Assembly: GCA_947088865.1 (NCBI GenBank) | Contig: CAMUHY010000001.1 | Location: 124,001 to 188,000, forward strand | Reading direction: 5' to 3' | Length of the DNA stretch: 64,000 nucleotides | Source: an uncultured Eubacterium sp. | GTDB lineage: Bacteria; Bacillota; Clostridia; Lachnospirales; Lachnospiraceae | In this document: piece by piece, positions 1-64,000 of the stretch | How positions within the stretch are numbered: position 1 is the stretch's first letter | Layout of the letters: every line of letters begins with the position of its first letter | The notes under the pieces: generated by a model | Told to the model about the DNA's origin: nothing | The model's database searches: none | What the model saw: only the letters and a program-made list of their open reading frames with translations | Program-made: the position numbers and the translations under genes

Positions 1-218
1 TTGGATGAACCATTTTTACCAGTTATAACAAGCCCATTCTCTTTTGACTGAATCAGCGCTTCTGGTTCGACCCCCATAAATGTAAAACTGCCTTTTTCTT
101 TATCATTGCTTTCCATCAAAAATCCAATCTTTTCTGCTCCAAGATTTTCGTAGATGTCCACCCCAGACTCCTCTACTATACTGACTGTTTTTTTATACAC
201 TTTTAAAATTTTTTTCAT
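1..218 (-). CDS. trpE: Chorismate-utilising enzyme, probably anthranilate synthase component I (5' part only)
   Basis: The first 72 codons of a gene that runs off the window start. The ATG at 218 follows an AAAGGA ribosome site. The visible protein has the N-terminal pattern of TrpE/PabB proteins: a short lead, then 'GFLMESND' and 'GSFTFMGVEP', which match the family's 'FLLES...GRYSFIG.dP' motif. TrpE makes anthranilate from chorismate and glutamine as the first step of tryptophan synthesis. Choosing TrpE over PabB rests mainly on the T-box leader just upstream, whose best specifier candidate is a Trp codon. A fragment of the dispersed palindromic repeat sits between leader and gene. The catalytic chorismate-binding domain is outside the window. 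Confidence 0.6.
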   Translation of the reverse strand, partial: MKKILKVYKKTVSIVEESGVDIYENLGAEKIGFLMESNDKEKGSFTFMGVEPEALIQSKENGLVITGKNGSS

Positions 219-283
219 CTATAAAATCCTTTCTTTTTATCAAATATATTTTTAGGGTCAATATTTATTATCTATAACAAACA

Positions 284-332
284 TACGTTAAACGGATATT
301 CACAATCCGCTATGCTGCTTGATGAGGTTAAA
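284..332. repeat. Dispersed palindromic repeat, internally deleted copy
   Basis: This copy has the left hairpin of the family (CGGAT...ATCCG) joined directly to its right terminus (CTTGATGAGGTTAAA). The middle present in the full copies near 37169 and 48201 is missing. It lies between the T-box terminator and the trpE start. Confidence 0.75.
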
Positions 333-725
333 AAATGTCCCCAACAGCAATATACATGCTGTCAGGGACGTTTATACAACGTGGTGCCACCCATCTTTAC
401 AAGCAAACAAAAAAGCATACCCAAACTGGATATGCCACCGTTTTTCTTGACTCTTTCAATACAATATACGCCAAATAGCCTACAACTATATCTACCCTCT
501 ATAACGTGAGGTCTACGTCGCAGGCTACTGTCAATTCACCTTTGCATCTCCCAAACCCATTCCTAAAGGCTCTCCACACCAGCTCTCACCACCGCTGACT
601 CTCTGTAATGTACCTGCCTGAAGTACTATTTTGTTCATCGACTTTAAATGATTTAATTTTACAATAACAACAGATAGCACATTTTACGAACCATCCTTAT
701 ATCAATAAAATACTGTAACTTTATT
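320..725 (-). promoter_or_regulatory. T-box leader (probably tRNA-Trp sensing) for trpE
   Basis: Read on the minus strand, this leader has the hallmarks of a T-box. A Stem I apical region (GAGAGTCAGCGGTGGTGAGAG-like) lies near 582-605. The conserved T-box sequence GGGTGGCACCACG lies near 393-381. A strong terminator hairpin (GTCCC...GGGAC, about 337-368) is followed by a T-run. A UGG triplet at 559-557, in a GGAATGGG context on the 3' side of Stem I, is the best specifier candidate and points to tRNA-Trp. Family knowledge: uncharged tRNA binding disrupts the terminator and switches on amino-acid genes. The specifier is my reading by eye, not a folded model. Confidence 0.85.
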
Positions 726-731
726 GCGGTT

Positions 732-760
732 ATTCTATCACGTTCAACTATCCATGTCAA
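732..760 (-). promoter_or_regulatory. Sigma-A type promoter for the T-box leader
   Basis: On the minus strand TTGACA (760-755) and TAGAAT (737-732) are separated by 17 bases. Transcription should start near 725, just before the T-box Stem I. Confidence 0.75.
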
Positions 761-778
761 TAAAAATATTTAAAGTAT

Positions 779-1336
779 TTATCTTTTATTTTTCATAACC
801 AACACATGCGCAGGAGGAAGATTGTTCATAACGCGTAAATTTCTTCTTATATCAAAAAATTGTTCAAAAAACGCTCTCTTTACCATACTATATTGAAACG
901 TAATAAAGATACCTTTTTTTCCAATAACTTTTTGGGTCGCTTCTAATATGCTCTCTGATTCTTTTTTTGGCAATGATGTAAATGGCAAACCCGATATCAC
1001 ACAATCCGCTCTTTTTATCTCCATCTTTTTTAAATACTTACAGACATCTGCTGCACTGCCATGTATTATGTAAACATTTTCTCTACTGCCATATTTCTTT
1101 TTTAATTCACTGCAAAAATCTTTGTTTTGTTCAATTAATACTAATTTTGTCTCTTTTGCCTTATTTGCAACGAGTCCATCTGTAAATGAGCCTGTTCCTG
1201 GACCATATTCTACGATACATTTCGCCTTCTCAAAATGAATAGGCTGTATCATCTTTTTTGCCAACGCTTTTCCACTTGGTGCAATCGCTCCTATTTTTCT
1301 TGGATTTAATAGAAATTGCTTTAGAAAGTCAAACAT
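779..1336 (-). CDS. Small SAM-dependent methyltransferase, phospholipid N-methyltransferase-like
   Basis: A 185-residue class I methyltransferase. The SAM-binding motif I is 'VEYGPGTGSF' (about residues 42-51). A 'CVISGLPFTSLP' segment near 112-123 takes the place of motif IV. The N-terminal 'NPRKIGAIAPSGKALAKKM' is typical of short PmtA-like and rRNA-dimethylase-like proteins found in many Firmicutes. The likely substrate is a phospholipid headgroup or another small acceptor, but the sequence does not settle this. The start is supported by GAGGAG eight bases upstream. It stands alone and ends close to the trpE leader promoter. Confidence 0.7.
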   Translation of the reverse strand: MFDFLKQFLLNPRKIGAIAPSGKALAKKMIQPIHFEKAKCIVEYGPGTGSFTDGLVANKAKETKLVLIEQNKDFCSELKKKYGSRENVYIIHGSAADVCKYLKKMEIKRADCVISGLPFTSLPKKESESILEATQKVIGKKGIFITFQYSMVKRAFFEQFFDIRRNLRVMNNLPPAHVLVMKNKR

Positions 1337-1449
1337 CTTGATTACTCCTCACTATTGTTTGTTATAATATATTATCATATATTATTCATATAAGAATCAC
1401 CTTTAACATTTCCTTATATTTCTATTATTTTATCATCAAGCCCTCTCAA

Positions 1450-2079
1450 TTACAACAATTCTTTCACTTTATTAATTTTTTTAATATAATCTTTATCATT
1501 TACTTTTCCAAACCCATATGCAACATAGATAAAATCAATACCTGCCTCTTTTGCAGACTGTGCATCACTTTGTGTATCGCCCACATAGACAGGGCGTTTC
1601 AGCCCATTTCTTTCCATCAATATCTTGTTGCTCACACCTTTACTTACCCTTGTTCTTCCCCAGCATTCTGTGTCATCAAAATATTCTTCCATCTGATGTG
1701 CTTTTATAAATGCCTGTATATACCCATCTTGACAATTACTGACTATATATAATTTAAAATTTTGATGTAATTTTTTCAGCACCTCTTTTAAGTCATCATA
1801 CAAAATACCGCCATGCTGTGACAAATATTCATTCTCATAATGACAAAGCTCGTCCATAAGCATTTTTTGTACATGTTCTGATTCATCAGGAAAAAGTTTT
1901 GAAGCAATTTTATACATTGTAAGCCCCATACACGCCCCTAATTCCTCTTCTGTTATAGGCGGTCTTTTTATCTCACGATGCCGCAGTAACACCTCATTCC
2001 ATGACTGTTTTATCGGTTTTGTGGCATCCCAAAGCGTTCCGTCTAAATCAAACAGTATTCCATCATATTTTGCATCCAT
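1450..2079 (-). CDS. HAD-superfamily hydrolase, phosphoglycolate-phosphatase-like
   Basis: A 209-residue HAD phosphatase with a cap domain. Motif I is 'FDLDGTLWD' near residue 10, carrying the Asp nucleophile and Asp acid/base. Motif II is 'IVSNC', and motif IV is 'YVGDTQSDAQSA' with the Mg-binding acids. The family dephosphorylates small phosphometabolites such as 2-phosphoglycolate; the substrate here cannot be read from sequence. Its ribosome site GGAGA lies inside the end of the upstream TPR gene, whose stop is only three bases away, so the two genes are probably co-transcribed and translationally coupled. Confidence 0.85.
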   Translation of the reverse strand: MDAKYDGILFDLDGTLWDATKPIKQSWNEVLLRHREIKRPPITEEELGACMGLTMYKIASKLFPDESEHVQKMLMDELCHYENEYLSQHGGILYDDLKEVLKKLHQNFKLYIVSNCQDGYIQAFIKAHQMEEYFDDTECWGRTRVSKGVSNKILMERNGLKRPVYVGDTQSDAQSAKEAGIDFIYVAYGFGKVNDKDYIKKINKVKELL

Positions 2080-2082
2080 TCT

Positions 2083-3036
2083 TTAATCTCCATTTCCTAA
2101 AAGCTCATCAAGCTGCTTTAACATACGAGCTAACAATTCTTCTTGTGTAATATCATAGCAAATAGAAAAACAATCTCTTGCAAGACTATATTCATGGTCA
2201 TTCATCATTAACTCACCCACCCTGTAAATCACGCCTATTGTATCTGGGTTGGGTCCTGGCTCAATATCCGATTGTTCTAACATCTTTTGCATTTCCTTAA
2301 TAGACCACTGCGGCGTATCGTCACCCAACGCACTTTTAAGATATTCTAATTCACGGTCAGCATTTTCTGTATTATAATAAATATTACTATAAATATAGCA
2401 ACATCTTGCTGTCTGTGTATTATATTTTGATATATGATAATATCCCATATTTCTATAATAACGCGCCATCGTTGCCCTTGTGCAACATAATTTATAGGCT
2501 TCTTTGGTTGCAATCAAATAGCGTTCCATCATATTTAAATGTTTATAACATTCTGCCAAGCCAAGTATTGCATCTAAATCAACCGGATTCCAGCAAATGG
2601 CATCCTGATAAGCAGCTATGCCTGCCTTATATCTGCCCAGCTTGACGCTTAAATCACCATATGTTCTGTAATATTCCCCTATTGGAAGCTGTGTACAGCA
2701 AACTTGAACATCGGGCTTATAATAATAGGCATATACATAGTATTCCATAACATGATTTAAACTAATATAGATAGAATTATCATATTCTACATTCACCTTA
2801 GCGTCTTCTAAATGGACGGTTTCACTTTTTTGTACATATGATTGTATATCCTTTTGACTGATATCAATATGACCTCTGTTATCTATCATTCCTGCTTTTC
2901 GGACATCAGATTGTCTCTCTATACTTTCAAGGAGTTCTTCAATAAGCGCTGTTGCCTCATCAATTCTATCCATAGAAAACATCTGTTTAAAATCTGCAAA
3001 CTTCTCCTTTAGTTCTTCGATATTATCTAAATTCAT
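2083..3036 (-). CDS. Tetratricopeptide-repeat protein of unknown function
   Basis: A 317-residue protein without signal peptide or membrane segment. The N-terminal 70 residues are acidic and probably helical. The middle has TPR-like helix pairs, clearest at about residues 138-185 ('YKAGIAAYQDAICWNPVDLDAILGLA') and again near the C-terminus ('SLARDCFSICYDI'). It is rich in Tyr. TPRs bind proteins; no enzyme motif is visible. The ATG follows a GGAGG embedded in a short repeat also found near 29776 and 47310. It precedes the HAD phosphatase in the same transcription unit. Confidence 0.75.
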   Translation of the reverse strand: MNLDNIEELKEKFADFKQMFSMDRIDEATALIEELLESIERQSDVRKAGMIDNRGHIDISQKDIQSYVQKSETVHLEDAKVNVEYDNSIYISLNHVMEYYVYAYYYKPDVQVCCTQLPIGEYYRTYGDLSVKLGRYKAGIAAYQDAICWNPVDLDAILGLAECYKHLNMMERYLIATKEAYKLCCTRATMARYYRNMGYYHISKYNTQTARCCYIYSNIYYNTENADRELEYLKSALGDDTPQWSIKEMQKMLEQSDIEPGPNPDTIGVIYRVGELMMNDHEYSLARDCFSICYDITQEELLARMLKQLDELLGNGD

Positions 3037-3071
3037 ATTTAGCCTCCATGCTGCGACTAATTAATTTTTAA
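3037..3071. repeat. Short repeat carrying a ribosome site, copy 1
   Basis: The minus strand reads as an AT-rich segment, then CGCAGCATGGAGG just before the start codon at 3036. Similar blocks lie at 29776-29811 and 47310-47342. Confidence 0.5.
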
Positions 3072-3600
3072 GATTTTGTATCTTATCATTATATCTGCTA
3101 CATTCTAATTCCATTCTCTTAAAATCTAAGCACTGTTTTCTAGCCGCAAACTTCTCATCTGTAATATATTTCTGATAAAGAACATTTGCAGTATTAACTA
3201 AAACACTTATATATTCGTTACACCATTCTACTTCTTTAATAAGAAGTTCCTTTTTTCTTCTTGTATCCATATTATCATGTTTACGAATTTTAGTATCAAT
3301 CCGCTGTATCTGAGCATTTTCAACAGGTATCATAAGGTTAAAATTTAAAACTCCTATCAAAGCACCATGATATACTATTTTCTTAAAATCTATCTTATCG
3401 CGCATTTTTTTGTGCTTTTTCTTAGGTTTTGACAACGGTACACAATATTTGTGTTTATTGCATATAATAATTATACCAAGAAAAGGGCGTTCATCTTTCC
3501 CTATCTGTGGCGATACAGAAAAAACTCTATCATCAATATTATGTAAATTTCTAATGTACTTTATATCTATCCGATAAACTTCTAATGGTAACTGTGTCAT
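3061..3600 (-). CDS. ToxN/AbiQ-family type III toxin (endoribonuclease)
   Basis: A 179-residue protein with the pattern of the ToxN/AbiQ/CptN family. The N-terminal strand is 'VYRIDIKYIRNLHNIDDRV'. It is followed by 'ERPFLGIIIICNKHKYCVPLS', the basic run 'KPKKKHKKMRDKIDFKKI', then 'GVLNFNLMIPV', and a C-terminal helical part with 'EWCNEYISVLVNTANVLYQK'. Length fits the family (about 160-200 residues). Family knowledge: these are sequence-specific endoribonucleases held inactive by a repeated pseudoknot RNA encoded just upstream, and several abort phage infection. The expected layout is here: promoter, short RNA region, terminator hairpin, then toxin. GGGAG precedes the ATG. No protein antitoxin is present. 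The exact subfamily (ToxIN, CptIN or TenpIN) cannot be fixed by eye. Confidence 0.85.
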   Translation of the reverse strand: MTQLPLEVYRIDIKYIRNLHNIDDRVFSVSPQIGKDERPFLGIIIICNKHKYCVPLSKPKKKHKKMRDKIDFKKIVYHGALIGVLNFNLMIPVENAQIQRIDTKIRKHDNMDTRRKKELLIKEVEWCNEYISVLVNTANVLYQKYITDEKFAARKQCLDFKRMELECSRYNDKIQNLKN

Positions 3601-3620
3601 AAAATTCTCCCATAAAATAT

Positions 3621-3650
3621 TTCAAGGACTATGTCACCATAGTCCTTGAA
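3621..3650 (-). terminator. Hairpin between candidate RNA antitoxin and toxin
   Basis: A perfect 13-bp inverted repeat (TTCAAGGACTATG / CATAGTCCTTGAA) with a four-base loop. In type III systems such an attenuating terminator sets the excess of antitoxin RNA over toxin mRNA. The trailing sequence is AT-rich (AATATTTTATG) rather than a clean T-run. Confidence 0.7.
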
Positions 3651-3716
3651 TGTAGTGTCACCGTAGCGACGCTAACGCTTTTTGAACGTCCACTTATTGG
3701 CAGGACTCTCCTTCAA
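3621..3716 (-). ncRNA. Candidate type III antitoxin RNA (ToxI-like)
   Basis: A short non-coding stretch between a sigma-A promoter and the hairpin before the toxin gene. By eye it holds only one and a half to two degenerate units. TTCAA recurs with a 36-base period, and GGTGACA recurs after 24 bases. It also has GC-rich self-complementary pieces (AGCG...CGCT, GTCC...GGAC). The position and the 36-base period match ToxI-type RNAs; the repeat register is uncertain. Confidence 0.55.
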
Positions 3717-3720
3717 TAAA

Positions 3721-3748
3721 ATTCTACCAAATAAAAAAATTTTGTCAA
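3721..3748 (-). promoter_or_regulatory. Promoter of the toxin-antitoxin locus
   Basis: Minus-strand TTGACA (3748-3743) and TAGAAT (3726-3721) are separated by 16 bases. Transcription would start near 3714. Confidence 0.7.
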
Positions 3749-3820
3749 TATTTTTTTTAAATTTTTACAAAAATTGGCTCAATGCTAAAAATATACTAGT
3801 ACTTTTAGAACATTTCAACT

Positions 3821-5710
3821 TCAATCTTTATCCCTTTTTTTCTTATTCGTCTTTTTTTTCTTAGAAGTTCCCTTTTCTTTTAAACTTAATGTATTCGTCT
3901 TTAATACAACCGTTGTTCTTGGTGGAATCTTTACAAGCTTATTTTCAACCACTTCTATTTTTTCTGTTCCTGTGCTAAATTCAATTATCCACTTGCCTCC
4001 CTCTGCAAGCTTTGGTAACGCTAAATCATGCCATTCCCAATGTGAATTAAAACCAACATAGATTAATTCAAATGTTTGCTTATTTTGAATAATATCTGAA
4101 TCTGCATATTTTGAACAATACAATATCCCCATATGTCTGTTGTAATTTTCCATCACTTGATACCATGCGTTTGTCCCATGATAAGAAACATCTGGATATC
4201 CGCACGAAATAGGGTCTGCTGCCAGCAGCTGTTTTTTCATATGAAGAATTTTATTATCTTTTCTAAATTGTACAAGCTTTGTCACAAATTTTTCAATATC
4301 ACAGGCTTCACTGGAAGTTTTCCAATTTAACCATGATGTTTCGCCGTCAATACAATAAGGATTATTATTTCCTCCCTGCGAATTTTCAAACTCGTCACCT
4401 GCCAATATTAAAGGTGTTCCCGCCGATGTCAGCAACATAGTAAACGCATTTTTAATTTGTCGCTGTCGAAGTTCAATAATACGTTTCTTCCTTGACTTTC
4501 CTTCCACACCACAATTCCAGCTATAATTAAAATTTTCGCCATCTCGATTGTTTTCACCATTATTTTCATTATGCTTACGGTCAAAACTGACAAGGTCCAT
4601 CATTGTAAAACCATTATGATTGGTTATATAATTAATATTCGCACTGTTGTCAGGATTGCTTCTTGTAACATATGCAAACTGCTTTAACTGATTTTCATCA
4701 CCCTTTAAAAATTGACGAACAGTCTGCGTAAAGCCATTGTTATAATTTGCCATATGCTTATACGAACCGCGCTCCCCATTCCAATAAGTTGTGATAAGCT
4801 TTGTATCTGCAAGAATAGGGTCTTTGGAAAGAAGCTCCAATGCAGCGTCAGAAGCATACAGATGAATGCCATCTATATGATATTGTGTAACCCAGTATCT
4901 TGCACAATCTAAAATAAAATCTGATGATTCCTTATCAAAAAACATCTCCATAACAACCTCCATATGATTGGCATGGAGTGTTTTAATAACATTCTTTAAC
5001 TCGATTGTATAATCCGACCGCATATCTGATATTGAGGAAAAAGAAGCTTTTGGCGCAAAATGAAATCCTGCCTCATATCCCCAATAATTTACAGACGGCA
5101 TTATAATTTTCGGTTTATACAGTTCTTTTTTTGATTTATAAAGCTGTGAAAAACGATGAATCTCATCATATTCATATATTGGCATCAACTCTAGCGTTGT
5201 CACTCCTAATTTTTTAAGATGCTCTAATTTTTCAAGCAATCCTGCAAATGTTCCCTTGTGTTTTACCCCTGAAGTCCTGCTCTTTGTAAACCCTCTCACA
5301 TGAAGTTTATAAAAAATACAATCCTCATAAGGTATATGAGGTTTTACATCGCCTTCCCAATCAAAAGTATCCAGACACACCCTACTCAAATAAGGTGTTT
5401 TTCCTATTTCTTCATCATTGATGCCAAATTTACTGCATCCTGTAATTGTTTTTGCATAGGGGTCAATCATTTTCATTCCTCCTACTTCATAACAGTAAAG
5501 CGCCTTGTCCATCGACACACCGCTTACTGCACATGCAAAGACATTGCCCGTTTTATAGGTACTATCTAATATAATCTCATGTTTTAACTCATATTTTAAA
5601 TCATATATCAATAAACTTATCTGTTTTGCCTCACTGCTAAATGCAAAGTTGTAATTCTTGCCATTTTTGCTACTTCCCATAGCAATCGGATTTCCTTTAG
5701 CCACTATCAT
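3821..5710 (-). CDS. GH13 glycogen-debranching-enzyme-like protein with a degenerate active site
   Basis: A 629-residue protein with an N-terminal CBM48-like region (about 1-100), a GH13 barrel (about 130-490) and a C-terminal beta domain. It ends in a Lys-rich tail. Overall it follows the GlgX/isoamylase/pullulanase group: 'NYWGYEAGFHFAPKASF', 'LILAGDEFENSQGGNNNPYC', 'ETSWLNWK'. The four GH13 catalytic regions are altered. Region I reads 'VVMEMFFD'. Region II is 'DGIHLYA' (nucleophile Asp becomes Tyr285). Region III is 'LITTYWN' (acid Glu becomes Thr308). Region IV is 'TNHNGF' (HD becomes HN, Asn366). So all three catalytic acids are missing, although the reading frame is intact. It may be a glucan-binding or regulatory pseudoenzyme. 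GAGGTGACAT precedes the ATG. Confidence 0.8.
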   Translation of the reverse strand: MIVAKGNPIAMGSSKNGKNYNFAFSSEAKQISLLIYDLKYELKHEIILDSTYKTGNVFACAVSGVSMDKALYCYEVGGMKMIDPYAKTITGCSKFGINDEEIGKTPYLSRVCLDTFDWEGDVKPHIPYEDCIFYKLHVRGFTKSRTSGVKHKGTFAGLLEKLEHLKKLGVTTLELMPIYEYDEIHRFSQLYKSKKELYKPKIIMPSVNYWGYEAGFHFAPKASFSSISDMRSDYTIELKNVIKTLHANHMEVVMEMFFDKESSDFILDCARYWVTQYHIDGIHLYASDAALELLSKDPILADTKLITTYWNGERGSYKHMANYNNGFTQTVRQFLKGDENQLKQFAYVTRSNPDNSANINYITNHNGFTMMDLVSFDRKHNENNGENNRDGENFNYSWNCGVEGKSRKKRIIELRQRQIKNAFTMLLTSAGTPLILAGDEFENSQGGNNNPYCIDGETSWLNWKTSSEACDIEKFVTKLVQFRKDNKILHMKKQLLAADPISCGYPDVSYHGTNAWYQVMENYNRHMGILYCSKYADSDIIQNKQTFELIYVGFNSHWEWHDLALPKLAEGGKWIIEFSTGTEKIEVVENKLVKIPPRTTVVLKTNTLSLKEKGTSKKKKTNKKKRDKD

Positions 5711-5875
5711 ATGTCACCTCATACCCTGTTTCTATGCAAATTTTAATTTTTAAGATTATTATAATGTATTTCAAGCAACTTTCATAGCACTTTATATGAC
5801 TTTTTTATTGTTTTTTCTATCTTTTAACATGTATTTAACTATATATTTATTATTAATAATAAATATAGTGCAATA

Positions 5876-5938
5876 AAATCCAGCAGATAAGCAAAATACA
5901 GAAACTATATTTTCGTATTTCGCTTACCTGCTGGATTT
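5876..5938 (-). terminator. Long hairpin between the tepA-like and GH13 genes
   Basis: AAATCCAGCAG pairs with CTGCTGGATTT, with further pairing of TAAGC/GCTTA and AAATAC/GTATTT inside. It lies just after the stop of the ClpP-like gene and probably ends that transcript. Confidence 0.7.
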
Positions 5939-5949
5939 ATTTTATCTGT

Positions 5950-6633
5950 CTATTCTCCAATCAATTCCTGCAATTTAGCAAAGGCGTCGCTAATGCCGCC
6001 CACTGCATTAATCAATCCCTCATCGACCGCTTCATGTCCAACAAGAATCGTTCCTAAATCTTTTGTAAGGATTCCCGTATTAATCATCATTTTTTCCAAC
6101 TTTTCTTTGCTGATACGCGAATGTGTAGATATAAACTGAACAATTCTATTCTGTATCATTTTAAAATAGTCAAACGTCTGCGGCGCGCCAATAATGGTGC
6201 CATTCATTCTTACAGGATGAATAATCATAGTGGCAGTTGGTGCAATAAATGAATAATCTGCACTGACTGCCAGCGGTACGCCAATGCTGTGCGAATCTCC
6301 CAATATCAATGAAACTACCGGCTTTGACATAGAAGCAAACATCTCGGCAAGTGCAAGCCCTGCGCTTACATCACCGCCAACCGTATTGACAAGTACCAAT
6401 ACCCCTTTAATCTCATCATCATCTTGTATTGAGGCAAGCTGCGGCAATACATGTTCATATTTCGTGCTTTTACTCGTTGAGGGCAAAATATCATGTCCTT
6501 CAATTTCTCCAATAATTGTCATCAAATGAATTTTTCCATGTTTTTTATTACTTTCAAGAACAACCTGTCCATAATCATTTATCTCATTATTTTTCTTCTC
6601 TTCTTTTGAAGCCGAATCTTCATTTTTGCCCAT
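5950..6633 (-). CDS. ClpP-like serine protease of the TepA type
   Basis: A 227-residue protein of the ClpP/crotonase fold, close to Bacillus YmfB/TepA. The first 30 residues are charged and probably disordered. The nucleophile Ser lies in 'GDSHSIGVPLAVSADYSF', and the His in 'ATMIIHPVRMNG'. The glycine-rich 'NTVGGDVSAGLALAEM' binds substrate. TepA has been linked to degradation or export-related handling of presecretory proteins in Bacillus; that role here is by homology. The start has GGAGG nine bases upstream. A hairpin terminator follows. It appears monocistronic. Confidence 0.85.
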   Translation of the reverse strand: MGKNEDSASKEEKKNNEINDYGQVVLESNKKHGKIHLMTIIGEIEGHDILPSTSKSTKYEHVLPQLASIQDDDEIKGVLVLVNTVGGDVSAGLALAEMFASMSKPVVSLILGDSHSIGVPLAVSADYSFIAPTATMIIHPVRMNGTIIGAPQTFDYFKMIQNRIVQFISTHSRISKEKLEKMMINTGILTKDLGTILVGHEAVDEGLINAVGGISDAFAKLQELIGE

Positions 6634-6721
6634 ATTTTGCTTTCCTCCATATGATTACATTTATAGATATTGATATTATTTTGAGAATTTATGTTGATTT
6701 TATTCACTTCTAACTATTTTT

Positions 6722-7804
6722 TTATTTTAAAGTTTCACTGTTATTTAATACAAGCGTACTATATAAAAATAATACATCACAATTATCAAAATTGATAAAC
6801 TGTCCCAGATAATCAGGCTGAATATAGCGAATATCTACCAGTGTTATCTGAGAATATCCACTAATAAGCAAAGGTGCAATACTAGAACCAAACGAATCCC
6901 TAAATAATATCAAATTTTTACCTTCTTGCACATTGGAGTTTTTTAATGTAACAAGAGACAATGAACCCGACAAAAACATTTCATAAGGGTCACGTCCTGT
7001 TGCTTTTTCCATATCATATACGGTTATTTCTTTATTATTTTGCCCGTCATACACATAGCACATATCTATGGCATCTCCTGTTAGATATTGCAGCGATTCT
7101 GGTTTAAGCGGTAGCGCTGCCTGTCCATAATACACACCATAAAAATCCTGTGTTAATGTATGAATTTTATAATCCGAAGAAAGCGCTGTTCCCATTTTTT
7201 GTGCCAGCCTTTCTGCCACATCTATAATTCGTTCCTGACGCCAATGCGTATCGGTTTTATAATAATCATCTTTTTCTAAAAGCTCTGCAATCGAAATATA
7301 TTGCGCAAAATCCATTTTTTGCTTCATCTGTTCTTCCAATTTTCCATAATCCATTGAAAGATGTCCACTATCTTTTGCCAAAAAACAATTTTTATCTGGA
7401 ATAACCGAGAAATACACTCTATTATTTTTTGTTAAATATTTTTCACATATATACTGAAATCGTTTTACTGCTCGATTTAAAGAACCCTCATTCAATGGAT
7501 ATTCCACTGCTGAAATAAAACCATCCGAAACGTAAATCCCATTATTATCTCTCTTAAAAAAGACATGATTTGCTGTCACCGCTTTTAATGTTCTAAATGA
7601 TGCACGAAATGGAAACGTATCCACAGCATACGTTTCAAAATCCGTCATAAAACGTCCACTCCATATATTTTGTGCCTGCAATGCTGGCATAGAAGCCAGC
7701 TTTCTGCGCTCACTATCCGAATATTGTGCCTTTGGCAAAAACACACAAAATAAAAATCCTACCGCCAAAAACATTGCAAATAAAATACATGTGATTTTTT
7801 TCAT
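6722..7804 (-). CDS. DHHW/AlgX-like protein for polysaccharide O-acetylation
   Basis: A 360-residue protein with one N-terminal membrane anchor or signal segment (about residues 4-24). The signature 'TDTHWRQERI' is near residue 183, and a SGNH-like 'LILFRDSFGSSIAPLL' near 305. These match the DHHW family, related to AlgJ/AlgX, which moves acetyl groups onto exopolysaccharide outside the membrane. It follows the MBOAT gene by nine bases with its own GGAGG, so the pair is an operon. The MBOAT brings the acyl group across the membrane and this protein probably places it on the glycan. The substrate polymer is unknown. Confidence 0.85.
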   Translation of the reverse strand: MKKITCILFAMFLAVGFLFCVFLPKAQYSDSERRKLASMPALQAQNIWSGRFMTDFETYAVDTFPFRASFRTLKAVTANHVFFKRDNNGIYVSDGFISAVEYPLNEGSLNRAVKRFQYICEKYLTKNNRVYFSVIPDKNCFLAKDSGHLSMDYGKLEEQMKQKMDFAQYISIAELLEKDDYYKTDTHWRQERIIDVAERLAQKMGTALSSDYKIHTLTQDFYGVYYGQAALPLKPESLQYLTGDAIDMCYVYDGQNNKEITVYDMEKATGRDPYEMFLSGSLSLVTLKNSNVQEGKNLILFRDSFGSSIAPLLISGYSQITLVDIRYIQPDYLGQFINFDNCDVLFLYSTLVLNNSETLK

Positions 7805-7813
7805 ATTTCCTCC

Positions 7814-9211
7814 TTAGAACCGAAAATACAGAAACGGATTAAATGAACCATCTACCAAATAAGCCGTTATCACAAGCAATAACACAAGAAGCACAAACGG
7901 CTCTATTCTATTTAAGATTTTTTTGCCTGTTGGTTTATGGCAAACCATCTTTATAATATGTTGTATTGCTGGCGTTGCACCTATCATTGCCACAACTATA
8001 ATCACAAAAAAACTATACAGGCAATAAAGCGCTTGTGCCGATACAAGCGGAACTCCTCCAATACCAAAAAGCCCTTTGATATCTGAAAATGCCTGTCCCA
8101 TATCTTGTGCATTAAAAATAAGAAAACTAATCATTGCAAAAAATAAAACATAAAGATGAGAACATACTTTACTTTCTTTTAAATATTTTAACAGCCATAC
8201 TTTTTCAATCATTAATAATACAGCAAAAAATAAGCCCCATACAATGAAATTCCATGCTGCTCCATGCCAAAATCCAGTAAGCATCCACACCACTAAAATA
8301 TTAAAAAACTGTCTGCCTTTTTTGACGCGATTTCCGCCAAGCGGAATATAGACATAATCCCTAAACCATGAACCCAATGAAATATGCCAGCGGCGCCAAA
8401 ATTCTGTAATACTAGCAGAAATATAGGGATAATTAAAATTTTCTAAAAACTGAAATCCAAAGATTTTCCCTAATCCAATCGCCATATCACTATAACCTGA
8501 AAAATCAAAATAAATATGGAGTCCAAAAGCAAGCGCATATAACCAATAAAATAATACCGATTTTTCATCCGAACCACGAAACACATTGCAAAGCTCTCCC
8601 AATTGATTTGCCAACAATACTTTTTTTGCCAAGCCGATTACAAATCGCCTAATCCCTTCAGCCGCCATATCCCATGAGTGTTTTCTTTCCTCTAATTGTT
8701 TGGCTATATCGGAATAGCGAACAATCGGTCCTGCAATCAACTGTGGAAACATAGCAATATAAGCTGCCATATTAATTATATTTTTTTGTGCTTCTTCCCC
8801 TCTATATATATCAACAATATAACTAATCATCTGAAATGTATAAAAACTAATGCCAATTGGCAATACCACCTTTAATAAAGGTATACCAAGTCCTGTTATA
8901 GCATTAAAATTTGTGATAAAAAAATCGGCATATTTAAAATATACCAAAAAAGAAAGACTAATCATTATAGAAAGAACACAAAAAACTTGCCCTGCTTTTT
9001 TTCCTCTATATGTTTCTACCAGTCGTCCAAATCCATACCCTAATACAATTAAACTCGCCATCAAAAAAACATACTTTGGTTCTCCCCATGCGTAAAATAT
9101 AAGGCTGCTTAATAACAAAACCATATTTTTTAAACGCTTGGGCGACAAAAAATAGAAAGCTATTGTAAGCGGCAAAAAATAATATAAAAATGTAATACTT
9201 GAAAACAGCAT
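7814..9211 (-). CDS. MBOAT-family membrane O-acyltransferase (AlgI/DltB-like)
   Basis: A 465-residue polytopic membrane protein with about 10-11 hydrophobic segments. Family landmarks are 'LPIGISFYTFQMISY', 'FDFSGYSDMAIGLGKIFG', 'FWRRWHISLGSWFRDYVYIP' and 'GFWHGAAWNFIVWG', whose His is the conserved catalytic residue. Such proteins take acyl groups from a cytoplasmic donor and deliver them to exported polysaccharide. The partner DHHW protein lies directly downstream, which favours exopolysaccharide O-acetylation over D-alanylation of teichoic acid (no dlt genes are nearby). AAGGAG precedes the ATG. Confidence 0.9.
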   Translation of the reverse strand: MLFSSITFLYYFLPLTIAFYFLSPKRLKNMVLLLSSLIFYAWGEPKYVFLMASLIVLGYGFGRLVETYRGKKAGQVFCVLSIMISLSFLVYFKYADFFITNFNAITGLGIPLLKVVLPIGISFYTFQMISYIVDIYRGEEAQKNIINMAAYIAMFPQLIAGPIVRYSDIAKQLEERKHSWDMAAEGIRRFVIGLAKKVLLANQLGELCNVFRGSDEKSVLFYWLYALAFGLHIYFDFSGYSDMAIGLGKIFGFQFLENFNYPYISASITEFWRRWHISLGSWFRDYVYIPLGGNRVKKGRQFFNILVVWMLTGFWHGAAWNFIVWGLFFAVLLMIEKVWLLKYLKESKVCSHLYVLFFAMISFLIFNAQDMGQAFSDIKGLFGIGGVPLVSAQALYCLYSFFVIIVVAMIGATPAIQHIIKMVCHKPTGKKILNRIEPFVLLVLLLVITAYLVDGSFNPFLYFRF

Positions 9212-9232
9212 ATCTTTCTCCTTACAAAAATA

Positions 9233-9268
9233 GCGTGAAGCAACTTATGTTAAAAGTTTACTTCACGC
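9233..9268 (-). terminator. Terminator after the DUF4358 lipoprotein gene
   Basis: GCGTGAAG pairs with CTTCACGC across 20 bases. On the minus strand it is followed by TATTTTTG. It separates the lipoprotein gene from the MBOAT gene. Confidence 0.7.
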
Positions 9269-9340
9269 CACTTAAATTCTTATTTTATATACTATATTAT
9301 GCCTAACCCTTTTTTAAATGGTAAAAGTATATTTATCCGA

Positions 9341-9916
9341 TTATACAATTGGTGTCTCTGTAATAACCTGCGCTCCGCTAAGAGCAGATAAGGCATTTGT
9401 CTTGAAAATCTGCATAATTTCAGCTTCGCCATATGCTGTAATAACATATGTTCCATCTACATTGATAATAATCAACGTATCAGGTTGTCCACACATCCAT
9501 TGTTTCGCTAAAATATTGGTCTTTACTGCCTCTGCAAAATCGTTCATATTAGTACCGCTCTTTAAACGATAAGCTGCACCTGTAAATATATTGCCGTTCA
9601 TCATATGCACCATTGAAGCGGCACCTTCAATATTGGCAGTCTGACTTTTTGGAAATCCAAGTGTAACATCCAGCTCTTCCGTTTTGCCAACATCAAATTT
9701 ACCTGGCGCATCCATAACGGCATTTTCCTGATTTCCTCCATACATAGCAAACAGTTGGTCTTCCTTATAAACTTTGACAACTTCCTTCAACACATCAACA
9801 GCTTCTGCATATTTTGACTGTCCTCCTTGATTGCCACCATTTGACCCGTTGTTGCCACAACCAATTAATGTAACAATTATCATCGCTGCTAAAAAGATTG
9901 TTGTTAATTTTTTCAT
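9341..9916 (-). CDS. DUF4358-type lipoprotein
   Basis: A 191-residue secreted lipoprotein. The signal peptide ends in the lipobox 'LIGC', and the Cys is followed by a Gly/Asn-rich linker ('GNNGSNGGNQGG'). The body ('MVHMMNGNIFTGAAYRLKSG', 'MCGQPDTLIIINVDGTYVI') resembles DUF4358 proteins that often sit beside DHHW/MBOAT genes in Lachnospiraceae. The function is unknown; a role in envelope polysaccharide modification is guessed from context. The start at 9916 has GGAGG six bases upstream, while an ATG six bases earlier abuts the Shine-Dalgarno. A terminator separates it from the MBOAT gene. Confidence 0.7.
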   Translation of the reverse strand: MKKLTTIFLAAMIIVTLIGCGNNGSNGGNQGGQSKYAEAVDVLKEVVKVYKEDQLFAMYGGNQENAVMDAPGKFDVGKTEELDVTLGFPKSQTANIEGAASMVHMMNGNIFTGAAYRLKSGTNMNDFAEAVKTNILAKQWMCGQPDTLIIINVDGTYVITAYGEAEIMQIFKTNALSALSGAQVITETPIV

Positions 9917-10174
9917 GTACATCCTCCATTTTTATTTAATCTGCTGCATACAAATCCATTTATATTTATTTTATATAAACTTTTGTACTCGTCACAATTT
10001 ATTATATCATATCTTTATATTAAATGCTACTGTTAATATTATTATATTTTTTTATTTTTTATTCACCTTCCTTTTACCAAAAATCGAATATTTGTTTTCT
10101 ATTAACTATTGCCTTAATCCATTATTTATGTTATTATACAAAATATATTATCAATACAAAAGGTAGGTATTTTA

Positions 10175-10711
10175 ATGTTTACAGGATATGATTATGAAGA
10201 TTATTGTTGTAAATATCTAAAAAAACATCATTTTAAAAATATTGAACATACTCCGCTTTCAGGCGACCATGGCGTTGATATTATTGCCCGAAAAGGTCGA
10301 AAAAAATACGCTTTTCAATGTAAATACTACACGGGAAAAGTTGGAAACCATGCTATTCAACAAGTTTATACAGGGTGTTCTTACTACAAGTGTGATATTG
10401 CCGTAGTAATGACCAACAGTGTATTTACAAAAAATGCTATTGCAGAAGCAAAAAGATTAGGCATACAACTATGGGACAATATTGAGATAGAAAAAAACAG
10501 GCATTTATTTATCAAGTTCTTATTGTTTCTTTCTGTTATACTGGCAGCAGCTTACTATATGATTCCTGATAAACAAAAATCTCAATTATACAGCTATTTT
10601 ATCAATTTTTACCAAGCTGACATTGACATTATTTTACTTGTTGTGTTTCTTTTAACAGCCATTATCCTTGCTGCTATTGCTATTAAAAAAATACGAGATA
10701 ATGCCCATTAA
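10175..10711 (+). CDS. Membrane-anchored Mrr-like restriction endonuclease domain protein
   Basis: A 178-residue protein. The N-terminal domain (about 1-105) has the PD-(D/E)xK nuclease pattern of the Mrr_cat family. 'YDYEDYCCKYLKKHHFKNIE' is followed by 'GDHGVDIIARKGRKKYAFQC' and 'KYYTG', giving the catalytic D...QxK. Two hydrophobic segments follow (about 111-129 and 150-170), so the nuclease is probably tethered to the cytoplasmic face of the membrane. Mrr-type nucleases cut foreign or modified DNA, but similar membrane proteins have no proven role. No methyltransferase or other restriction gene is adjacent. Its start follows AAAGGTAGG. A GC-rich hairpin downstream ends the transcript. Confidence 0.75.
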   Translation: MFTGYDYEDYCCKYLKKHHFKNIEHTPLSGDHGVDIIARKGRKKYAFQCKYYTGKVGNHAIQQVYTGCSYYKCDIAVVMTNSVFTKNAIAEAKRLGIQLWDNIEIEKNRHLFIKFLLFLSVILAAAYYMIPDKQKSQLYSYFINFYQADIDIILLVVFLLTAIILAAIAIKKIRDNAH

Positions 10712-10757
10712 TACAAAGATATCCCTATATACCATCCCTTTAAACACACATACAAAT

Positions 10758-10804
10758 AATACCCCACAGCAAACGGATAATATATCACGCTTGTGTGGGG
10801 TATT
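10758..10804 (+). terminator. Terminator after the Mrr-like gene
   Basis: AATACCCCACA pairs with TGTGGGGTATT. It lies between the nuclease gene and the oppositely oriented tRNA gene and may serve both strands. Confidence 0.7.
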
Positions 10805-10820
10805 TCAATCATTAAAAAAA

Positions 10821-10893
10821 AGCTTCATATCGGACTTGAACCGATGACCTCTTCATTACGAGTGAAGCGCTCTACCAACTGAGCTAATGAAGC
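10821..10893 (-). tRNA. tRNA-Thr (anticodon CGU)
   Basis: A complete cloverleaf on the minus strand. The acceptor stem is GCTTCAT/ATGAAGC. The D-arm is AGCTCAGTTGGTAGAGC. The anticodon stem CTTCA/TGAAG encloses the loop CTCGTAA with anticodon CGT. The T-arm contains GGTTCAAGTCC. The discriminator is T and no CCA is encoded. CGU reads ACG, so the amino acid is threonine. A fragment of the dispersed palindromic repeat lies just beyond its 5' end. Confidence 0.95.
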
Positions 10894-10910
10894 ACTTTAC
10901 ATAAACTTTA

Positions 10911-10947
10911 TAGCATTGAAGTGGGAACTTCCTTGATAAAGTTAAAT
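10911..10947. repeat. Dispersed palindromic repeat, right-end fragment
   Basis: 'AGCATTGAAGTGGGAACTTC' followed by CTTGATAAAGTTAAA matches the right terminus of the full copies, next to the tRNA-Thr gene. The left arm of its hairpin is absent. Confidence 0.7.
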
Positions 10948-11015
10948 CAACAAGCAATATTATATATGTATAAATATTTTTTGTAAAGCGTTTTTTTAAT
11001 ATTTAATAAAATATT

Positions 11016-11633
11016 TTATCGAATAAAATTCATTCGCGTCAATGGTTCTTTTTCTGGGATTCCATACTGCTTTTTGCCCAGCGCAATACTTTTCATTAAA
11101 AATGCCATGTTTCTTGCAAGTGTTCTCATTCCCTGCAACCCTTCCAAATCCTGATTAGCCTCTCCTATTTCTCTTCCATGAATACTATTCCAATACTGTC
11201 CTGAAGCCACTGGCATACCAGATACTGTAAAAAATTTGTTTAACTCATCGAAAGTAGCAGACAGCCCTCCTCGTCTCCCCGCTACAACACAAGCGCCAAC
11301 TTTCATTGTTTTATCAAAGTTAGTACTGCAAAACAACCTTGTCAAAAAAGCTATCAATGTAGCATTTGCTGATGCATAATATACAGGACTCCCCACTACC
11401 ATACCATCACATTCTTTAAATTTAATGGCAACTTCATTTACAATATCATCAAATACACATTTTCCGCCTTCTATACAAGAACGACAAGCAATACAACCAC
11501 GAATATCCTTATTTCCAACATGTATAATTTCTGTTTCAATATTTTCCTCTGCAAAAATCTTATCCATCTCATGTAAAGCAATATATGTATTCCCTTGAAC
11601 ATGAGGACTCCCATTTACCAAAAGAACTTTCAT
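11016..11633 (-). CDS. NADPH-dependent FMN reductase / iron-sulfur flavoprotein-like
   Basis: A 205-residue flavodoxin-fold protein. The N-terminal phosphate loop is 'LLVNGSPHVQGNTYIAL', followed by a Cys-rich segment 'GCIACRSCIEGGKCVFDD' near residues 47-64. 'GSPVYYASANATLIAFLTRL' completes the FMN site. The spacing of Cys residues resembles iron-sulfur flavoproteins of anaerobes, which may carry a 4Fe-4S cluster. It probably reduces small electron acceptors or handles oxygen stress. The C-terminal 40 residues are specific to this subfamily. GAGG precedes the ATG. No clear operon partner is present. Confidence 0.85.
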   Translation of the reverse strand: MKVLLVNGSPHVQGNTYIALHEMDKIFAEENIETEIIHVGNKDIRGCIACRSCIEGGKCVFDDIVNEVAIKFKECDGMVVGSPVYYASANATLIAFLTRLFCSTNFDKTMKVGACVVAGRRGGLSATFDELNKFFTVSGMPVASGQYWNSIHGREIGEANQDLEGLQGMRTLARNMAFLMKSIALGKKQYGIPEKEPLTRMNFIR

Positions 11634-11716
11634 TTTAACCTCATTTCTGTGCTGCTTTTCCTACATTTTATCCTTTTTTACTTCCTGTGCCTGACAGCAC
11701 ACAGACACAAAACCAC

Positions 11717-12133
11717 TTACATTTGCAGCAACTTTTTTTTAATCGCCTGTTTTGCTTGTTCTGGTACATCAATATCCCAAACGGCTTCCTCCATTGGACA
11801 AAAACCTGTGCCAGAACGATTTATAATCTTTTCAGCAGCGTTATCATATTGTATTTGAATATTGTTTTTTATAAGCGTGTCAATAGCAGCTTTACTCATA
11901 ACATAAGCATATACTTCTTTTACACCAAGCAATACATACAAAAATGCTGCCGCCTTGCCAACAATTTTATCAGCCGCACAAAATCCACGAAAATCCACTC
12001 CACTCTCTTGCCAATTTAATAAAGACTTTACGCCGCGTTCTGTGCTTGTATAGATTTTACTTTCTTTACACAAAACACAAGTATAACTTCCCTCATTTAA
12101 AATTTTAATTGCCTTTGTTAAATCAGCTTTCAT
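11717..12133 (-). CDS. DUF1893-type protein
   Basis: A 138-residue cytoplasmic protein with the DUF1893 pattern. It starts with 'LNEGSYTCVLCKESKIYTST', then 'ERGVKSLLNW', 'DKIVGKAAAFLYVLLG', and 'TGFCPMEEAV' near the C-terminus. The fold is related to cytidine-deaminase-like proteins, but the zinc-binding HxE/PCxxC set is not complete, so activity cannot be claimed. GGAGA lies upstream of the ATG. It is found as a single gene in many Clostridia. Confidence 0.75.
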   Translation of the reverse strand: MKADLTKAIKILNEGSYTCVLCKESKIYTSTERGVKSLLNWQESGVDFRGFCAADKIVGKAAAFLYVLLGVKEVYAYVMSKAAIDTLIKNNIQIQYDNAAEKIINRSGTGFCPMEEAVWDIDVPEQAKQAIKKKLLQM

Positions 12134-12179
12134 AAGGTTTATTTTCTCCTATCCTGCTATTATTTATATTATAAAATTA

Positions 12180-12617
12180 TTATAAAATTTTATAAGAGCC
12201 ATCTTTGAACCGATAAAATTCACTCATACTGTCATTTTCAAACAATTCCAGCATTTCTTTCATATCGGTAGCAAGCGTATAATCTTGCATATGTTGACGT
12301 TTTATCCAAAATACATTGCCTTCTGATGAACGTTGAAGATTACCTGTAAATTGATTGGTTTTATAAAGAAAAATCACATATCTGACATCATTTTTCATTT
12401 GAAATTGCTTGACACCGCAAAGAATAGGATTGCTGATTTGATAGCCTGTCTCCTCAAAAACTTCACGAATAATGGATTCTACAAACGATTCCTCCTGTTC
12501 TACATGTCCACCTGGAAAAGCTATGCCATCCCATGCAGTCCCTATTCTTTCCTGAACCAATATTTGGTCTTGATTATCATATACCATACACAACGTTGTA
12601 AAAATAGCCTGTTCCAT
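12180..12617 (-). CDS. Nudix hydrolase (MutT/8-oxo-dGTP diphosphatase-like)
   Basis: A 145-residue protein. The Nudix box begins at 'GGHVEQEESFVESIIREV' and continues 'FEETGYQI', with all key Gly and Glu residues. 'ILVQERIGTAWDGIAFPGG' precedes it, as in MutT/YtkD-like enzymes that hydrolyse nucleoside polyphosphates, possibly oxidised ones. I place the start at 12617, where AGGGAG lies four bases upstream; the frame stays open to 12749, but that extension is hydrophobic and lacks a ribosome site. It stands alone, downstream of the collagen gene cluster. Confidence 0.85.
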   Translation of the reverse strand: MEQAIFTTLCMVYDNQDQILVQERIGTAWDGIAFPGGHVEQEESFVESIIREVFEETGYQISNPILCGVKQFQMKNDVRYVIFLYKTNQFTGNLQRSSEGNVFWIKRQHMQDYTLATDMKEMLELFENDSMSEFYRFKDGSYKIL

Positions 12618-12787
12618 AATGCTCCCTGCAAATTTGTTATTTACACTCTTATAGTAGAATACAATAAAATAACATATTATGCAATTTGTTTCATTCTTAA
12701 ATATATTTTTAATTTTATTATACATTACTATGATAATATTGGAAATCAATTAATATACTATATAGTATATGATTTTCCTACGGAAAA

Positions 12788-12827
12788 AAATTATCCCAGA
12801 GATTCCAAAAACTGAAACCTCTGAGAA
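12788..12827 (-). terminator. Terminator of the collagen-like gene
   Basis: TCTCAGAGGTTTC pairs with GAATCTCTGGGA. On the minus strand it is followed by an A/T stretch with TTTTTTT. Confidence 0.75.
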
Positions 12828-12846
12828 TTAGTTTTATCTTATGTCA

Positions 12847-14289
<1,443 letters not shown>

Positions 14290-14402
14290 CTAATTGTCTG
14301 AAAAACACCTTTAAAAAGTATGTCTTTCTACAAATACTCTATGTCTATTTCAAATATTTGTTACATCTTTTAGACAAAAATTAGAATATGTTAAGACGTA
14401 TT

Positions 14403-15479
14403 TTAGGAAATCTGCAACCTGTCAAAATACTGTTTATTATAAAGATATGCTTTGGAATACGGCTTACAAGCTCCTGCTTTTTCATTATATTCTTTTGCTT
14501 TTTTCTGGTCTCCCATTTTATCAAAACATACACATAACTGCAAAAGCGGTACATAATCATAGCAATCTGGCAGAACAAACCCGCTTGAATATTCATTTTT
14601 AGGTCTACTTAATGCCGTTTCATACCAATAGACAGCAGTATGATAATTTCCATGTTCCAAAAAATGTTTTCCAATTTCGCAGCACAACTCTGCTCTTGGC
14701 AAATCAAAACTCATACTTCGCAAAAGAGTGTTTAACGCAGATTGTTCTTGCCCTAAACCATAATAACTTTTTGCACAAATAGAACATGCCTCTATTTTAT
14801 TTTCAATCCATCCATCTTCTGAAAGCAAAAATTTTTCCAACACAGAAACAGCCTCTTCATATTGTTTATGATAATACAACTCCCGCCCATAATAATATTG
14901 CTGACGTGAATCTAAAATTTTGCCTTCTGCCAGCACTTTGCGATATATATTCAAATTCCGATTGGGGTCTCCAGCATTTATTTTTTTGTGAGAAATTGCA
15001 ATATCAGAATAAATAATGCTGCCACTTGGAGGGATTACTTCATGGACTGCCCCCACCCAACGATATCGAGAATTATTCTTAACCCATCGTTCCCTGAAAT
15101 ACGAAAAAGAAGGGTTGCCAACTTCATCAAAAGAAGTATTATATTTCATCATTACAATATCGACATCTTGTGACAGCGTTTGCTTTAACTGCAAAAATTT
15201 ATCTTTTTGTGTTTCTTCTAAAATATCATCCGCATCCATCCACATGCAGTAATCCATTGTTGCCTTAGAAAACGAGTAATTTCTGGCATCCGAAAAATCA
15301 TCTTTCCATGTATATGAATATATTTTTGATGTATAATTCGATACAATTTCTACTGTTCGGTCTACCGAACCGGTATCTACTATAATAATTTCTTCTACAA
15401 GTTCTGCTATACTGTCAAGACAACGCGCAATATGCATCTCTTCATTTTTGACAATCATACAAAGGCTTACTGTTGGCAT
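14403..15479 (-). CDS. GT2 glycosyltransferase with C-terminal TPR region
   Basis: A 358-residue cytoplasmic protein. The GT-A domain (about 1-170) opens with 'MPTVSLCMIVKNEEMHIARC', then 'IIIVDTGSVDRTVEI' and the metal-binding 'CMWMDADDILEE'. The C-terminal half holds helical TPR-like repeats ('YEEAVSVLEKFLLSE', 'YHTAVYWYETALS'). This layout is common in glycosyltransferases that modify spore-surface or S-layer proteins. It lies 28 bases downstream of one collagen-like gene and 134 bases upstream of another, so glycosylation of their Thr-rich collagen stems is a reasonable inference. GGAGG precedes the ATG. Confidence 0.85.
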   Translation of the reverse strand: MPTVSLCMIVKNEEMHIARCLDSIAELVEEIIIVDTGSVDRTVEIVSNYTSKIYSYTWKDDFSDARNYSFSKATMDYCMWMDADDILEETQKDKFLQLKQTLSQDVDIVMMKYNTSFDEVGNPSFSYFRERWVKNNSRYRWVGAVHEVIPPSGSIIYSDIAISHKKINAGDPNRNLNIYRKVLAEGKILDSRQQYYYGRELYYHKQYEEAVSVLEKFLLSEDGWIENKIEACSICAKSYYGLGQEQSALNTLLRSMSFDLPRAELCCEIGKHFLEHGNYHTAVYWYETALSRPKNEYSSGFVLPDCYDYVPLLQLCVCFDKMGDQKKAKEYNEKAGACKPYSKAYLYNKQYFDRLQIS

Positions 15480-15506
15480 ATTGATTCCTCCCTATTCTTT
15501 GAATTA

Positions 15507-16448
15507 TTACCTGTTAAACTTTTCTATGTTCAGATTCATATTAATTTTAGAAGCGCCTACTGAAGAATCCCATTCAAAAAATAGCGTGGATGTACTAGGT
15601 ATTTCAATAATAAAATATCTCGATATTACAAGCATTTCTCTCCTCTTTGTCGCCTCTGCATATGTCGTATATGCCGTCTGTACATAATCATTAAAAATCG
15701 GTGTAAGTTTTATAAAACCATGTCTTTTCATTATTGTGGATATATAATAATAGATAGCATAACAGCCTGGAGTTAGCAAAACAGAATAATCATCACAAAG
15801 AGATATATTTTGAGTTATATCTGGTATATCTATTTTAAGAGGAAGACTGGCACTTTCCGGTAAAATAAGCTCCTGCCCTAAAAATGAGGCAAATATACTG
15901 TTTTGCGGATAACCAGGAGGTCCTGCTGGACCACGCGGTCCGGGTTCCCCTCTTGGTCCCTGCGGTCCTGTTGCTCCCTGCGGTCCTGTTGCTCCCTGTG
16001 GTCCTTGTGGTCCTGTAACTCCCTGTGGTCCAATCTCGCCGCGTTCTCCAGGACAGCCAGGCGGTCCGGGTTCTCCTCTTGGTCCCTGTGGTCCAATTTC
16101 ACCAGGCTCTCCGGGACGTCCAGGCGGTCCAGGTTCCCCTCGTGGTCCTTGTGGTCCGGGTTCTCCTCTTAGCCCCTGCTGTTCTATTTCCTTACATTGA
16201 ACACAACAACCTGTCAAATTTTGTTCTTGTCCTTCCCCCACCGATTCAGATTCACCACAAGAAGAATTGCATTCTTCTGATTCTTTGGTGTTTGTATGAT
16301 GAGAAGGTGTTGATTCAGCCATATTTGTTTTCGATACATAATTAGATGAAGACTGTGCTGTATTTCGATTATAGTTTCTGTTGAAATTCCTTCCCATACC
16401 AAACAAATTTGGCGGATTAAACATCCAATTCGTATTAAAATTATTCAA
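15507..16448 (-). CDS. Second collagen-like surface protein
   Basis: A 313-residue protein. It has an Asn/Ser-rich N-terminus (about 1-75), a Cys-containing hinge '[16 protein letters not shown]', and a Gly-X-Y region of about 100 residues rich in Pro/Arg/Glu ('[19 protein letters not shown]'). A 130-residue C-terminal beta domain follows ('[20 protein letters not shown]'), unlike that of the first protein. I place the start at TTG 16448, because GAGGTGG lies six bases before it; that Shine-Dalgarno overlaps an ATG at 16463, which is therefore unlikely. It is probably the first gene of an operon with the glycosyltransferase and the larger collagen protein. Confidence 0.8.
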
Positions 16449-16657
16449 TAAAAACCACCTCATTCATATTCAATATTAAGTATTAATGTATTTAATATAT
16501 TTTTTATAACCTCTCCAAAGAAATGTATTATACTGGAACTTTTGGAGGGCATAATAAATTATATGCGTAAAATATCATTTTGTTTTTAGAAATTGTTTGA
16601 CCTTATCTGAATAACATTTTCCGAATGGAATGATAAAAATAGATTATCAATATAGAA

Positions 16658-16701
16658 ATTTTGGATTGCCTGCACTATAAACAGTACAAACAATCCAAAA
16701 T
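16658..16701 (-). terminator. Terminator after the chemoreceptor gene
   Basis: A perfect 11-bp inverted repeat (ATTTTGGATTG / CAATCCAAAAT) lies just beyond the stop of the chemoreceptor gene. The rest of 16449-16718 is AT-rich and shows no gene. Confidence 0.7.
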
Positions 16702-16718
16702 CGTATGAAATGTAGTAT

Positions 16719-18722
16719 TTACTTCTTTAACTGAAACCTTGCTACCAGCTCTTTTAATGCAGCAGCCTGCCCTGACAATTCCTCACTGGCAGCAGCACTG
16801 GACTCTGCTGTATTCACATTGCTCTGTACCACAATGGCAATCTGTTCAATACCATGACTAATCTGTGTCGCTGTATCAGCCTGCTGCATTGTGTTATCTG
16901 CAATGTTATCTATCAGACTTTCCATTTTCTCTGCCAGCTCTGCTGCCACCAATATGGACTGCGCCGTATCGTCAGCGGCATTGACGCCTTCTTTCATAGA
17001 GCTTATAGTTTCTCCTAAAAGTTCTGTGGTTTCTCTTGCCGCATCAGCTGATTTTCCTGCAAGTGTTCGGACTTCTCCTGCTACCACTGCAAAACCTTTC
17101 CCTGCCTCTCCTGCCCGAGCAGCCTCCACCGCTGCATTTAAAGCAAGAATATTTGTCTGAAATGCAATATCATCAATCGTTTTTACAATCTTATGAATCT
17201 CATTAGATTTATCACTAATCTTTTGGATTACTTCTGTCATATTGCGCATCTTAATATTGCTCGCCAAAAGTCCTTCCCTGACCTCTTTTGAAAAATCACT
17301 AGTCTGCTGTGTATCCTGTGCAATCTTTTGCGCATTTTCGGACACTTCACTGATATGGTCAGCAAGCGCTTCCACCTCCGCCGCCTGCTCCGTAGAGCCT
17401 TGCGACAAACTCACAGCACTTTTTGAAACCTGCTGCGCTCCAGCTGCAACATCTCTAGAAGAAGCTTTTAGTTGCCCCATTACCATATTTAACTCAACGG
17501 CAATCTTCTCTAAAGAACTTCTGATTTTTGCAAATTCCCCCGTATATTCACTCTTAAGTTCAAATGCCAAATTTCCTTTTGCAATCTCTTTTAATGTGTC
17601 TGATATTTCATCAATATATTTTATGTAATCACGCAGCCTTTCAGTAACCTTGTTAAAATTGTATGCAAGAACACCCAGCTCGTCTCTTGATTTATAATGG
17701 ATTGTTTGATTCAGTTCACCTTCTGCAATTCGCGTAGCCACTCGGCTCAGCTCTTTTACTGGTCTTCCAATAATTCGGCGCGTCTGTATAATGATAAGAA
17801 GCGTCAGCACCAATACGGCTATAACAGATACTATGGTCATAGTGCGTGTCAAATTGTAAAGTTCTGATAACACCTCTGACTTTGATACATAAGATACCGC
17901 TGTCCAGTCGCTTCCTTCAACCTTTGCTATCTGGATATAAATATCTCCATATAAACTAAGCCCCGTCTTTCCTGCCTGTATCTGCTCATTAGCATAGGCA
18001 TACAGACCGCCTGACTCGCTTAGCTTTTCTCCAACTACCGCCTCATCCTTATGTCCAATAATCGTGTCTGTACGTGTGTCTACAAGAAAAATACCACCTG
18101 TATCCTCAATTTGAATATTGCTGACGATATCAGAAATTGAAAGCAAATACACATCCGCTGCTGCAACACCACGCACTGCACCATTTTTGTCCTTCAGCAC
18201 ACCCGATGCTCCCACTACATAGGACTGACTATCTTCATCAAAATACACATCACCCAATATAAAATCTTGGGAACCTATCCCATCCAAATACCAGCTTTTG
18301 GTCAAAGCATTAAAATCTGGTCCTGGAACAAAAGAAGCATGATATAGTGAACCATCTGTCAATGCCACATACAATCCTGCTGGATAAGCATCATTTTGCC
18401 CTGCTGTATGCTTGATATATTCTATCATTTCGGATTCTTCCATATCCTCATACTCTATGGTATCTCTCTGAGTTTCCAACATGGTGAGCGTTCGATTCAT
18501 CCATGCCCTCGTTTCTTGAAGTGTTTTGTCCGTAGTAGTGCGTAACATTTCTTCACTTTTCTCCAAAAGAGCTTGAGACATCTGGTCATATACAACCACC
18601 AACAATGCTGAACCAGCAATAACAACACTGGCAACAATAGCCATAACCAATTTCATTGTAATTCCTATTCCCCTCCGTTTAGGAGCATTCGTTCTGGTTT
18701 TTGATTCTTTTATCTGGTTCAT
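16719..18722 (-). CDS. Methyl-accepting chemotaxis protein with a Cache sensor domain
   Basis: A 667-residue transmembrane receptor. TM1 is at about 22-46 ('[20 protein letters not shown]'). An extracellular dCache-type domain follows (about 47-290; '[20 protein letters not shown]', '[16 protein letters not shown]'). TM2 is near 292-313, then HAMP (316-370) and a signalling domain containing the CheA-binding tip '[20 protein letters not shown]'. No C-terminal pentapeptide tether is visible. The ligand is unknown; Cache domains of this kind often bind amino acids or small acids. The first 20 residues are basic and cytoplasmic. It is monocistronic with its own terminator. No other chemotaxis genes are in the window. 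Confidence 0.93.
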
Positions 18723-18832
18723 CTTTGATTCCTCTTTCTTTTTATATTTTTTTCAATATTACACGTTCTCTTAAATCCATATGTCTTTGTATACAGCTTT
18801 AATCCTCCCCAATTAACCAATTTAAAGTTTTC

Positions 18833-19843
18833 CTATGTCTTTTTATTGTTCAATACTTTTTTTATTTCACATTCAAACCGCTTTTCTATATCACCAATCA
18901 TTGTTTGAATATATGCCTCATTTTCATATGGCTTTTCTGCCGTTGTCTTATATGGCACAAATCCGCCTGCCATATGTTCATGTCCGCCGCCGCTTCCAAT
19001 TCCTTTTAAAGAAGCATTAACAATATAACCGGCATCAATTCTTCCAGTACTTCTAACTGAAATTTTTATGCCATCATCTTTAATCGAATAAACAACTGTA
19101 TTATCGGTTGTATCAAGCATCATAATAAAATCCGATATCGATGCAATTAACGGTTCTGGACAATTTCTTCCTGTGTTGGCATAGGTCGTTCGGTCAACTG
19201 TCCGAATACTGTTAATAGCTAACACATAAGATTTTAAATCCTCATAGCTTAAAACGCTGTTATCTAAATCCGCTAACACCTGCTTGTCCACTTTATCAAA
19301 CAGCTTATAAAATACATCCAAATCCAATTGAGACACACCTCTCGTAAGATTGGCTGTATCAATTTTGATACCATACAATAATGCTGTCGCCACATTGACA
19401 TTTAATTCAATACCATATTTAAATAAATATTCAGCTATAATAGAAGAACATGCACCAACACTAGGTCTTATATCAGAATACTTGTACTCTACCACCTCAA
19501 AAGTAGGATGATGGTCAAAACATACCACCTCATCACCAGGCATATCAATAATATTGGCATTTCCCTTTTGAGAATCCACTAAAAATATCTCAACATCTTC
19601 TGTCATTTGTTCCTTGATATCATTAAATTCTATAATAGGAATATTTAATTTTTGCACCATAGCATTAGAACTCCCATGGTCTACTTTTCCCTTATATACA
19701 ATGGTTGATTTCATGCCCTTTCCAGCAAGAAGATGCTGCAATCCATAAGCGCTGGCTATCGCATCGGGGTCTGGAAAATTATGCGTCTGTATATAGACAT
19801 GCTTTTGTTTTATATTTTCAATCATTTCATCAATATCAATCAT
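18833..19843 (-). CDS. DHH/DHHA1 phosphoesterase, NrnA-like
   Basis: A 336-residue protein with a DHH domain and a DHHA1 domain. DHH motifs are 'HNFPDPDAIASAYGLQHLL', 'FLVDSQKGNAN' and 'VVCFDHHPTF'; the C-terminal 'GSGGGHEHMAGGFV' is the substrate-binding GGGH motif. Relatives degrade nano-RNA, pAp or cyclic dinucleotide products with Mn2+. It is closer to NrnA-like proteins than to RecJ or GdpP (no membrane or GGDEF part). GGAGC precedes the ATG. The divergent ABC transporter operon starts 147 bases away. Confidence 0.85.
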   Translation of the reverse strand: MIDIDEMIENIKQKHVYIQTHNFPDPDAIASAYGLQHLLAGKGMKSTIVYKGKVDHGSSNAMVQKLNIPIIEFNDIKEQMTEDVEIFLVDSQKGNANIIDMPGDEVVCFDHHPTFEVVEYKYSDIRPSVGACSSIIAEYLFKYGIELNVNVATALLYGIKIDTANLTRGVSQLDLDVFYKLFDKVDKQVLADLDNSVLSYEDLKSYVLAINSIRTVDRTTYANTGRNCPEPLIASISDFIMMLDTTDNTVVYSIKDDGIKISVRSTGRIDAGYIVNASLKGIGSGGGHEHMAGGFVPYKTTAEKPYENEAYIQTMIGDIEKRFECEIKKVLNNKKT

Positions 19844-19990
19844 ACTGCTCCTTCGTTATTTCATCAGAAAATAACTACTTTATATTACGACGAATATTGT
19901 ACAATATTTGTTTTTAAATTGCAATCACACCCTATGGATTTCTTTCATATATATACTATATAGTTATCGTTTCATATCTGGAGAATTACC

Positions 19991-20731
19991 ATGAATCCTA
20001 TTCTATCAATTAAACATATTAATTATTCATATCATTCAAAAGAACGTGAAACTACGGCTCTCAAGGATATCAATTTTGATGTTGAACCTGGTAGTTTTAC
20101 TTCCATTGTTGGTCCATCAGGCTGTGGAAAATCCACTCTATTATCCATTATATCTGGATTGATAGAACCTGATTCTGGAACCATAGATTATAATCCCAAT
20201 ATTCATATTGGTTATATGCTTCAAAAAGACAGCCTTTTTCAGTGGCGCTCTGTCTATAAAAATGTTTTATTAGGCTTGGAAACTTGTGGACAATGTACGC
20301 CGGAAAAAATAAAACTGGTTGATAATATGTTAAAAACCTATGGATTGGAACAGTTTAAAAATTCCAAGCCCTCACAGCTTTCTGGCGGTATGAGGCAAAG
20401 AGCCGCCCTGATAAGAACACTTGCTATGGAGCCCGATATTTTACTTCTTGATGAACCATTTTCAGCACTGGATTACCAGACAAGACTAGAGGTAAGCGAC
20501 GATATTTATCGTATTATAAAAGACCAGTCTAAAACGGCTATATTAGTCACCCATGATATTGCTGAAGCCGTTGCTATGGGCGATAAAGTCATTATATTAA
20601 GCGCTCGTCCCGGAACGGTAAAAGATACGATTGATATTCATTTTGACAATCCAACACGTTCACCATTTGCCACTAGAAGTATGCCAGAATTTTCCGATTA
20701 TTTTAACCGTATATGGAAGGAGATTGTATAA
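19991..20731 (+). CDS. ABC transporter ATPase, nitrate/sulfonate/thiamine-precursor type
   Basis: A 246-residue ATPase. Walker A is 'GPSGCGKSTLL', the signature 'LSGGMRQRAALIRTLAMEP', and Walker B 'ILLLDEPFSALD', followed by the switch His in 'ILVTHDIAEAV'. It belongs to the SsuB/TauB/ThiZ group that pairs with a BPD-type permease. The stop codon overlaps the permease start (TAATG). GGAGA precedes the ATG. The substrate cannot be read, and no substrate-binding protein gene is adjacent. Confidence 0.9.
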   Translation: MNPILSIKHINYSYHSKERETTALKDINFDVEPGSFTSIVGPSGCGKSTLLSIISGLIEPDSGTIDYNPNIHIGYMLQKDSLFQWRSVYKNVLLGLETCGQCTPEKIKLVDNMLKTYGLEQFKNSKPSQLSGGMRQRAALIRTLAMEPDILLLDEPFSALDYQTRLEVSDDIYRIIKDQSKTAILVTHDIAEAVAMGDKVIILSARPGTVKDTIDIHFDNPTRSPFATRSMPEFSDYFNRIWKEIV

Positions 20732-21564
20732 TGCACACATCTATTAAAACAAGTTCTATTCAAAAACACCTCCCTGCCATAAGCGTGGCACAACAAAACT
20801 ATGTTAAAAAAATTCATAAATACCATTCTCTTATCCTTTGTATTCAAATATTATTATTATTTGTTCTTACTATATTTTGGGAAGTTGCTGCAAGAATTGG
20901 GTGGATAGACAGTTTTATATTCAGTTCACCCTCAAGAATTGTAAAATGTTTTATAAAAATGGTATCGGACGGCAGCATATTCCGACATATTGCCATCACT
21001 ATGGGAGAGACGTTTATCAGTTTTGCACTGATTGTTATTTTAGGTATTGGCGTAGCTCTTCTTTTATGGCTTTACACGCCTTTATCTCATGTGCTGGAGC
21101 CTTACCTTGTTGTGTTAAACAGCCTTCCAAAATCTGCATTGGCGCCTATGCTTATTGTCTGGCTTGGCAACAGCCCAAAAGCCATTATTGTAACAGCCAT
21201 CTCCGTAGCGCTCTTTGGAACCATATTAAACATCTATACAAGTTTTATGGAAACAGACCCTGAATTGCTTAAACTGATGAGTACCTTTGGCGCAACAAAA
21301 CGACAAACCTTATTTAAATTAATCCTTCCTTCCTCGTTAAATACCATAATAAGTAATATGAAGGTCAATATCGGTTTATGCCTTGTCGGTGTAATTATCG
21401 GTGAATTTTTAGCTGCAAGACAAGGTTTGGGATATCTTATTATTTATAACAGTCAAATATTTTGTATGGATGTTATCGCTATGGCTATTATTATTCTTTG
21501 TATTATCTCGATAATATTATTTAAAATTGTTGATATTATTAATAAATTAATTCGTATTGATTGA
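20731..21564 (+). CDS. ABC transporter permease, SsuC/TauC/ThiX-like
   Basis: A 277-residue membrane protein with about six hydrophobic segments. The cytoplasmic EAA-like loop 'LMSTFGATKRQTLFKLILPS' contacts the ATPase. The order of segments ('LPKSALAPMLIVWLGNSPKA', 'FLAARQGLGYLIIYNSQIF') is typical of nitrate/sulfonate/taurine and thiamine-precursor permeases. The start at 20731 overlaps the ATPase stop by one base and has AAGGAG eight bases upstream; a second ATG at 20713 lies before that site. A terminator follows at 21612. Confidence 0.9.
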   Translation: MHTSIKTSSIQKHLPAISVAQQNYVKKIHKYHSLILCIQILLLFVLTIFWEVAARIGWIDSFIFSSPSRIVKCFIKMVSDGSIFRHIAITMGETFISFALIVILGIGVALLLWLYTPLSHVLEPYLVVLNSLPKSALAPMLIVWLGNSPKAIIVTAISVALFGTILNIYTSFMETDPELLKLMSTFGATKRQTLFKLILPSSLNTIISNMKVNIGLCLVGVIIGEFLAARQGLGYLIIYNSQIFCMDVIAMAIIILCIISIILFKIVDIINKLIRID

Positions 21565-21611
21565 TAATTGATATAAATGTTTATTTTAACAAGATTATAT
21601 CATTCCTTTAG

Positions 21612-21655
21612 AAAGAGACTGCCGCAAAAATTTTTTAAAGCGACAGTCTCCTTTA
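21612..21655 (+). terminator. Terminator of the ABC transporter operon
   Basis: GAGACTGCCGC pairs with GCGACAGTCTC, followed by CTTTATTG. Confidence 0.75.
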
Positions 21656-21741
21656 TTGCGTTTCTTGTTTTAATCTCTTGAAAATATAGTTTTAATATTG
21701 TATAATAAATCTAATTAATTTCTTTGGAGGCAACTAATCCG

Positions 21742-22239
21742 ATGATTTCTTTACATATAAAAGACACTAAACAATTTATGTCCCATCTGCTTATCAAAGA
21801 CACATGGGACAGCTTTCTTCTGTCTGAAGCAACGCTTATGATGGCAAATCCTTTTACGATAAACGGTGAAATCAACCGCAGCTTTTTCAGCGACGAAGAA
21901 TATGAAGCCCTTAGTGATAAAACGTATGTGTTATGGTCACAGATAAAACCATTTTGTTATTCCATTATTAAAGGCAATAAAGTTCCTACCACTATGAAGA
22001 TTATCTTTGTCATTCCCAAAAACATGGAGACTGAAATTCTTGCAAATATTGACAGCACGATTGCTTCCGATGATATCGACCGGCTTTTTGTCAATATTCG
22101 TTATAACGAAAATGGAATCACCATTATTACAGGAACCTGCCTTCATACATTTACCTTAGACAAGACGTTAGAACATGGTTTTGACCATTATATCAAAAAC
22201 TTTCTTGCTCAAATAGAATTGCCTTTTGAAGAACAATAA
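21742..22239 (+). CDS. DUF5721-like protein
   Basis: A 165-residue cytoplasmic protein that begins 'MISLHIKDTKQFMSHLLIKD' and continues 'FLLSEATLMMANPFTINGEI'. It has no catalytic motif I can name. I associate it with DUF5721, a Lachnospiraceae-restricted family of unknown function, from memory of its opening and length. GGAGG lies 11 bases before ATG 21742; a TTG at 21724 overlaps that site and is less likely. The gene lies between the ABC operon and htpG with its own upstream terminator, so it is probably monocistronic. Confidence 0.65.
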   Translation: MISLHIKDTKQFMSHLLIKDTWDSFLLSEATLMMANPFTINGEINRSFFSDEEYEALSDKTYVLWSQIKPFCYSIIKGNKVPTTMKIIFVIPKNMETEILANIDSTIASDDIDRLFVNIRYNENGITIITGTCLHTFTLDKTLEHGFDHYIKNFLAQIELPFEEQ

Positions 22240-22324
22240 TTTACAAATTATCATTTTTTATATGTTTCATAATTTTTTTATAAATTTGCAAACCTGCATA
22301 ATTACTGGCTTTGCACTATCATTG

Positions 22325-22351
22325 TTAGCACTCTGATTATTTGAGTGCTAA
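22325..22351. promoter_or_regulatory. CIRCE operator (HrcA site) upstream of htpG
   Basis: A perfect CIRCE element: TTAGCACTC, nine bases, GAGTGCTAA. HrcA binds this in Firmicutes to repress chaperone genes until heat shock. It lies 73 bases before the htpG start. A TTGACT at 22359 could be a -35 just downstream, but the matching -10 is weak, so the promoter position is unclear. Confidence 0.93.
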
Positions 22352-22423
22352 TTTTTTCTTGACTTCATTTAAAAAGTGTATTAAATTACATCTTAAGAAA
22401 ATTTGATTTATGGAGGTTAAATC

Positions 22424-24418
22424 ATGGCAAACGAACATGGAAATCTGTCAATTAACAGTCAAAACATATTCCCTATTATAAAAAAATGGATGTACTCTGA
22501 CCATGATATTTTTTTCAGAGAACTTATTTCTAATGGATGTGATGCTATCACAAAATTAAAAAAATTAGAATTGATTGGCGAATATGAAAAATCCGATGAT
22601 TTAGAATTTAAAATTGATATTAAGGTAAGTGCAAACAATAAAACGGTAAAGATTATTGACAATGGTATTGGTATGACCGCAAGCGAAGTCAATGAATATA
22701 TCAATCAGATTGCCTTTTCTGGCGCAGAAGCATTCCTTGAAAAATATAAGGATAAGACCAATGAAGACCAGATTATCGGTCATTTTGGCTTAGGCTTTTA
22801 CTCTGCTTTTATGGTTGCTGACAAAGTGACTATTGATACCCTTTCTTATCAGGAAGGCGCCAAAGCCGTACACTGGGAATGTGATGGCGGCACGGAGTAT
22901 GATATGAGCGACAGCAGCAAAACGACGCATGGTACTGAAATTACTTTATACCTAAATGAAAACAGCTATGAATTTGCAAATGAGTATAAAGCAAAAGAAG
23001 TTATTAATAAATATTGCTCTTTTATGCCTACACCAATTTATTTTACCAACGAGGATGCAGGTCAGCTTACGGAAGAAATCCCTGAGGAGGAAGTGACTGA
23101 AAAAGATGTTGTTTTAGACACTTTTGTCAAAGATGCTGTCATAGAAGAAGTTGAAAATGAAGATGGTACAAAAGAAAGCGTTGAAAAAAGCCCTGCTGTC
23201 AAGATGGCAAAAATTGAAAAACGTCCTGTTGCCATTAATGATATTCACCCACTTTGGACAAAACATCCAAATGAATGCAGCGATGATGAATATAAAACCT
23301 TTTATCGCACTGTTTTCAATGATTTTAAAGAACCGCTGTTTTGGATTCATCTCAATATGGACTATCCATTTAATTTAAAAGGTATTTTATATTTTCCTAA
23401 AATTAATACCGAATATGAAACGATTGAAGGCACCATTAAATTATATAACAACCAAGTTTTCGTTGCCGATAATATAAAAGAGGTTATTCCAGAATTTTTA
23501 CTCCTCTTAAAAGGTGTTATTGACTGCCCTGACCTTCCTTTAAATGTTTCAAGAAGCGCCCTGCAAAATGACGGTTTTGTCAAGAAAATTTCTGAATATA
23601 TCACGAAAAAAGTCGGTGATAAATTATCAGGAATGTATAAAACCGACAAAGAAAACTATGAAAAATATTGGGATGACATCAATCCATTTATTAAGTTTGG
23701 CTGTCTAAAAGATGAAAAATTTGCTGAAAAGATGAATGATTATATTATTTTCAAAAATATTGAAGGTAAATATCTGACATTAAAAGAATGTCTGGAAGAA
23801 AATAAAGAAAAACATGAAAATACGATTTTTTATGTTACAGACGAAACCGAAAACAGCCAATATATCAATATGTTTAAAGAAGAAGGCATCGATGCCATTA
23901 TTTTAACGCACAACATCGACCAGCCATTTATTACCCATTTGGAAGGAAAGAATGAAGGCATCCATTTTTCAAGGATTGACGCTGATTTATCCGACAGCTT
24001 TAAAGAAGAAGCAAGCGAGGACGAACTAAAAGAAGTAACCGAAAAACTTACGGATATATTCAAGAAAGCTTTAAATAATGAAAACCTTAAAATTGGCGTC
24101 TTTAAGTTAAAAAATGCTTCTATTCCTGCTATGATAACACTTTCTGAACAAGACCGCAGAATGCAGGATATGATGAAAATGTACAATATGTATGGCATGG
24201 ACCCTTCTATGTTTGGCAGTCAAGGGCAAACTTTGATTTTAAATGCAAACAATAATCTTGTTCAATATATTATTGATAATCAAGATAATGAAAATACAAC
24301 GCTTTTCTGTGAACAGATATACGACCTTGCCTTATTGTGCCATGAACCATTAAAGCCAGAACAAATGACGAATTTTATTAACAGAAGCAACAAAATTATG
24401 GAATTGCTTGCCAAATAA
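22424..24418 (+). CDS. htpG: Hsp90-family chaperone HtpG
   Basis: A 664-residue Hsp90. The N-terminal GHKL ATPase domain has 'IFFRELISNGCDAITKLKKL', 'IIDNGIGMTASEV' and 'GHFGLGFYSAFMV'. Then come the middle domain ('LYFPKINTEYETIEGTIKLY', 'LNVSRSALQNDG') and a C-terminal dimer domain. A charged insert near 217-260 (rich in Glu, with 'EEIPEEEVTEKDVV') looks longer than in E. coli HtpG. The family helps fold client proteins in the cytoplasm using ATP. The CIRCE operator upstream suggests HrcA control. GGAGG precedes the ATG. A hairpin terminator follows. Confidence 0.97.
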   Translation: MANEHGNLSINSQNIFPIIKKWMYSDHDIFFRELISNGCDAITKLKKLELIGEYEKSDDLEFKIDIKVSANNKTVKIIDNGIGMTASEVNEYINQIAFSGAEAFLEKYKDKTNEDQIIGHFGLGFYSAFMVADKVTIDTLSYQEGAKAVHWECDGGTEYDMSDSSKTTHGTEITLYLNENSYEFANEYKAKEVINKYCSFMPTPIYFTNEDAGQLTEEIPEEEVTEKDVVLDTFVKDAVIEEVENEDGTKESVEKSPAVKMAKIEKRPVAINDIHPLWTKHPNECSDDEYKTFYRTVFNDFKEPLFWIHLNMDYPFNLKGILYFPKINTEYETIEGTIKLYNNQVFVADNIKEVIPEFLLLLKGVIDCPDLPLNVSRSALQNDGFVKKISEYITKKVGDKLSGMYKTDKENYEKYWDDINPFIKFGCLKDEKFAEKMNDYIIFKNIEGKYLTLKECLEENKEKHENTIFYVTDETENSQYINMFKEEGIDAIILTHNIDQPFITHLEGKNEGIHFSRIDADLSDSFKEEASEDELKEVTEKLTDIFKKALNNENLKIGVFKLKNASIPAMITLSEQDRRMQDMMKMYNMYGMDPSMFGSQGQTLILNANNNLVQYIIDNQDNENTTLFCEQIYDLALLCHEPLKPEQMTNFINRSNKIMELLAK

Positions 24419-24444
24419 ATTGTAATATTGTATTATTATACAGG

Positions 24445-24482
24445 TTGGCACTGAGACATTACTGCCCCAGTGTCAATTTTGT
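24445..24482 (+). terminator. Terminator of htpG
   Basis: TTGGCACTG pairs with CAGTGTCAA, followed by TTTTGTTTT. Confidence 0.65.
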
Positions 24483-24558
24483 TTTATATAAAACTGCCTC
24501 GCACAGCGTGGCATTTATTATTTTTTAATGAGCTTGCTTTATTGGATAGGAAATATAT

Positions 24559-25368
24559 ATGTCTCAACACCATTCTTACACAAAAGATACAAATAATTCT
24601 GATACTTATAATGAACCAAACGATATTTATATTGATGATGATATTGATGATTACATTATATTTGAAGACCTTGAACCCTATGTAGAAGAGGATACTTCTC
24701 TCTATGATGACCTTTATGAGGAGACCGATGAATTTATAGATGATTCCTTATTAGAAGGCTTAGATGAATGGGAAAATTTATTTTCTAAAGAAAACACAGA
24801 TATCAAACAATCAAACAATCACCGTTTAAAAACTTTATTATTACAACAACTTTTAGGATTAGTTAAAATCTTTATTATTGCTCTTTTTATATCGGTCATT
24901 ATTTTAAGATTTATTATTGTCAATGCTCAAGTTCCAACAGGCTCGATGAAAAATACTATTCTGATTGGTGACCGTCTTATTGGATTTCGTTTATCCTATA
25001 TATTTGATAATCCAAAACGCGGTGATGTGATTATATTCAAATATCCTGATAATGAAACTGAAAACTTTGTAAAAAGAGTGATTGGTGAACCGGGCGATAC
25101 TGTAAAAATAGAAAAAGGCATTGTCTATATCAATGGCATTGTCCTTGATGAACCCTATATCAGAGAACCGATGCATGTCAACACGCAGACATTAGAATTT
25201 CATGTTCCTGATAACTGTTATTTTGTTATGGGTGATAACCGCAATGAATCGTGGGATTCCAGATATTGGACAACAACAAATTATGTTGAAAAAAATAAAA
25301 TAATTGCAAAAGTATTGTTCAAATATTTTAATGACAAAGAAAAAAAATTCACATGGGATACTATGTGA
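24559..25368 (+). CDS. lepB: Signal peptidase I with an acidic N-terminal extension
   Basis: A 269-residue type I signal peptidase. The first 85 residues are very acidic (for example 'DIYIDDDIDDYIIFEDLEPY') and have no counterpart in the neighbouring paralogue. One TM helix follows (about 98-118). Catalytic Ser is in 'QVPTGSMKNTILIGDRLIG', catalytic Lys in 'NFVKRVIGEPGD', and the conserved box 'YFVMGDNRNESWDSRYW' is near the end. It removes signal peptides outside the membrane. AGGAAA precedes the ATG. It is followed after 30 bases by a second copy. Confidence 0.92.
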   Translation: MSQHHSYTKDTNNSDTYNEPNDIYIDDDIDDYIIFEDLEPYVEEDTSLYDDLYEETDEFIDDSLLEGLDEWENLFSKENTDIKQSNNHRLKTLLLQQLLGLVKIFIIALFISVIILRFIIVNAQVPTGSMKNTILIGDRLIGFRLSYIFDNPKRGDVIIFKYPDNETENFVKRVIGEPGDTVKIEKGIVYINGIVLDEPYIREPMHVNTQTLEFHVPDNCYFVMGDNRNESWDSRYWTTTNYVEKNKIIAKVLFKYFNDKEKKFTWDTM

Positions 25369-25398
25369 CTAAAAACAATTTAGAAAGAAGATACTATT

Positions 25399-25962
25399 AT
25401 GGGCATTCATATCATTCATATTAAAAATCCTATTTTACGTGAAGTGTTTAGTTATGTAAAAATTATTGTTGTTGCTTTTTTACTTGTTTTTATATTAAAT
25501 CATTTTATTATTGCTAATGTCAATGTACCAACCGGTTCGATGAAAAACACGATTATGGAAAATGACCGACTGATAGGTTTTCGTTTATCCTATCTTTTTT
25601 CATCGCCAGAACGCGGTGATATTATTATTTTTAAATATCCTGATGATGAATCCATCAATTATGTAAAACGCGTTATTGGATTGCCTGGTGATATTGTTCA
25701 AATTATTCATGGCAAAGTCTATGTCAACGATGAAGAATTAGATGAACCTTATATTCGGGAACCTATGCAGGACAATCCGCAAGAACTAACCTATATCGTC
25801 CCTGAGGACAGCTATTTTGTTATGGGTGATAACCGCAATAATTCACGTGATTCCAGATATTGGGAAACAACAAATTATGTTTCCAAAGACAAAATATTGG
25901 CAAAAGCACTATTTAAATATTATCATGGAGATAAACACTCTCTTACCTTTCAAACCTTTTAA
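25399..25962 (+). CDS. lepB: Signal peptidase I, second paralogue
   Basis: A 187-residue enzyme of normal length for Gram-positive SipS-type peptidases. It has a short cytoplasmic N-terminus and one TM helix (about 18-38). Ser is in 'NVPTGSMKNTIMENDRLIG', Lys in 'NYVKRVIGLPGD', and the box is 'YFVMGDNRNNSRDSRYWETT'. The catalytic parts are very similar to the gene just upstream, so the pair looks like a tandem duplication followed by N-terminal divergence. The Shine-Dalgarno is weak (AGAAAGAAG). A terminator at 26000 ends the unit. Confidence 0.93.
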   Translation: MGIHIIHIKNPILREVFSYVKIIVVAFLLVFILNHFIIANVNVPTGSMKNTIMENDRLIGFRLSYLFSSPERGDIIIFKYPDDESINYVKRVIGLPGDIVQIIHGKVYVNDEELDEPYIREPMQDNPQELTYIVPEDSYFVMGDNRNNSRDSRYWETTNYVSKDKILAKALFKYYHGDKHSLTFQTF

Positions 25963-25999
25963 TATTGTTTGAATATTATGCTCTCATATTGTTTATACT

Positions 26000-26034
26000 A
26001 AACTTGTGTAATGAAAATTGCACAAGTTTTATTT
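26000..26034 (+). terminator. Terminator of the signal peptidase pair
   Basis: AAACTTGTG pairs with CACAAGTTT, followed by TATTTTG. Confidence 0.75.
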
Positions 26035-26081
26035 TGTGCCTGCAATGATTTGCAAGACACGGAAAGGGCATGGTTTTTAAA

Positions 26082-26396
26082 ATGACAAATTTAGGATGTA
26101 ATGTAAATTCATGTGTACACAACAAAGAAAAATGTTGCTGCTTAAACTCTATTCATGTCGATGGAACAAGTGCAACAAAAGTAGATGACACTTGTTGTGG
26201 AAGTTATGTAGAATCTTCTCAAACATCGCCAAAGAACTCTGCTGCTTCTCCAAAGCTTTCTTTAAGCATCTCATGTGAAGCAACAAACTGCGTTCATAAT
26301 ATGGATAAGAAATGTGTTGCTGACCACATTGATATTTCTGGATTGTGTGCAAGTGATGCTTGCGAGACGGTCTGCGCAACATTTAAAGACCGCTAA
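26082..26396 (+). CDS. Small Cys-rich protein with two DUF1540 domains
   Basis: A 104-residue protein with two related Cys motifs. The first is 'NLGCNVNSCVHNKEKCCCLN' with 'DDTCCGSYVE'. The second is 'SISCEATNCVHNMDKKCVAD' with 'ACETVCATF'. A Ser/Pro linker joins them. DUF1540 units probably bind a metal; the family is common in spore-forming Clostridia and its role is unknown. The start is either ATG 26082 or, in the same frame, ATG 26070, which sits directly behind AAAGGG; homologues begin near 'NLGC', so I chose the later one. Two tandem double hairpins follow the stop codon. Confidence 0.8.
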   Translation: MTNLGCNVNSCVHNKEKCCCLNSIHVDGTSATKVDDTCCGSYVESSQTSPKNSAASPKLSLSISCEATNCVHNMDKKCVADHIDISGLCASDACETVCATFKDR

Positions 26397-26398
26397 AA

Positions 26399-26520
26399 AA
26401 GAGTTGCTTCGCAACTCTCACAAGTTTGCAGAGCAAACTTGTTGGCAAACGAAAGGTTTTATTTCCTAAAATAAGAGTTGCTTTACAACTCTCACAAGTT
26501 TACAAAGTAAACTTGTTGTT
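26399..26520 (+). repeat. Two tandem copies of a double-hairpin repeat, 74-bp period
   Basis: Each unit has hairpin 1 (GAGTTGC-3-GCAACTC) then hairpin 2 (CAAGTTTGC-3-GCAAACTTG). In the second copy, hairpin 2 reads AAGTTTAC/GTAAACTT, a paired change that keeps the stem. A third hairpin of the same sequence lies at 54291. The block follows the DUF1540 gene. Confidence 0.8.
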
Positions 26521-26548
26521 ACACAAAAGTTTTAATTTTTGCTATCTA

Positions 26549-26650
26549 AAAAAGGACTGCTGCAAAATGAATGTTCTATAAAGATATAAATATCGTATTA
26601 TAAATACGACTTACATCTTACAGAATTTCTCATTTTGTAACAGTCCTTTT
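26549..26650. terminator. Long bidirectional hairpin between the DUF1540 gene and efp
   Basis: AAAAGGACTG pairs with CAGTCCTTTT and AAAATGA with TCATTTT, enclosing smaller stems. The genes on both sides converge on it, so it can terminate both. Confidence 0.7.
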
Positions 26651-26735
26651 AAAATCCTTTTGCAATCAAACAAATACAAATATTTGCAATTAGTTTTGCT
26701 GCTTGTCCATAATTTCATTACTATTCATAATAAAA

Positions 26736-27293
26736 TTATACTCTTGATAAATATTCTCCTGTACGCGTATCAATCTTTATCACATCACCTTGATTGACAA
26801 ATAATGGCACCATAATTCTTGCGCCAGTCTCAAGTATTGCAGGCTTTGTAGCACCTGTGGCAGTATCTCCTTTAACACCTGGTTCAGACTCTGTAATTTC
26901 AAGCTCTACAAAAAGTGGAGGCTCAATTGAAAATACTTTTCCTGCATGAGAACAAAGCTTAACCATCTCATTCTCTTTTACAAATTTTAAAGCGTCGCCT
27001 ACATCTTCAGAAGCTAATGCAATCTGTTCAAATGTTTCATTATCCATAAAATTGTATAAATCCCCATCCGAATACAAATATTGATAATCTTTCTTTTCAA
27101 TATGCGCTAAATCAAACTTTTCTGTTGGTCTGAATGATTTTTCAACCACACCGCCACTCACAATATTTTTTAACTTTGTTCTTACAAAAGCAGCACCTTT
27201 ACCAGGCTTTACATGTTGAAACTCAATAATTTGCCAGATACCATTGTCCATCTGGATTGTCAAGCCATTTTTAAAATCTCCTGCACTTACCAT
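26736..27293 (-). CDS. efp: Translation elongation factor P
   Basis: A 185-residue EF-P with three beta-barrel domains. The loop '[16 protein letters not shown]' near 27-42 carries the conserved Lys that enters the peptidyl-transferase centre. The C-terminus is '[15 protein letters not shown]'. EF-P relieves ribosome stalling at polyproline; the collagen-like proteins in this window carry some Pro-Pro pairs. No modification enzyme for the Lys is nearby. AGGAGG lies upstream of the ATG. A plausible promoter (TTGTTG, 17 bases, TATAAT) lies near 27360. Confidence 0.97.
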
Positions 27294-27442
27294 TTTTGTT
27301 TGTACCTCCTAAATATCAATAACCTTCTGTTATTTTTTCAATCTATTGTGACAAAATTATTATATATTCAACAATAATAGTCAACAACTTTTTACATTTT
27401 ATAATAAACAGCACATTTTGGCAATACCTTTATAAACATCTT

Positions 27443-27877
27443 TTATAGAGTTAAGATAGCCTCCATTGCATATAGATATCCCTTTAATCCCAAACCGACA
27501 ATTTGGGCATTGCACACAGGTGCAGTCACGGAGACATGTCTAAATTCTTCACGCTTATGTACATTGGATATATGGACCTCAATTTTAGGTATATCTTCCA
27601 TAGAAGCTAAGGCGTCGCGTATCGCATAACTATAATGCGTATATGCGCCAGGATTGATAATAATCCCTTCCACCTGTTCATAATAAGCTCTCTGTAAACG
27701 GTCAATAATAGCACCTTCTGAATTATCCTGAAACACCTCTACCATCACTTCTAATTCTTCTGCTTTTTCTTTTATCATTAAAAGAAGGGAATCATAATTT
27801 TGATTTCCATAGATACCTTTTTCCCGAATCCCTAAAAAATTAATATTTGGTCCATTTATCACCAGTAATTTCTTCAT
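27443..27877 (-). CDS. aroQ: Type II 3-dehydroquinate dehydratase
   Basis: A 144-residue enzyme that converts 3-dehydroquinate to 3-dehydroshikimate, step three of the shikimate pathway. The opening 'LLVINGPNINFLGIREKGIY' contains the catalytic Tyr and the flexible lid. 'IINPGAYTHYSYAIRDAL' and 'EVHISNVHKREEFRHVS' bind substrate. The gene starts 38 bases inside the end of aroK in another frame, implying translational coupling. It is the last gene of aroE-aroK-aroQ. Confidence 0.95.
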   Translation of the reverse strand: MKKLLVINGPNINFLGIREKGIYGNQNYDSLLLMIKEKAEELEVMVEVFQDNSEGAIIDRLQRAYYEQVEGIIINPGAYTHYSYAIRDALASMEDIPKIEVHISNVHKREEFRHVSVTAPVCNAQIVGLGLKGYLYAMEAILTL

Positions 27878-28370
27878 AAATATGTTCTATATCCTTTCCA
27901 TCTGTATCAATTATTTTATCGGCTACCTGCTCGTATATATCTTTTCTTTGTTCCATCAGGCGAACAATTTTATCCCTTACATTTCCACCTGCAAGAAGCG
28001 GTCTTTGTGTATCTTTATTTAGCCTTTTTACCAATTCATCTATGGATGTGCGAAGATAAACAACATATCCAAGCTGTTTTAATAACGGTCTGTTTTCGTT
28101 TGTTATCGGAAGACCTCCTCCCACTGAAAATACCTTTTGTCTTGTATTTTCACTTTCAAGCAATTCCTTTAGTACCATTGTTTCCAACTTTCTAAAATAA
28201 GGCTCTCCATCATCGTCAAATATTTCATGAATCGAACGTCCTTCCTTATCCACAATATATTGGTCTGTGTCAACAAAATCAAACGGTTTATTTTCAGCAA
28301 TCCATTTGCCGCAAGTCGTTTTGCCGCATCCCATAAACCCAATTAGAATAATATTTTTTTGCTCACTCAT
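27840..28370 (-). CDS. aroK: Shikimate kinase
   Basis: A 176-residue P-loop kinase that phosphorylates shikimate. Walker A is 'GFMGCGKTTCGKW', the shikimate-binding motif is 'DTDQYIVDKEGRSI', 'VGGGLP' matches the GGG site, and 'QRPLLAGG' is the lid. Length is usual. Its start overlaps the stop of aroE by four bases, and its end overlaps aroQ by 38 bases. Confidence 0.95.
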   Translation of the reverse strand: MSEQKNIILIGFMGCGKTTCGKWIAENKPFDFVDTDQYIVDKEGRSIHEIFDDDGEPYFRKLETMVLKELLESENTRQKVFSVGGGLPITNENRPLLKQLGYVVYLRTSIDELVKRLNKDTQRPLLAGGNVRDKIVRLMEQRKDIYEQVADKIIDTDGKDIEHIYEEITGDKWTKY

Positions 28371-29269
28371 GTATCCTCATTTCCAAAAGCTAAAAAGCAA
28401 TCTTTTTTCATAACTTCATAAATCTTATCTGCCATCTCTTTTGTTACAGTACAGTTCATCCATAATTCATATGCCGCTATCCCCTGATATAAAAGCATTT
28501 TTAATCCATTATAAGCAGGCTTTCCATGCTTATCCATCAACTTCATAAATGCTGTAATACTTGGATTATAGATAATATCAACCCCTGCTGCCGCATTTTT
28601 ATAAAATTGGTCGTCACGAATAATCACATCATCATTATTAGGATGCAATCCTACACTCGTTGTCTGTATTGCAATATAGTCGTTTACTCCCATTTTATCA
28701 TAATCGTTTATATCCATTGCCCTTACAGACGATTGATTAAAATACAAATTAACCGCATTGGCAATCGATTCTGCCTTTGATACTGTACGATTTAAAATAA
28801 CAACCTGCGCTGCGCCCTTTTGAACGCATAAAAATGCGATGGCTCTGGCTGCTCCGCCAGCGCCAAGCAAAACAACTTCTCTGTCTTTTAAGGACAATCC
28901 AATATCTTCTAATTCCCGCTCAAGTCCTAGTATATCAGTATTATATCCCTTATATCCTGATATGCCGTCTTTCGTCGTTCTTACTAATGTATTAACTGCA
29001 CCAATTGCTTGTGCAATGGAATCAACCTCCACAAGAGTTTGTAACACATGCTGTTTATGTGGAACTGTGACATTCATACCAAGCACATTAAGCGCATAGG
29101 CGCCTTTTACAGCCTCCTCTACTCGATTTTCTTCCACTTTAAATGGAACATAGACAAAATCATCACCTCGAAGCTGTGCTAATGTGTTATGTATCAATGG
29201 CGATATGGAATGAGCAACTGGATTTCCAATAAGACCGCAAACACTCGTCGTACCTTTTATATCCCTCAT
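28367..29269 (-). CDS. aroE: Shikimate dehydrogenase
   Basis: A 300-residue NADP-dependent enzyme that reduces 3-dehydroshikimate. 'GLIGNPVAHSISPLIHNTL' holds the substrate Ser pair, 'NVTVPHKQHVL' the catalytic Lys, and 'VLLGAGGAARAIAFLCVQKG' the nucleotide loop. It is the first gene of the aroE-aroK-aroQ group and starts two bases after the stop of the YqeG-like gene, so that gene may be part of the operon. Confidence 0.95.
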   Translation of the reverse strand: MRDIKGTTSVCGLIGNPVAHSISPLIHNTLAQLRGDDFVYVPFKVEENRVEEAVKGAYALNVLGMNVTVPHKQHVLQTLVEVDSIAQAIGAVNTLVRTTKDGISGYKGYNTDILGLERELEDIGLSLKDREVVLLGAGGAARAIAFLCVQKGAAQVVILNRTVSKAESIANAVNLYFNQSSVRAMDINDYDKMGVNDYIAIQTTSVGLHPNNDDVIIRDDQFYKNAAAGVDIIYNPSITAFMKLMDKHGKPAYNGLKMLLYQGIAAYELWMNCTVTKEMADKIYEVMKKDCFLAFGNEDT

Positions 29270-29270
29270 A

Positions 29271-29777
29271 TTAAACCTTATCCTTTTTTCTTTTCTTATA
29301 ATAATATAACACTATTTTTTCAATTTTTCTCTTCAGTACAATTTGAATCTCCTCATGTTTTGCTATGGGTTTTACCAATATACTCATAATTCCTGCTCTG
29401 TTTGCACCCCACACATCTGTAAATATTTGGTCTCCGACAAAAAAAACATTGCTTGCACTGCACCCCATAAGCTTGCAGGCCTCAATATAATTTTTAGGGG
29501 AAGGTTTGTGTGCATTGCTGACATATTTTGATGCAACGGCTTTCGCTAACGGTTTTACTCGATATTCTTTATTGTTTGATATAATGCACGTTTCAAATCC
29601 CATCTTATGCAAATGCTCAAACAATGCTGCCGCCTTATCATTGACTGGCGCACCATGTTCCACTAAGGTATTGTCAACATCAAATATAATCCCTCGAAAT
29701 CCTTTTTGATATAAATCATCATATTGAATTTCATAGGCAGAATCTAAATATATATCTGGATAAAACTTTTCCAACAT
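29271..29777 (-). CDS. YqeG-family HAD-IIIA phosphatase
   Basis: A 168-residue HAD phosphatase. Motif I is 'IIFDVDNTLVEHGAPV', motif II 'TCIISNNKE', and 'VGDQIFTDVWGANRAGI' carries motif IV. This matches the YqeG family, often found next to aroE or ribosome-assembly genes in Firmicutes. Related proteins act on phosphatidylglycerophosphate in other lineages, so that role is possible but unproved. The start at 29777 has GGAGG; the open frame reaches 29813 without a site. The Shine-Dalgarno lies in a short repeat shared with 3037. Confidence 0.85.
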   Translation of the reverse strand: MLEKFYPDIYLDSAYEIQYDDLYQKGFRGIIFDVDNTLVEHGAPVNDKAAALFEHLHKMGFETCIISNNKEYRVKPLAKAVASKYVSNAHKPSPKNYIEACKLMGCSASNVFFVGDQIFTDVWGANRAGIMSILVKPIAKHEEIQIVLKRKIEKIVLYYYKKRKKDKV

Positions 29778-29811
29778 TTTTAGCCTCCATGCTATGATTA
29801 ATTTTAAAAAC
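29776..29811. repeat. Short repeat carrying a ribosome site, copy 2
   Basis: On the minus strand it reads AATTAATCATAGCATGGAGG and leads straight into the start codon at 29777. It matches the blocks at 3037 and 47310. Confidence 0.5.
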
Positions 29812-29831
29812 AATGAATAACTAAATATCTC

Positions 29832-30278
29832 TCAATTTAAAATTTTTTTAATCTCATCCATAAAGGTATTGACATCTTTAAATTCTCTATAAACCGATGC
29901 AAACCGAACATACGCCACTTCATCAACCACTTTTAATTTATCCATGACAATTAAACCTATTTTTGTGGTTGGTATCTCTCGTTCACCCATATTAAAAATT
30001 TGATTTTCAATCTCGTCTACCATCTCGTTAATCTGTGTGATAGACACTGGTCTTTTATGGCAAGAGCGAACAATTCCTGCAACAATTTTCTCTCGGTCAT
30101 AAGGCTCTCTGTTATTGTCTTTCTTTATTACAATAAGTGGCATAGTCTCAATTTTTTCATACGTTGTAAAACGTTTTCCACAATTTTCACACTGACGTCT
30201 GCGTCGGATTGAACTATCATCCGTTGGTCTTGAATCAATAACTTTTGTATTATCTTTGCCGCAAAATGGACACTTCAT
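29832..30278 (-). CDS. nrdR: Transcriptional repressor NrdR
   Basis: A 148-residue regulator of ribonucleotide reductase genes. The N-terminal zinc ribbon is '[18 protein letters not shown]' with the second pair in '[10 protein letters not shown]'. The ATP-cone domain follows ('[20 protein letters not shown]', '[14 protein letters not shown]'). It senses ATP/dATP and binds NrdR boxes. No nrd gene is in the window. GGAGGG precedes the ATG. Confidence 0.97.
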
Positions 30279-30361
30279 CTGATTAAACCCTCCGTTTCAT
30301 GTATAGTTTTATTATAATTTATTGCTTGTATACGGTCAATACCTAAACAATATTATTAAAA

Positions 30362-30757
30362 TTACAAATCTGACAGCCAATATACATATAAATTTCCACT
30401 CTTACTATTTACTTTATTTTTTATTAATCGTATTAACCATTTTACATTTGGATATTTTTTAAGTGTATTTTTAACAATAACACCCTCTGCTAAGATTGCA
30501 TCAGGCTGATTGGATTCATCAAGGTCATCATCAAATACAGATACTTCTAATCCCTCATACAATTCAACATCATTTCCATTGGAATCATTGACAATATCCG
30601 CTTGTGAAAATAAATAAAGCTCACTCTCTTTATCATCTGAGCAACATTCATTAAAATCCAGCCAAATCCTAGCTTTATCTAACTTTATAGCAGGTCTGCA
30701 TTTATCTTGCTTTGTTGTCTGTCTGCCTTTATACCAATAAGAATATATGCGCGCCAT
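30362..30757 (-). CDS. Hypothetical protein, 131 residues
   Basis: I do not recognise this family. The protein starts 'MARIYSYWYKGRQTTKQDKC' and has an acidic middle ('VSVFDDDLDESNQPDAILAE'), then a C-terminal 'YPNVKWLIRLIKNK' and 'NLYVYWLSDL'. No signal peptide or TM helix is visible; it may be a small beta protein. GAGAGGAAA precedes the ATG, which supports real translation. It is divergent from sigG, with a perfect 12-bp inverted repeat between them. Confidence 0.6.
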   Translation of the reverse strand: MARIYSYWYKGRQTTKQDKCRPAIKLDKARIWLDFNECCSDDKESELYLFSQADIVNDSNGNDVELYEGLEVSVFDDDLDESNQPDAILAEGVIVKNTLKKYPNVKWLIRLIKNKVNSKSGNLYVYWLSDL

Positions 30758-30832
30758 TCAAATTTCCTCTCAATGGTCAAAATTTTATATTCTATTTCAA
30801 TGCCTTTATCATCATTTTTTACATAGTGCGAT

Positions 30833-30863
30833 AAAATAATCACAACTTTGCTGTGATTATTTT
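30833..30863. promoter_or_regulatory. Perfect inverted repeat between divergent genes
   Basis: AAAATAATCACA, seven bases, TGTGATTATTTT. It lies between the 131-residue gene and sigG. It could be a bidirectional terminator for readthrough or an operator; no neighbouring regulator identifies it. Confidence 0.5.
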
Positions 30864-31022
30864 ATAATACTATAATTTTTTGCGTTAAACAAGGAAAGAA
30901 TGAAATTGGATATTCTTGTCTGTATTAACAAACCTGTTTCTGGCAATTATAAATGTATGAATTGCATTGCTGACATTTTTTATAAGACAATGCAAATACA
31001 GCTTACTTTCAGGAGGTGCACC

Positions 31023-31802
31023 GTGTCAGGCTACAAAGTTGAAATATGTGGTGTCAATACAGCAGAACTACCATTACTCAAATCCGATGAAAAAACAGAG
31101 CTGCTAAAGAGGATAAAAGCTGGTGATAAGGAAGCAAAAGATAAATTTATAAAAGGAAATCTCCGTTTGGTATTAAGTATTGTATCACGTTTTAATCAGA
31201 CCGACGAATCAAAAGACGACTTATTTCAAATCGGATGTGTTGGCATGATTAAGGCAATCAACAATTTTGATATTTCTCAAAATGTACAGTTTTCAACCTA
31301 TGCTGTTCCTATGATTATCGGAGAAATCCGCCGCTTTTTAAGAGATTCTTCCAGTCCAATACGAGTTAGCCGCTCTTTGAAAGATACCGCCTACAAAGCT
31401 ATTCATGCAAGGGAAATGCTGACGAAACAAAATCAAAAAGAGCCGACTATCACAGAGATTGCTTCTGAGATTGGTATTGCACAAGAAGATATTATCCTTG
31501 CACTCGATGCTATTCAAACACCAGTTTCTTTACATGAACCTGTATATTCTGACGGTAACGACACTCTTTATGTTATGGACCAAATTAAAGATAAAAAAGA
31601 TGGTGAAGAAAGCTGGGTCAATAAAATCGCATTAAAAGAAGCCATGAAACGATTATCGACAAGAGAACGACAAATTATTAATCTGCGGTTTTTTGATGGA
31701 AAAACACAGATGGAAGCCGCCGAAGAAATTGGTATCTCACAGGCTCAAGTAAGTCGGCTTGAAAAATGCGCTCTGCGAAATATGAAACATTTTTTAAGCT
31801 GA
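31023..31802 (+). CDS. sigG: Forespore sigma factor SigG
   Basis: A 259-residue sigma-70 family factor. It opens with 'KVEICGVNTAELPLLKSDEK', the conserved N-terminus of SigG. Region 2 has 'DLFQIGCVGMIKAINNFDIS' and 'VQFSTYAVPMIIGEIRRFLR'. Region 4 has 'LSTRERQIINLRFFDGKTQM' and the helix-turn-helix 'AAEEIGISQAQVSRLE'. SigG drives late forespore gene expression, so the organism forms or once formed spores. The true start is GTG 31023, behind a perfect AGGAGGTG; the frame is open back to 30900 without support. The ylmC-like gene follows, as in other Clostridia. Confidence 0.95.
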   Translation: MSGYKVEICGVNTAELPLLKSDEKTELLKRIKAGDKEAKDKFIKGNLRLVLSIVSRFNQTDESKDDLFQIGCVGMIKAINNFDISQNVQFSTYAVPMIIGEIRRFLRDSSSPIRVSRSLKDTAYKAIHAREMLTKQNQKEPTITEIASEIGIAQEDIILALDAIQTPVSLHEPVYSDGNDTLYVMDQIKDKKDGEESWVNKIALKEAMKRLSTRERQIINLRFFDGKTQMEAAEEIGISQAQVSRLEKCALRNMKHFLS

Positions 31803-31841
31803 CGAATATAATATAACAACACCTGAGAAAGCCGGCAATAA

Positions 31842-32099
31842 ATGAGAATATGTGATTTAAAAAATAAAGAAGTTATCAATGTATGTGATTGTAAAAGTCT
31901 TGGATGTGTTGTTGATATTGATTTTGATGAATGTAGCGGTTGTATTACCGCATTAATTGTACCTGGTCCCTGCCGAATATGTGGGATATTTGGCAGAGAC
32001 TTGGAATATATTATTCCCTTTAAATGTGTGCGTGGAATAGGACCCGATGCCATCTTAGTTGATGTGTGTATTGAAAAAGTCACACATAAATGCCTTTAA
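31842..32099 (+). CDS. YlmC/YmxH family PRC-barrel sporulation protein
   Basis: An 85-residue single PRC-barrel protein: 'MRICDLKNKEVINVCDCKSL', then 'IDFDECSGCITALIVPGP'. 'EYIIPFKCVRGIGPDAILVD' completes the barrel. YlmC/YmxH proteins are small, conserved in endospore formers and often lie downstream of sigG or in the dacF/spoIIA neighbourhood. The exact function is unknown. The Shine-Dalgarno is weak (GAGAAAG). Placement 39 bases after sigG suggests co-transcription. Confidence 0.88.
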   Translation: MRICDLKNKEVINVCDCKSLGCVVDIDFDECSGCITALIVPGPCRICGIFGRDLEYIIPFKCVRGIGPDAILVDVCIEKVTHKCL

Positions 32100-32166
32100 T
32101 TCTATTGAAAAACGGTACCATTTGAATTAAAATAATACTAATTCAAGTTGAAAGGACCAAAAGATT

Positions 32167-33219
32167 ATGAGCGATAAGTATGTAGCATATGTGGGCAGTT
32201 ACACACATGAATCAAGTAACGGTATCCAAATCTTTGATATGGATGTTGAGAAGGGACGTATTTTTAAACGCTGTGAGATGGAGCTTGACAATCCGTCTTA
32301 CGTGGAAATATCCCACAGCGGAAAATTTTTATATTCGATATGTGATCAAGGCATTGCAACCTACGCCATTGATGAAAAGGGCAACCTTGAACAGCTTAAT
32401 ATTACTTCTATAAAAGGAATGCGTGGCTGTCATATCACCATTACAAAAAACGATTCTTTTTTGATTGTTTCTGGTTACCATGATGGTAAATTAACCGTAA
32501 TATCCATTGAACCGGATGGTCGATTGGGCGATATAACCGACCAGATATTCCATAAGGGTATGGGAAGCATTGCAGATAGAAATTTTAGACCTCATATTAG
32601 TTGTTCAGTATTTACTCCTGATGAAGAACTTTTATGTGTATGTGATTTGGGCATCGACCAAATTAAATTATATGAATTTGACCATAAACGAGGCAAATTA
32701 AAGCTTTACGATATTATTCGTTCTCAGCTAGAATCCGCACCGCGCCAGATGGTATTTAGTCCAGACGGACGTTTTGCCTATGTTTTGTGCGAATTAAAAA
32801 ATTATATTAATGTTTATTCTTATAATACAGAAGCCGATAAATGTCGATTCGAGTTGATACAAAATATTTTTACAGTCCGAAAAGGTCATAAAAACAATAG
32901 CGCTGCCTCTCACCTTATTATCTCAAATTCTGGCAACAATTTAATCTGTTCCAACGCTGGCGATAATACGGTTACTATTTACAGCATTGACAGTAAGACA
33001 GGCTTGTTGAACAGCCTTTCATCACTGCCAATTAGCGGGGATTACCCAAAATACATATGTCTCTTTCCAGATGACAAGCACTTGTTATCAATGAACCATG
33101 AAACCAATTCTATAACGGATTTCACTATTCATTTTGAAAACGGATTAATTGTGATGAATGGACCTGAAGTTAAAATTTCTAAACCTAATAATATGGTATT
33201 GTTAAAATTAAATTCTTAA
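32167..33219 (+). CDS. Lactonase-family seven-bladed propeller (6-phosphogluconolactonase-like)
   Basis: A 350-residue cytoplasmic beta-propeller of the Pgl/YbhE lactonase family. Typical pieces are 'YVAYVGSYTHESSNGIQIFD', 'GCHITITKNDSFLIVSGYHD', 'RPHISCSVFTPDEELLCVCD', and 'PRQMVFSPDGRFAYVLCELK' with the conserved Arg. Family members hydrolyse 6-phosphogluconolactone; many homologues in Clostridia have untested substrates. GAAAGGACC precedes the ATG. It is 67 bases after ylmC and ends at a strong terminator. Confidence 0.85.
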   Translation: MSDKYVAYVGSYTHESSNGIQIFDMDVEKGRIFKRCEMELDNPSYVEISHSGKFLYSICDQGIATYAIDEKGNLEQLNITSIKGMRGCHITITKNDSFLIVSGYHDGKLTVISIEPDGRLGDITDQIFHKGMGSIADRNFRPHISCSVFTPDEELLCVCDLGIDQIKLYEFDHKRGKLKLYDIIRSQLESAPRQMVFSPDGRFAYVLCELKNYINVYSYNTEADKCRFELIQNIFTVRKGHKNNSAASHLIISNSGNNLICSNAGDNTVTIYSIDSKTGLLNSLSSLPISGDYPKYICLFPDDKHLLSMNHETNSITDFTIHFENGLIVMNGPEVKISKPNNMVLLKLNS

Positions 33220-33303
33220 AATTTAAGTTCAACATTGATACATAAACCATTTTCTTCTTTTTTTAAGAATATTAAAATATATTTGTCCCTTTATATTAAA
33301 GAA

Positions 33304-33345
33304 AAGACTGCTGCAAAAAATTTATGTTGCAGCAGTCTTCTACTT
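33304..33345 (+). terminator. Terminator after the lactonase gene
   Basis: AAGACTGCTGCAA pairs with TTGCAGCAGTCTT, followed by a T-rich stretch. Convergent with trpS. Confidence 0.8.
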
Positions 33346-33424
33346 TATTCTATCCAATTTTATTATTTAAAATAATAAATCCATATCATCAAAATAAAGC
33401 ATCTTCCTAAATGATAAAATTATA

Positions 33425-34516
33425 TCAATCTATGGATTTATATTTTTCACTTTGAATCTTAATCAACTCTTTATCATCAAAATAATTAATTTTCATTGCT
33501 GCTTTTACCTCTTCTAATGTTTGTTGAGCTACTTCATAAGCTGCTTTTGTGCCTTTCTGAAGAATATCATACACACCAGGTATATCTTTTTCATACATAT
33601 GGCGTTTTTGTCTTATAGGCTCAAGCTGTCTATTTAACACACGAATAAGAAATTTCTTAACCTTTACATCACCAAGCCCTCCGCGCTTGTAATGTTCTTT
33701 TAATTCATCTAAATTGGCATAATCCGGAAGAAACTCCTCAAAATCTTCTTTTGTACTAAATGCATCCAGATAAATAAATACACAGTTCCCCTCAATTTTT
33801 CCAGGGTCTTCCACCCTTATATGCTCTGGGTCTGTATACATACTCATTACTTTTCTCTTAACTTCTGCTTCTGTATCTGACAGATAAATACAATTTCCAA
33901 GCGATTTACTCATCTTTGCCTTTCCGTCTGTTCCAGGAAGCCTTAAACAAGCCTTATTATCTGGCAAAAGAATATTGGGTTCTACAAGTGTATCTCCATA
34001 AACAGAATTAAACTTTCTTACAATTTCTCTTGCCTGCTCTATCATCGGCTCTTGGTCTTCCCCCACTGGCACGGTAGTTGCCTTAAATGCAGTAATGTCT
34101 GAAGCTTGACTGATAGGATATGTAAAAAATCCTACTGGAATGCTCGCCTCAAAATTCCTCATTAATATTTCATTTTTTACTGTTGGATTTCTCTGAAGCC
34201 TTGAAACAGTGACAAGATTCATATAGTAAAAAGTAAGTTCTGTAAGCTGCGGGATTTGTGACTGAATAAAAATATCCGACTTTTCAGGGTCTAAGCCTGC
34301 TGACAGATAATCCAATGCCACCTCTATTATATTTTGTCTAACTTTTTCAGGATTGTCCGCATTATCCGTGAGTGCTTGTGCATCTGCTATCATAATAAAT
34401 ATCTTGTCAAACTCACCAGAATTTTGCAATTCCACTCTTCTTTTTAAAGAACCAACATAATGTCCTAAATGAAGCCTTCCTGTTGGTCTGTCTCCTGTTA
34501 ATATAATCTTAGACAT
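33425..34516 (-). CDS. trpS: Tryptophanyl-tRNA synthetase
   Basis: A 363-residue class I aminoacyl-tRNA synthetase that charges tRNA-Trp. The HIGH motif is '[11 protein letters not shown]', the KMSKS motif is '[15 protein letters not shown]', and '[20 protein letters not shown]' is typical. The start at 34516 has GGAGA; the open frame extends to 34591 without a ribosome site. A promoter lies at 34606-34634. No T-box is seen upstream, unlike the trpE-like gene, so the synthetase does not appear to share that control here. Confidence 0.96.
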
Positions 34517-34605
34517 ATTTATTCTCCATTTCTGCGTTTCTCTGCCTACGCCAAACTGCTTGTAAAAGATTGATTTATCCTTTATTATCAAAATAATTCC
34601 ACTTC

Positions 34606-34634
34606 ATTATAAAGATATATTCTTGAATTTGCAA
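34606..34634 (-). promoter_or_regulatory. Sigma-A type promoter for trpS
   Basis: Minus-strand TTGCAA (34634-34629) and TATAAT (34611-34606) with 17 bases between. The stretch 34635-34841 is very AT-rich and holds nothing else I recognise. Confidence 0.7.
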
Positions 34635-34841
34635 CTACTTTATGGTATGATATACAATAGTTTATGTCAAATTATCATAATTCGTCAATTTTTCAATAAA
34701 AAATAAGTTTATTTTATCATCACTTGTTTTTTATAAACATATTATTTTTTTAATATACAATTTTAATATTTTTAAAAAATAATATATTTTATTCATATTG
34801 ATTATTTTTCAATACAACGTTACTTTTTAAAATATAGCTAT

Positions 34842-34869
34842 TGACACATTATAATTTTATGATAAAATA
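34842..34869 (+). promoter_or_regulatory. Sigma-A type promoter for the sortase module
   Basis: TTGACA (34842-34847) and TAAAAT (34864-34869) with 16 bases between. The first gene starts 36 bases further on. Confidence 0.75.
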
Positions 34870-34905
34870 AGGCGTGAACAAAACAAATAAATGGAGGTAG
34901 ATATT

Positions 34906-35448
34906 ATGACATCTATTAAGAAACTGGTTGCTGTTGGCGCTACGGTGCTTTCAATGGCAGCTATGACAATTTCAGCCTTCGCTGCAACTACTAAAGCTGA
35001 GTTAGTAGGTATGATTCCTCAAAAGTATCAGTCAACAGCTCAGCCTTATATTGATGCATTGCCTGAATCTAAGTATGACAATGCTGCTGCTGCTATTAAT
35101 GAAGCTAAGGCTGACGCTACTGTAAAGAGTATACTTAACTCTGTATCTTCTGTTGATGAGCTTTCAGCTAGTCAAATTACATCATTAGCAGCTAGAGCAA
35201 ATGATATTGCTGTAAAAAATGATGTGCCAGTTAAAGTTGATGCTACTACGGGTGTAGCCACAGTCAATGGTAAGGCAATTAACCCTCCACAGGCTGTAAA
35301 AGAAACTCTTGCAAAAGCTTCAGATAAGAAGGATGAGGGTATCATTAAGCCTACAGGCGTTAATGCATATGTTTCAGTTGCTGTTCTTTCAGTACTTGGT
35401 CTTGCATTGGTAGGTTGTGGTGTTGTTGCTTCTAAGAAGCGTGCATAA
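34906..35448 (+). CDS. Small secreted protein with C-terminal sorting-like tail
   Basis: A 180-residue exported protein. The signal peptide is 'KLVAVGATVLSMAAMTISAF' ending at 'AFA-AT'. The mature part is Ala-rich and helical ('YDNAAAAINEAKADATVKS'), then a short beta-like part ('VKVDATTGVATVNGKAINPP'). The C-terminus is 'IIKPTG', a hydrophobic helix ('VSVAVLSVLGLALVGCGVV') and the basic tail 'ASKKRA', the plan of a sortase substrate but without LPxTG. The next gene is a sortase. The start at 34906 has GGAGG; the ATG at 34891 overlaps it. I recognise no family. Confidence 0.75.
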   Translation: MTSIKKLVAVGATVLSMAAMTISAFAATTKAELVGMIPQKYQSTAQPYIDALPESKYDNAAAAINEAKADATVKSILNSVSSVDELSASQITSLAARANDIAVKNDVPVKVDATTGVATVNGKAINPPQAVKETLAKASDKKDEGIIKPTGVNAYVSVAVLSVLGLALVGCGVVASKKRA

Positions 35449-35454
35449 TCACAC

Positions 35455-36114
35455 ATGAAGAAAAACTTTAAGAAAATAATGGCATATATCTATATGCCAT
35501 TATTTTTTTCTTTCATGGGTATTGGGATTGTTTATGTTGCTGCTTACCCACTCATTAAAACAGTCACTTCAGCTGCAAGTTTGTTTATCCTTGATAAAGA
35601 ACCTACGTTTGAAGAGGCTGGAACGACTATTGAAACGCCTGTCAATATTGTGGAAAACGACAGCAATACAATCCATTTTTCAGATATTCAACTTCCAAAT
35701 AATCACGATGTAATAGGCAGTATTTCTTGTGAACGAATTGGTCTAATAGGTGATTTTTACTATGGTGATGATTCCTACTGTTTAGATAGAGGAGCTGGCA
35801 TGTACACTGGAAGTCAAATTCCTGGTCGTGGCAAACCCACACTGATAGCAGGACACAGTACTACGGTTTTCAGTGCATTTCAAGATGCCCAAGTTGGTGA
35901 CGAAATTGTTATAAAGACTTATTATGGCGAATTTCATTACAATGTAACAGATATTCAAATATATCAAAAAGATAATTGTATTTTTGACCTAGAACAAGAC
36001 AAAGAACAATTAATTATGTATACTTGCTATCCTTTTGGTATATTTACACCTGTTGACCATAGAATGTTTGTCTATGCAGAGAAAATATCTGGTCCTACAA
36101 TAGTTGATAATTAA
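35455..36114 (+). CDS. Sortase (class D-like)
   Basis: A 219-residue membrane-anchored transpeptidase. One TM helix is at about 10-32. The beta-barrel domain has catalytic His134 in 'LIAGHSTTVFSAF', Cys191 in 'LIMYTCYPFG' and Arg203 in 'DHRMFVYA'. The 'TCYPFG' context is typical of class D enzymes. Sortases cleave a C-terminal signal and join the protein to peptidoglycan or to another subunit. It starts six bases after the presumed substrate gene without a clear Shine-Dalgarno of its own, suggesting translational coupling, and a membrane protein gene follows. Confidence 0.88.
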   Translation: MKKNFKKIMAYIYMPLFFSFMGIGIVYVAAYPLIKTVTSAASLFILDKEPTFEEAGTTIETPVNIVENDSNTIHFSDIQLPNNHDVIGSISCERIGLIGDFYYGDDSYCLDRGAGMYTGSQIPGRGKPTLIAGHSTTVFSAFQDAQVGDEIVIKTYYGEFHYNVTDIQIYQKDNCIFDLEQDKEQLIMYTCYPFGIFTPVDHRMFVYAEKISGPTIVDN

Positions 36115-36132
36115 AACCAAAAGAGGTATATT

Positions 36133-37152
36133 ATGGCCAAGAAAAAAAGTAAAAAACCCCAAATAATAAGTACAATTTTATCCTTCTTATTGGCAATCTT
36201 TATTACCATGTTTAGTTATCTAATAGGGCTTAATTTTGGACTATTTAATATTAATAATCTTGTGGATTCAATGAATGTTGATTTTTATATTCACATGAAT
36301 GAGTATATTCGTAAAGAAGCGGTCAATATAGCAATTCCTTATGGTGTTGACCGCTCTGTTTTTGATAATGTATTTACTATGGATATCACATCTATTCAAG
36401 CTTCTAATAAACTTCGAGCGCAGTTAAAAAATGAACCTTACGAAGTCAATACTTCTGATGTAAAACAACGCTTATACACAAATATTGACCAATTTCTTTC
36501 TTCTAAGGGTTATACATTAACAGCAGAACAACAAACAAATATTGATTCATTAGTTGAAAAAGTATGTGAAATTTATATTGATGCACTTACCATTCCATAT
36601 ATGAAACAATTTGCAAGAATTGGCAATACATTTAATAAATATATCTTATATGGAATGATTATTGTATTTATTATGATTGTGTTAAATATTGTCTTTTTGT
36701 TTTTGTTAAATAAATATATTCATAAGTGTTTTCGATATATTTCTTACGCTACTATTTCAGCTTCTCTTATGACAGCATTTTTGCCTATATGGGCATTAAT
36801 GGATGGTTTTTACCGGAGAATATATATTTCCATTGAATATGTATATACCTTTTTTGTTAATTACATACGTAATAGCATTATGATATTTGTATACATATCC
36901 GCTTTACTTTTAGCTATATCAGCTGCATTGATTGTCCTTATATGGTATCGAAGAAAAGCTCTTATTGCTCACAATAAAGAGGAAGCTCACCGCAGACATC
37001 AACGTCATATACAAAGACGTATGCAGGAAGAACGAGAATTAAATGAATTAATCAATATGCAAAAACACAAAAACTCATTTAATAAAGATGTTCAAAAAGA
37101 ATTTATCAATTATTATGAATATGATGATTCAGAAGATTCAGAGGATTCATAA
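36133..37152 (+). CDS. Polytopic membrane protein of the sortase module, unknown function
   Basis: A 339-residue protein with four likely TM segments (about 12-34, 172-196, 203-223, 250-272). The region between TM1 and TM2 (about 40-165) is probably extracellular and helical. The C-terminal 65 residues are charged and coiled ('HRRHQRHIQRRMQEERELNE') and end in an acidic stretch 'YEYDDSEDSEDS'. I do not recognise the family. It follows the sortase by 18 bases with AGAGG, so it belongs to the same operon. It may present or retain the sortase substrate; that is a guess from context. Confidence 0.7.
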   Translation: MAKKKSKKPQIISTILSFLLAIFITMFSYLIGLNFGLFNINNLVDSMNVDFYIHMNEYIRKEAVNIAIPYGVDRSVFDNVFTMDITSIQASNKLRAQLKNEPYEVNTSDVKQRLYTNIDQFLSSKGYTLTAEQQTNIDSLVEKVCEIYIDALTIPYMKQFARIGNTFNKYILYGMIIVFIMIVLNIVFLFLLNKYIHKCFRYISYATISASLMTAFLPIWALMDGFYRRIYISIEYVYTFFVNYIRNSIMIFVYISALLLAISAALIVLIWYRRKALIAHNKEEAHRRHQRHIQRRMQEERELNELINMQKHKNSFNKDVQKEFINYYEYDDSEDSEDS

Positions 37153-37168
37153 TAAATTTTTTAGAATC

Positions 37169-37327
37169 AGTTAAGCGGATATTCGCAATCCGCTACGCTA
37201 CTTGCTCAAACCATCTAGCTACTATCGTAGCTTTTCAGTGGGAGCTTATACTCCCACTGAAACAAGGAAGTCCCCCACTTATGCCTTTACAGCATTGAAG
37301 TGGGGGACTTCCTTGATAAGGTTAAAC
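37169..37327. repeat. Dispersed palindromic repeat, full copy A
   Basis: About 159 bp with four successive palindromes: CGGAT-7-ATCCG, AGCTAC-4-GTAGCT, TCAGTGGGAG-6-CTCCCACTGA, and a 15-bp perfect stem GGAAGTCCCCCACTT / AAGTGGGGGACTTCC whose loop holds ATGC-GCAT. It ends in TTGATAAGGTTAAA. It contains no gene and lies between convergent genes. The layout suggests a non-autonomous IS200/IS605-like element. Confidence 0.85.
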
Positions 37328-37334
37328 TATATCC

Positions 37335-38495
37335 TTACACCAACATGGCATCCGCCAATTTTTCCATCATTTCAATATTTTCTGCATTCATTGTGGATTT
37401 AATTGTAACCATTGGCTCTACTATCTCACAATTCTTTAATTCTTCAATATATGTTTTCATAAGCTTGCCAGCCACTGGCGCCCATGTTCCATTTTCAATA
37501 ATCCCAACTTTGCGATTTTGATAATTTTTAATCTTTAAATGATATAAGAAATCTTCCATAAATGGGAATAATGCAGAATCATATGTTGGCGACGCTACAA
37601 TCAACTTATCATATCGAAAGGCATCTTCTATCGCCTCAGACATATCATCTCTTGATAAATCAAAAATAGATACGGTCTGTCCTTTTGATTTTAATATTTC
37701 TGCCATTTTTTTAGCAGCAACTTTTGTGTTTCCATGTATTGAAGCAAATGCAATGGTAACACCTTCATCTTCTGGTCTATAACTTGACCATATATCATAT
37801 TTTTCAATATAATACGCAAGGTTTTCTTTTAAGATTGGTCCATGCAAAGGAGCAATCATTTGAATATCTAAATTAGCGGCTTTTTTTAAAACAGCCCGCA
37901 CAGAAGCTCCATATTTTCCAACGATATTAATATAATAACGACGAGCCTCACAAGCCCATTCCTCATCCGTGTCCAATGCGCCAAATTTACCAAATCCATC
38001 GGCTGAAAACAGTATTTTTTCTGTTTTTTCATATTCCATCATAACCTCTGGCCAATGTATCATAGGCGCCATAATAAATTGTAAAGTATGTTTACCTAAT
38101 TCTAAGGTATCTCCTTCTTTTACTTCCACTGTTCGATTTGAGATATCCATATCAAAAAACTGCTGTAACATCTGAAATGTTTTTGCATTGCCAACAAATT
38201 TCAACTCTGGATACTTCTCTCCCAACAACCCAATATTAGAAGAATGGTCTGGCTCCATATGTGAAATAATAAGATAGTCTGGTTTTCTTCCCGATAACTC
38301 TGATTCAAGCTTATCAAGCCACTCTTTCGTTGTTCTTGAATCTACGGTATCCATAATAGCAATTTTATCATCCATAATAACATACGAATTATATGAAACG
38401 CCATTAGGAACTTTATACTGACTTTCAAATAAATCAATTGTATGGTCATCACAACCAATATAACGAATACTATCTGATATTTCTACCTTGCTCAT
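37335..38495 (-). CDS. Flavodiiron protein (FprA-type A flavoprotein)
   Basis: A 386-residue enzyme. The N-terminal metallo-beta-lactamase domain (about 1-245) has the diiron motif 'SHMEPDHSSNIG', then 'PMIHWPEVMM' and 'IAPLHGPIL'. The C-terminal flavodoxin domain binds FMN ('IAFASIHGNTKVAAKKMAE', 'VASPTYDSALFPFMEDFLYH'). It reduces O2 or NO to harmless products in anaerobes. No rubredoxin or reductase domain is fused. GGAGGTGC precedes the ATG. The gene stands alone next to repeat copy A. Confidence 0.95.
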   Translation of the reverse strand: MSKVEISDSIRYIGCDDHTIDLFESQYKVPNGVSYNSYVIMDDKIAIMDTVDSRTTKEWLDKLESELSGRKPDYLIISHMEPDHSSNIGLLGEKYPELKFVGNAKTFQMLQQFFDMDISNRTVEVKEGDTLELGKHTLQFIMAPMIHWPEVMMEYEKTEKILFSADGFGKFGALDTDEEWACEARRYYINIVGKYGASVRAVLKKAANLDIQMIAPLHGPILKENLAYYIEKYDIWSSYRPEDEGVTIAFASIHGNTKVAAKKMAEILKSKGQTVSIFDLSRDDMSEAIEDAFRYDKLIVASPTYDSALFPFMEDFLYHLKIKNYQNRKVGIIENGTWAPVAGKLMKTYIEELKNCEIVEPMVTIKSTMNAENIEMMEKLADAMLV

Positions 38496-38625
38496 TGTAA
38501 TAGCACCTCCAAATTATAATTTATCAATATTCACATATCGTTACTTTTTCTTATTATTTACCAACAAATCGATAAACAAACTTTATCTTACCAACTTACA
38601 AAAAAGTTGCTTACAATTTATCTTA

Positions 38626-40017
38626 TCAAGAACCTGTCCCTTTAAATACCACAAAAATGGTTTTTAAAATTAATTTTATATCTAACAAAACAGACCAATT
38701 ATCTATATATTCCAAATCATATTTTACAACATCATCAAAATCATTAATCTGATTTCTTCCACTAACCTGCCATAAACCTGTAAGTCCAGGTTTAATGCTC
38801 AGCCTTCTTCTATGCCAATTCTCATATACATTTACTTCGTCAATAGTAGGAGGTCTTGTTCCCACAAGACTCATATCTCCTTTAAGAATATTAAAAAACT
38901 GCGGCAACTCATCTATGGATGTTTTTCTTATAAATTTACCCACCTTCGTAATTCTTGGGTCATCTTTCATCTTAAACATTGCACCGCTCATCTCATTATT
39001 TTTCATTAGTTCTTTTTTTCGTTCCTCTGCATCAATATACATTGAACGAAACTTATATATCTTAAATACTCTTCCATTTTTTCCAACTCGCTTTTGCGAA
39101 AAAAATACTGGTCCCTTATCTTCCATCCATATTGCAGGTGCCACAAATATAAAAGCAATTGCTGTAATCAATAGTCCAACAATTCCCCCCATAATATCCA
39201 TAACACGTTTAACAATTAAACTTCCTGTACCATACATCGTCGTTGCAAACGTTACAACATTATAAGGTCCCATTGGTTCTATAATCTTATTGCTTACCTT
39301 AATATAGCTTAAATCAATATTAATGTGGATTTTAACACCCATTCTTTCAAACTGATATATAACCTCATTAATACTGCTTATACTTTGCGACACACTAATA
39401 AATACATCATCGACCACTTTATTGGCAACACAGCCCGACACATCCGATAATGAGCCAATGATAGGAATACTTTTCTTTCCAAAGTGAATTTCTCCGCCTA
39501 CTTTGTCACTATCGGACAATATCACACCAACTACATTGATATCCCATGTTGCCATAAAATTTTTAATAATATTAAATACATCCTCCTCATCAGCAATAAC
39601 AATACAGCTTCTTACATTTCTTTTATTGTGCATAGTAAGATATGTAAATAGTTTGATATAACACCGAGTAACATATACTGTACACAGACTCAATATACCA
39701 TATACAATAAAAACCAATCTTGAATAGGAATAGCTTTTACTTGTCATAAACAAATAGACAGCCCACATTAATAACGCTATCATATTAATGCGAAATACCT
39801 CTCCATATTCGTCGATATATCCTCTGCTATATATATCAGAATTTAGAGAACTAAGTGATGTATATACCAGCATATACATTAACAGTAAAACAATTAATCC
39901 ATCAACATATTTATCACTAAAATAAATATCTCTAAAATGTAATGCGGTCAAATATGAAATAATGATTGAAACCAAATCAAAAAACAGAACAATGATACTT
40001 CCATTTTTATTTTTCAT
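38626..40017 (-). CDS. Polyprenyl-phosphate sugar phosphotransferase (WbaP/CpsE-like)
   Basis: A 463-residue priming enzyme for exopolysaccharide. The N-terminus has four TM helices (about 8-125), then a CoA-binding-like Rossmann segment, and a fifth TM near 275-298. The catalytic domain follows: 'FFSQKRVGKNGRVFKIYKFR', 'TSIDELPQFFNILKGDMSLV', 'KPGLTGLWQVSGRN'. It moves a sugar phosphate from UDP-sugar to undecaprenyl phosphate at the membrane; the sugar is unknown. GGAGG precedes the ATG. The start overlaps the small membrane protein gene by 11 bases. It is the last gene of the EPS operon. Confidence 0.93.
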   Translation of the reverse strand: MKNKNGSIIVLFFDLVSIIISYLTALHFRDIYFSDKYVDGLIVLLLMYMLVYTSLSSLNSDIYSRGYIDEYGEVFRINMIALLMWAVYLFMTSKSYSYSRLVFIVYGILSLCTVYVTRCYIKLFTYLTMHNKRNVRSCIVIADEEDVFNIIKNFMATWDINVVGVILSDSDKVGGEIHFGKKSIPIIGSLSDVSGCVANKVVDDVFISVSQSISSINEVIYQFERMGVKIHINIDLSYIKVSNKIIEPMGPYNVVTFATTMYGTGSLIVKRVMDIMGGIVGLLITAIAFIFVAPAIWMEDKGPVFFSQKRVGKNGRVFKIYKFRSMYIDAEERKKELMKNNEMSGAMFKMKDDPRITKVGKFIRKTSIDELPQFFNILKGDMSLVGTRPPTIDEVNVYENWHRRRLSIKPGLTGLWQVSGRNQINDFDDVVKYDLEYIDNWSVLLDIKLILKTIFVVFKGTGS

Positions 40018-40195
40018 ACTTGTCTGGTACCTCCAACTTATCGTGTAATTTGTTGTTGCGATATATTCCTATCTTTTTTGATGCAATAAAACATACCACA
40101 AACAACACAAACAACACACCCAAGTATATAAATATTATTGAAAAATCATAACTGCCTGAATGGAGTTGAAAAAAAGCATCAATAACATCTCTCAT
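40007..40195 (-). CDS. Small single-pass membrane protein in the EPS operon
   Basis: A 62-residue protein with one TM helix ('FIYLGVLFVLFVVCFIASKK', about 22-41) and a charged C-terminus. It shares one base with the kinase stop and overlaps the priming transferase, so it is translated as part of the operon. I do not recognise a family. It may help assemble the EPS machinery, but there is no direct evidence. Confidence 0.65.
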   Translation of the reverse strand: MRDVIDAFFQLHSGSYDFSIIFIYLGVLFVLFVVCFIASKKIGIYRNNKLHDKLEVPDKYEK

Positions 40196-40911
40196 TATTC
40201 ATCATCTCCATAATTGCCATAATATTTACCATAATATCTGCCATAATAATTGCCGTAATACCTGCCATAATAACTATTGCCTGACAAATCAACTTTATTA
40301 AGCACTACGCCAAGTATCTTAATTCCAGCCATTTTAAGCTGTTCAATTGCTCTCTGCGCAAATTTATAACTGATTGAATGTGCACATACAACAAAGACTG
40401 CCGCATCACACTGAGTAGCAACAACGGATGCATCGGTAACGTTTCCAAGCGGCGGTGTATCAATAATTACATAATCATACTCCCCTCGAAGCATCATAAT
40501 CAGTGCCTCAAATGTTTTATTGCCAAGCAGCTCAGATGGGTTTGGAGGAACAACTCCTGAGAAAATAACATGAAAATTATCTACATTTGTTGCACACACA
40601 GCCTCTGAAAAATTACACATACCAGAAAGGTAATGAGAAAGCCCCCTAATTTTTTTATTAATCTTATAACGTCCTACAAGAACGGATTTTCTTAAATCGG
40701 CATCCACAAAGATAACTCTCTTTCCCGATTCCGCTAAAGAAACTGCAAGATTAAACGAAACGGACGATTTTCCCTCGTTTGGAGTAGAACTGGTAAACAT
40801 AATAACCTTCATATCGGAACCACACAATTGAATGTTTGTTCTCAATGTTTTATATGCTTCATTTGTTCTATAATCCAATTTTCTCATCTTTTCAATATCA
40901 ACTGCTAACAT
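40195..40911 (-). CDS. Bacterial tyrosine kinase (CpsD/YwqD-like)
   Basis: A 238-residue BY-kinase. Walker A is 'SSTPNEGKSSVSFNLAVSL', Walker A' is 'VIFVDADLRKS', and Walker B is 'YVIIDTPPLGNVTDAS'. The C-terminal tail is a Tyr comb with YYGRYYGNYYG-type repeats, the autophosphorylation cluster. Together with the Wzz-like activator it cycles between phosphorylated and free forms to control polymer length. It starts where the Wzz gene stops. AGGAGG precedes the ATG. Confidence 0.95.
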   Translation of the reverse strand: MLAVDIEKMRKLDYRTNEAYKTLRTNIQLCGSDMKVIMFTSSTPNEGKSSVSFNLAVSLAESGKRVIFVDADLRKSVLVGRYKINKKIRGLSHYLSGMCNFSEAVCATNVDNFHVIFSGVVPPNPSELLGNKTFEALIMMLRGEYDYVIIDTPPLGNVTDASVVATQCDAAVFVVCAHSISYKFAQRAIEQLKMAGIKILGVVLNKVDLSGNSYYGRYYGNYYGRYYGKYYGNYGDDE

Positions 40912-42002
40912 TACTTATCCTCCTTAACTCTTGAAACATTAAGTGACGGTGGTCTTGTTATTGGTTTCTTAACACTGCCCGCAGGCGTTGTTTGACTTTG
41001 AATGGTTCGCCCTGCTGGTGTTGTCTGACCTGCTACTGTTCGCCCTGCCGGTGTTGTTTGCCCTTGAGTTACGGTTCGTCCTGCTGGTGTTGTCTGACCT
41101 GCCACTGTTCGCCCTGCCATTGTTGTCTGACTTTGAACGGTTCGTCCGGATGATGTTGTCTGACCTGAAACAGAACTTCTTGATGCTGCACTTGAAACAC
41201 GCTTTGTCTGCGAAGATAACTCTGTTCTGGAACTTGACCGACTTCCTGATGAAGAACTGCTCTTCTTTTTCTTTCTTTTCTTTTTTGACCTTGCTGCATC
41301 TTGACCATCATCTAATTCATCTGAAAATGGAATCAACGCCAATGTGCTTAAGCCTAAATATCGCTCAACATCATCGGATGTTGTAATGGTATCATTAAGA
41401 AGAAATCGAACTACTACGATTGCTATTGTCAAAATCACACCTAACATACCTACAATCAGCACATTTCTCATAACATTTGGCGCAGATGGTGCCGTAGGAA
41501 CAACAGCATGGTCAAAAACTTCACATTTTTCAATCTGCATAATCGAACAGATAGAATCGCCTGAAACTACTGCAACTTTCTCTGCAATTTCTTTTACTTG
41601 ATATTGGTCATGTCCTGCCACAGAAATATCAAGAATACGTGTATTGGTCTTATTGGTCACGGTAATCATCTGATACAATTCTCCATAAGACATATTAATA
41701 CCTAATTCACTTATAACTTTTTCAAGAACTGTACGACTTTTTACAAGAACCATATAGTCTTGTGTCAACTGTGTAGAAGTCTGCAAATCGCTATATGTTG
41801 TTGTCGAATTGGTATTTTGTTTATTTAATACATACAAACTAGCCTGTGATACATATGTTGGTCGAACAAAAAATTTTGTATATACAAAAGTTGCTAGCCC
41901 AAATATTACACCAACAATTATAATAATAGCCAGCTTGCTTATAACCACAGACAGAACTTGTCTTAAATCAATCTCTATCTCATCATTCTTCTGTTTTTCC
42001 AT
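40911..42002 (-). CDS. Wzz/CpsC-type chain-length protein with a repetitive cytoplasmic tail
   Basis: A 363-residue membrane protein. The Wzz domain spans about 8-200, with TM1 at about 21-43 and TM2 near 176-198. The Pro-rich segment before TM2 ('VVPTAPSAPNVM') is typical. The tail after TM2 is about 160 residues. It has a basic run 'KKKRKKKKSSSSSGS', then a Ser/Thr-rich part with several 'GQTTPAGRTV' repeats, and is expected to face the cytoplasm. It activates the kinase encoded next. The start at 42002 has GGAGG; an ATG at 42020 overlaps it. Confidence 0.88.
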   Translation of the reverse strand: MEKQKNDEIEIDLRQVLSVVISKLAIIIIVGVIFGLATFVYTKFFVRPTYVSQASLYVLNKQNTNSTTTYSDLQTSTQLTQDYMVLVKSRTVLEKVISELGINMSYGELYQMITVTNKTNTRILDISVAGHDQYQVKEIAEKVAVVSGDSICSIMQIEKCEVFDHAVVPTAPSAPNVMRNVLIVGMLGVILTIAIVVVRFLLNDTITTSDDVERYLGLSTLALIPFSDELDDGQDAARSKKKRKKKKSSSSSGSRSSSRTELSSQTKRVSSAASRSSVSGQTTSSGRTVQSQTTMAGRTVAGQTTPAGRTVTQGQTTPAGRTVAGQTTPAGRTIQSQTTPAGSVKKPITRPPSLNVSRVKEDK

Positions 42003-42019
42003 TATTGATACATCCTCCA

Positions 42020-42763
42020 TTAATCAATATATTCACCATTTAAAATAGTAATTGAATTTTCTCTCAATAATCTTAAAGCATACTCATCGCCATATTTCTT
42101 AAATAGATAATCTGCACATTCAGCCATTCTAGGCGCTCTGTGACTATTACTGTGAGCATCTGTTCCTATGACATCGACAAGCTCATCATTTAAAAGGTGT
42201 TTGACAAACTTTTTTATTTTGCTACCTTGATTTCCAATCACTGTATCTGAATTCATTTGTATGACAGCGCCTAAATCTTTTGTTTCATAAACCAATTCCC
42301 AATTGTCAACCAGACACATGTATCTCTCAACATGAGCAATAATTGGTATATAACCACTTTGCATAATACTAGTAATACTGTTTCTAATCCTTGAAAATTC
42401 TACCGTAGGGTCATACTCAACCAACACATAATTGGTGTTTCCCATACATAGTATTTCGCCATTTTCTAAAGATTCAACAACCGATGATGAAAAAAATAAT
42501 TCTCTGCCAAGACTAAAACTCATATCTTTATAAATTTTTGACACAGCATCACAAAATATTTCAAACCGATTCCAAAGCTCTTCATAAGGAACTGTACATT
42601 TTCTAGGATGATAATGAGGGGTACATACCATATGACGTATTCCTTCTTCATATGCTGTCCGAACCATCTGCAGGCTAACATTCAAGTCAGGGGAACCATC
42701 ATCTACACCAAACAATATGTGACTATGTATATCAATATATTCACATTTCGCTTTTGATTTCAT
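42020..42763 (-). CDS. PHP-type tyrosine-protein phosphatase (CpsB/YwqE-like)
   Basis: A 247-residue metal-dependent phosphatase of the PHP fold. Metal ligands are in 'YIDIHSHILFGVDDGSPD', 'CTPHYHPRKCTVP', 'IIAHVERYMCL' and 'DVIGTDAHSNSHRAPRM'. It removes phosphate from the BY-kinase tail and so controls polysaccharide export. It is the first gene of the EPS operon. GGAGA precedes ATG 42763; the open frame reaches 42847 but has no ribosome site. pyrB diverges from it. Confidence 0.93.
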   Translation of the reverse strand: MKSKAKCEYIDIHSHILFGVDDGSPDLNVSLQMVRTAYEEGIRHMVCTPHYHPRKCTVPYEELWNRFEIFCDAVSKIYKDMSFSLGRELFFSSSVVESLENGEILCMGNTNYVLVEYDPTVEFSRIRNSITSIMQSGYIPIIAHVERYMCLVDNWELVYETKDLGAVIQMNSDTVIGNQGSKIKKFVKHLLNDELVDVIGTDAHSNSHRAPRMAECADYLFKKYGDEYALRLLRENSITILNGEYID

Positions 42764-42955
42764 ATATATTCTCCATTCTTTCTTTGAACTGTTAAATTTC
42801 CACAGTCTGAAATGTATTCTATCACATAATACAGTACTATTCAACAATTTTCAATTGGTAAAATTGGTTATAATTAAATACAACTTTCAGATTGTATAAT
42901 TGACTTTTTCATAGTACAATATCAAAAAAAGCAAAACGAAAAATAAGGAGGAATA

Positions 42956-43873
42956 ATGAAACATTTACTAAGCCCACAAGACCTAAGTATTGAAGAGCTA
43001 TCCAATTTGCTTGCTCTAGCCCATGATATTTCCATCAATCCTACGAAATATCATCATGTGTGCAATGGCAAAAAATTAGCGACATTATTTTATGAACCAA
43101 GTACAAGAACCCGTTTGAGTTTTGAATCAGCAATGATAAATCTCGGTGGTTCTGTTCTTGGTTTTTCTTCTGCTGACTCTAGTTCTGCCGCAAAAGGAGA
43201 AAGCGTTTCAGACACTATTCGAGTGATTTCATGTTATGCTGATATCTGTGCTATGAGACACCCAAAGGAAGGAGCGCCTATGGTTGCTGCCAGCAAATCA
43301 AGAATCCCTGTCATCAATGCTGGAGATGGAGGACATCAGCATCCAACTCAAACACTGACCGATTTAATGACAATACATGAACTGCGCGGTTCTTTAGAAA
43401 ACTTTACAATTGGGTTATGTGGAGATTTAAAATTTGGCAGAACGGTACATTCTCTTATTCATTCCCTGATACGATATAACAATATAAAATTTATACTGAT
43501 ATCTCCAAAAGAATTAAGAGTTCCCGATTATATGATAGAAACACTCAAAGATAACAATATTTCCTACAAGGAAGTTGAAAAACTAGAAGATGTAATGACG
43601 GAGCTTGATATTTTATATATGACACGTGTTCAGCGTGAACGTTTCTTTAATGAGGACGATTATCTGCGAATGAAAGACTTTTATATTCTTGACAAGGCAA
43701 AAATGGAACTGGCAAAACCAGATATGTACGTTCTTCACCCTCTGCCAAGAGTAAATGAAATTTCTGTTGAGGTAGACAACGACCCACGTGCCGCTTATTT
43801 TAAGCAAGCACAATATGGCGTCTATGTTCGTATGGCTCTTATTATGATACTTTTAGGACTATCCGTAGATTAA
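42956..43873 (+). CDS. pyrB: Aspartate carbamoyltransferase, catalytic subunit
   Basis: A 305-residue enzyme that joins carbamoyl phosphate and aspartate, the first committed step of pyrimidine synthesis. The carbamoyl phosphate site is '[16 protein letters not shown]', the aspartate loop is '[12 protein letters not shown]', and '[14 protein letters not shown]' closes the active site. Length is standard. AAGGAGG precedes the ATG. The regulatory subunit follows, so a PyrBI holoenzyme is expected. No PyrR-type attenuator is visible upstream. Confidence 0.97.
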
Positions 43874-44025
43874 ATTTATTACACAAAAGCCGTGCAATTC
43901 CTATGCTGCGCTTTAGAATGGAGATTAATGTGAAAAATAAATTTTTCACACCGCAATTTGTGTCTGCGCGTTGCTTGACACAAAGTTGCTTATGCACAAA
44001 AAGCAGCGCAGAAATGAGGATTATT

Positions 44026-44448
44026 ATGTTAAATGTAGGACAATTAAACAATGGCTTTGTTCTTGACCATATTGAAGCTGGCAAATCCATGATGATTTAC
44101 ACGCATTTAGGATTAGACAAGCTTGACTGTCAAGTAGCTATTATAAAAAATGCCAAGAGCAATAAAATGGGTAAAAAAGATATTATAAAAATAGAGGGTG
44201 CCCTTGACCTTGTTGATTTAGATGTACTAGGATTTATCGACCACAATATTACGGTTAATCTTATAAAAGATGGCATTATTGTAGAAAAGAAAACACTATC
44301 TTTGCCATCTTCCATCACCAATATAATCAAATGCCGCAACCCTCGCTGCATCACCTCGATTGAACAAGAACTAGACCATGTATTTTATCTTACAGACGAA
44401 GAAAAACAAATTTACCGCTGTAAATATTGCGAAGAAAAATATTCATAA
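44026..44448 (+). CDS. pyrI: Aspartate carbamoyltransferase, regulatory subunit
   Basis: A 140-residue subunit that binds nucleotides and confers allosteric control. The N-terminal domain opens 'MLNVGQLNNGFVLDHIEAGK'. The zinc domain has 'CRNPRC' and 'CKYCEEKYS', the four Cys ligands. The start at 44026 has GAGGA; the frame is open upstream to 43903 but that part is unrelated to PyrI. The 152 bases between pyrB and pyrI contain several small hairpins. A long hairpin terminator follows. Confidence 0.95.
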   Translation: MLNVGQLNNGFVLDHIEAGKSMMIYTHLGLDKLDCQVAIIKNAKSNKMGKKDIIKIEGALDLVDLDVLGFIDHNITVNLIKDGIIVEKKTLSLPSSITNIIKCRNPRCITSIEQELDHVFYLTDEEKQIYRCKYCEEKYS

Positions 44449-44519
44449 TCATTGAGAATCTTACTATCTTTTACAATTTGTCTGCCATCTTTAAAATGGC
44501 AAAAATACATCTTAATTTT

Positions 44520-44608
44520 AAAGCTGCCTTATAAAACAAAACTTACAAGATGTTATAAATAAAACTTTATCTACATCTTATTATTTGTTTTATGCAGCAG
44601 CTTTTTTT
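44520..44608. terminator. Long hairpin terminator after pyrBI
   Basis: AAAGCTGC pairs with GCAGCAGCTTT and ATAAAACAAA with TTTGTTTTAT, with an inner ACAAGATGT stem. A T-run follows on the plus strand. It can also end the convergent GT8-PlsC transcript. Confidence 0.75.
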
Positions 44609-44615
44609 ACAATAT

Positions 44616-46406
44616 TTATCCTATTTTGCCTTTATAATTTACCTGTCCACACGTATAAGTCAACGGAATTTGATAGGTATCCTCATATATTTTTTTCCAA
44701 CATTCATAGTTTAATTCCATCATATTCTCTGCATTTTCTCGCACGCTTTTATCCGAAGCAGGATAGATAGGCTTTTCAATGTGAATCGTGTACTCTTGAA
44801 TATAAAATCCATCTTCTCCCTTGACATCACTATCTTGCATCGTTATAAAACATGGTAAAACAGGCACATGATTTCTTGCAGCAAATTTATAAGCCCCTGT
44901 CTTTAACGGTTTTGGTTTGCGATAATTCCACCACATACTCTGCTCAGGATAAATCAGAATAAAATTGCCATCTTTTAATAGCTCGTCAATAGCCACTATA
45001 AATTTTTTCATCGTATCCGTATTACTACTAAGCGGCAATGTATTGCAATGTCTCATTAAATATCCATAAAAACCTGTAAAACTTGTATAATTGCCTTCTT
45101 TAATAACTCTGTACAATTTTCGATTTTTATGTTCTGAAGCATCGTATGTTATCTCCATTGCAAAACTATCCATTGGGCTAAAATGATTACAGGTAATAAT
45201 AGCGCCCGACTCCAAATTGCGGAAATTTTCAATCCCTTGAATATCTTTTATAATAATCTTATTGGTGCGAAGCATTGCATTTAAAAACCATCGGCCAAAT
45301 TTAAAGGCATATTTAGAAAAAAAACGGCTTGTAAAACTTCTGTCAAAATAATCAATTTCTTCAGGCATCAGTATTTTAGAAGGTGGGTCATCTTCCACAT
45401 CCACATCAAATTTGCCCTGATATTCAAGCTCTGCTATCTTGTCTAAAACACGTATTCTATCCTCAGCTTTATAGTCGTCTGACAAATAGACATTCTTAAA
45501 ATTTTTCTCATTATTAATTTCTAAAAAGGCTAAATTTGCAAGATTATCTCCAGACTGCAAATCTCTTTTTCGTTCTTCATCAGAATAATTATCATGGACT
45601 TCTACGATTTCTTGATAACTTGGCGACTTCTTCGCATACTCCCAAAAACGGTCTCCAAGCTTACAATCTGGATAATGCCATGGCTTTTTTCCAAGATTGT
45701 AATGAATCAAACAAATGTCTTCCTCTTTACATGGAAGTTCACCATAAGTTTCTGCATTCCACTTTGGGTCAATCCAGTATACTTTATCTTCACATAAAAT
45801 ATTAAGATAATCTTGGTCTTGCGCAACAACAAAAGTATATATTTTAATAAATTCTGTAAATTGTTTTAATATATCCTCATCTCTAAATTGTTTGATATTA
45901 ATAACAAGCACACCTGCATTAAAATACTGCCTTCGGTTAATATCAAGCACCTTTTCTGCATACTCGCCAAACAAATCTGTTTGACTGATAACTTGGTCTA
46001 CCGCAGCCCCTACATAATTAATCCCAATCGGATAATTATATAATTCGGATATATCGCCAAGAACAATGGTATCACTATCAATATAGACGCCCTTATCATA
46101 TTCTGGAAACAGCTTTGCAAGAAACAAACGATAATATGTGGTACATGAATAATAATCACGTATTGGTAATTTTTCTTTTAAATCCTCTAAATATTGTGAT
46201 ACATCATTAAAATAGATATGAAAATTATCATTTGCCATATCCAAGACTTTTTTTTGCTTTTCTTCTTCAATTCCTGAATTTAAAATATGGATATTATATA
46301 TATAATCCTTTGATGCATTCTCCATAACCGATTGCAGTGAAACCATTGTATATTTTATATATCCACTATCACATGCAAAAAAAATAGGAATGATATTATT
46401 GTTCAT
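44616..46406 (-). CDS. GT8 glycosyltransferase fused to a PlsC-type acyltransferase
   Basis: A 596-residue two-domain protein. The N-terminal GT8 domain (about 1-270) has 'PIFFACDSGYIKYTMVSLQS', the metal-binding 'GVYIDSDTIVLGDI' and 'YFNAGVLVINIKQFRD'. A linker of about 100 residues follows. The C-terminal domain is a PlsC acyltransferase: HX4D in 'ITCNHFSPMDSF' (His408), 'GNFILIYPEQSMWWN', and 'YKFAARNHVPVLPCFITMQD'. The fusion suggests coupled glycosylation and acylation of a lipid or glycan. The start at 46406 has CAGGAG. It overlaps the upstream GT8 gene by 11 bases. Confidence 0.85.
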   Translation of the reverse strand: MNNNIIPIFFACDSGYIKYTMVSLQSVMENASKDYIYNIHILNSGIEEEKQKKVLDMANDNFHIYFNDVSQYLEDLKEKLPIRDYYSCTTYYRLFLAKLFPEYDKGVYIDSDTIVLGDISELYNYPIGINYVGAAVDQVISQTDLFGEYAEKVLDINRRQYFNAGVLVINIKQFRDEDILKQFTEFIKIYTFVVAQDQDYLNILCEDKVYWIDPKWNAETYGELPCKEEDICLIHYNLGKKPWHYPDCKLGDRFWEYAKKSPSYQEIVEVHDNYSDEERKRDLQSGDNLANLAFLEINNEKNFKNVYLSDDYKAEDRIRVLDKIAELEYQGKFDVDVEDDPPSKILMPEEIDYFDRSFTSRFFSKYAFKFGRWFLNAMLRTNKIIIKDIQGIENFRNLESGAIITCNHFSPMDSFAMEITYDASEHKNRKLYRVIKEGNYTSFTGFYGYLMRHCNTLPLSSNTDTMKKFIVAIDELLKDGNFILIYPEQSMWWNYRKPKPLKTGAYKFAARNHVPVLPCFITMQDSDVKGEDGFYIQEYTIHIEKPIYPASDKSVRENAENMMELNYECWKKIYEDTYQIPLTYTCGQVNYKGKIG

Positions 46407-47229
46407 ATGTTTTATGCTCCTGTTTCTTATGATAATAAACCTCATAAATATCATCAAACTGATGATAACCAAATATTTTATGTACTCTGTCAACCTGCCA
46501 CTGTTTTACATTATCCGTATGAGGATATGGCAAGTAAAACAATCTTTTTGAAAAATGCCTAACAACGGTATGTTTATGTAAAAATTTTTGGTCGTTAAAT
46601 TTTTGCGGCAGCATTTTCTTTTTTATAGTATTTCTATAAACAGCCGACTGGTCTGCAAAGATTAACTTTTTTTCTCTCAACAGTTTTCTTGCCTTTTCAA
46701 ATAGATGCGTTTTTTTAATCATTTTCATATTGATTAAAAGAACGCCTGCATTAATATAATTTGGATGAATAAGATATTTTCCATAATGGTCTCTTGCCGC
46801 TGCATACTCATATTCATTAATATTCGTATTATAGAGCAATCGAATATCCCTTTGAAACATAATATCTACATCTAAATATAACAATTTATTGGGCATATTA
46901 TCCATCTTATCTGCAAAAAGTCTTAACAAAGTATAAGGTGAACAGTATGTCATCTCATTTGGACAATGGGCAAATTCTTCATTATAAAGAGCTATTACAT
47001 CCTTTCGGATTACTCTATTTTCAATATTGTACTCTTTCGCCACCTTATCAAGAAACGCAATATCGTTTATACTCAATGCCTTATACTCTTCTTTAATATG
47101 AGATACATCCATCGTAAATATATAAAAAGTAAAGGGTTCTCTCGTTTTTGTTCGCATTAATATGGATAACATACAGGTCAATATTCCATCAAAAATTTTA
47201 TCATTGCCGGCAAATAATACATTTATCAT
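46396..47229 (-). CDS. GT8-family glycosyltransferase
   Basis: A 277-residue GT8 enzyme. 'INVLFAGNDKIFDGILTCML' opens the GT-A fold, 'LLYLDVDIMFQRDI' carries the DxD metal site, and 'YINAGVLLINMKMIKK' is conserved. The C-terminus is basic. It is related to galactosyl or glucosyl transferases such as RfaJ; donor and acceptor are unknown. The start at 47229 has GGAGA; alternatives at 47241 and 47283 lack a good site. It is followed by the GT8-PlsC fusion and preceded by a PlsC gene. Confidence 0.85.
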   Translation of the reverse strand: MINVLFAGNDKIFDGILTCMLSILMRTKTREPFTFYIFTMDVSHIKEEYKALSINDIAFLDKVAKEYNIENRVIRKDVIALYNEEFAHCPNEMTYCSPYTLLRLFADKMDNMPNKLLYLDVDIMFQRDIRLLYNTNINEYEYAAARDHYGKYLIHPNYINAGVLLINMKMIKKTHLFEKARKLLREKKLIFADQSAVYRNTIKKKMLPQKFNDQKFLHKHTVVRHFSKRLFYLPYPHTDNVKQWQVDRVHKIFGYHQFDDIYEVYYHKKQEHKTYEQ

Positions 47230-47309
47230 AACTTTCTCCATGCTGCAATTTCTTCTTATCTTTGTGTGTATCATCCACACCACTATTACTTTATATCAAA
47301 TATTATCAT

Positions 47310-47342
47310 TTTTAGCAGCCATGCTGCGATTAATTTTTAAAG
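47310..47342. repeat. Short repeat, copy 3
   Basis: On the minus strand it reads TTAATCGCAGCATGGCTGCT, matching the blocks at 3037 and 29776. A shorter relative (GCAGCATGGAGA) at 47234-47246 carries the ribosome site of the GT8 gene. Confidence 0.45.
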
Positions 47343-47345
47343 TAA

Positions 47346-48170
47346 CTAATGGCTCAAGTCGTGGATTCTATTGTTTTCAATTTTCTTTATATATTTTATC
47401 ATTTCAACATTATTGTATCTGCTTCTTCTAACCATTGTTTTATACACTTTATCACGCAATGCTTTCTTCTTTTGAGCATTGCTTAAATGCTGGTCTGCTG
47501 TAAAAGGTCCATCAACAAATGTTATTATTCTAGGCGTTTTTCTAAATCTTCTTTTTCTATAAACATTCGTAAAACAATACACACTGGCATCATATTGTAA
47601 AGGATAACGAAAAGACAACTCTTTAAATGGTCTTATCTTTGTGTAATATGGCCATATATGGGCTTCTGGATAAATTGTTATTGTATCTTTATTATCCACA
47701 TGATACTGTAACGCCTCAAAAAAATTTCTAGCTGCTTCCCTGTTATCAGGCAGAGGAAGCGCACCTAAGCTTGGCGTAATATCGCCCAAAATGGGCATTG
47801 ACACATTGTTTGGGTGAACGACTACATAGGCATCTTTAGGATAACTTATCATACTTGGTATCAATGCATCGGCAAGCCCATTGGTATGATTACCATATAA
47901 AAAAATCCCTTTTTTACTTATATTGTTATGTTTAATAACATCTAAAAGCTTCTTTTTTCCAACAATCTTATGTCCAAACCACAACTTTAAAAACACATAT
48001 GCTAATGGTCTTGCAACTATCTTATACCAAAATAAATGACCTATTTTTCTTTTTGTTCCACCTAAATATTCAAAAGATTCATCAATTACTTTTGCCTGTA
48101 TGGAATCGTTTGCAAATTCATCATTTAACTCATCAACATAATATATTACTTTTTTCACAAAATCTCCCAT
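47346..48170 (-). CDS. PlsC-type lysophospholipid acyltransferase-like protein
   Basis: A 274-residue acyltransferase. The active-site block 'FLYGNHTNGLADALIPSMIS' has His and Asp separated by five residues instead of the usual four. 'GALPLPDNREAARNFFEAL' and 'ITIYPEAHIWPYYTKIRPFK' match motifs II and III. There is no clear TM anchor beyond a hydrophobic stretch near 49-65. It probably acylates a lipid or glycolipid at the membrane. The ATG has GGGAGA upstream. It is the first gene of the GT8/PlsC cluster. Confidence 0.8.
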   Translation of the reverse strand: MGDFVKKVIYYVDELNDEFANDSIQAKVIDESFEYLGGTKRKIGHLFWYKIVARPLAYVFLKLWFGHKIVGKKKLLDVIKHNNISKKGIFLYGNHTNGLADALIPSMISYPKDAYVVVHPNNVSMPILGDITPSLGALPLPDNREAARNFFEALQYHVDNKDTITIYPEAHIWPYYTKIRPFKELSFRYPLQYDASVYCFTNVYRKRRFRKTPRIITFVDGPFTADQHLSNAQKKKALRDKVYKTMVRRSRYNNVEMIKYIKKIENNRIHDLSH

Positions 48171-48200
48171 TCTTACTTTATCTGCAAGTTTAATATAACC

Positions 48201-48365
48201 AGTTAAGTGGATATTCGCAATCCGCTACGCTACTTGCTCATAACCTCATAGCTACTGTCATAGCTTTTCAGTGGGAGCTTATACTCCCACTGAAACAAGC
48301 AAGTCCCCACCCCCACTTATGCCTTTGCAGCATTGAAGTGGGGACTTCCTTGATGAGTTTAAATC
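48201..48365. repeat. Dispersed palindromic repeat, full copy B
   Basis: About 165 bp and close to copy A. It keeps the GGAT-7-ATCC, AGCTA...TAGCT and identical TCAGTGGGAG-6-CTCCCACTGA stems. The last stem (AAGTCCCC...GGGGACTT) carries a small insertion of C-rich bases on its left arm. It ends in TTGATGAGTTTAAA. It lies between the PlsC gene and rnpB. Confidence 0.85.
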
Positions 48366-48394
48366 ATTATACTTGTCTTTAACTTATAAAAAAA

Positions 48395-48780
48395 TGAGCA
48401 GCACGATAAGCCGGGTTATGTCCACGCAATCGTGTGATGATTATCTATCTAGTTTTACTGTCGCCAATAAAATCAAGCAACCTACCTAAAAGCACGACGG
48501 GCAGCCGTATCGCTTTTATCTTGGTCTTGCTTCGAGTGGGGTTTACATAGCCAAAACTGTTGCCAGTTCTGCGGTAGTCTCTTACACTGCCTTTCCACCA
48601 TCACCAATATATTTAAATTGTAAACAAATTACAATATAAATATATTGGCAGTTTCTTTCTGTTGCACTTTCCTTAGAGTCGCCTCCACCAGACGTTATCT
48701 GGCACCCTGCCCTATGAAGCCCGGACTTTCCTCACCTGCTGCCTTTCGGCAATTGCAGCCGCAATCATCTGTGCTACTCA
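48395..48780 (-). ncRNA. rnpB: RNase P RNA (type A)
   Basis: The catalytic RNA of RNase P, which trims tRNA 5' ends. Conserved pieces on the minus strand are GAGGAAAGTCCGGGC, CATAGGGCAGGGTGCCAG, GTGCAACAGAAAG, GTAAACCCCACTCGAAGCAA and the 3' ACCCGGCTTATCG. The P12 region is an AT-rich extended stem near 48605-48655. Ends are estimated by comparison with known RNAs from memory. The promoter is not clear. The 200 bases beyond 48780 are AT-rich and hold no gene up to the YoeB remnant. Confidence 0.95.
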
Positions 48781-48979
48781 TCATCATACTATTTCAACAT
48801 AAAAATTCACATTTGTAATAATCACACCAACTAATTCTATCATTCTTTTTTTAATTTCTCAACACTTTTTTAATTTCTAAAATTAAATTAGGAAAAATTA
48901 ATAAGAAATGTATAATAGGATAATAAATACTGGCGAGAAAATACATAAAAGGCAAAGCGTTAAGCCCTGCCTTTTACTT

Positions 48980-49173
48980 TTATTTATCATTATTATGCCT
49001 ACTCCACCACCCTGATAAATTCCCAGATAATGGCTCTGGATGCCCTATTCCTTCAAATGGATTTCGTTGAATATCCTTAACAAGTTTATTTATTTTTCTT
49101 AATGTTTTCTTTTATCTTGTTCCTGCCAGTCAAGATACTCTTGCCATGCTTCATCTTCCCATAATATCCCCAT
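48980..49173 (-). pseudogene. YoeB/Txe-type toxin, frameshifted and truncated
   Basis: Directly after the antitoxin, an ATG at 49173 opens 'MGILWEDEAWQEYLDWQEQD', the start of a YoeB/Txe mRNA interferase. The frame stops after 24 residues at 49099. In another frame the match continues as 'INKLVKDIQRNPFEGIGHPE' and 'LSGNLSGWWSRHNNDK', then stops at 48980 before the catalytic C-terminus (usually RxxDxxHRLVY). There is one frameshift near the AAAGAAAAC run and loss of the end, so no active toxin is made. Confidence 0.85.
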
Positions 49174-49176
49174 GTG

Positions 49177-49437
49177 CTACACCTCAATCAAATCATGTTC
49201 TTTGGGAATGGATTTCCCAGATTCAATATTTGCAGCACGCTCTTCTAATACTTTCATATTATCTTCACTATAAAATGGGTCTGCTGCTACTTCAAAAGGG
49301 ATTCTTCTTTCATTGCCAACCTTAATGGCAAAAATATTGAAAGCGGTACTTAGCGATAAGCCCATTTCTTTACAAGCAGATTCCATTTTTCTTTTCACTT
49401 CTTCATCAATCCGAAAATTCACCATTGTTTGAGCCAT
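49177..49437 (-). CDS. RelB/DinJ-family antitoxin
   Basis: An 86-residue antitoxin. The ribbon-helix-helix N-terminus is 'TMVNFRIDEEVKRKMESACK', with 'SLSTAFNIFAIKV' as the second helix. The C-terminal part is the toxin-binding tail. It binds its own promoter as a dimer in known systems. AGGAG precedes the ATG. The toxin gene that follows is broken, so the antitoxin is now alone. It could neutralise related toxins elsewhere; that is inference. Confidence 0.9.
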   Translation of the reverse strand: MAQTMVNFRIDEEVKRKMESACKEMGLSLSTAFNIFAIKVGNERRIPFEVAADPFYSEDNMKVLEERAANIESGKSIPKEHDLIEV

Positions 49438-49591
49438 AATGCACCACTCCTTTTTTCTTTATCATATCATGTAAAATATACATTGTAAAGCGTTTTCTTT
49501 ACAAATTTTAATATAAAATAAGAGACAAGAACAAATCATTATCCCTGCCTCTTTCTCTTATTACCCACTTCACAAATGTAATATTTTGGGA

Positions 49592-50623
49592 TTATAACAC
49601 CAACATCGCGTCCCCAAAACTAAAGAATCGATACTGTTTATCCACCGCTTTTTTATAAGCATTTAAAACATTTTCCCTGCCTGCTAAAGCGGATACCAAC
49701 ATAACAAGCGTAGACTCTGGCAAATGAAAATTTGTTATCAAATTATCAATCATTTTAAATTGATAGCCTGGATAAATAAATATATCCGTCCAACCACTAC
49801 ATGCTTTGATATATCCATCTTTATCGACGGCTGATTCCAATGTTCTTGTACTGGTTGTTCCAACTGCCACAATCTTATGTCCACTCCGCTTTGCTGCATT
49901 AATTGTATTTGCTGCCTCCTCATCTATCATAAAAAATTCAGAGTGCATATGATGTTCTAGTATATTTTCAACCTTTACAGGTCTAAATGTACCAAGTCCG
50001 ACATGAAGCGTTACTTTTGCTATATGAATGCCTTTTTTCTTAATTGTCTCTAACAGCTCCTCTGTAAAATGCAGCCCTGCTGTCGGCGCCGCCGCAGAAC
50101 CTTCATTTTTGGCATAGACTGTCTGATAACGATTTTTATCTTCAAGCTTTTCTGTGATATATGGAGGCAATGGCATCTGCCCTAAGGAATCTAATATTTC
50201 CTCAAAGATTCCTTCAAATGTAAATTGAACAAGTCGATTGCCTTCCTCAACAACATCAACAACTTCTCCAATCAGCCGACCATCGCCAAAACTTATCCTT
50301 GTTCCTATCTTTGCTTTTTTTCCAGGTTTGACAAGAACTTCCCATGTATTTGACCTATTTTCGATGCGCTTTAACAAAAGAACTTCTATTGTTGCCTTTG
50401 TATCAAGTTTTTCACCAATAAGCCTTGCTGGAAGAACTTTTGTCTCATTTAACACAAGACAATCACCTGGCTGCAAATAATCTATAATATCTGTAAATAC
50501 TTTATGTTCTACCTGTCCTGTTTTTCTATCCAACACCATCAATCTGGAACTTGAACGGTCTGACAGTGGAGTTTGTGCAATCAATTCTTTTGGCAAGTCA
50601 TAATAAAAATCATGTAAATTCAC
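49592..50623 (-). CDS. queA: S-adenosylmethionine:tRNA ribosyltransferase-isomerase
   Basis: A 343-residue enzyme of queuosine synthesis that adds the epoxycyclopentane ring to preQ1 in tRNA. Motifs are '[20 protein letters not shown]', '[18 protein letters not shown]', '[16 protein letters not shown]' and 'GVGTT'-like '[14 protein letters not shown]'. The start is GTG 50623, eight bases after GGAGG. No other queuosine gene is nearby. pheT lies 36 bases upstream, so it may be co-transcribed with pheST. Confidence 0.96.
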
Positions 50624-50659
50624 ATTCTTCCTCCATTAACTACTTTAACGTCTTTTTTA

Positions 50660-53092
50660 TTATTGACGCAATTCAATACCCATCTGTGAAAGCTCTGAAA
50701 GAATTTTATTCATAATAGCCGTGACATCTTTTTCTTCAAGCGTTCGGTCATTTGCTCTAAATGTAATGGTATACGCCACTGATTTAAAGCCTTCTTTTAT
50801 TTGATTTCCCTCATAAATATCAAACAGTCGATAGCTTTCCACCATTTTTTTGCCGCATTTTTCGATTACTTTCTCAATAGAACCAACCAGCATTTCTTTT
50901 GGGACAACCATACTGATATCTCTTGTCACTGCTGGAAACTTTGCGATTCCCTCATATTTTCTGTCAAAACTTGAAACTGCACAAATTTCAGGTATATCAA
51001 GAACAGCTATATAGGTTCTCTCACCAATACCATAGCTATCTGCCACATCTGGGTGAACTTCTCCAAGATAGCCAATTACCCTACTATTATAAATAACATT
51101 TGCCTGACGTCCTGGATGTAAAAATGGAATGCCTGATTCAGGGTCATATTGTATCTTATCTCTAGCCCCCACTCTATCTAAAAATTCTTCTACAACACCT
51201 TTCATTGTAAAGAAGTCGCCTTCTCCAAAAAAGCCTAATGTAAACTCTACTTTTTCAACAGGAAGCTCATCTGTTGAATCCTTTGGAAGATAGACGGTTG
51301 AACGTTCATACAACTTCACATTTTTATTGCGTCTATTATAATTGACAGCAAGTGACGTCAGCATACCATTAATTGGCAATGTTCTCATAATAGAGAAATC
51401 CTCGCCCAATGGATTGGATATAACAACGGTCTTTCTCAAATCCGAGTCCTTTGCAATTCTTAACTTATCAAATACTTTAGGACTCTCAAACGAATAAGTC
51501 ATTGCCTGAGAAAATCCACAGAACTGTGCAATCTCATCAGCAATTTCCTCAATGCTTTGCTTATAGGATATTTTTCCCATCGTTGTTGCTCCATTTGGCA
51601 ATGTTGAAGAAATATTATCATACCCAAAAAATCGTGCCACCTCTTCTGCAATATCGGCACATCTTAGTAAATCTTGTCTAAATGTTGGAATAATAAGCTC
51701 ATTTTTAGGCTCATCATATTCTATCTCTAAATATTTAAAGTATTCCAACATGTCCTGTTTTGATATATTCGTTCCAAGCAAACGATTGATTCTATCGGGT
51801 TCAAATACAATTCGTTTCTTTTCTTTTTTATTTGGATATATATCAACAACACCGCCGACAACTTCACCTGCGCCAAGCTCTTCTATAAGCTGACATGCTC
51901 TGTTCATCGCCTCAATAGCATTTTCAGGGTCTAACCCCTTCTCAAATTTGCCGGAAGCATCCGTTCTTAATCCAATCTTTTTTGTTGTCTTTCTTATATT
52001 TGTTCCATCAAATGTTGCCGCTTCAAAAAGCATAGTCTTTACATCATCTGTAATCATGGAATTTTCGCCGCCCATGATACCAGCAAGACCCACTGGCTTT
52101 TGTCCGTCACATATCATCAATGTTGAAGCATCTAACGTTCTTACCTGACCGTCAAGTGTTGTAAATTCTTCACCTTCTGCTGCGGTTCGGACAATAATTT
52201 TTTTATCCGCAATCTTATCAAGGTCATAAGCGTGCATAGGCTGACCATATTCTTCCATCACATAATTTGTAATGTCAACTAAATTATTAATTGGTCTTAT
52301 TCCAGCAGAAGCAAGTCTTCTTTGCATCCATTCTGGGGAAGGTGCCAGCTTAATATTTTTAACAACTCTTGCTGTATATCTTGTACATAAATTTTTGTCT
52401 TCAACCACAACCTGAATATAATCGTTGACATTTTCTAAATTGCCGGTCTGTTTTATTACAGGAGGATGAAAAGGCTTTCTAAATGTAGCTGCCGCCTCTC
52501 TTGCAATTCCTATCACACTGTAACAATCCACTCTATTATTAGTAATTTCATATTCAAATACAGTATCGTGAAGTCCAAGATATTCGATTGCATCCTCGCC
52601 GACCACAGCGTCCTCGCCAAGTATATAAATGCCATCTTCAGGTGCATTTGGATAAAATTCTTTTGATGAGCCAAGCTCCTCAATGGAACACATCATCCCA
52701 TAGGATTCAACACCGCGAAGTTTTCCTTTTTTTATCTTAATACCATCTGTTGGCAAAGCTCCTCCATCATGTCCGCCGGCTACTTTACCACCGTCAAGCA
52801 CAACTGGAACTTTTTGTCCCGAAGAACCCACTATAATATTAGGCGCTCCTGTCACTATCTGCACCTGTTCATTTTCCCCAACACGAACCTGACAGACAAC
52901 CAATTTATCTGCATCGGGATGTCGCTCCACCGACAAAATCTGCCCTACCACAATCTTATCTAAATTTTTATCAAATGCCGTAAATCCTTCTACTTTTGTG
53001 CCTGAAAGTGTCATTGCATCACGAAATTGCTGGTCTGTCACATTCTCTAAACCTGAAACCATTGATTTTATCCAATTTATTGATGTATTCAT
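50660..53092 (-). CDS. pheT: Phenylalanyl-tRNA synthetase beta subunit
   Basis: An 810-residue subunit. It has the tRNA-binding EMAP-like domain near 40-155 ('VGQILSVERHPDADKLVVCQ'), B3/B4 editing domain, B5 domain, and the C-terminal anticodon-binding domain ('KFPAVTRDISMVVPKEML'). Length is normal. GAGG precedes the ATG. It forms a heterotetramer with PheS, whose gene lies 91 bases upstream; a fragment of the dispersed repeat is in the gap. Confidence 0.97.
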   Translation of the reverse strand: MNTSINWIKSMVSGLENVTDQQFRDAMTLSGTKVEGFTAFDKNLDKIVVGQILSVERHPDADKLVVCQVRVGENEQVQIVTGAPNIIVGSSGQKVPVVLDGGKVAGGHDGGALPTDGIKIKKGKLRGVESYGMMCSIEELGSSKEFYPNAPEDGIYILGEDAVVGEDAIEYLGLHDTVFEYEITNNRVDCYSVIGIAREAAATFRKPFHPPVIKQTGNLENVNDYIQVVVEDKNLCTRYTARVVKNIKLAPSPEWMQRRLASAGIRPINNLVDITNYVMEEYGQPMHAYDLDKIADKKIIVRTAAEGEEFTTLDGQVRTLDASTLMICDGQKPVGLAGIMGGENSMITDDVKTMLFEAATFDGTNIRKTTKKIGLRTDASGKFEKGLDPENAIEAMNRACQLIEELGAGEVVGGVVDIYPNKKEKKRIVFEPDRINRLLGTNISKQDMLEYFKYLEIEYDEPKNELIIPTFRQDLLRCADIAEEVARFFGYDNISSTLPNGATTMGKISYKQSIEEIADEIAQFCGFSQAMTYSFESPKVFDKLRIAKDSDLRKTVVISNPLGEDFSIMRTLPINGMLTSLAVNYNRRNKNVKLYERSTVYLPKDSTDELPVEKVEFTLGFFGEGDFFTMKGVVEEFLDRVGARDKIQYDPESGIPFLHPGRQANVIYNSRVIGYLGEVHPDVADSYGIGERTYIAVLDIPEICAVSSFDRKYEGIAKFPAVTRDISMVVPKEMLVGSIEKVIEKCGKKMVESYRLFDIYEGNQIKEGFKSVAYTITFRANDRTLEEKDVTAIMNKILSELSQMGIELRQ

Positions 53093-53129
53093 TATCTTAC
53101 CTCATTCCTTATCAAAGTTAACATTCCCA

Positions 53130-53171
53130 TTATCAAGCGGATACTTACAATCTGCTTTACCACTTGCTTAT
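53130..53171. repeat. Dispersed palindromic repeat, left-end fragment
   Basis: TATCAAGCGGATACTTACAA and the following CACTTGCTTA match the left end of the family. It lies in the pheS-pheT gap. Confidence 0.6.
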
Positions 53172-53183
53172 CTGCATATTCTA

Positions 53184-54203
53184 TTAAAATTGTTTTAAAA
53201 ATCTTATATCATTTTCATATAACAATCTCATATCATCAATTTCATATTTAAGCAGTGCAATTCTCTCCAAACCAATTCCAAATGCAAATCCTGTATATTT
53301 ATCATTATCAATTCCACTCATCTCAAACACATGTGGATGTACCATTCCACAGCCAAGAATTTCTATCCATCCTTCACCCTTGCAAAAACGGCATCCTATT
53401 CCCCCGCACTTAAAACAAGATACATCCATCTCTGCACTAGGCTCTGTAAAAGGAAAATGATGTGGTCTAAATTTTACCTTTGTATCTGGTCCAAAAAGCT
53501 CCTTTGCAAACAATGCAAGTGTTCCTTTTAAATCGGCAAATGTAATATTTTCATCAATAACCAGTCCTTCAACCTGATGAAAACATGGAGAATGTGTTGC
53601 ATCCACTTCATCTGAACGAAATACACGACCTGGCGATATCATTCTTATCGGAAGATGTCCTTTTTCCATTTCATGCACTTGAACTGAAGAAGTCTGTGTT
53701 CTTAATACAATTTTATCATTAATATAAAATGTATCCTGTTCATCTTTTGCAGGATGATTTGCAGGAATATTTAAAGCCTCAAAATTGTAATAGTCAAACT
53801 CAACTTCAGGTCCTTCTACAACTTCATATCCCATCCCCATAAATATTTTTTTCACTTCTTTTAAAGCTAATGTATTTGGGTGACAATGACCTACATTATT
53901 CTTTTTTGCTGGCAATGTAACATCAATAACTTCTGCCTTCATTTGGAGTTCTCTCATCTTTGACGAAATCTCTTTTTTAGCATTTTCAAGTACCTCTTCA
54001 ATAGCCGCCCTTGTGTCATTGACAATCTGTCCAACTTGCGGTCTATCCTCTGGAGCTACATCTTTCATACCTTTTAAAACTTCTGTAAGTTCACCTTTTT
54101 TTCCTAAAAAGGATATCCTGACCTCATTTAACTTATCAAGAGAATCGGTTGATTTAATCTGTGCTAATGCCTTTTCTCTTATCTGTGCCAGTTTCTCTTT
54201 CAT
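53184..54203 (-). CDS. pheS: Phenylalanyl-tRNA synthetase alpha subunit
   Basis: A 339-residue catalytic subunit. It has an N-terminal coiled coil (about 1-85) and class II motifs: 'HPAKDEQDTFYINDKIVLRT', 'RVFRSDEVDATHSPCFHQVE' and the C-terminal 'GFAFGIGLERIALLKYEIDD'. It charges tRNA-Phe together with PheT. The start at 54203 has GGAGG; an ATG at 54218 overlaps that site. No T-box is seen upstream, though pheST is often T-box regulated in Firmicutes; the leader instead holds hairpins and a repeat fragment. Confidence 0.96.
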   Translation of the reverse strand: MKEKLAQIREKALAQIKSTDSLDKLNEVRISFLGKKGELTEVLKGMKDVAPEDRPQVGQIVNDTRAAIEEVLENAKKEISSKMRELQMKAEVIDVTLPAKKNNVGHCHPNTLALKEVKKIFMGMGYEVVEGPEVEFDYYNFEALNIPANHPAKDEQDTFYINDKIVLRTQTSSVQVHEMEKGHLPIRMISPGRVFRSDEVDATHSPCFHQVEGLVIDENITFADLKGTLALFAKELFGPDTKVKFRPHHFPFTEPSAEMDVSCFKCGGIGCRFCKGEGWIEILGCGMVHPHVFEMSGIDNDKYTGFAFGIGLERIALLKYEIDDMRLLYENDIRFLKQF

Positions 54204-54290
54204 ATATCTTTCCTCCATTCTTATGCAACATGTTGTACCATTGTTTTACTGTGGTTATTACTCTTCTATAACAACTTATCTAATTGCCAG

Positions 54291-54331
54291 AAGTTTGCTT
54301 TGCAAACTTTTATAGCTCGGCTTTGCCGAAA
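54291..54331 (-). repeat. Hairpin pair upstream of pheS
   Basis: AAGTTTGC-3-GCAAACTT at 54291-54309 is identical to one stem of the tandem repeat at 26399. CTCGGC-3-GCCGA follows. The dodecamer CTGTGGTTATTA occurs on both sides (54249 and 54337) as a direct repeat. Confidence 0.6.
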
Positions 54332-54354
54332 TTTTGCTGTGGTTATTATATCAT

Positions 54355-54418
54355 AAGTCCACTCAAATTCAATACAAAAGTTAAATTGAAGTGGAGAACT
54401 TCCTTGATGAGGTTAAAC
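54355..54418. repeat. Dispersed palindromic repeat, right-end fragment
   Basis: A weakened last hairpin (AAGTCCACT...GAAGTGGAGAACTTC) is followed by the standard end CTTGATGAGGTTAAAC. Confidence 0.7.
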
Positions 54419-54453
54419 TCCCTTTTCGGAAAAGTGTTCTCATCACATATGAT

Positions 54454-55764
54454 TTAATTTCGCTGTTCAAATTCTTCAAGTATACTTAATACATTATTTA
54501 TATATTCCGGATATTTTGTCGTAACCATTTTAATATTGGACTTAACAGCAGAAATTCGTTCTTCATTATGTGCAATACTGCTTCGTATTTCCTGCCTTCT
54601 GCGTGCCAACTGATGTCTTACTTCAACCATTTCTTTCTTATCATATAAAGCCCGCACTCGTCCAATCCATACACTTGTATGCGACATACCCACTCGTTCC
54701 AGCGCTTTCATCAAATCAGCTTCCGCCTCACTTAGATGCGTTGTCATCTTAAAAACTCGTTTTTGTTCTTCTTTCATCTCTAAATACAATTTATACTTTT
54801 TTTGCAGCTCCCGAACATTGTTCACACGATACCGCTTATAGTCATACTCTAAAAGATTGGCAGAATTGACATACTTGACTTTAACCTTATTTAAAAGAGA
54901 AGTTGCCTTATTAATCTTAATTTCCGTCTGAAGCACACGTCTTTGCGTTATCTTAAGATAAGCAAAAATCCCAACAGCTACACAAGCGCCAAGCAATGTT
55001 ACGATAAAAAATAACATCATATTAAAATTGTCATTATTGGCAACGACTGCAACGGCAAAAATTCCATAAACCATTGCAAAGGAGATAATAAGATAAATGG
55101 AATATTTCCGAATATATTTTTGTTTTTGTTTCAGCTCTTTTCCCTCTAAACGAAGCGCCATTTTTTCGCCCTCAAGCAAATTCAAATCACGCTTTACCGA
55201 CTCAAAATAGGATTCTTGCTGTTCCATTATCTTAATGCTTTTTGGAATTTCATCCCGATAGCTATCCATTCTCTGATAGGCCTTATTGGATAATTTCTTT
55301 TCTGAATCGGTTATAATTTTTCTATCAACCGTAAGACTATCTACATATTCTGCATAATATGCCACTTGATTTTTTAAATTTTCAGGCGCATTCTCATACA
55401 GCTCAATATCAGCAAATTCTTCTGTAATCTCATTATAGTCATCCATAATTCTATCAATATTATGAATTGCCGTCTCCATAATCTCACATTGCCCATGAAC
55501 AAATTGAAGCATATCATCATATTTAAAATCTGTCGATGTAAAATTATCAATATCTACATCATGAACTGCCTCTGGTTCTTTTTCAATATAGCCATCCTCT
55601 TCCTCGTCAAACGCTTCATCTTCATATTCGTACTCATCTTGTTCATTATCTTTAGACAGACCTGCTGTTAATTTTATAATATAATCGTCATCGTCTGCCA
55701 ATTCATCCTCTGAACCATCGTATATGGATACTAATTTATCCTTAACATTTTTGAATAATCCCAT
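54454..55764 (-). CDS. Coiled-coil membrane protein, last gene of the rarA-linked module
   Basis: A 436-residue protein. The N-terminal part (about 20-75) is very acidic ('DEYEYEDEAFDEEEDGYIEK'). Two coiled-coil regions (about 80-215 and 275-430) flank a helical hairpin membrane segment (TM about 222-242 and 249-272). The rest is charged and cytoplasmic. I recognise no domain. ATG 55764 follows AAGGAAG by nine bases. It lies 27 bases after the TPR gene and closes the five-gene operon. It could be the membrane anchor of a complex formed with the three upstream proteins. Confidence 0.7.
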   Translation of the reverse strand: MGLFKNVKDKLVSIYDGSEDELADDDDYIIKLTAGLSKDNEQDEYEYEDEAFDEEEDGYIEKEPEAVHDVDIDNFTSTDFKYDDMLQFVHGQCEIMETAIHNIDRIMDDYNEITEEFADIELYENAPENLKNQVAYYAEYVDSLTVDRKIITDSEKKLSNKAYQRMDSYRDEIPKSIKIMEQQESYFESVKRDLNLLEGEKMALRLEGKELKQKQKYIRKYSIYLIISFAMVYGIFAVAVVANNDNFNMMLFFIVTLLGACVAVGIFAYLKITQRRVLQTEIKINKATSLLNKVKVKYVNSANLLEYDYKRYRVNNVRELQKKYKLYLEMKEEQKRVFKMTTHLSEAEADLMKALERVGMSHTSVWIGRVRALYDKKEMVEVRHQLARRRQEIRSSIAHNEERISAVKSNIKMVTTKYPEYINNVLSILEEFEQRN

Positions 55765-55791
55765 CAATGTAAACTTCCTTTTTTCACACGT

Positions 55792-56595
55792 TTATTGTGT
55801 ATTCTCCAAATATTTTTGTTTCCAATTTTCAATGATATCAGAAACATCTTTATGATAATTCTGACTTTTTTCCAACTCTTGCAATCTGTTGTAATCTTCA
55901 CTGTCTCTCGCTTTATCTTTAAGACATTCTATCTGTTGTTTAACAGCATACTCTTCTTTAGAATCATCATCTAATTCAATAATTTCCTCTTGGTCTAAAA
56001 GACAGCGCACAATCACCGCATACTTTTTAGAAATATCATACTGGCTTATATCATACGCTTTATTAAAAAATTTTTCTGCCTGAAAAAACATAAATAGCTT
56101 GGCATATGCAATACCCATATTATGATATACACTTGCATAAAATACAGCAGGCAATTCCTTATCCATTGGCAATTTGACAATTCGTTCATAATTCCAAAGT
56201 GCATTGTAATAATGCGCACTATTTAGTAAATTATCGCCTATAATCTTAAGACGCTTGCGCACATTCTGCGCATTTAGGGTATTAATGGTTTCCTTGATAG
56301 CCTCTACTTCTTCCATTGTATAATAATCGACATATAAAAGCACAATCGCAACCATCTCTGCCAAACTGCCGCCCTTTTTCTTTGTGCTTCGCAATTTATC
56401 GGCTAAATCTTTTTCTAATGTCTCTTCTTCAATAAATGTAATAAACGCATCCGAAAAAAAATCCTCATTAATAATATATATATTATTGTATATGACATAA
56501 CATAATTCTTCTAATGAATAGATGCGAACCCCCATTTCTTTTATATGAAATGGATTAGAAGCTTCTTTTGTCCTACACAATATCAAGTTGCCCAT
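55792..56595 (-). CDS. TPR-like cytoplasmic protein of the rarA-linked module
   Basis: A 267-residue helical protein without signal or TM segment. The first part has 'FHIKEMGVRIYSLEELCYVI'. The middle has TPR-like pairs ('YNALWNYERIVKLPMDKELP', 'GIAYAKLFMFFQAEKFFNKA'). The C-terminus is charged. ATG 56595 has AAAGG six bases upstream and overlaps the end of the actin-like gene by 23 bases, so translation is coupled. It was not recognised as a named family; it looks like a scaffold partner. Confidence 0.7.
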   Translation of the reverse strand: MGNLILCRTKEASNPFHIKEMGVRIYSLEELCYVIYNNIYIINEDFFSDAFITFIEEETLEKDLADKLRSTKKKGGSLAEMVAIVLLYVDYYTMEEVEAIKETINTLNAQNVRKRLKIIGDNLLNSAHYYNALWNYERIVKLPMDKELPAVFYASVYHNMGIAYAKLFMFFQAEKFFNKAYDISQYDISKKYAVIVRCLLDQEEIIELDDDSKEEYAVKQQIECLKDKARDSEDYNRLQELEKSQNYHKDVSDIIENWKQKYLENTQ

Positions 56596-57751
56596 ATACA
56601 ACCTTTCCAGAGCTTTTAACGATTCCGCCAAAACCCTTATCACTTATTTTAACATGACAGATATTTTCAGAAGAAAAAGAAATCTGTACATTAATTCTTG
56701 TCATCTTTCCCTTTCTGTATGGTATCTCACTGATATCAACTGTCCTTAAATAATCACTGCTCCCATCACAAGGTTTTAAATGAAAGGTAAGACTAGTCAA
56801 ATCTTCGACAATAAAATCATAACTTCTTTTTGCCGCATACCAATTTACACCTGATTTGATAACCCGAAGCCTTTTTTGTTTCCCTCGCTCTAATATATCC
56901 AGCTCAATACCTGTTGTAATACGATTGCCACATGCAAGAATCATATGACTGAATCTGCCGGCATACAAACTTTCATGTCCGCAATAGCAAGCTCCCTTTA
57001 CATAAATATTTTGTCCTGCAAATACTTTTCTTTTCTTACATAAAAAATCGGTAAAAGATGGCGGAAATTCTTTGACATCAAATCCTTGCCCTGTGATAAA
57101 TATGGAAGATATCACATAATTTTTTGTTATATCCTTCAGCCAATCCATTACATCATCGGTTACATCTTCAAGTTTTAATATGCCATTTAACACATTTGTA
57201 ATCTTATGATTATAAAAATGATATCGGTTTTCTTTAATGACTTCCTGATTCTTTATTTTTCCATTGCTCATAAGATAACAATCAATACCTTTATGATTGT
57301 AATCCAATAACATAACACAAGATGTATATAAATCTTTTCGCTGATTATATACATAAAATGCAAATGCTTCCTCTCTGCTGATAAAACTTCGATGAGATGA
57401 ATCAATCCCTAATTTATCAAATAACACTTCTAAAAACTGCAATAACTCTACGGAAAAGGATTCCACACATACACATACCATTCCTATTTTCAAACGACCT
57501 GTCTGTTCTTTGACATATTCCATTAAATTTCCCAAAAAACGAACAATATCTTCCACCTGTCCAATATGTTCATCATCTGCCGCCACACACCAACGTTTTG
57601 TACTTATTGGATTTTCTTTATAATTTTTCCCGTTTGGAAATGTTAAACTGACTGTTTTTGCCTCATTCTCATCATAATAAGCCACTAGCGATATATGTTC
57701 TTGTATATCTACGCCTATAATCAGACCTTCATTCATCTCCACATCTATCAT
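56573..57751 (-). CDS. Actin/Hsp70-like fold protein (DUF5716-like)
   Basis: A 392-residue protein. The opening 'EGLIIGVDIQEHISLVAYYD' resembles the phosphate-1 strand of the actin/Hsp70 superfamily. 'CVMLLDYNHKGIDCYLMSNG' sits where phosphate-2 is expected but lacks the usual Gly-Gly. 'SSIFITGQGFDVKEFPPSFT' and 'GQNIYVKGACYCG' resemble the adenosine motif region. A beta-rich C-terminus follows. ATP binding is therefore uncertain. I relate it to DUF5716, a Lachnospiraceae family, from memory. The start may be 57751 or a codon shortly after. It follows the giant protein by 15 bases. Confidence 0.65.
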   Translation of the reverse strand: MIDVEMNEGLIIGVDIQEHISLVAYYDENEAKTVSLTFPNGKNYKENPISTKRWCVAADDEHIGQVEDIVRFLGNLMEYVKEQTGRLKIGMVCVCVESFSVELLQFLEVLFDKLGIDSSHRSFISREEAFAFYVYNQRKDLYTSCVMLLDYNHKGIDCYLMSNGKIKNQEVIKENRYHFYNHKITNVLNGILKLEDVTDDVMDWLKDITKNYVISSIFITGQGFDVKEFPPSFTDFLCKKRKVFAGQNIYVKGACYCGHESLYAGRFSHMILACGNRITTGIELDILERGKQKRLRVIKSGVNWYAAKRSYDFIVEDLTSLTFHLKPCDGSSDYLRTVDISEIPYRKGKMTRINVQISFSSENICHVKISDKGFGGIVKSSGKVVYGQLDIV

Positions 57752-57766
57752 TCTCCAATCTGTAAT

Positions 57767-60700
57767 CTACAAAACTTGAAACACTTGGTCTACAATATAT
57801 TCATTGATACAGTATGTCTGCATCTTTTTTTTCATTGTAGTGATATCATGTTTTTCTTTACATGCAAGTATCTCATTAAGATAATCAAATTTACTGATAT
57901 TCTTATTGTGAAAAACAGCGTTACCTGTTATTTGATACTCATTTGAGCGTTTCAATTCGCCTTTCGTTTCTTCCGTAAAATAGTAAGATATCCTATCCCC
58001 ATAAAACAAGGTAAACCCTTTTGTATAAACACCGCAGCACCCTGTTATAATCTCATGTTCAACATAGGATTCATCTTCATTTTTATAAAAATAAATATTT
58101 ACTTTGGCATCAGGGCTTCCAACATACTGAACATAAGTTTGATTTATTATTGTATAAGGAAGACACAAAACATCTCCAAACTTTTTATAAAATTCAAAAC
58201 ATTGATTTTCTTCGCACAACTCTATAATCAGTGTTTCCACTAATTTTTTTTGTGTTTCAGTCATCATATCGGGATTTTTCGACATATACTTAAGATATGC
58301 CAATTTACAAATATTATGGATTTTATAATTTGCCATCAAATAGTCTTCTATAACCGTAAATGCAAATGTATCAGCATTTAAATTATGCTCTATATTGGTG
58401 TCCTTTTCCAAATGCTGTCTTACAATATGCTGTTTCACAAAATACAGATAACTTTGATAACAAATATAGGCATCTATAATAATACGTTTTCTGCCATTTG
58501 TCATGTCATGTTTTTTTCCATCATGATAACTTGTATAATAATCATTAAACACTTCTGTTAATTTTTCATCTTGCTGGGAACAAAACAACATCTGTGCAAT
58601 GATTCGCTCTGAAATATCCATCTTATCAATTTCTAATTCATTGCACACTTTCCAAACATGATACATTTCATCACTTGTTCCGTTAAAATTATCATTTAGA
58701 TAAGATACCATTTTTTCATTATACTGCCCGTTTAAAAAACTTTTAAAACAGATATCCAACAATAAAACATCATGGACATTTCCCAATTTTTCAAGCAAAA
58801 AATTGCCAATCTTATGCAATGTTTCACCAGAGACGTCTTCTATTCCATAATTCTCAATTAAATCACAAGCTGTATCAAACATACCTGTACTTGAACAGAT
58901 ATCAATATATTGAATGGCCTCTTTTTTCTTTAAATGATTTGATAAAATATATTTTTGAATTTCTTTTCGATTCATAGCCGTTGAGTTTTCATTTCCCATC
59001 TGGTCTTTTTTATGATAATAATAATCAATCAGCCATGTGTTCAAAATCTCCCTCATATATTCTTCAAGCCCTTTTAATCCTGCAAGATACTTTACCGTAT
59101 CTGCCATATCAAAACTGCTGCCCGTCTCAAATTTATAAAACTCAATATATTCATTTCTTATTGCTTTATTTAACGCAGCCTGTAATAAATCGGTATTTTC
59201 AAATATTTTTTCAATCTCATAATCCAATGTATCTTTATGTATACTGCCGTCCATACACTCAAAAGCCAACACACAGTCTTTTGTAAACATCGTTATATAA
59301 GCTACTTTATCTACAACGGGATACCTGTCAAGCAAAGTCAATTCCTTATGTTTTACAATAACATATCGCACATTTTCATCCAAACATTTAACTTTATATG
59401 TAAACATCAGATTGACCATACTCTCTGCTGTATTATTGTCAAGCAGCTGAATATCCCACATATATTTATAAATACGATTTAAATTGTCATCGATTCTATC
59501 CATACAAAGCTGTTCATATCCAAAATTTTTTATTTCATCTTCATACAAAGAGCAAACTTCTTTATTTTCCGTTAAAATATTGGCATATAAATAGGCTCTG
59601 TCCACATAATTTAAATGCACTTCATATTGAAAATACATCAAAACCACTTCTGGAAGTTTTTTATAAGAGCTTTTATCCATACTCTTGATATAAAACTCAT
59701 AAAGTCTTGTGATTTTCAACCCTTTTAAAACAGCTTTTTCATAGTATGGAAAGCAATCCAAACTGCACATCTCATTGCGAATCATATGGATAACAAGCGT
59801 CTCTAACATATTGTCCTGTTGAAACGCCTCATAGAGCTTTCTTGCAATATCAATAACTGGAACAGCTACCATCTTTTCATTCAAAATCAAATAATTGATA
59901 TAATCTGCAAGCCTCTGTGTTATTTTCTTATGCTTTAAACCAAATGCAAGAATACGAATTTCAAAGTCATTGAGAATACGCACTAACATTGGGTCGCTGT
60001 TTATCACGGTCAACGCTTCATAATACATAATCGGACTAAAACAACCATTCTTAAAAGCCTCTTTTATCCGTAAAAGTTTCATACTTAAATTTCGGCTATA
60101 ATTCTTATCCATATAAAAAAGAAACCATAAAATACGCCAATTATCTAAACCATTTTCATAATAATCACGAATTACAGAAGCCATTTTTATGGTATATACA
60201 TCATCTTTTTTAATGGTTGCATGGATATAACTATAATAACAAAACAATAATACATCTTGATGATAACCATTTTTATCAATAGCTTCTAATAAGGTTTCGG
60301 CTTCAACCATTCGGTCTTGATACGTAAGTCCCTGTATCTCCATCAATTGATAATAAATGGATTGCTCATTAAAATCTCTTAATTGATTGACCATCATCGT
60401 ATATTGAGTAATCCAACTTTTCGTATCTATTTTTTCTAAACGATAATCAACGTATAATCGAGTTATCTCCATAAGAAGCCGACGTTCAACATTTGAATTT
60501 TGAATATTGGGATGATTGGATTTACCATGTATCATAATATCTACGGTCAATTTTTGATTGTATGTAAACAATTCAATTCTGCCAAAATTTTTCCCGCTAT
60601 GCAGTTTATCTGTATCAATTGAAAAAGAGAACGCACATTGATTCCCTGTAAAATCATTGCTGTTTAACTCAGAACTTGACAATCGAATAAAAGAAGCATC

Positions 60701-61432
60701 GGTTTGTAATTGTATTTTTACATAACCCCAACCACTCTTATTAATCCATAACAAATACGGCTTATTATCACTGCAATCCATTATATCAAAAAGAACCTTA
60801 TCCTCTTTTAAAATCCGAACTTGTACATTCTTGCCATATTTGTACTCACAATGCGCCATATGGATTGTCACAGGACTTTTTTTATGCGCCGCCACAAGAA
60901 ACTCAAACATCGCATGGGAACGGTCGCCATCCAACTTTAAAATATCATAAATATTTACTAATTTTATATTTTCTTTTATTAAAATATTTTTAAACTCATT
61001 GCTGTCAAAAAATTGTATTGCCTCATCGATGGATTGATGTGCAAGATTATAGAAATCAAATGTTGTATCAACTGTTCCAATACTTGTCTCACACACTTTA
61101 TCAACAATTTGTATTTCATATGGAATCTGTTTTTCTCCTGAAATACTGATAATATCAAATGTACCCTTTATCAAATCACTTGGCAGCAGCCCTTTTGTAT
61201 AAATTTCATAGTCAATTTTACACTCCGTACCTGAAAATACATTGTTTCTTATTACAATTCTATCATTTTGAGACCATATAATTCCCATCGTATGCAAATT
61301 AGATTTCAATACAAAAGATTGCTTTATAACACTGTTGCAGGCAGCCTTTACGACTAATCTGCTATCCATATCCAATTTTGGTATATCATATGTAAAATTT
61401 CCTTTCGCCAAGCGTTTAAGATACTCTTTCAT
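57767..61432 (-). CDS. Giant helical-repeat protein (DUF5717-like)
   Basis: A 1221-residue cytoplasmic protein without signal or TM segment. The N-terminal 330 residues look like beta domains ('GTFDIISISGEKQIPYEIQI', 'AHCEYKYGKNVQVRILKEDK'). A long alpha-solenoid follows (about 340-1060). A short C-terminal beta domain (about 1090-1165, 'VNIYFYKNEDESYVEHEIIT') precedes a final helix. I relate it to DUF5717 from memory. No catalytic motif is visible. It starts three bases after rarA stops, with GGAGG upstream, and leads the four-gene module. Size and architecture suggest a scaffold. Confidence 0.7.
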   Translation of the reverse strand: MKEYLKRLAKGNFTYDIPKLDMDSRLVVKAACNSVIKQSFVLKSNLHTMGIIWSQNDRIVIRNNVFSGTECKIDYEIYTKGLLPSDLIKGTFDIISISGEKQIPYEIQIVDKVCETSIGTVDTTFDFYNLAHQSIDEAIQFFDSNEFKNILIKENIKLVNIYDILKLDGDRSHAMFEFLVAAHKKSPVTIHMAHCEYKYGKNVQVRILKEDKVLFDIMDCSDNKPYLLWINKSGWGYVKIQLQTDASFIRLSSSELNSNDFTGNQCAFSFSIDTDKLHSGKNFGRIELFTYNQKLTVDIMIHGKSNHPNIQNSNVERRLLMEITRLYVDYRLEKIDTKSWITQYTMMVNQLRDFNEQSIYYQLMEIQGLTYQDRMVEAETLLEAIDKNGYHQDVLLFCYYSYIHATIKKDDVYTIKMASVIRDYYENGLDNWRILWFLFYMDKNYSRNLSMKLLRIKEAFKNGCFSPIMYYEALTVINSDPMLVRILNDFEIRILAFGLKHKKITQRLADYINYLILNEKMVAVPVIDIARKLYEAFQQDNMLETLVIHMIRNEMCSLDCFPYYEKAVLKGLKITRLYEFYIKSMDKSSYKKLPEVVLMYFQYEVHLNYVDRAYLYANILTENKEVCSLYEDEIKNFGYEQLCMDRIDDNLNRIYKYMWDIQLLDNNTAESMVNLMFTYKVKCLDENVRYVIVKHKELTLLDRYPVVDKVAYITMFTKDCVLAFECMDGSIHKDTLDYEIEKIFENTDLLQAALNKAIRNEYIEFYKFETGSSFDMADTVKYLAGLKGLEEYMREILNTWLIDYYYHKKDQMGNENSTAMNRKEIQKYILSNHLKKKEAIQYIDICSSTGMFDTACDLIENYGIEDVSGETLHKIGNFLLEKLGNVHDVLLLDICFKSFLNGQYNEKMVSYLNDNFNGTSDEMYHVWKVCNELEIDKMDISERIIAQMLFCSQQDEKLTEVFNDYYTSYHDGKKHDMTNGRKRIIIDAYICYQSYLYFVKQHIVRQHLEKDTNIEHNLNADTFAFTVIEDYLMANYKIHNICKLAYLKYMSKNPDMMTETQKKLVETLIIELCEENQCFEFYKKFGDVLCLPYTIINQTYVQYVGSPDAKVNIYFYKNEDESYVEHEIITGCCGVYTKGFTLFYGDRISYYFTEETKGELKRSNEYQITGNAVFHNKNISKFDYLNEILACKEKHDITTMKKKMQTYCINEYIVDQVFQVL

Positions 61433-61435
61433 CTA

Positions 61436-62761
61436 CTAATCAGCCTCCGCCTTTATCCTGTTCATATGTTCCTTTATTGCTGCTTCATATCCATTATCTG
61501 TCGGTTCATAAAATGTTGTTCCTATCAGTTCATCTGGTAAATATTGTTGTTTTACATAATGGTTGGTATAGTCATGCGCATATTTATAATTTAATCCACG
61601 CTCTAAATTTTTAGCGCCTTTATAGCCAGCCTCCCTCAAATGTGGCGGTACTCCATAGGTCTTTTCATTTTTAACGATATCCAACGCGCGATTGATTGCT
61701 ATATAGGCGGCATTACTCTTTGGCGCACATGCAACATAAGTTGCAGCCTGAGACAATGTAATTCGCGCCTCTGGCATTCCAAGCCGTTCTACCGCCATCG
61801 CTGCATTGACAGCCACCACAAGCGCTTGAGGGTCAGCATTCCCCACATCTTCACTGGCACATATCATAATTCTTCGCGCAATAAATTTGATATCTTCACC
61901 AGCATACAGCATTTTTGCTAAATAATATACGGCGGCATCAGGGTCAGACCCTCTCATACTCTTAATAAATGCGGATATGGTATCATAATGATTGTCACCA
62001 TTTTTATCATAATTTAAGGCCCTTTTCTGTACACATTGCTGTGCAACAGACAGATTGATATGAATGATGCCATCATCCGAAGGCTTTGTTGTCAATACGC
62101 CTAACTCTACTGCATTTAATGCGTTTCTGGCATCCCCATTGGATATGTCTGCAAGAAAATCTAAAGCTTCCTCATCCATATCTGCATGAAGACTTCCCAT
62201 CCCACATTTTTCATCATAAACGGCACGTTTTAATATCGTCTTAATATCTTCTTTATTTAGAGGTTTTAACTCAAAAATAATCGACCTAGATATCAAAGCA
62301 CTATTGACTTCAAAATATGGATTTTCAGTTGTTGCGCCAATTAGTATAACTGTTCCGTCCTCCACAAACGGAAGAAGATAATCTTGTTGTCCTTTGTTAA
62401 ATCGATGAATTTCATCAACAAAAAGAATCGTCTTTTTGCCATACATACCTAAATTATCTTTTGCTTTTTCAACAACCGACTCCATATCTTTTTTTCCGGC
62501 AACCGTAGCATTTATCTGCATAAAATCGGCGCTAGTCGTATTGGCTATCACTTTTGCAAGTGTCGTCTTTCCAGTGCCAGGCGGTCCGTAAAGTATAATA
62601 GACTGAAGCTTGTCTGCTGCAATTGCTCTGTAAAGCAGTTTATCCTTACCAATAATATGCTGCTGTCCAACAACCTCATCAAGTGTTTTAGGTCTAATTC
62701 GTGAAGCGAGCGGAGATTCCTGCTTCATTTTATTTTCTCTCATATAATCAAATAAATCCAT
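61436..62761 (-). CDS. rarA: Replication-associated recombination protein A
   Basis: A 441-residue AAA+ ATPase (RarA/MgsA/WRNIP1 family) that acts at stalled replication forks. Walker A is 'GPPGTGKTTLAKVI', Walker B 'ILFVDEIHRFNKGQQD', sensor 1 'LIGATTENPYFEVNSALISR', and the C-terminal tetramer domain has 'SMRGSDPDAAVYYLAKML' and 'GVPPHLREAGYKGAKNLERG'. GAGG precedes the ATG. It is the first gene of a tight five-gene operon with four uncharacterised genes. Confidence 0.96.
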   Translation of the reverse strand: MDLFDYMRENKMKQESPLASRIRPKTLDEVVGQQHIIGKDKLLYRAIAADKLQSIILYGPPGTGKTTLAKVIANTTSADFMQINATVAGKKDMESVVEKAKDNLGMYGKKTILFVDEIHRFNKGQQDYLLPFVEDGTVILIGATTENPYFEVNSALISRSIIFELKPLNKEDIKTILKRAVYDEKCGMGSLHADMDEEALDFLADISNGDARNALNAVELGVLTTKPSDDGIIHINLSVAQQCVQKRALNYDKNGDNHYDTISAFIKSMRGSDPDAAVYYLAKMLYAGEDIKFIARRIMICASEDVGNADPQALVVAVNAAMAVERLGMPEARITLSQAATYVACAPKSNAAYIAINRALDIVKNEKTYGVPPHLREAGYKGAKNLERGLNYKYAHDYTNHYVKQQYLPDELIGTTFYEPTDNGYEAAIKEHMNRIKAEAD

Positions 62762-62964
62762 ATGAACCTCTATTCTTACTCAATATGTCATGCGTTTTAT
62801 TGTAACATAAATAGCATCACTTTGGAACACCTTAAAATCATTTAAAAAACGTGCTTAAAACGCTTGACTTTTCTAAATATTTATGATACCCTTTCTTTAA
62901 ATAAAAAATTTTTAACTTTTTTCAATTTTTTTATTTCATATTTATCTCCTTTTGTAGATATGAT

Positions 62965-62999
62965 AAAGACGGATGCATTTGTTGATACATCCGTCTTTT
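62965..62999 (-). terminator. Terminator downstream of the dacA remnant
   Basis: AAAGACGGATG pairs with CATCCGTCTTT. The 62762-63094 gap holds this hairpin, a repeat fragment and an AT-rich stretch that should contain the rarA promoter, which I could not place. Confidence 0.7.
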
Positions 63000-63030
63000 G
63001 TTATGTACAAATACACAACAATATATAATT

Positions 63031-63078
63031 TAGTTAAGCAGATATTTGCAATTCGCTACGCTGCTTGCTTATAACTTC
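63031..63078. repeat. Dispersed palindromic repeat, left-end fragment
   Basis: AGTTAAGCAGATATTTGCAA, then CGCTACGCTGCTTGCTTATA, matches the left end of copies A and B with some decay of the first stem. Confidence 0.7.
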
Positions 63079-63094
63079 AATCACTATTTATAGA

Positions 63095-63910
63095 TTATGT
63101 TTCTGCTATTTTCTCACCGCCTACCATAAAAAAGGCAACTTTCTTTACCATATCCCAAAATGTAGCTTTGCCTATATCCTCTGTTGTGACAATTGGCACT
63201 TCTCCTAATGTCTGACCTTCAATACTATATGTCACATGACCAACCTGTGTGCCTTTGTCAATTGGTGCAACAAGACCTGTATCATAGACAACTTCTCTCA
63301 TAATTTTATCATTGTCTACTTTATTCATAAATAGATATGAAAATGTCTTTTGATATGCACATCCTACTGTATTTTTAACACCTCCGCTAATCTCAACATG
63401 TTGCAGTTCAATCGGATTTTCATCTATATAAATATAACAATTGGAAAAGCCATAATTTAATAAATTAATTGCCTCTGAAAATCTTGTCTTGGAATTTGGT
63501 GCTGCCATTACTACTGCTATCAAATCAATGCCATTTTTTTTCGCCGTAGCAGAAAGACAACACCCTGCTTTGCTTGTCGAACCTGTTTTTAATCCCGTAG
63601 CCCATTCATACTGTTTAATTAATTTATTCGTGTTGGTTAATCCAAATTCGCTGTCTCCTCTTCTTGTGCTATGGATAATCGTATCCATCCAGACTGTTGA
63701 ATAATCATGTATTTTAGGATATTTTGTAATTAACTCCTTGCTCATAATGGCTACATCTTTAGCCGATGAATGATGATTATCGGCATCCAGACCGCAACAA
63801 TTCACAAAATTTGTATTTTTCATCTCTAATCCCTTTGCACGCTCATTCATCTGTACAACAAATGCTTCCTCTGTTCCGCTGATAAACTCTGCCATTGCCA
63901 CACAAGCGTC
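63095..63910 (-). pseudogene. dacA: D-alanyl-D-alanine carboxypeptidase, N-terminus missing
   Basis: A 3' remnant of a PBP5/DacA-type enzyme. It starts in the middle of a conserved block: 'DACVAMAEFISGTEEAFVVQ', which should follow Ser-Gly-Asn, continues to 'NFVNCCGLDADNHHSSAKDV' and the KTG box 'ATGLKTGSTSKAGCCLSATA', then the C-terminal beta domain. An in-frame TAG (63911-63913) stands directly before 'DAC', so the signal peptide, SxxK and SxN motifs are not encoded here. A GTG at 63901 could start an inactive fragment. The break lies 25 bases from a dispersed repeat copy. The N-terminal half may lie beyond the window. Confidence 0.75.
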
Positions 63911-63934
63911 CTATATCCATAGTAGACATCACAA

Positions 63935-63990
63935 CGTTAATCGGATATTCGCAATCCGCTATGCCTTTGCAACATTGAAGGTATCCAATT
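63935..63990. repeat. Dispersed palindromic repeat, internally deleted copy next to dacA
   Basis: The left hairpin CGGATATTCGCAATCCG is joined to ATGCCTTTGCAACATTGAAG, skipping the middle palindromes. Confidence 0.75.
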
Positions 63991-64000
63991 TTATAAAAAA

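Follow-up and report, generated by a model that had tools for sequence, protein, structure and literature searches.

A putative ToxIN-like type III toxin–antitoxin cassette with a non-repetitive antitoxin RNA in an uncultured gut Eubacterium sp.

The closest described relatives of the locus presented here are the ToxIN systems of Pectobacterium atrosepticum, E. coli and B. thuringiensis and, as set out in the available text of the papers cited, type III systems share the order promoter, RNA, terminator, toxN (PMC5086642). ToxI antitoxins comprise tandem repeats, a 36-nt repeat being present in 5.5 copies in Pectobacterium and a 34-nt repeat in 2.9 copies in B. thuringiensis (PMC5086642). ToxN from tandem systems cuts between the units, with its active site holding the 3′ tail of the preceding unit together with the 5′ tail of the following one (PMC8860590, PMC5086642); the E. 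coli cleavage site is GAAAU (PMC8860590). The minimum number of repeats needed is 2.5 for Pectobacterium ToxI and at least 1.8 for the antiQ RNA of the Lactococcus antiQ–AbiQ system, which has 2.8 and in this respect differs from the locus described below (PMC5086642). A later paper states that at least one complete repeat is required (PMC12373285), and a single pseudo-ToxI repeat, when cloned, failed to suppress ToxN (PMC3475682). Tandem repeats are also a criterion in the published classification of type III systems (PMC5086642), and a recent screen of machine-generated systems also filtered on repeats (PMC12804078).

The locus under study lies on the minus strand of a 64,000 nt stretch of DNA (the window) from a gut bacterium, an uncultured Eubacterium sp. 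(contig CAMUHY010000001.1, positions 124,001–188,000), where a promoter, an RNA, a terminator-like hairpin and toxN follow one another in that order. A first-pass annotation had proposed a type III locus of the ToxN family and this is supported, as a ToxN-family protein, an upstream RNA on the same strand, and sequence features of a promoter and a terminator ahead of toxN are all present. The whole is probably a horizontally acquired, ToxIN-like type III toxin–antitoxin cassette with a non-repetitive antitoxin. It shares with ToxIN the ToxN fold, a ToxI-like H-pseudoknot and the gene order, but has one unit and a different hairpin in place of tandem ToxI repeats, as well as another active-site triplet. 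With CptIN of Eubacterium rectale it has in common a pseudoknot RNA and a low repeat number (2.1 in CptIN; PMC12373285, available text). Judged on sequence, the locus is ToxIN-like by toxin and layout, and stands outside the published tandem-array criterion.

The cassette extends from promoter to toxN stop (3061–3775, minus strand), with the outermost borders of DNA similarity to 27 other loci falling at 3062 and 3775. It is flanked by a glgX-like gene (3821–5710) and a gene for a TPR protein (2083–3036). Apart from the window genome, 21 genomes of the genus were examined, and both genes were found in 20 of them; the exception, G010, gave no TPR match. In all 20 the two genes adjoin, with gaps of −17 to 306 bp by match ends, whilst in the window genome they are 787 bp apart, and the cassette was therefore inserted. 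No transposase gene is found within it. Neither flanking gene was found in the available DNA of any of the 27 similar loci, several of which are short. Besides the cassette itself, the other matches to these loci are a second ToxN in L026, and window positions 6721–8566 in L011, a Roseburia MAG. In the latter, where the stretches concerned are L011 6–1870 and 2828–3529, the toxN cassette sits approximately 1 kb from the homologue of 6721–8566, with the glgX-like gene absent between them.

The toxN reading frame (3061–3600, minus strand), previously described as ToxN/AbiQ-like, is intact and encodes a predicted endoribonuclease of 179 aa, confirmed as a member of the ToxN/AbiQ family by family matches and fold, with a dN/dS of about 0.1. 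A probable ribosome-binding site, GGGAG, was located by eye at 3607–3611 (minus strand). Residues K33, T52, S53, K55 and W57 of ToxN (numbering of PMC8860590) align with R38, S57, K58, K60 and K62, such that ToxN T52-S53-x-K55 reads S-K-x-K and the active-site triplet differs. According to the available text of the same source, toxicity of E. coli ToxN is abolished by K33A, T52V, K55A and W57F; replacement of K33 by R occurs in the published ToxN clusters, and replacement of S53 by K is not seen in those clusters (PMC8860590). The toxins of a sister clade (L050, L051, L052 and L053) display LSHPV or LSHAV in place of ToxN LTSPK, and hence V at the K55 position, with the RNA kept; catalysis may be shifted in these proteins. 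For the window, the intact reading frame, low dN/dS and conserved RNA are consistent with the active system previously suggested.

Comparative sequence evidence resolves the upstream RNA into four successive parts: a single ToxI-type pseudoknot, the junction AAAAGC, a 9-bp hairpin that is conserved, and lastly a terminator. The TTGACA/TAGAAT promoter is present at 3748–3721 (minus strand), with a 16-nt spacer, a TG before the −10 box and 11 of 12 consensus bases, although such matches are not rare (six in 901 bases versus 4.0 expected). Among the 44 loci scored, the distance from the end of the −10 box to the first pseudoknot stem is 9 nt in 35, and 8–10 nt in 40; excluding L030 and L054, which are tandem (L054 was measured from its second unit), these values become 34 and 39 of 42. 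This regularity is partly one of selection, because the best-scoring promoter within a 40-nt range was picked by script. With 9 nt to the stem and a usual distance of 6–8 nt from −10 box to start, the transcript is predicted to begin 1–3 nt before the pseudoknot, at about 3714–3713.

Unit 1, the ToxI-type H-pseudoknot (3688–3713, minus strand), takes the form GG(AGA)GUCC(UG)CC(AAUAAGU)GGAC, in which stem S1 (GG:CC) pairs 3711–3710 with 3700–3699, and stem S2 (GUCC:GGAC) pairs 3706–3703 with 3691–3688. It was aligned separately, because alignment A1 shifts S2 by one column in one clade, and identical rows were counted once in all pair counts. Within the clade, unit 1 is nearly invariant (37 rows, 27 distinct, 85.7 % of cells paired, with 247 of 500 shuffles as high), rendering covariation there uninformative. 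When the eight units of tandem loci L002, L030 and L054 are added to 21 chosen one-unit rows (alignment A4; 29 rows, 28 distinct), 82.6 % of cells pair, and 22 double-changed cells are observed versus 8.0 in shuffles, a value reached by 0 of 500. Neither the number of pairs with a double change (4 versus 3.7, 355 of 500) nor that of further pair types (8 versus 9.4) stands out. In this expanded set both stems contain double-changed pairs, which argues for an H-type pseudoknot.

Following unit 1 is the junction AAAAGCG (3676–3682, minus strand), the putative single ToxN cleavage site, which is identical in 34 of 34 rows of alignment A2. L049 is omitted from this alignment owing to a one-base shift of its stem. 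Neither A1 nor A2 includes L059, L061, L067 or L009, or L014, whose contig begins inside unit 1, and L013, L026 and L033 were removed because they duplicate other rows. Beyond A2, the junction is not AAAAGCG in L009, L061, L067, L141 and L146. No AAAAGC follows the 9-bp hairpin anywhere in the alignment, leaving the unit 1/element 2 boundary as the only conserved junction of this kind.

That hairpin, element 2 (3653–3674, minus strand), has 9 bp, a UACG loop (4–5 nt across rows) and a C-A mismatch at pair 4, a position which is unpaired in 10 of 21 distinct rows. Across the 34 A2 rows (21 distinct), 94.2 % of cells pair, there are 34 double-changed cells versus 9.3 in shuffles, and the covariation score is 0.523 versus 0.218 (each reached by 0 of 500), with the proviso that the structure was read off the same sequences used for scoring and that related rows inflate such scores. 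Sliding the partner by 1–3 columns reduces pairing to 24–66 %. Weaker measures are the number of pairs with a double change (6 of 9 versus 4.6, 86 of 500) and of further pair types (15 versus 12.7, 42 of 500). In an ungapped test of 10 further sequences, 8 or 9 of the 9 pairs form in seven, whilst L115, L141 and L146 do not stand out; eight of the ten are not independent, because they were found with a model that scores this hairpin (L141 was found by toxin, and L146 by toxin and RNA model), and L125 repeats the hairpin of L047. By eye, L009, L061, L067, L141 and L146 have a hairpin with an internal loop. A pseudoknot reading of element 2 (GCG with CGC) was also considered: 93.7 % of its stem cells pair, but with no double change, and in 4 of 21 distinct rows this stem is disrupted at a position at which the hairpin pair covaries from GU to UA. 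For these reasons the hairpin is preferred, with a weak pseudoknot in part of the clade conceivable.

The perfect 13-bp hairpin ahead of toxN is confirmed as a Rho-independent terminator-like structure (3621–3650, minus strand), with inverted repeats at 3621–3633 and 3638–3650, a GNRA loop and a T-rich tail. A GGTGACA core said to recur in it does match, at 10 of 11 bases between the two hairpins. This match is best read as coincidence, because the terminator loop varies as a GNRA tetraloop (GTGA, GCAA, GAAA, GAGA or GTAA) in 18 of the 21 closest rows (window to L042). The same loop speaks against part of a last unit being folded into the terminator, as that idea was stated; only a short TTCAA after element 2 extends into the stem of the terminator, and this is confined to the window's own clade. 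A further match, AGUCCU/AGGACU, found by eye between unit 1 and a terminator arm in the window, is not maintained in clades with another terminator.

The non-coding stretch reported upstream of the toxin is likewise confirmed (3716–3601), and it folds better than 200 of 200 shuffles (z −5.24), with the 13-bp hairpin supplying much of this. The weak 36-base period that had been described within it is not borne out. Over 3716–3621, lag-36 identity is 22 of 60, reached by 64 of 2000 shuffles at that lag, and by 853 of 2000 at some lag of 20–47; with the terminator excluded it is 11 of 30, reached by 178 and 1181 of 2000 shuffles, respectively. Tandem Repeats Finder returns no rows for the window locus, and 2.9 copies of 34 nt for the control, the same-genus ToxN locus L002. 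The locus thus has neither the tandem array of nucleotide repeats of ToxIN nor the approximately two 45-nt repeats of CptIN. Among 53 loci (L004, L005, L040 and L041 being outside this set as repeats of its members: L026 and L025, L021, L023), a ToxI-type unit is found upstream of the toxin exactly once in 41, twice in two (L030 and L054, tandem by eye) and not at all in 10. The latter comprise L014, which is cut off by the contig end, L061, with a variant single unit, L002, L055, L057, L063 and L064, which are tandem by eye, L008 and L010, with other RNAs, and L062, where the apparent 3′ end of a group II intron lies just upstream of toxN (by eye). In L055 there are three ToxI units, and the second pseudoknot loop of every one contains additional hairpin-forming sequence, whilst L010 has two direct copies of a different repeat of approximately 38 nt ahead of a distant ToxN relative (both by eye), the latter probably being another antitoxin type. 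Of the "unusually few and degenerate repeats" of the first-pass annotation, the scarcity stands, there being one pseudoknot unit, whilst "degenerate" is not the most apt term, since element 2 is a separate hairpin that retains its pairing as its sequence varies, although it may have originated from a repeat.

The one-unit-plus-hairpin arrangement appears, on these alignments, to characterize a clade residing mostly in Lachnospiraceae. In a tree of 44 toxins, labelled by eye (33 one-plus-hairpin, nine tandem, two unlabelled), the antitoxin labels need two changes versus a shuffled mean of 8.4. Thirty of the 33 one-plus-hairpin toxins group on a single branch (88/85, not starred), which also includes an unlabelled, broken relative, and L009, L061 and L067 form another (100/98). 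A single label change is seen in 24 % of bootstrap trees, and the deep joins are unsure because several branches are long. Of 392 genomes of the order searched, 10 had a match at E ≤ 1e-30; the five new ones are L141, which is one-plus-hairpin by eye, and L142–L145, which are tandem. Ten further stretches contain one unit in L146 and L147, tandem units in L148, L150, L151, L153 and L155, and RNA without toxin in L149; no array was seen in L152 (99 bases available upstream) or L154. Relatives at 83–90 % identity in records named Bacteroides, Bacteroidales and Gastranaerophilales may reflect mis-binning. Matches also occur in five plasmid records and one phage record, all at <60 % identity, and none was found in viral contigs by a scan that detects close relatives only. 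Two different ToxN loci (L005/L026 and L009) lie approximately 2.6 kb apart on G018 contig 6, and both have a single unit plus a hairpin.

Among 397 family genomes, 39 gave a match to a covariance model of the RNA at E ≤ 0.01. All 18 of the best toxin matches have a model match upstream, of the one-unit kind in 17, because G289:C75 is the tandem locus L148. At E ≤ 1e-6 there are 34 matches, with a downstream toxin that is full-length (at least 150 of 179 residues, including matches with a stop near the end) in 18, partial in seven and missing in nine. The alignment behind the model itself contains 18 of the 34 as rows, which had been picked by toxin; the other 16 have a full toxin in three cases, a partial one in four and none in nine. 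At E ≤ 1e-3 the counts are 20, 8 and 13 of 41, including three tandem loci, with seven weaker matches of the 48 listed left out; the weak matches include tandem loci L148, L150 and L151. Of the nine without toxin, one (L133) has also lost element 2 and carries a changed unit 1. Antitoxin RNAs with promoter-like sequence and no ToxN match downstream are seen in L113, L115, L125, L130, L131, L132 and L149, with unit 1 and hairpin drifted in L115. Such RNAs are expected if the toxin must be lost first, and are not proof of antitoxin function. In the window's own genome the model gave no convincing second copy, the other matches being at E 0.06 (overlapping the terminator on the other strand) and 0.38.

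With regard to described RNA families, an Rfam search of 3000–3900 at E ≤ 10 gave eight matches, all below gathering scores and none a type III antitoxin. At gathering scores, the whole window contains a class A RNase P RNA (48391–48780, minus strand), a tRNA (10821–10893, minus strand) and a T-box leader (RF00230, 361–647, minus strand, 104.7 bits), which precedes a gene running off the window start whose product by eye resembles an anthranilate or aminobenzoate synthase component.

How one pseudoknot probably restrains ToxN can be outlined. Transcription would start at the 5′ edge of the pseudoknot, so that RNA polymerase itself makes this end and a single cut suffices to release a monomer. 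On the simplest reading, ToxN would cut each transcript once, in the AAAA junction, freeing the antitoxin monomer, whilst the terminator would keep RNA in excess over toxin. The hairpin would stand in for the next repeat, across the ToxN active site from the pseudoknot. Pseudoknot-bound ToxN would be inactive, and loss of the RNA would free the RNase and stop growth. The published repeat minima argue against a single unit sufficing, unless the remainder is provided by element 2. We offer, at low confidence, a single-site antitoxin with one ToxN binding and cutting site per transcript, the pseudoknot to one side and the nine-layer hairpin to the other. The hairpin would mimic the rod of the missing neighbour's coaxially stacked pseudoknot, and the complex would be a small capped particle (one toxin to one RNA, or open) and not the ToxIN ring of three. 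The nine stacked layers of element 2, with a frequent defect near the fourth, resemble the ToxI stack of four-pair stems by count only. Equally tentative is a role for element 2 outside the antitoxin, in controlling read-through into toxN or RNA stability; in the aligned loci it follows the antitoxin unit and precedes the terminator, and the sequence evidence is just as compatible, but the AGUCCU/AGGACU match that might couple unit 1 to the terminator arm is not kept (by eye) in clades with another terminator.

A degenerate tandem array, with element 2 as a decayed second ToxI repeat akin to the partial last repeats of known antitoxins, seems unlikely. Junction and register do match the 34-nt period of tandem relatives, and in 17 of 21 distinct rows the junction GCG could form a three-pair stem with the loop, which makes it quite plausible that element 2 arose from a repeat. 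Decay is, however, hard to square with compensatory changes that keep the hairpin as its sequence turns over, and with loss of the pseudoknot pair in 4 of 21 distinct rows in which the competing hairpin pair changed on both sides, from GU to UA. More improbable still is an inactive relic or domesticated RNase, for which the replacement of S53 by K could be cited, along with the 16 of 34 RNA-model matches at E ≤ 1e-6 that have a partial or no toxin; against it, the 179-aa frame is intact with a dN/dS of about 0.1, and promoter, both RNA elements and terminator are in place.

No description of a type III antitoxin with one pseudoknot, alone or with a hairpin, was found in the literature searched (by queries that were in part blunt, over a collection lacking preprints and with few subscription papers). 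In its available text, the study of Fremin and Bhatt (2021) reports HMP2_3156, HMP2_5421 and HMP2_14852, which are candidate structured RNAs from Clostridiales and Leptotrichia that lie immediately upstream of ToxN, one being 106 bp long, and calls them possible ToxI antitoxins (PMC8040213); compared by description, these may include the window RNA. Repeat-based criteria would reject a clade in which the pseudoknot is retained and the repeats are not. The one-pseudoknot-plus-hairpin design appears common to many related bacteria, and would offer a minimal RNA of natural origin with which to study the reason for repeats, and whether inhibition requires the ToxIN ring.
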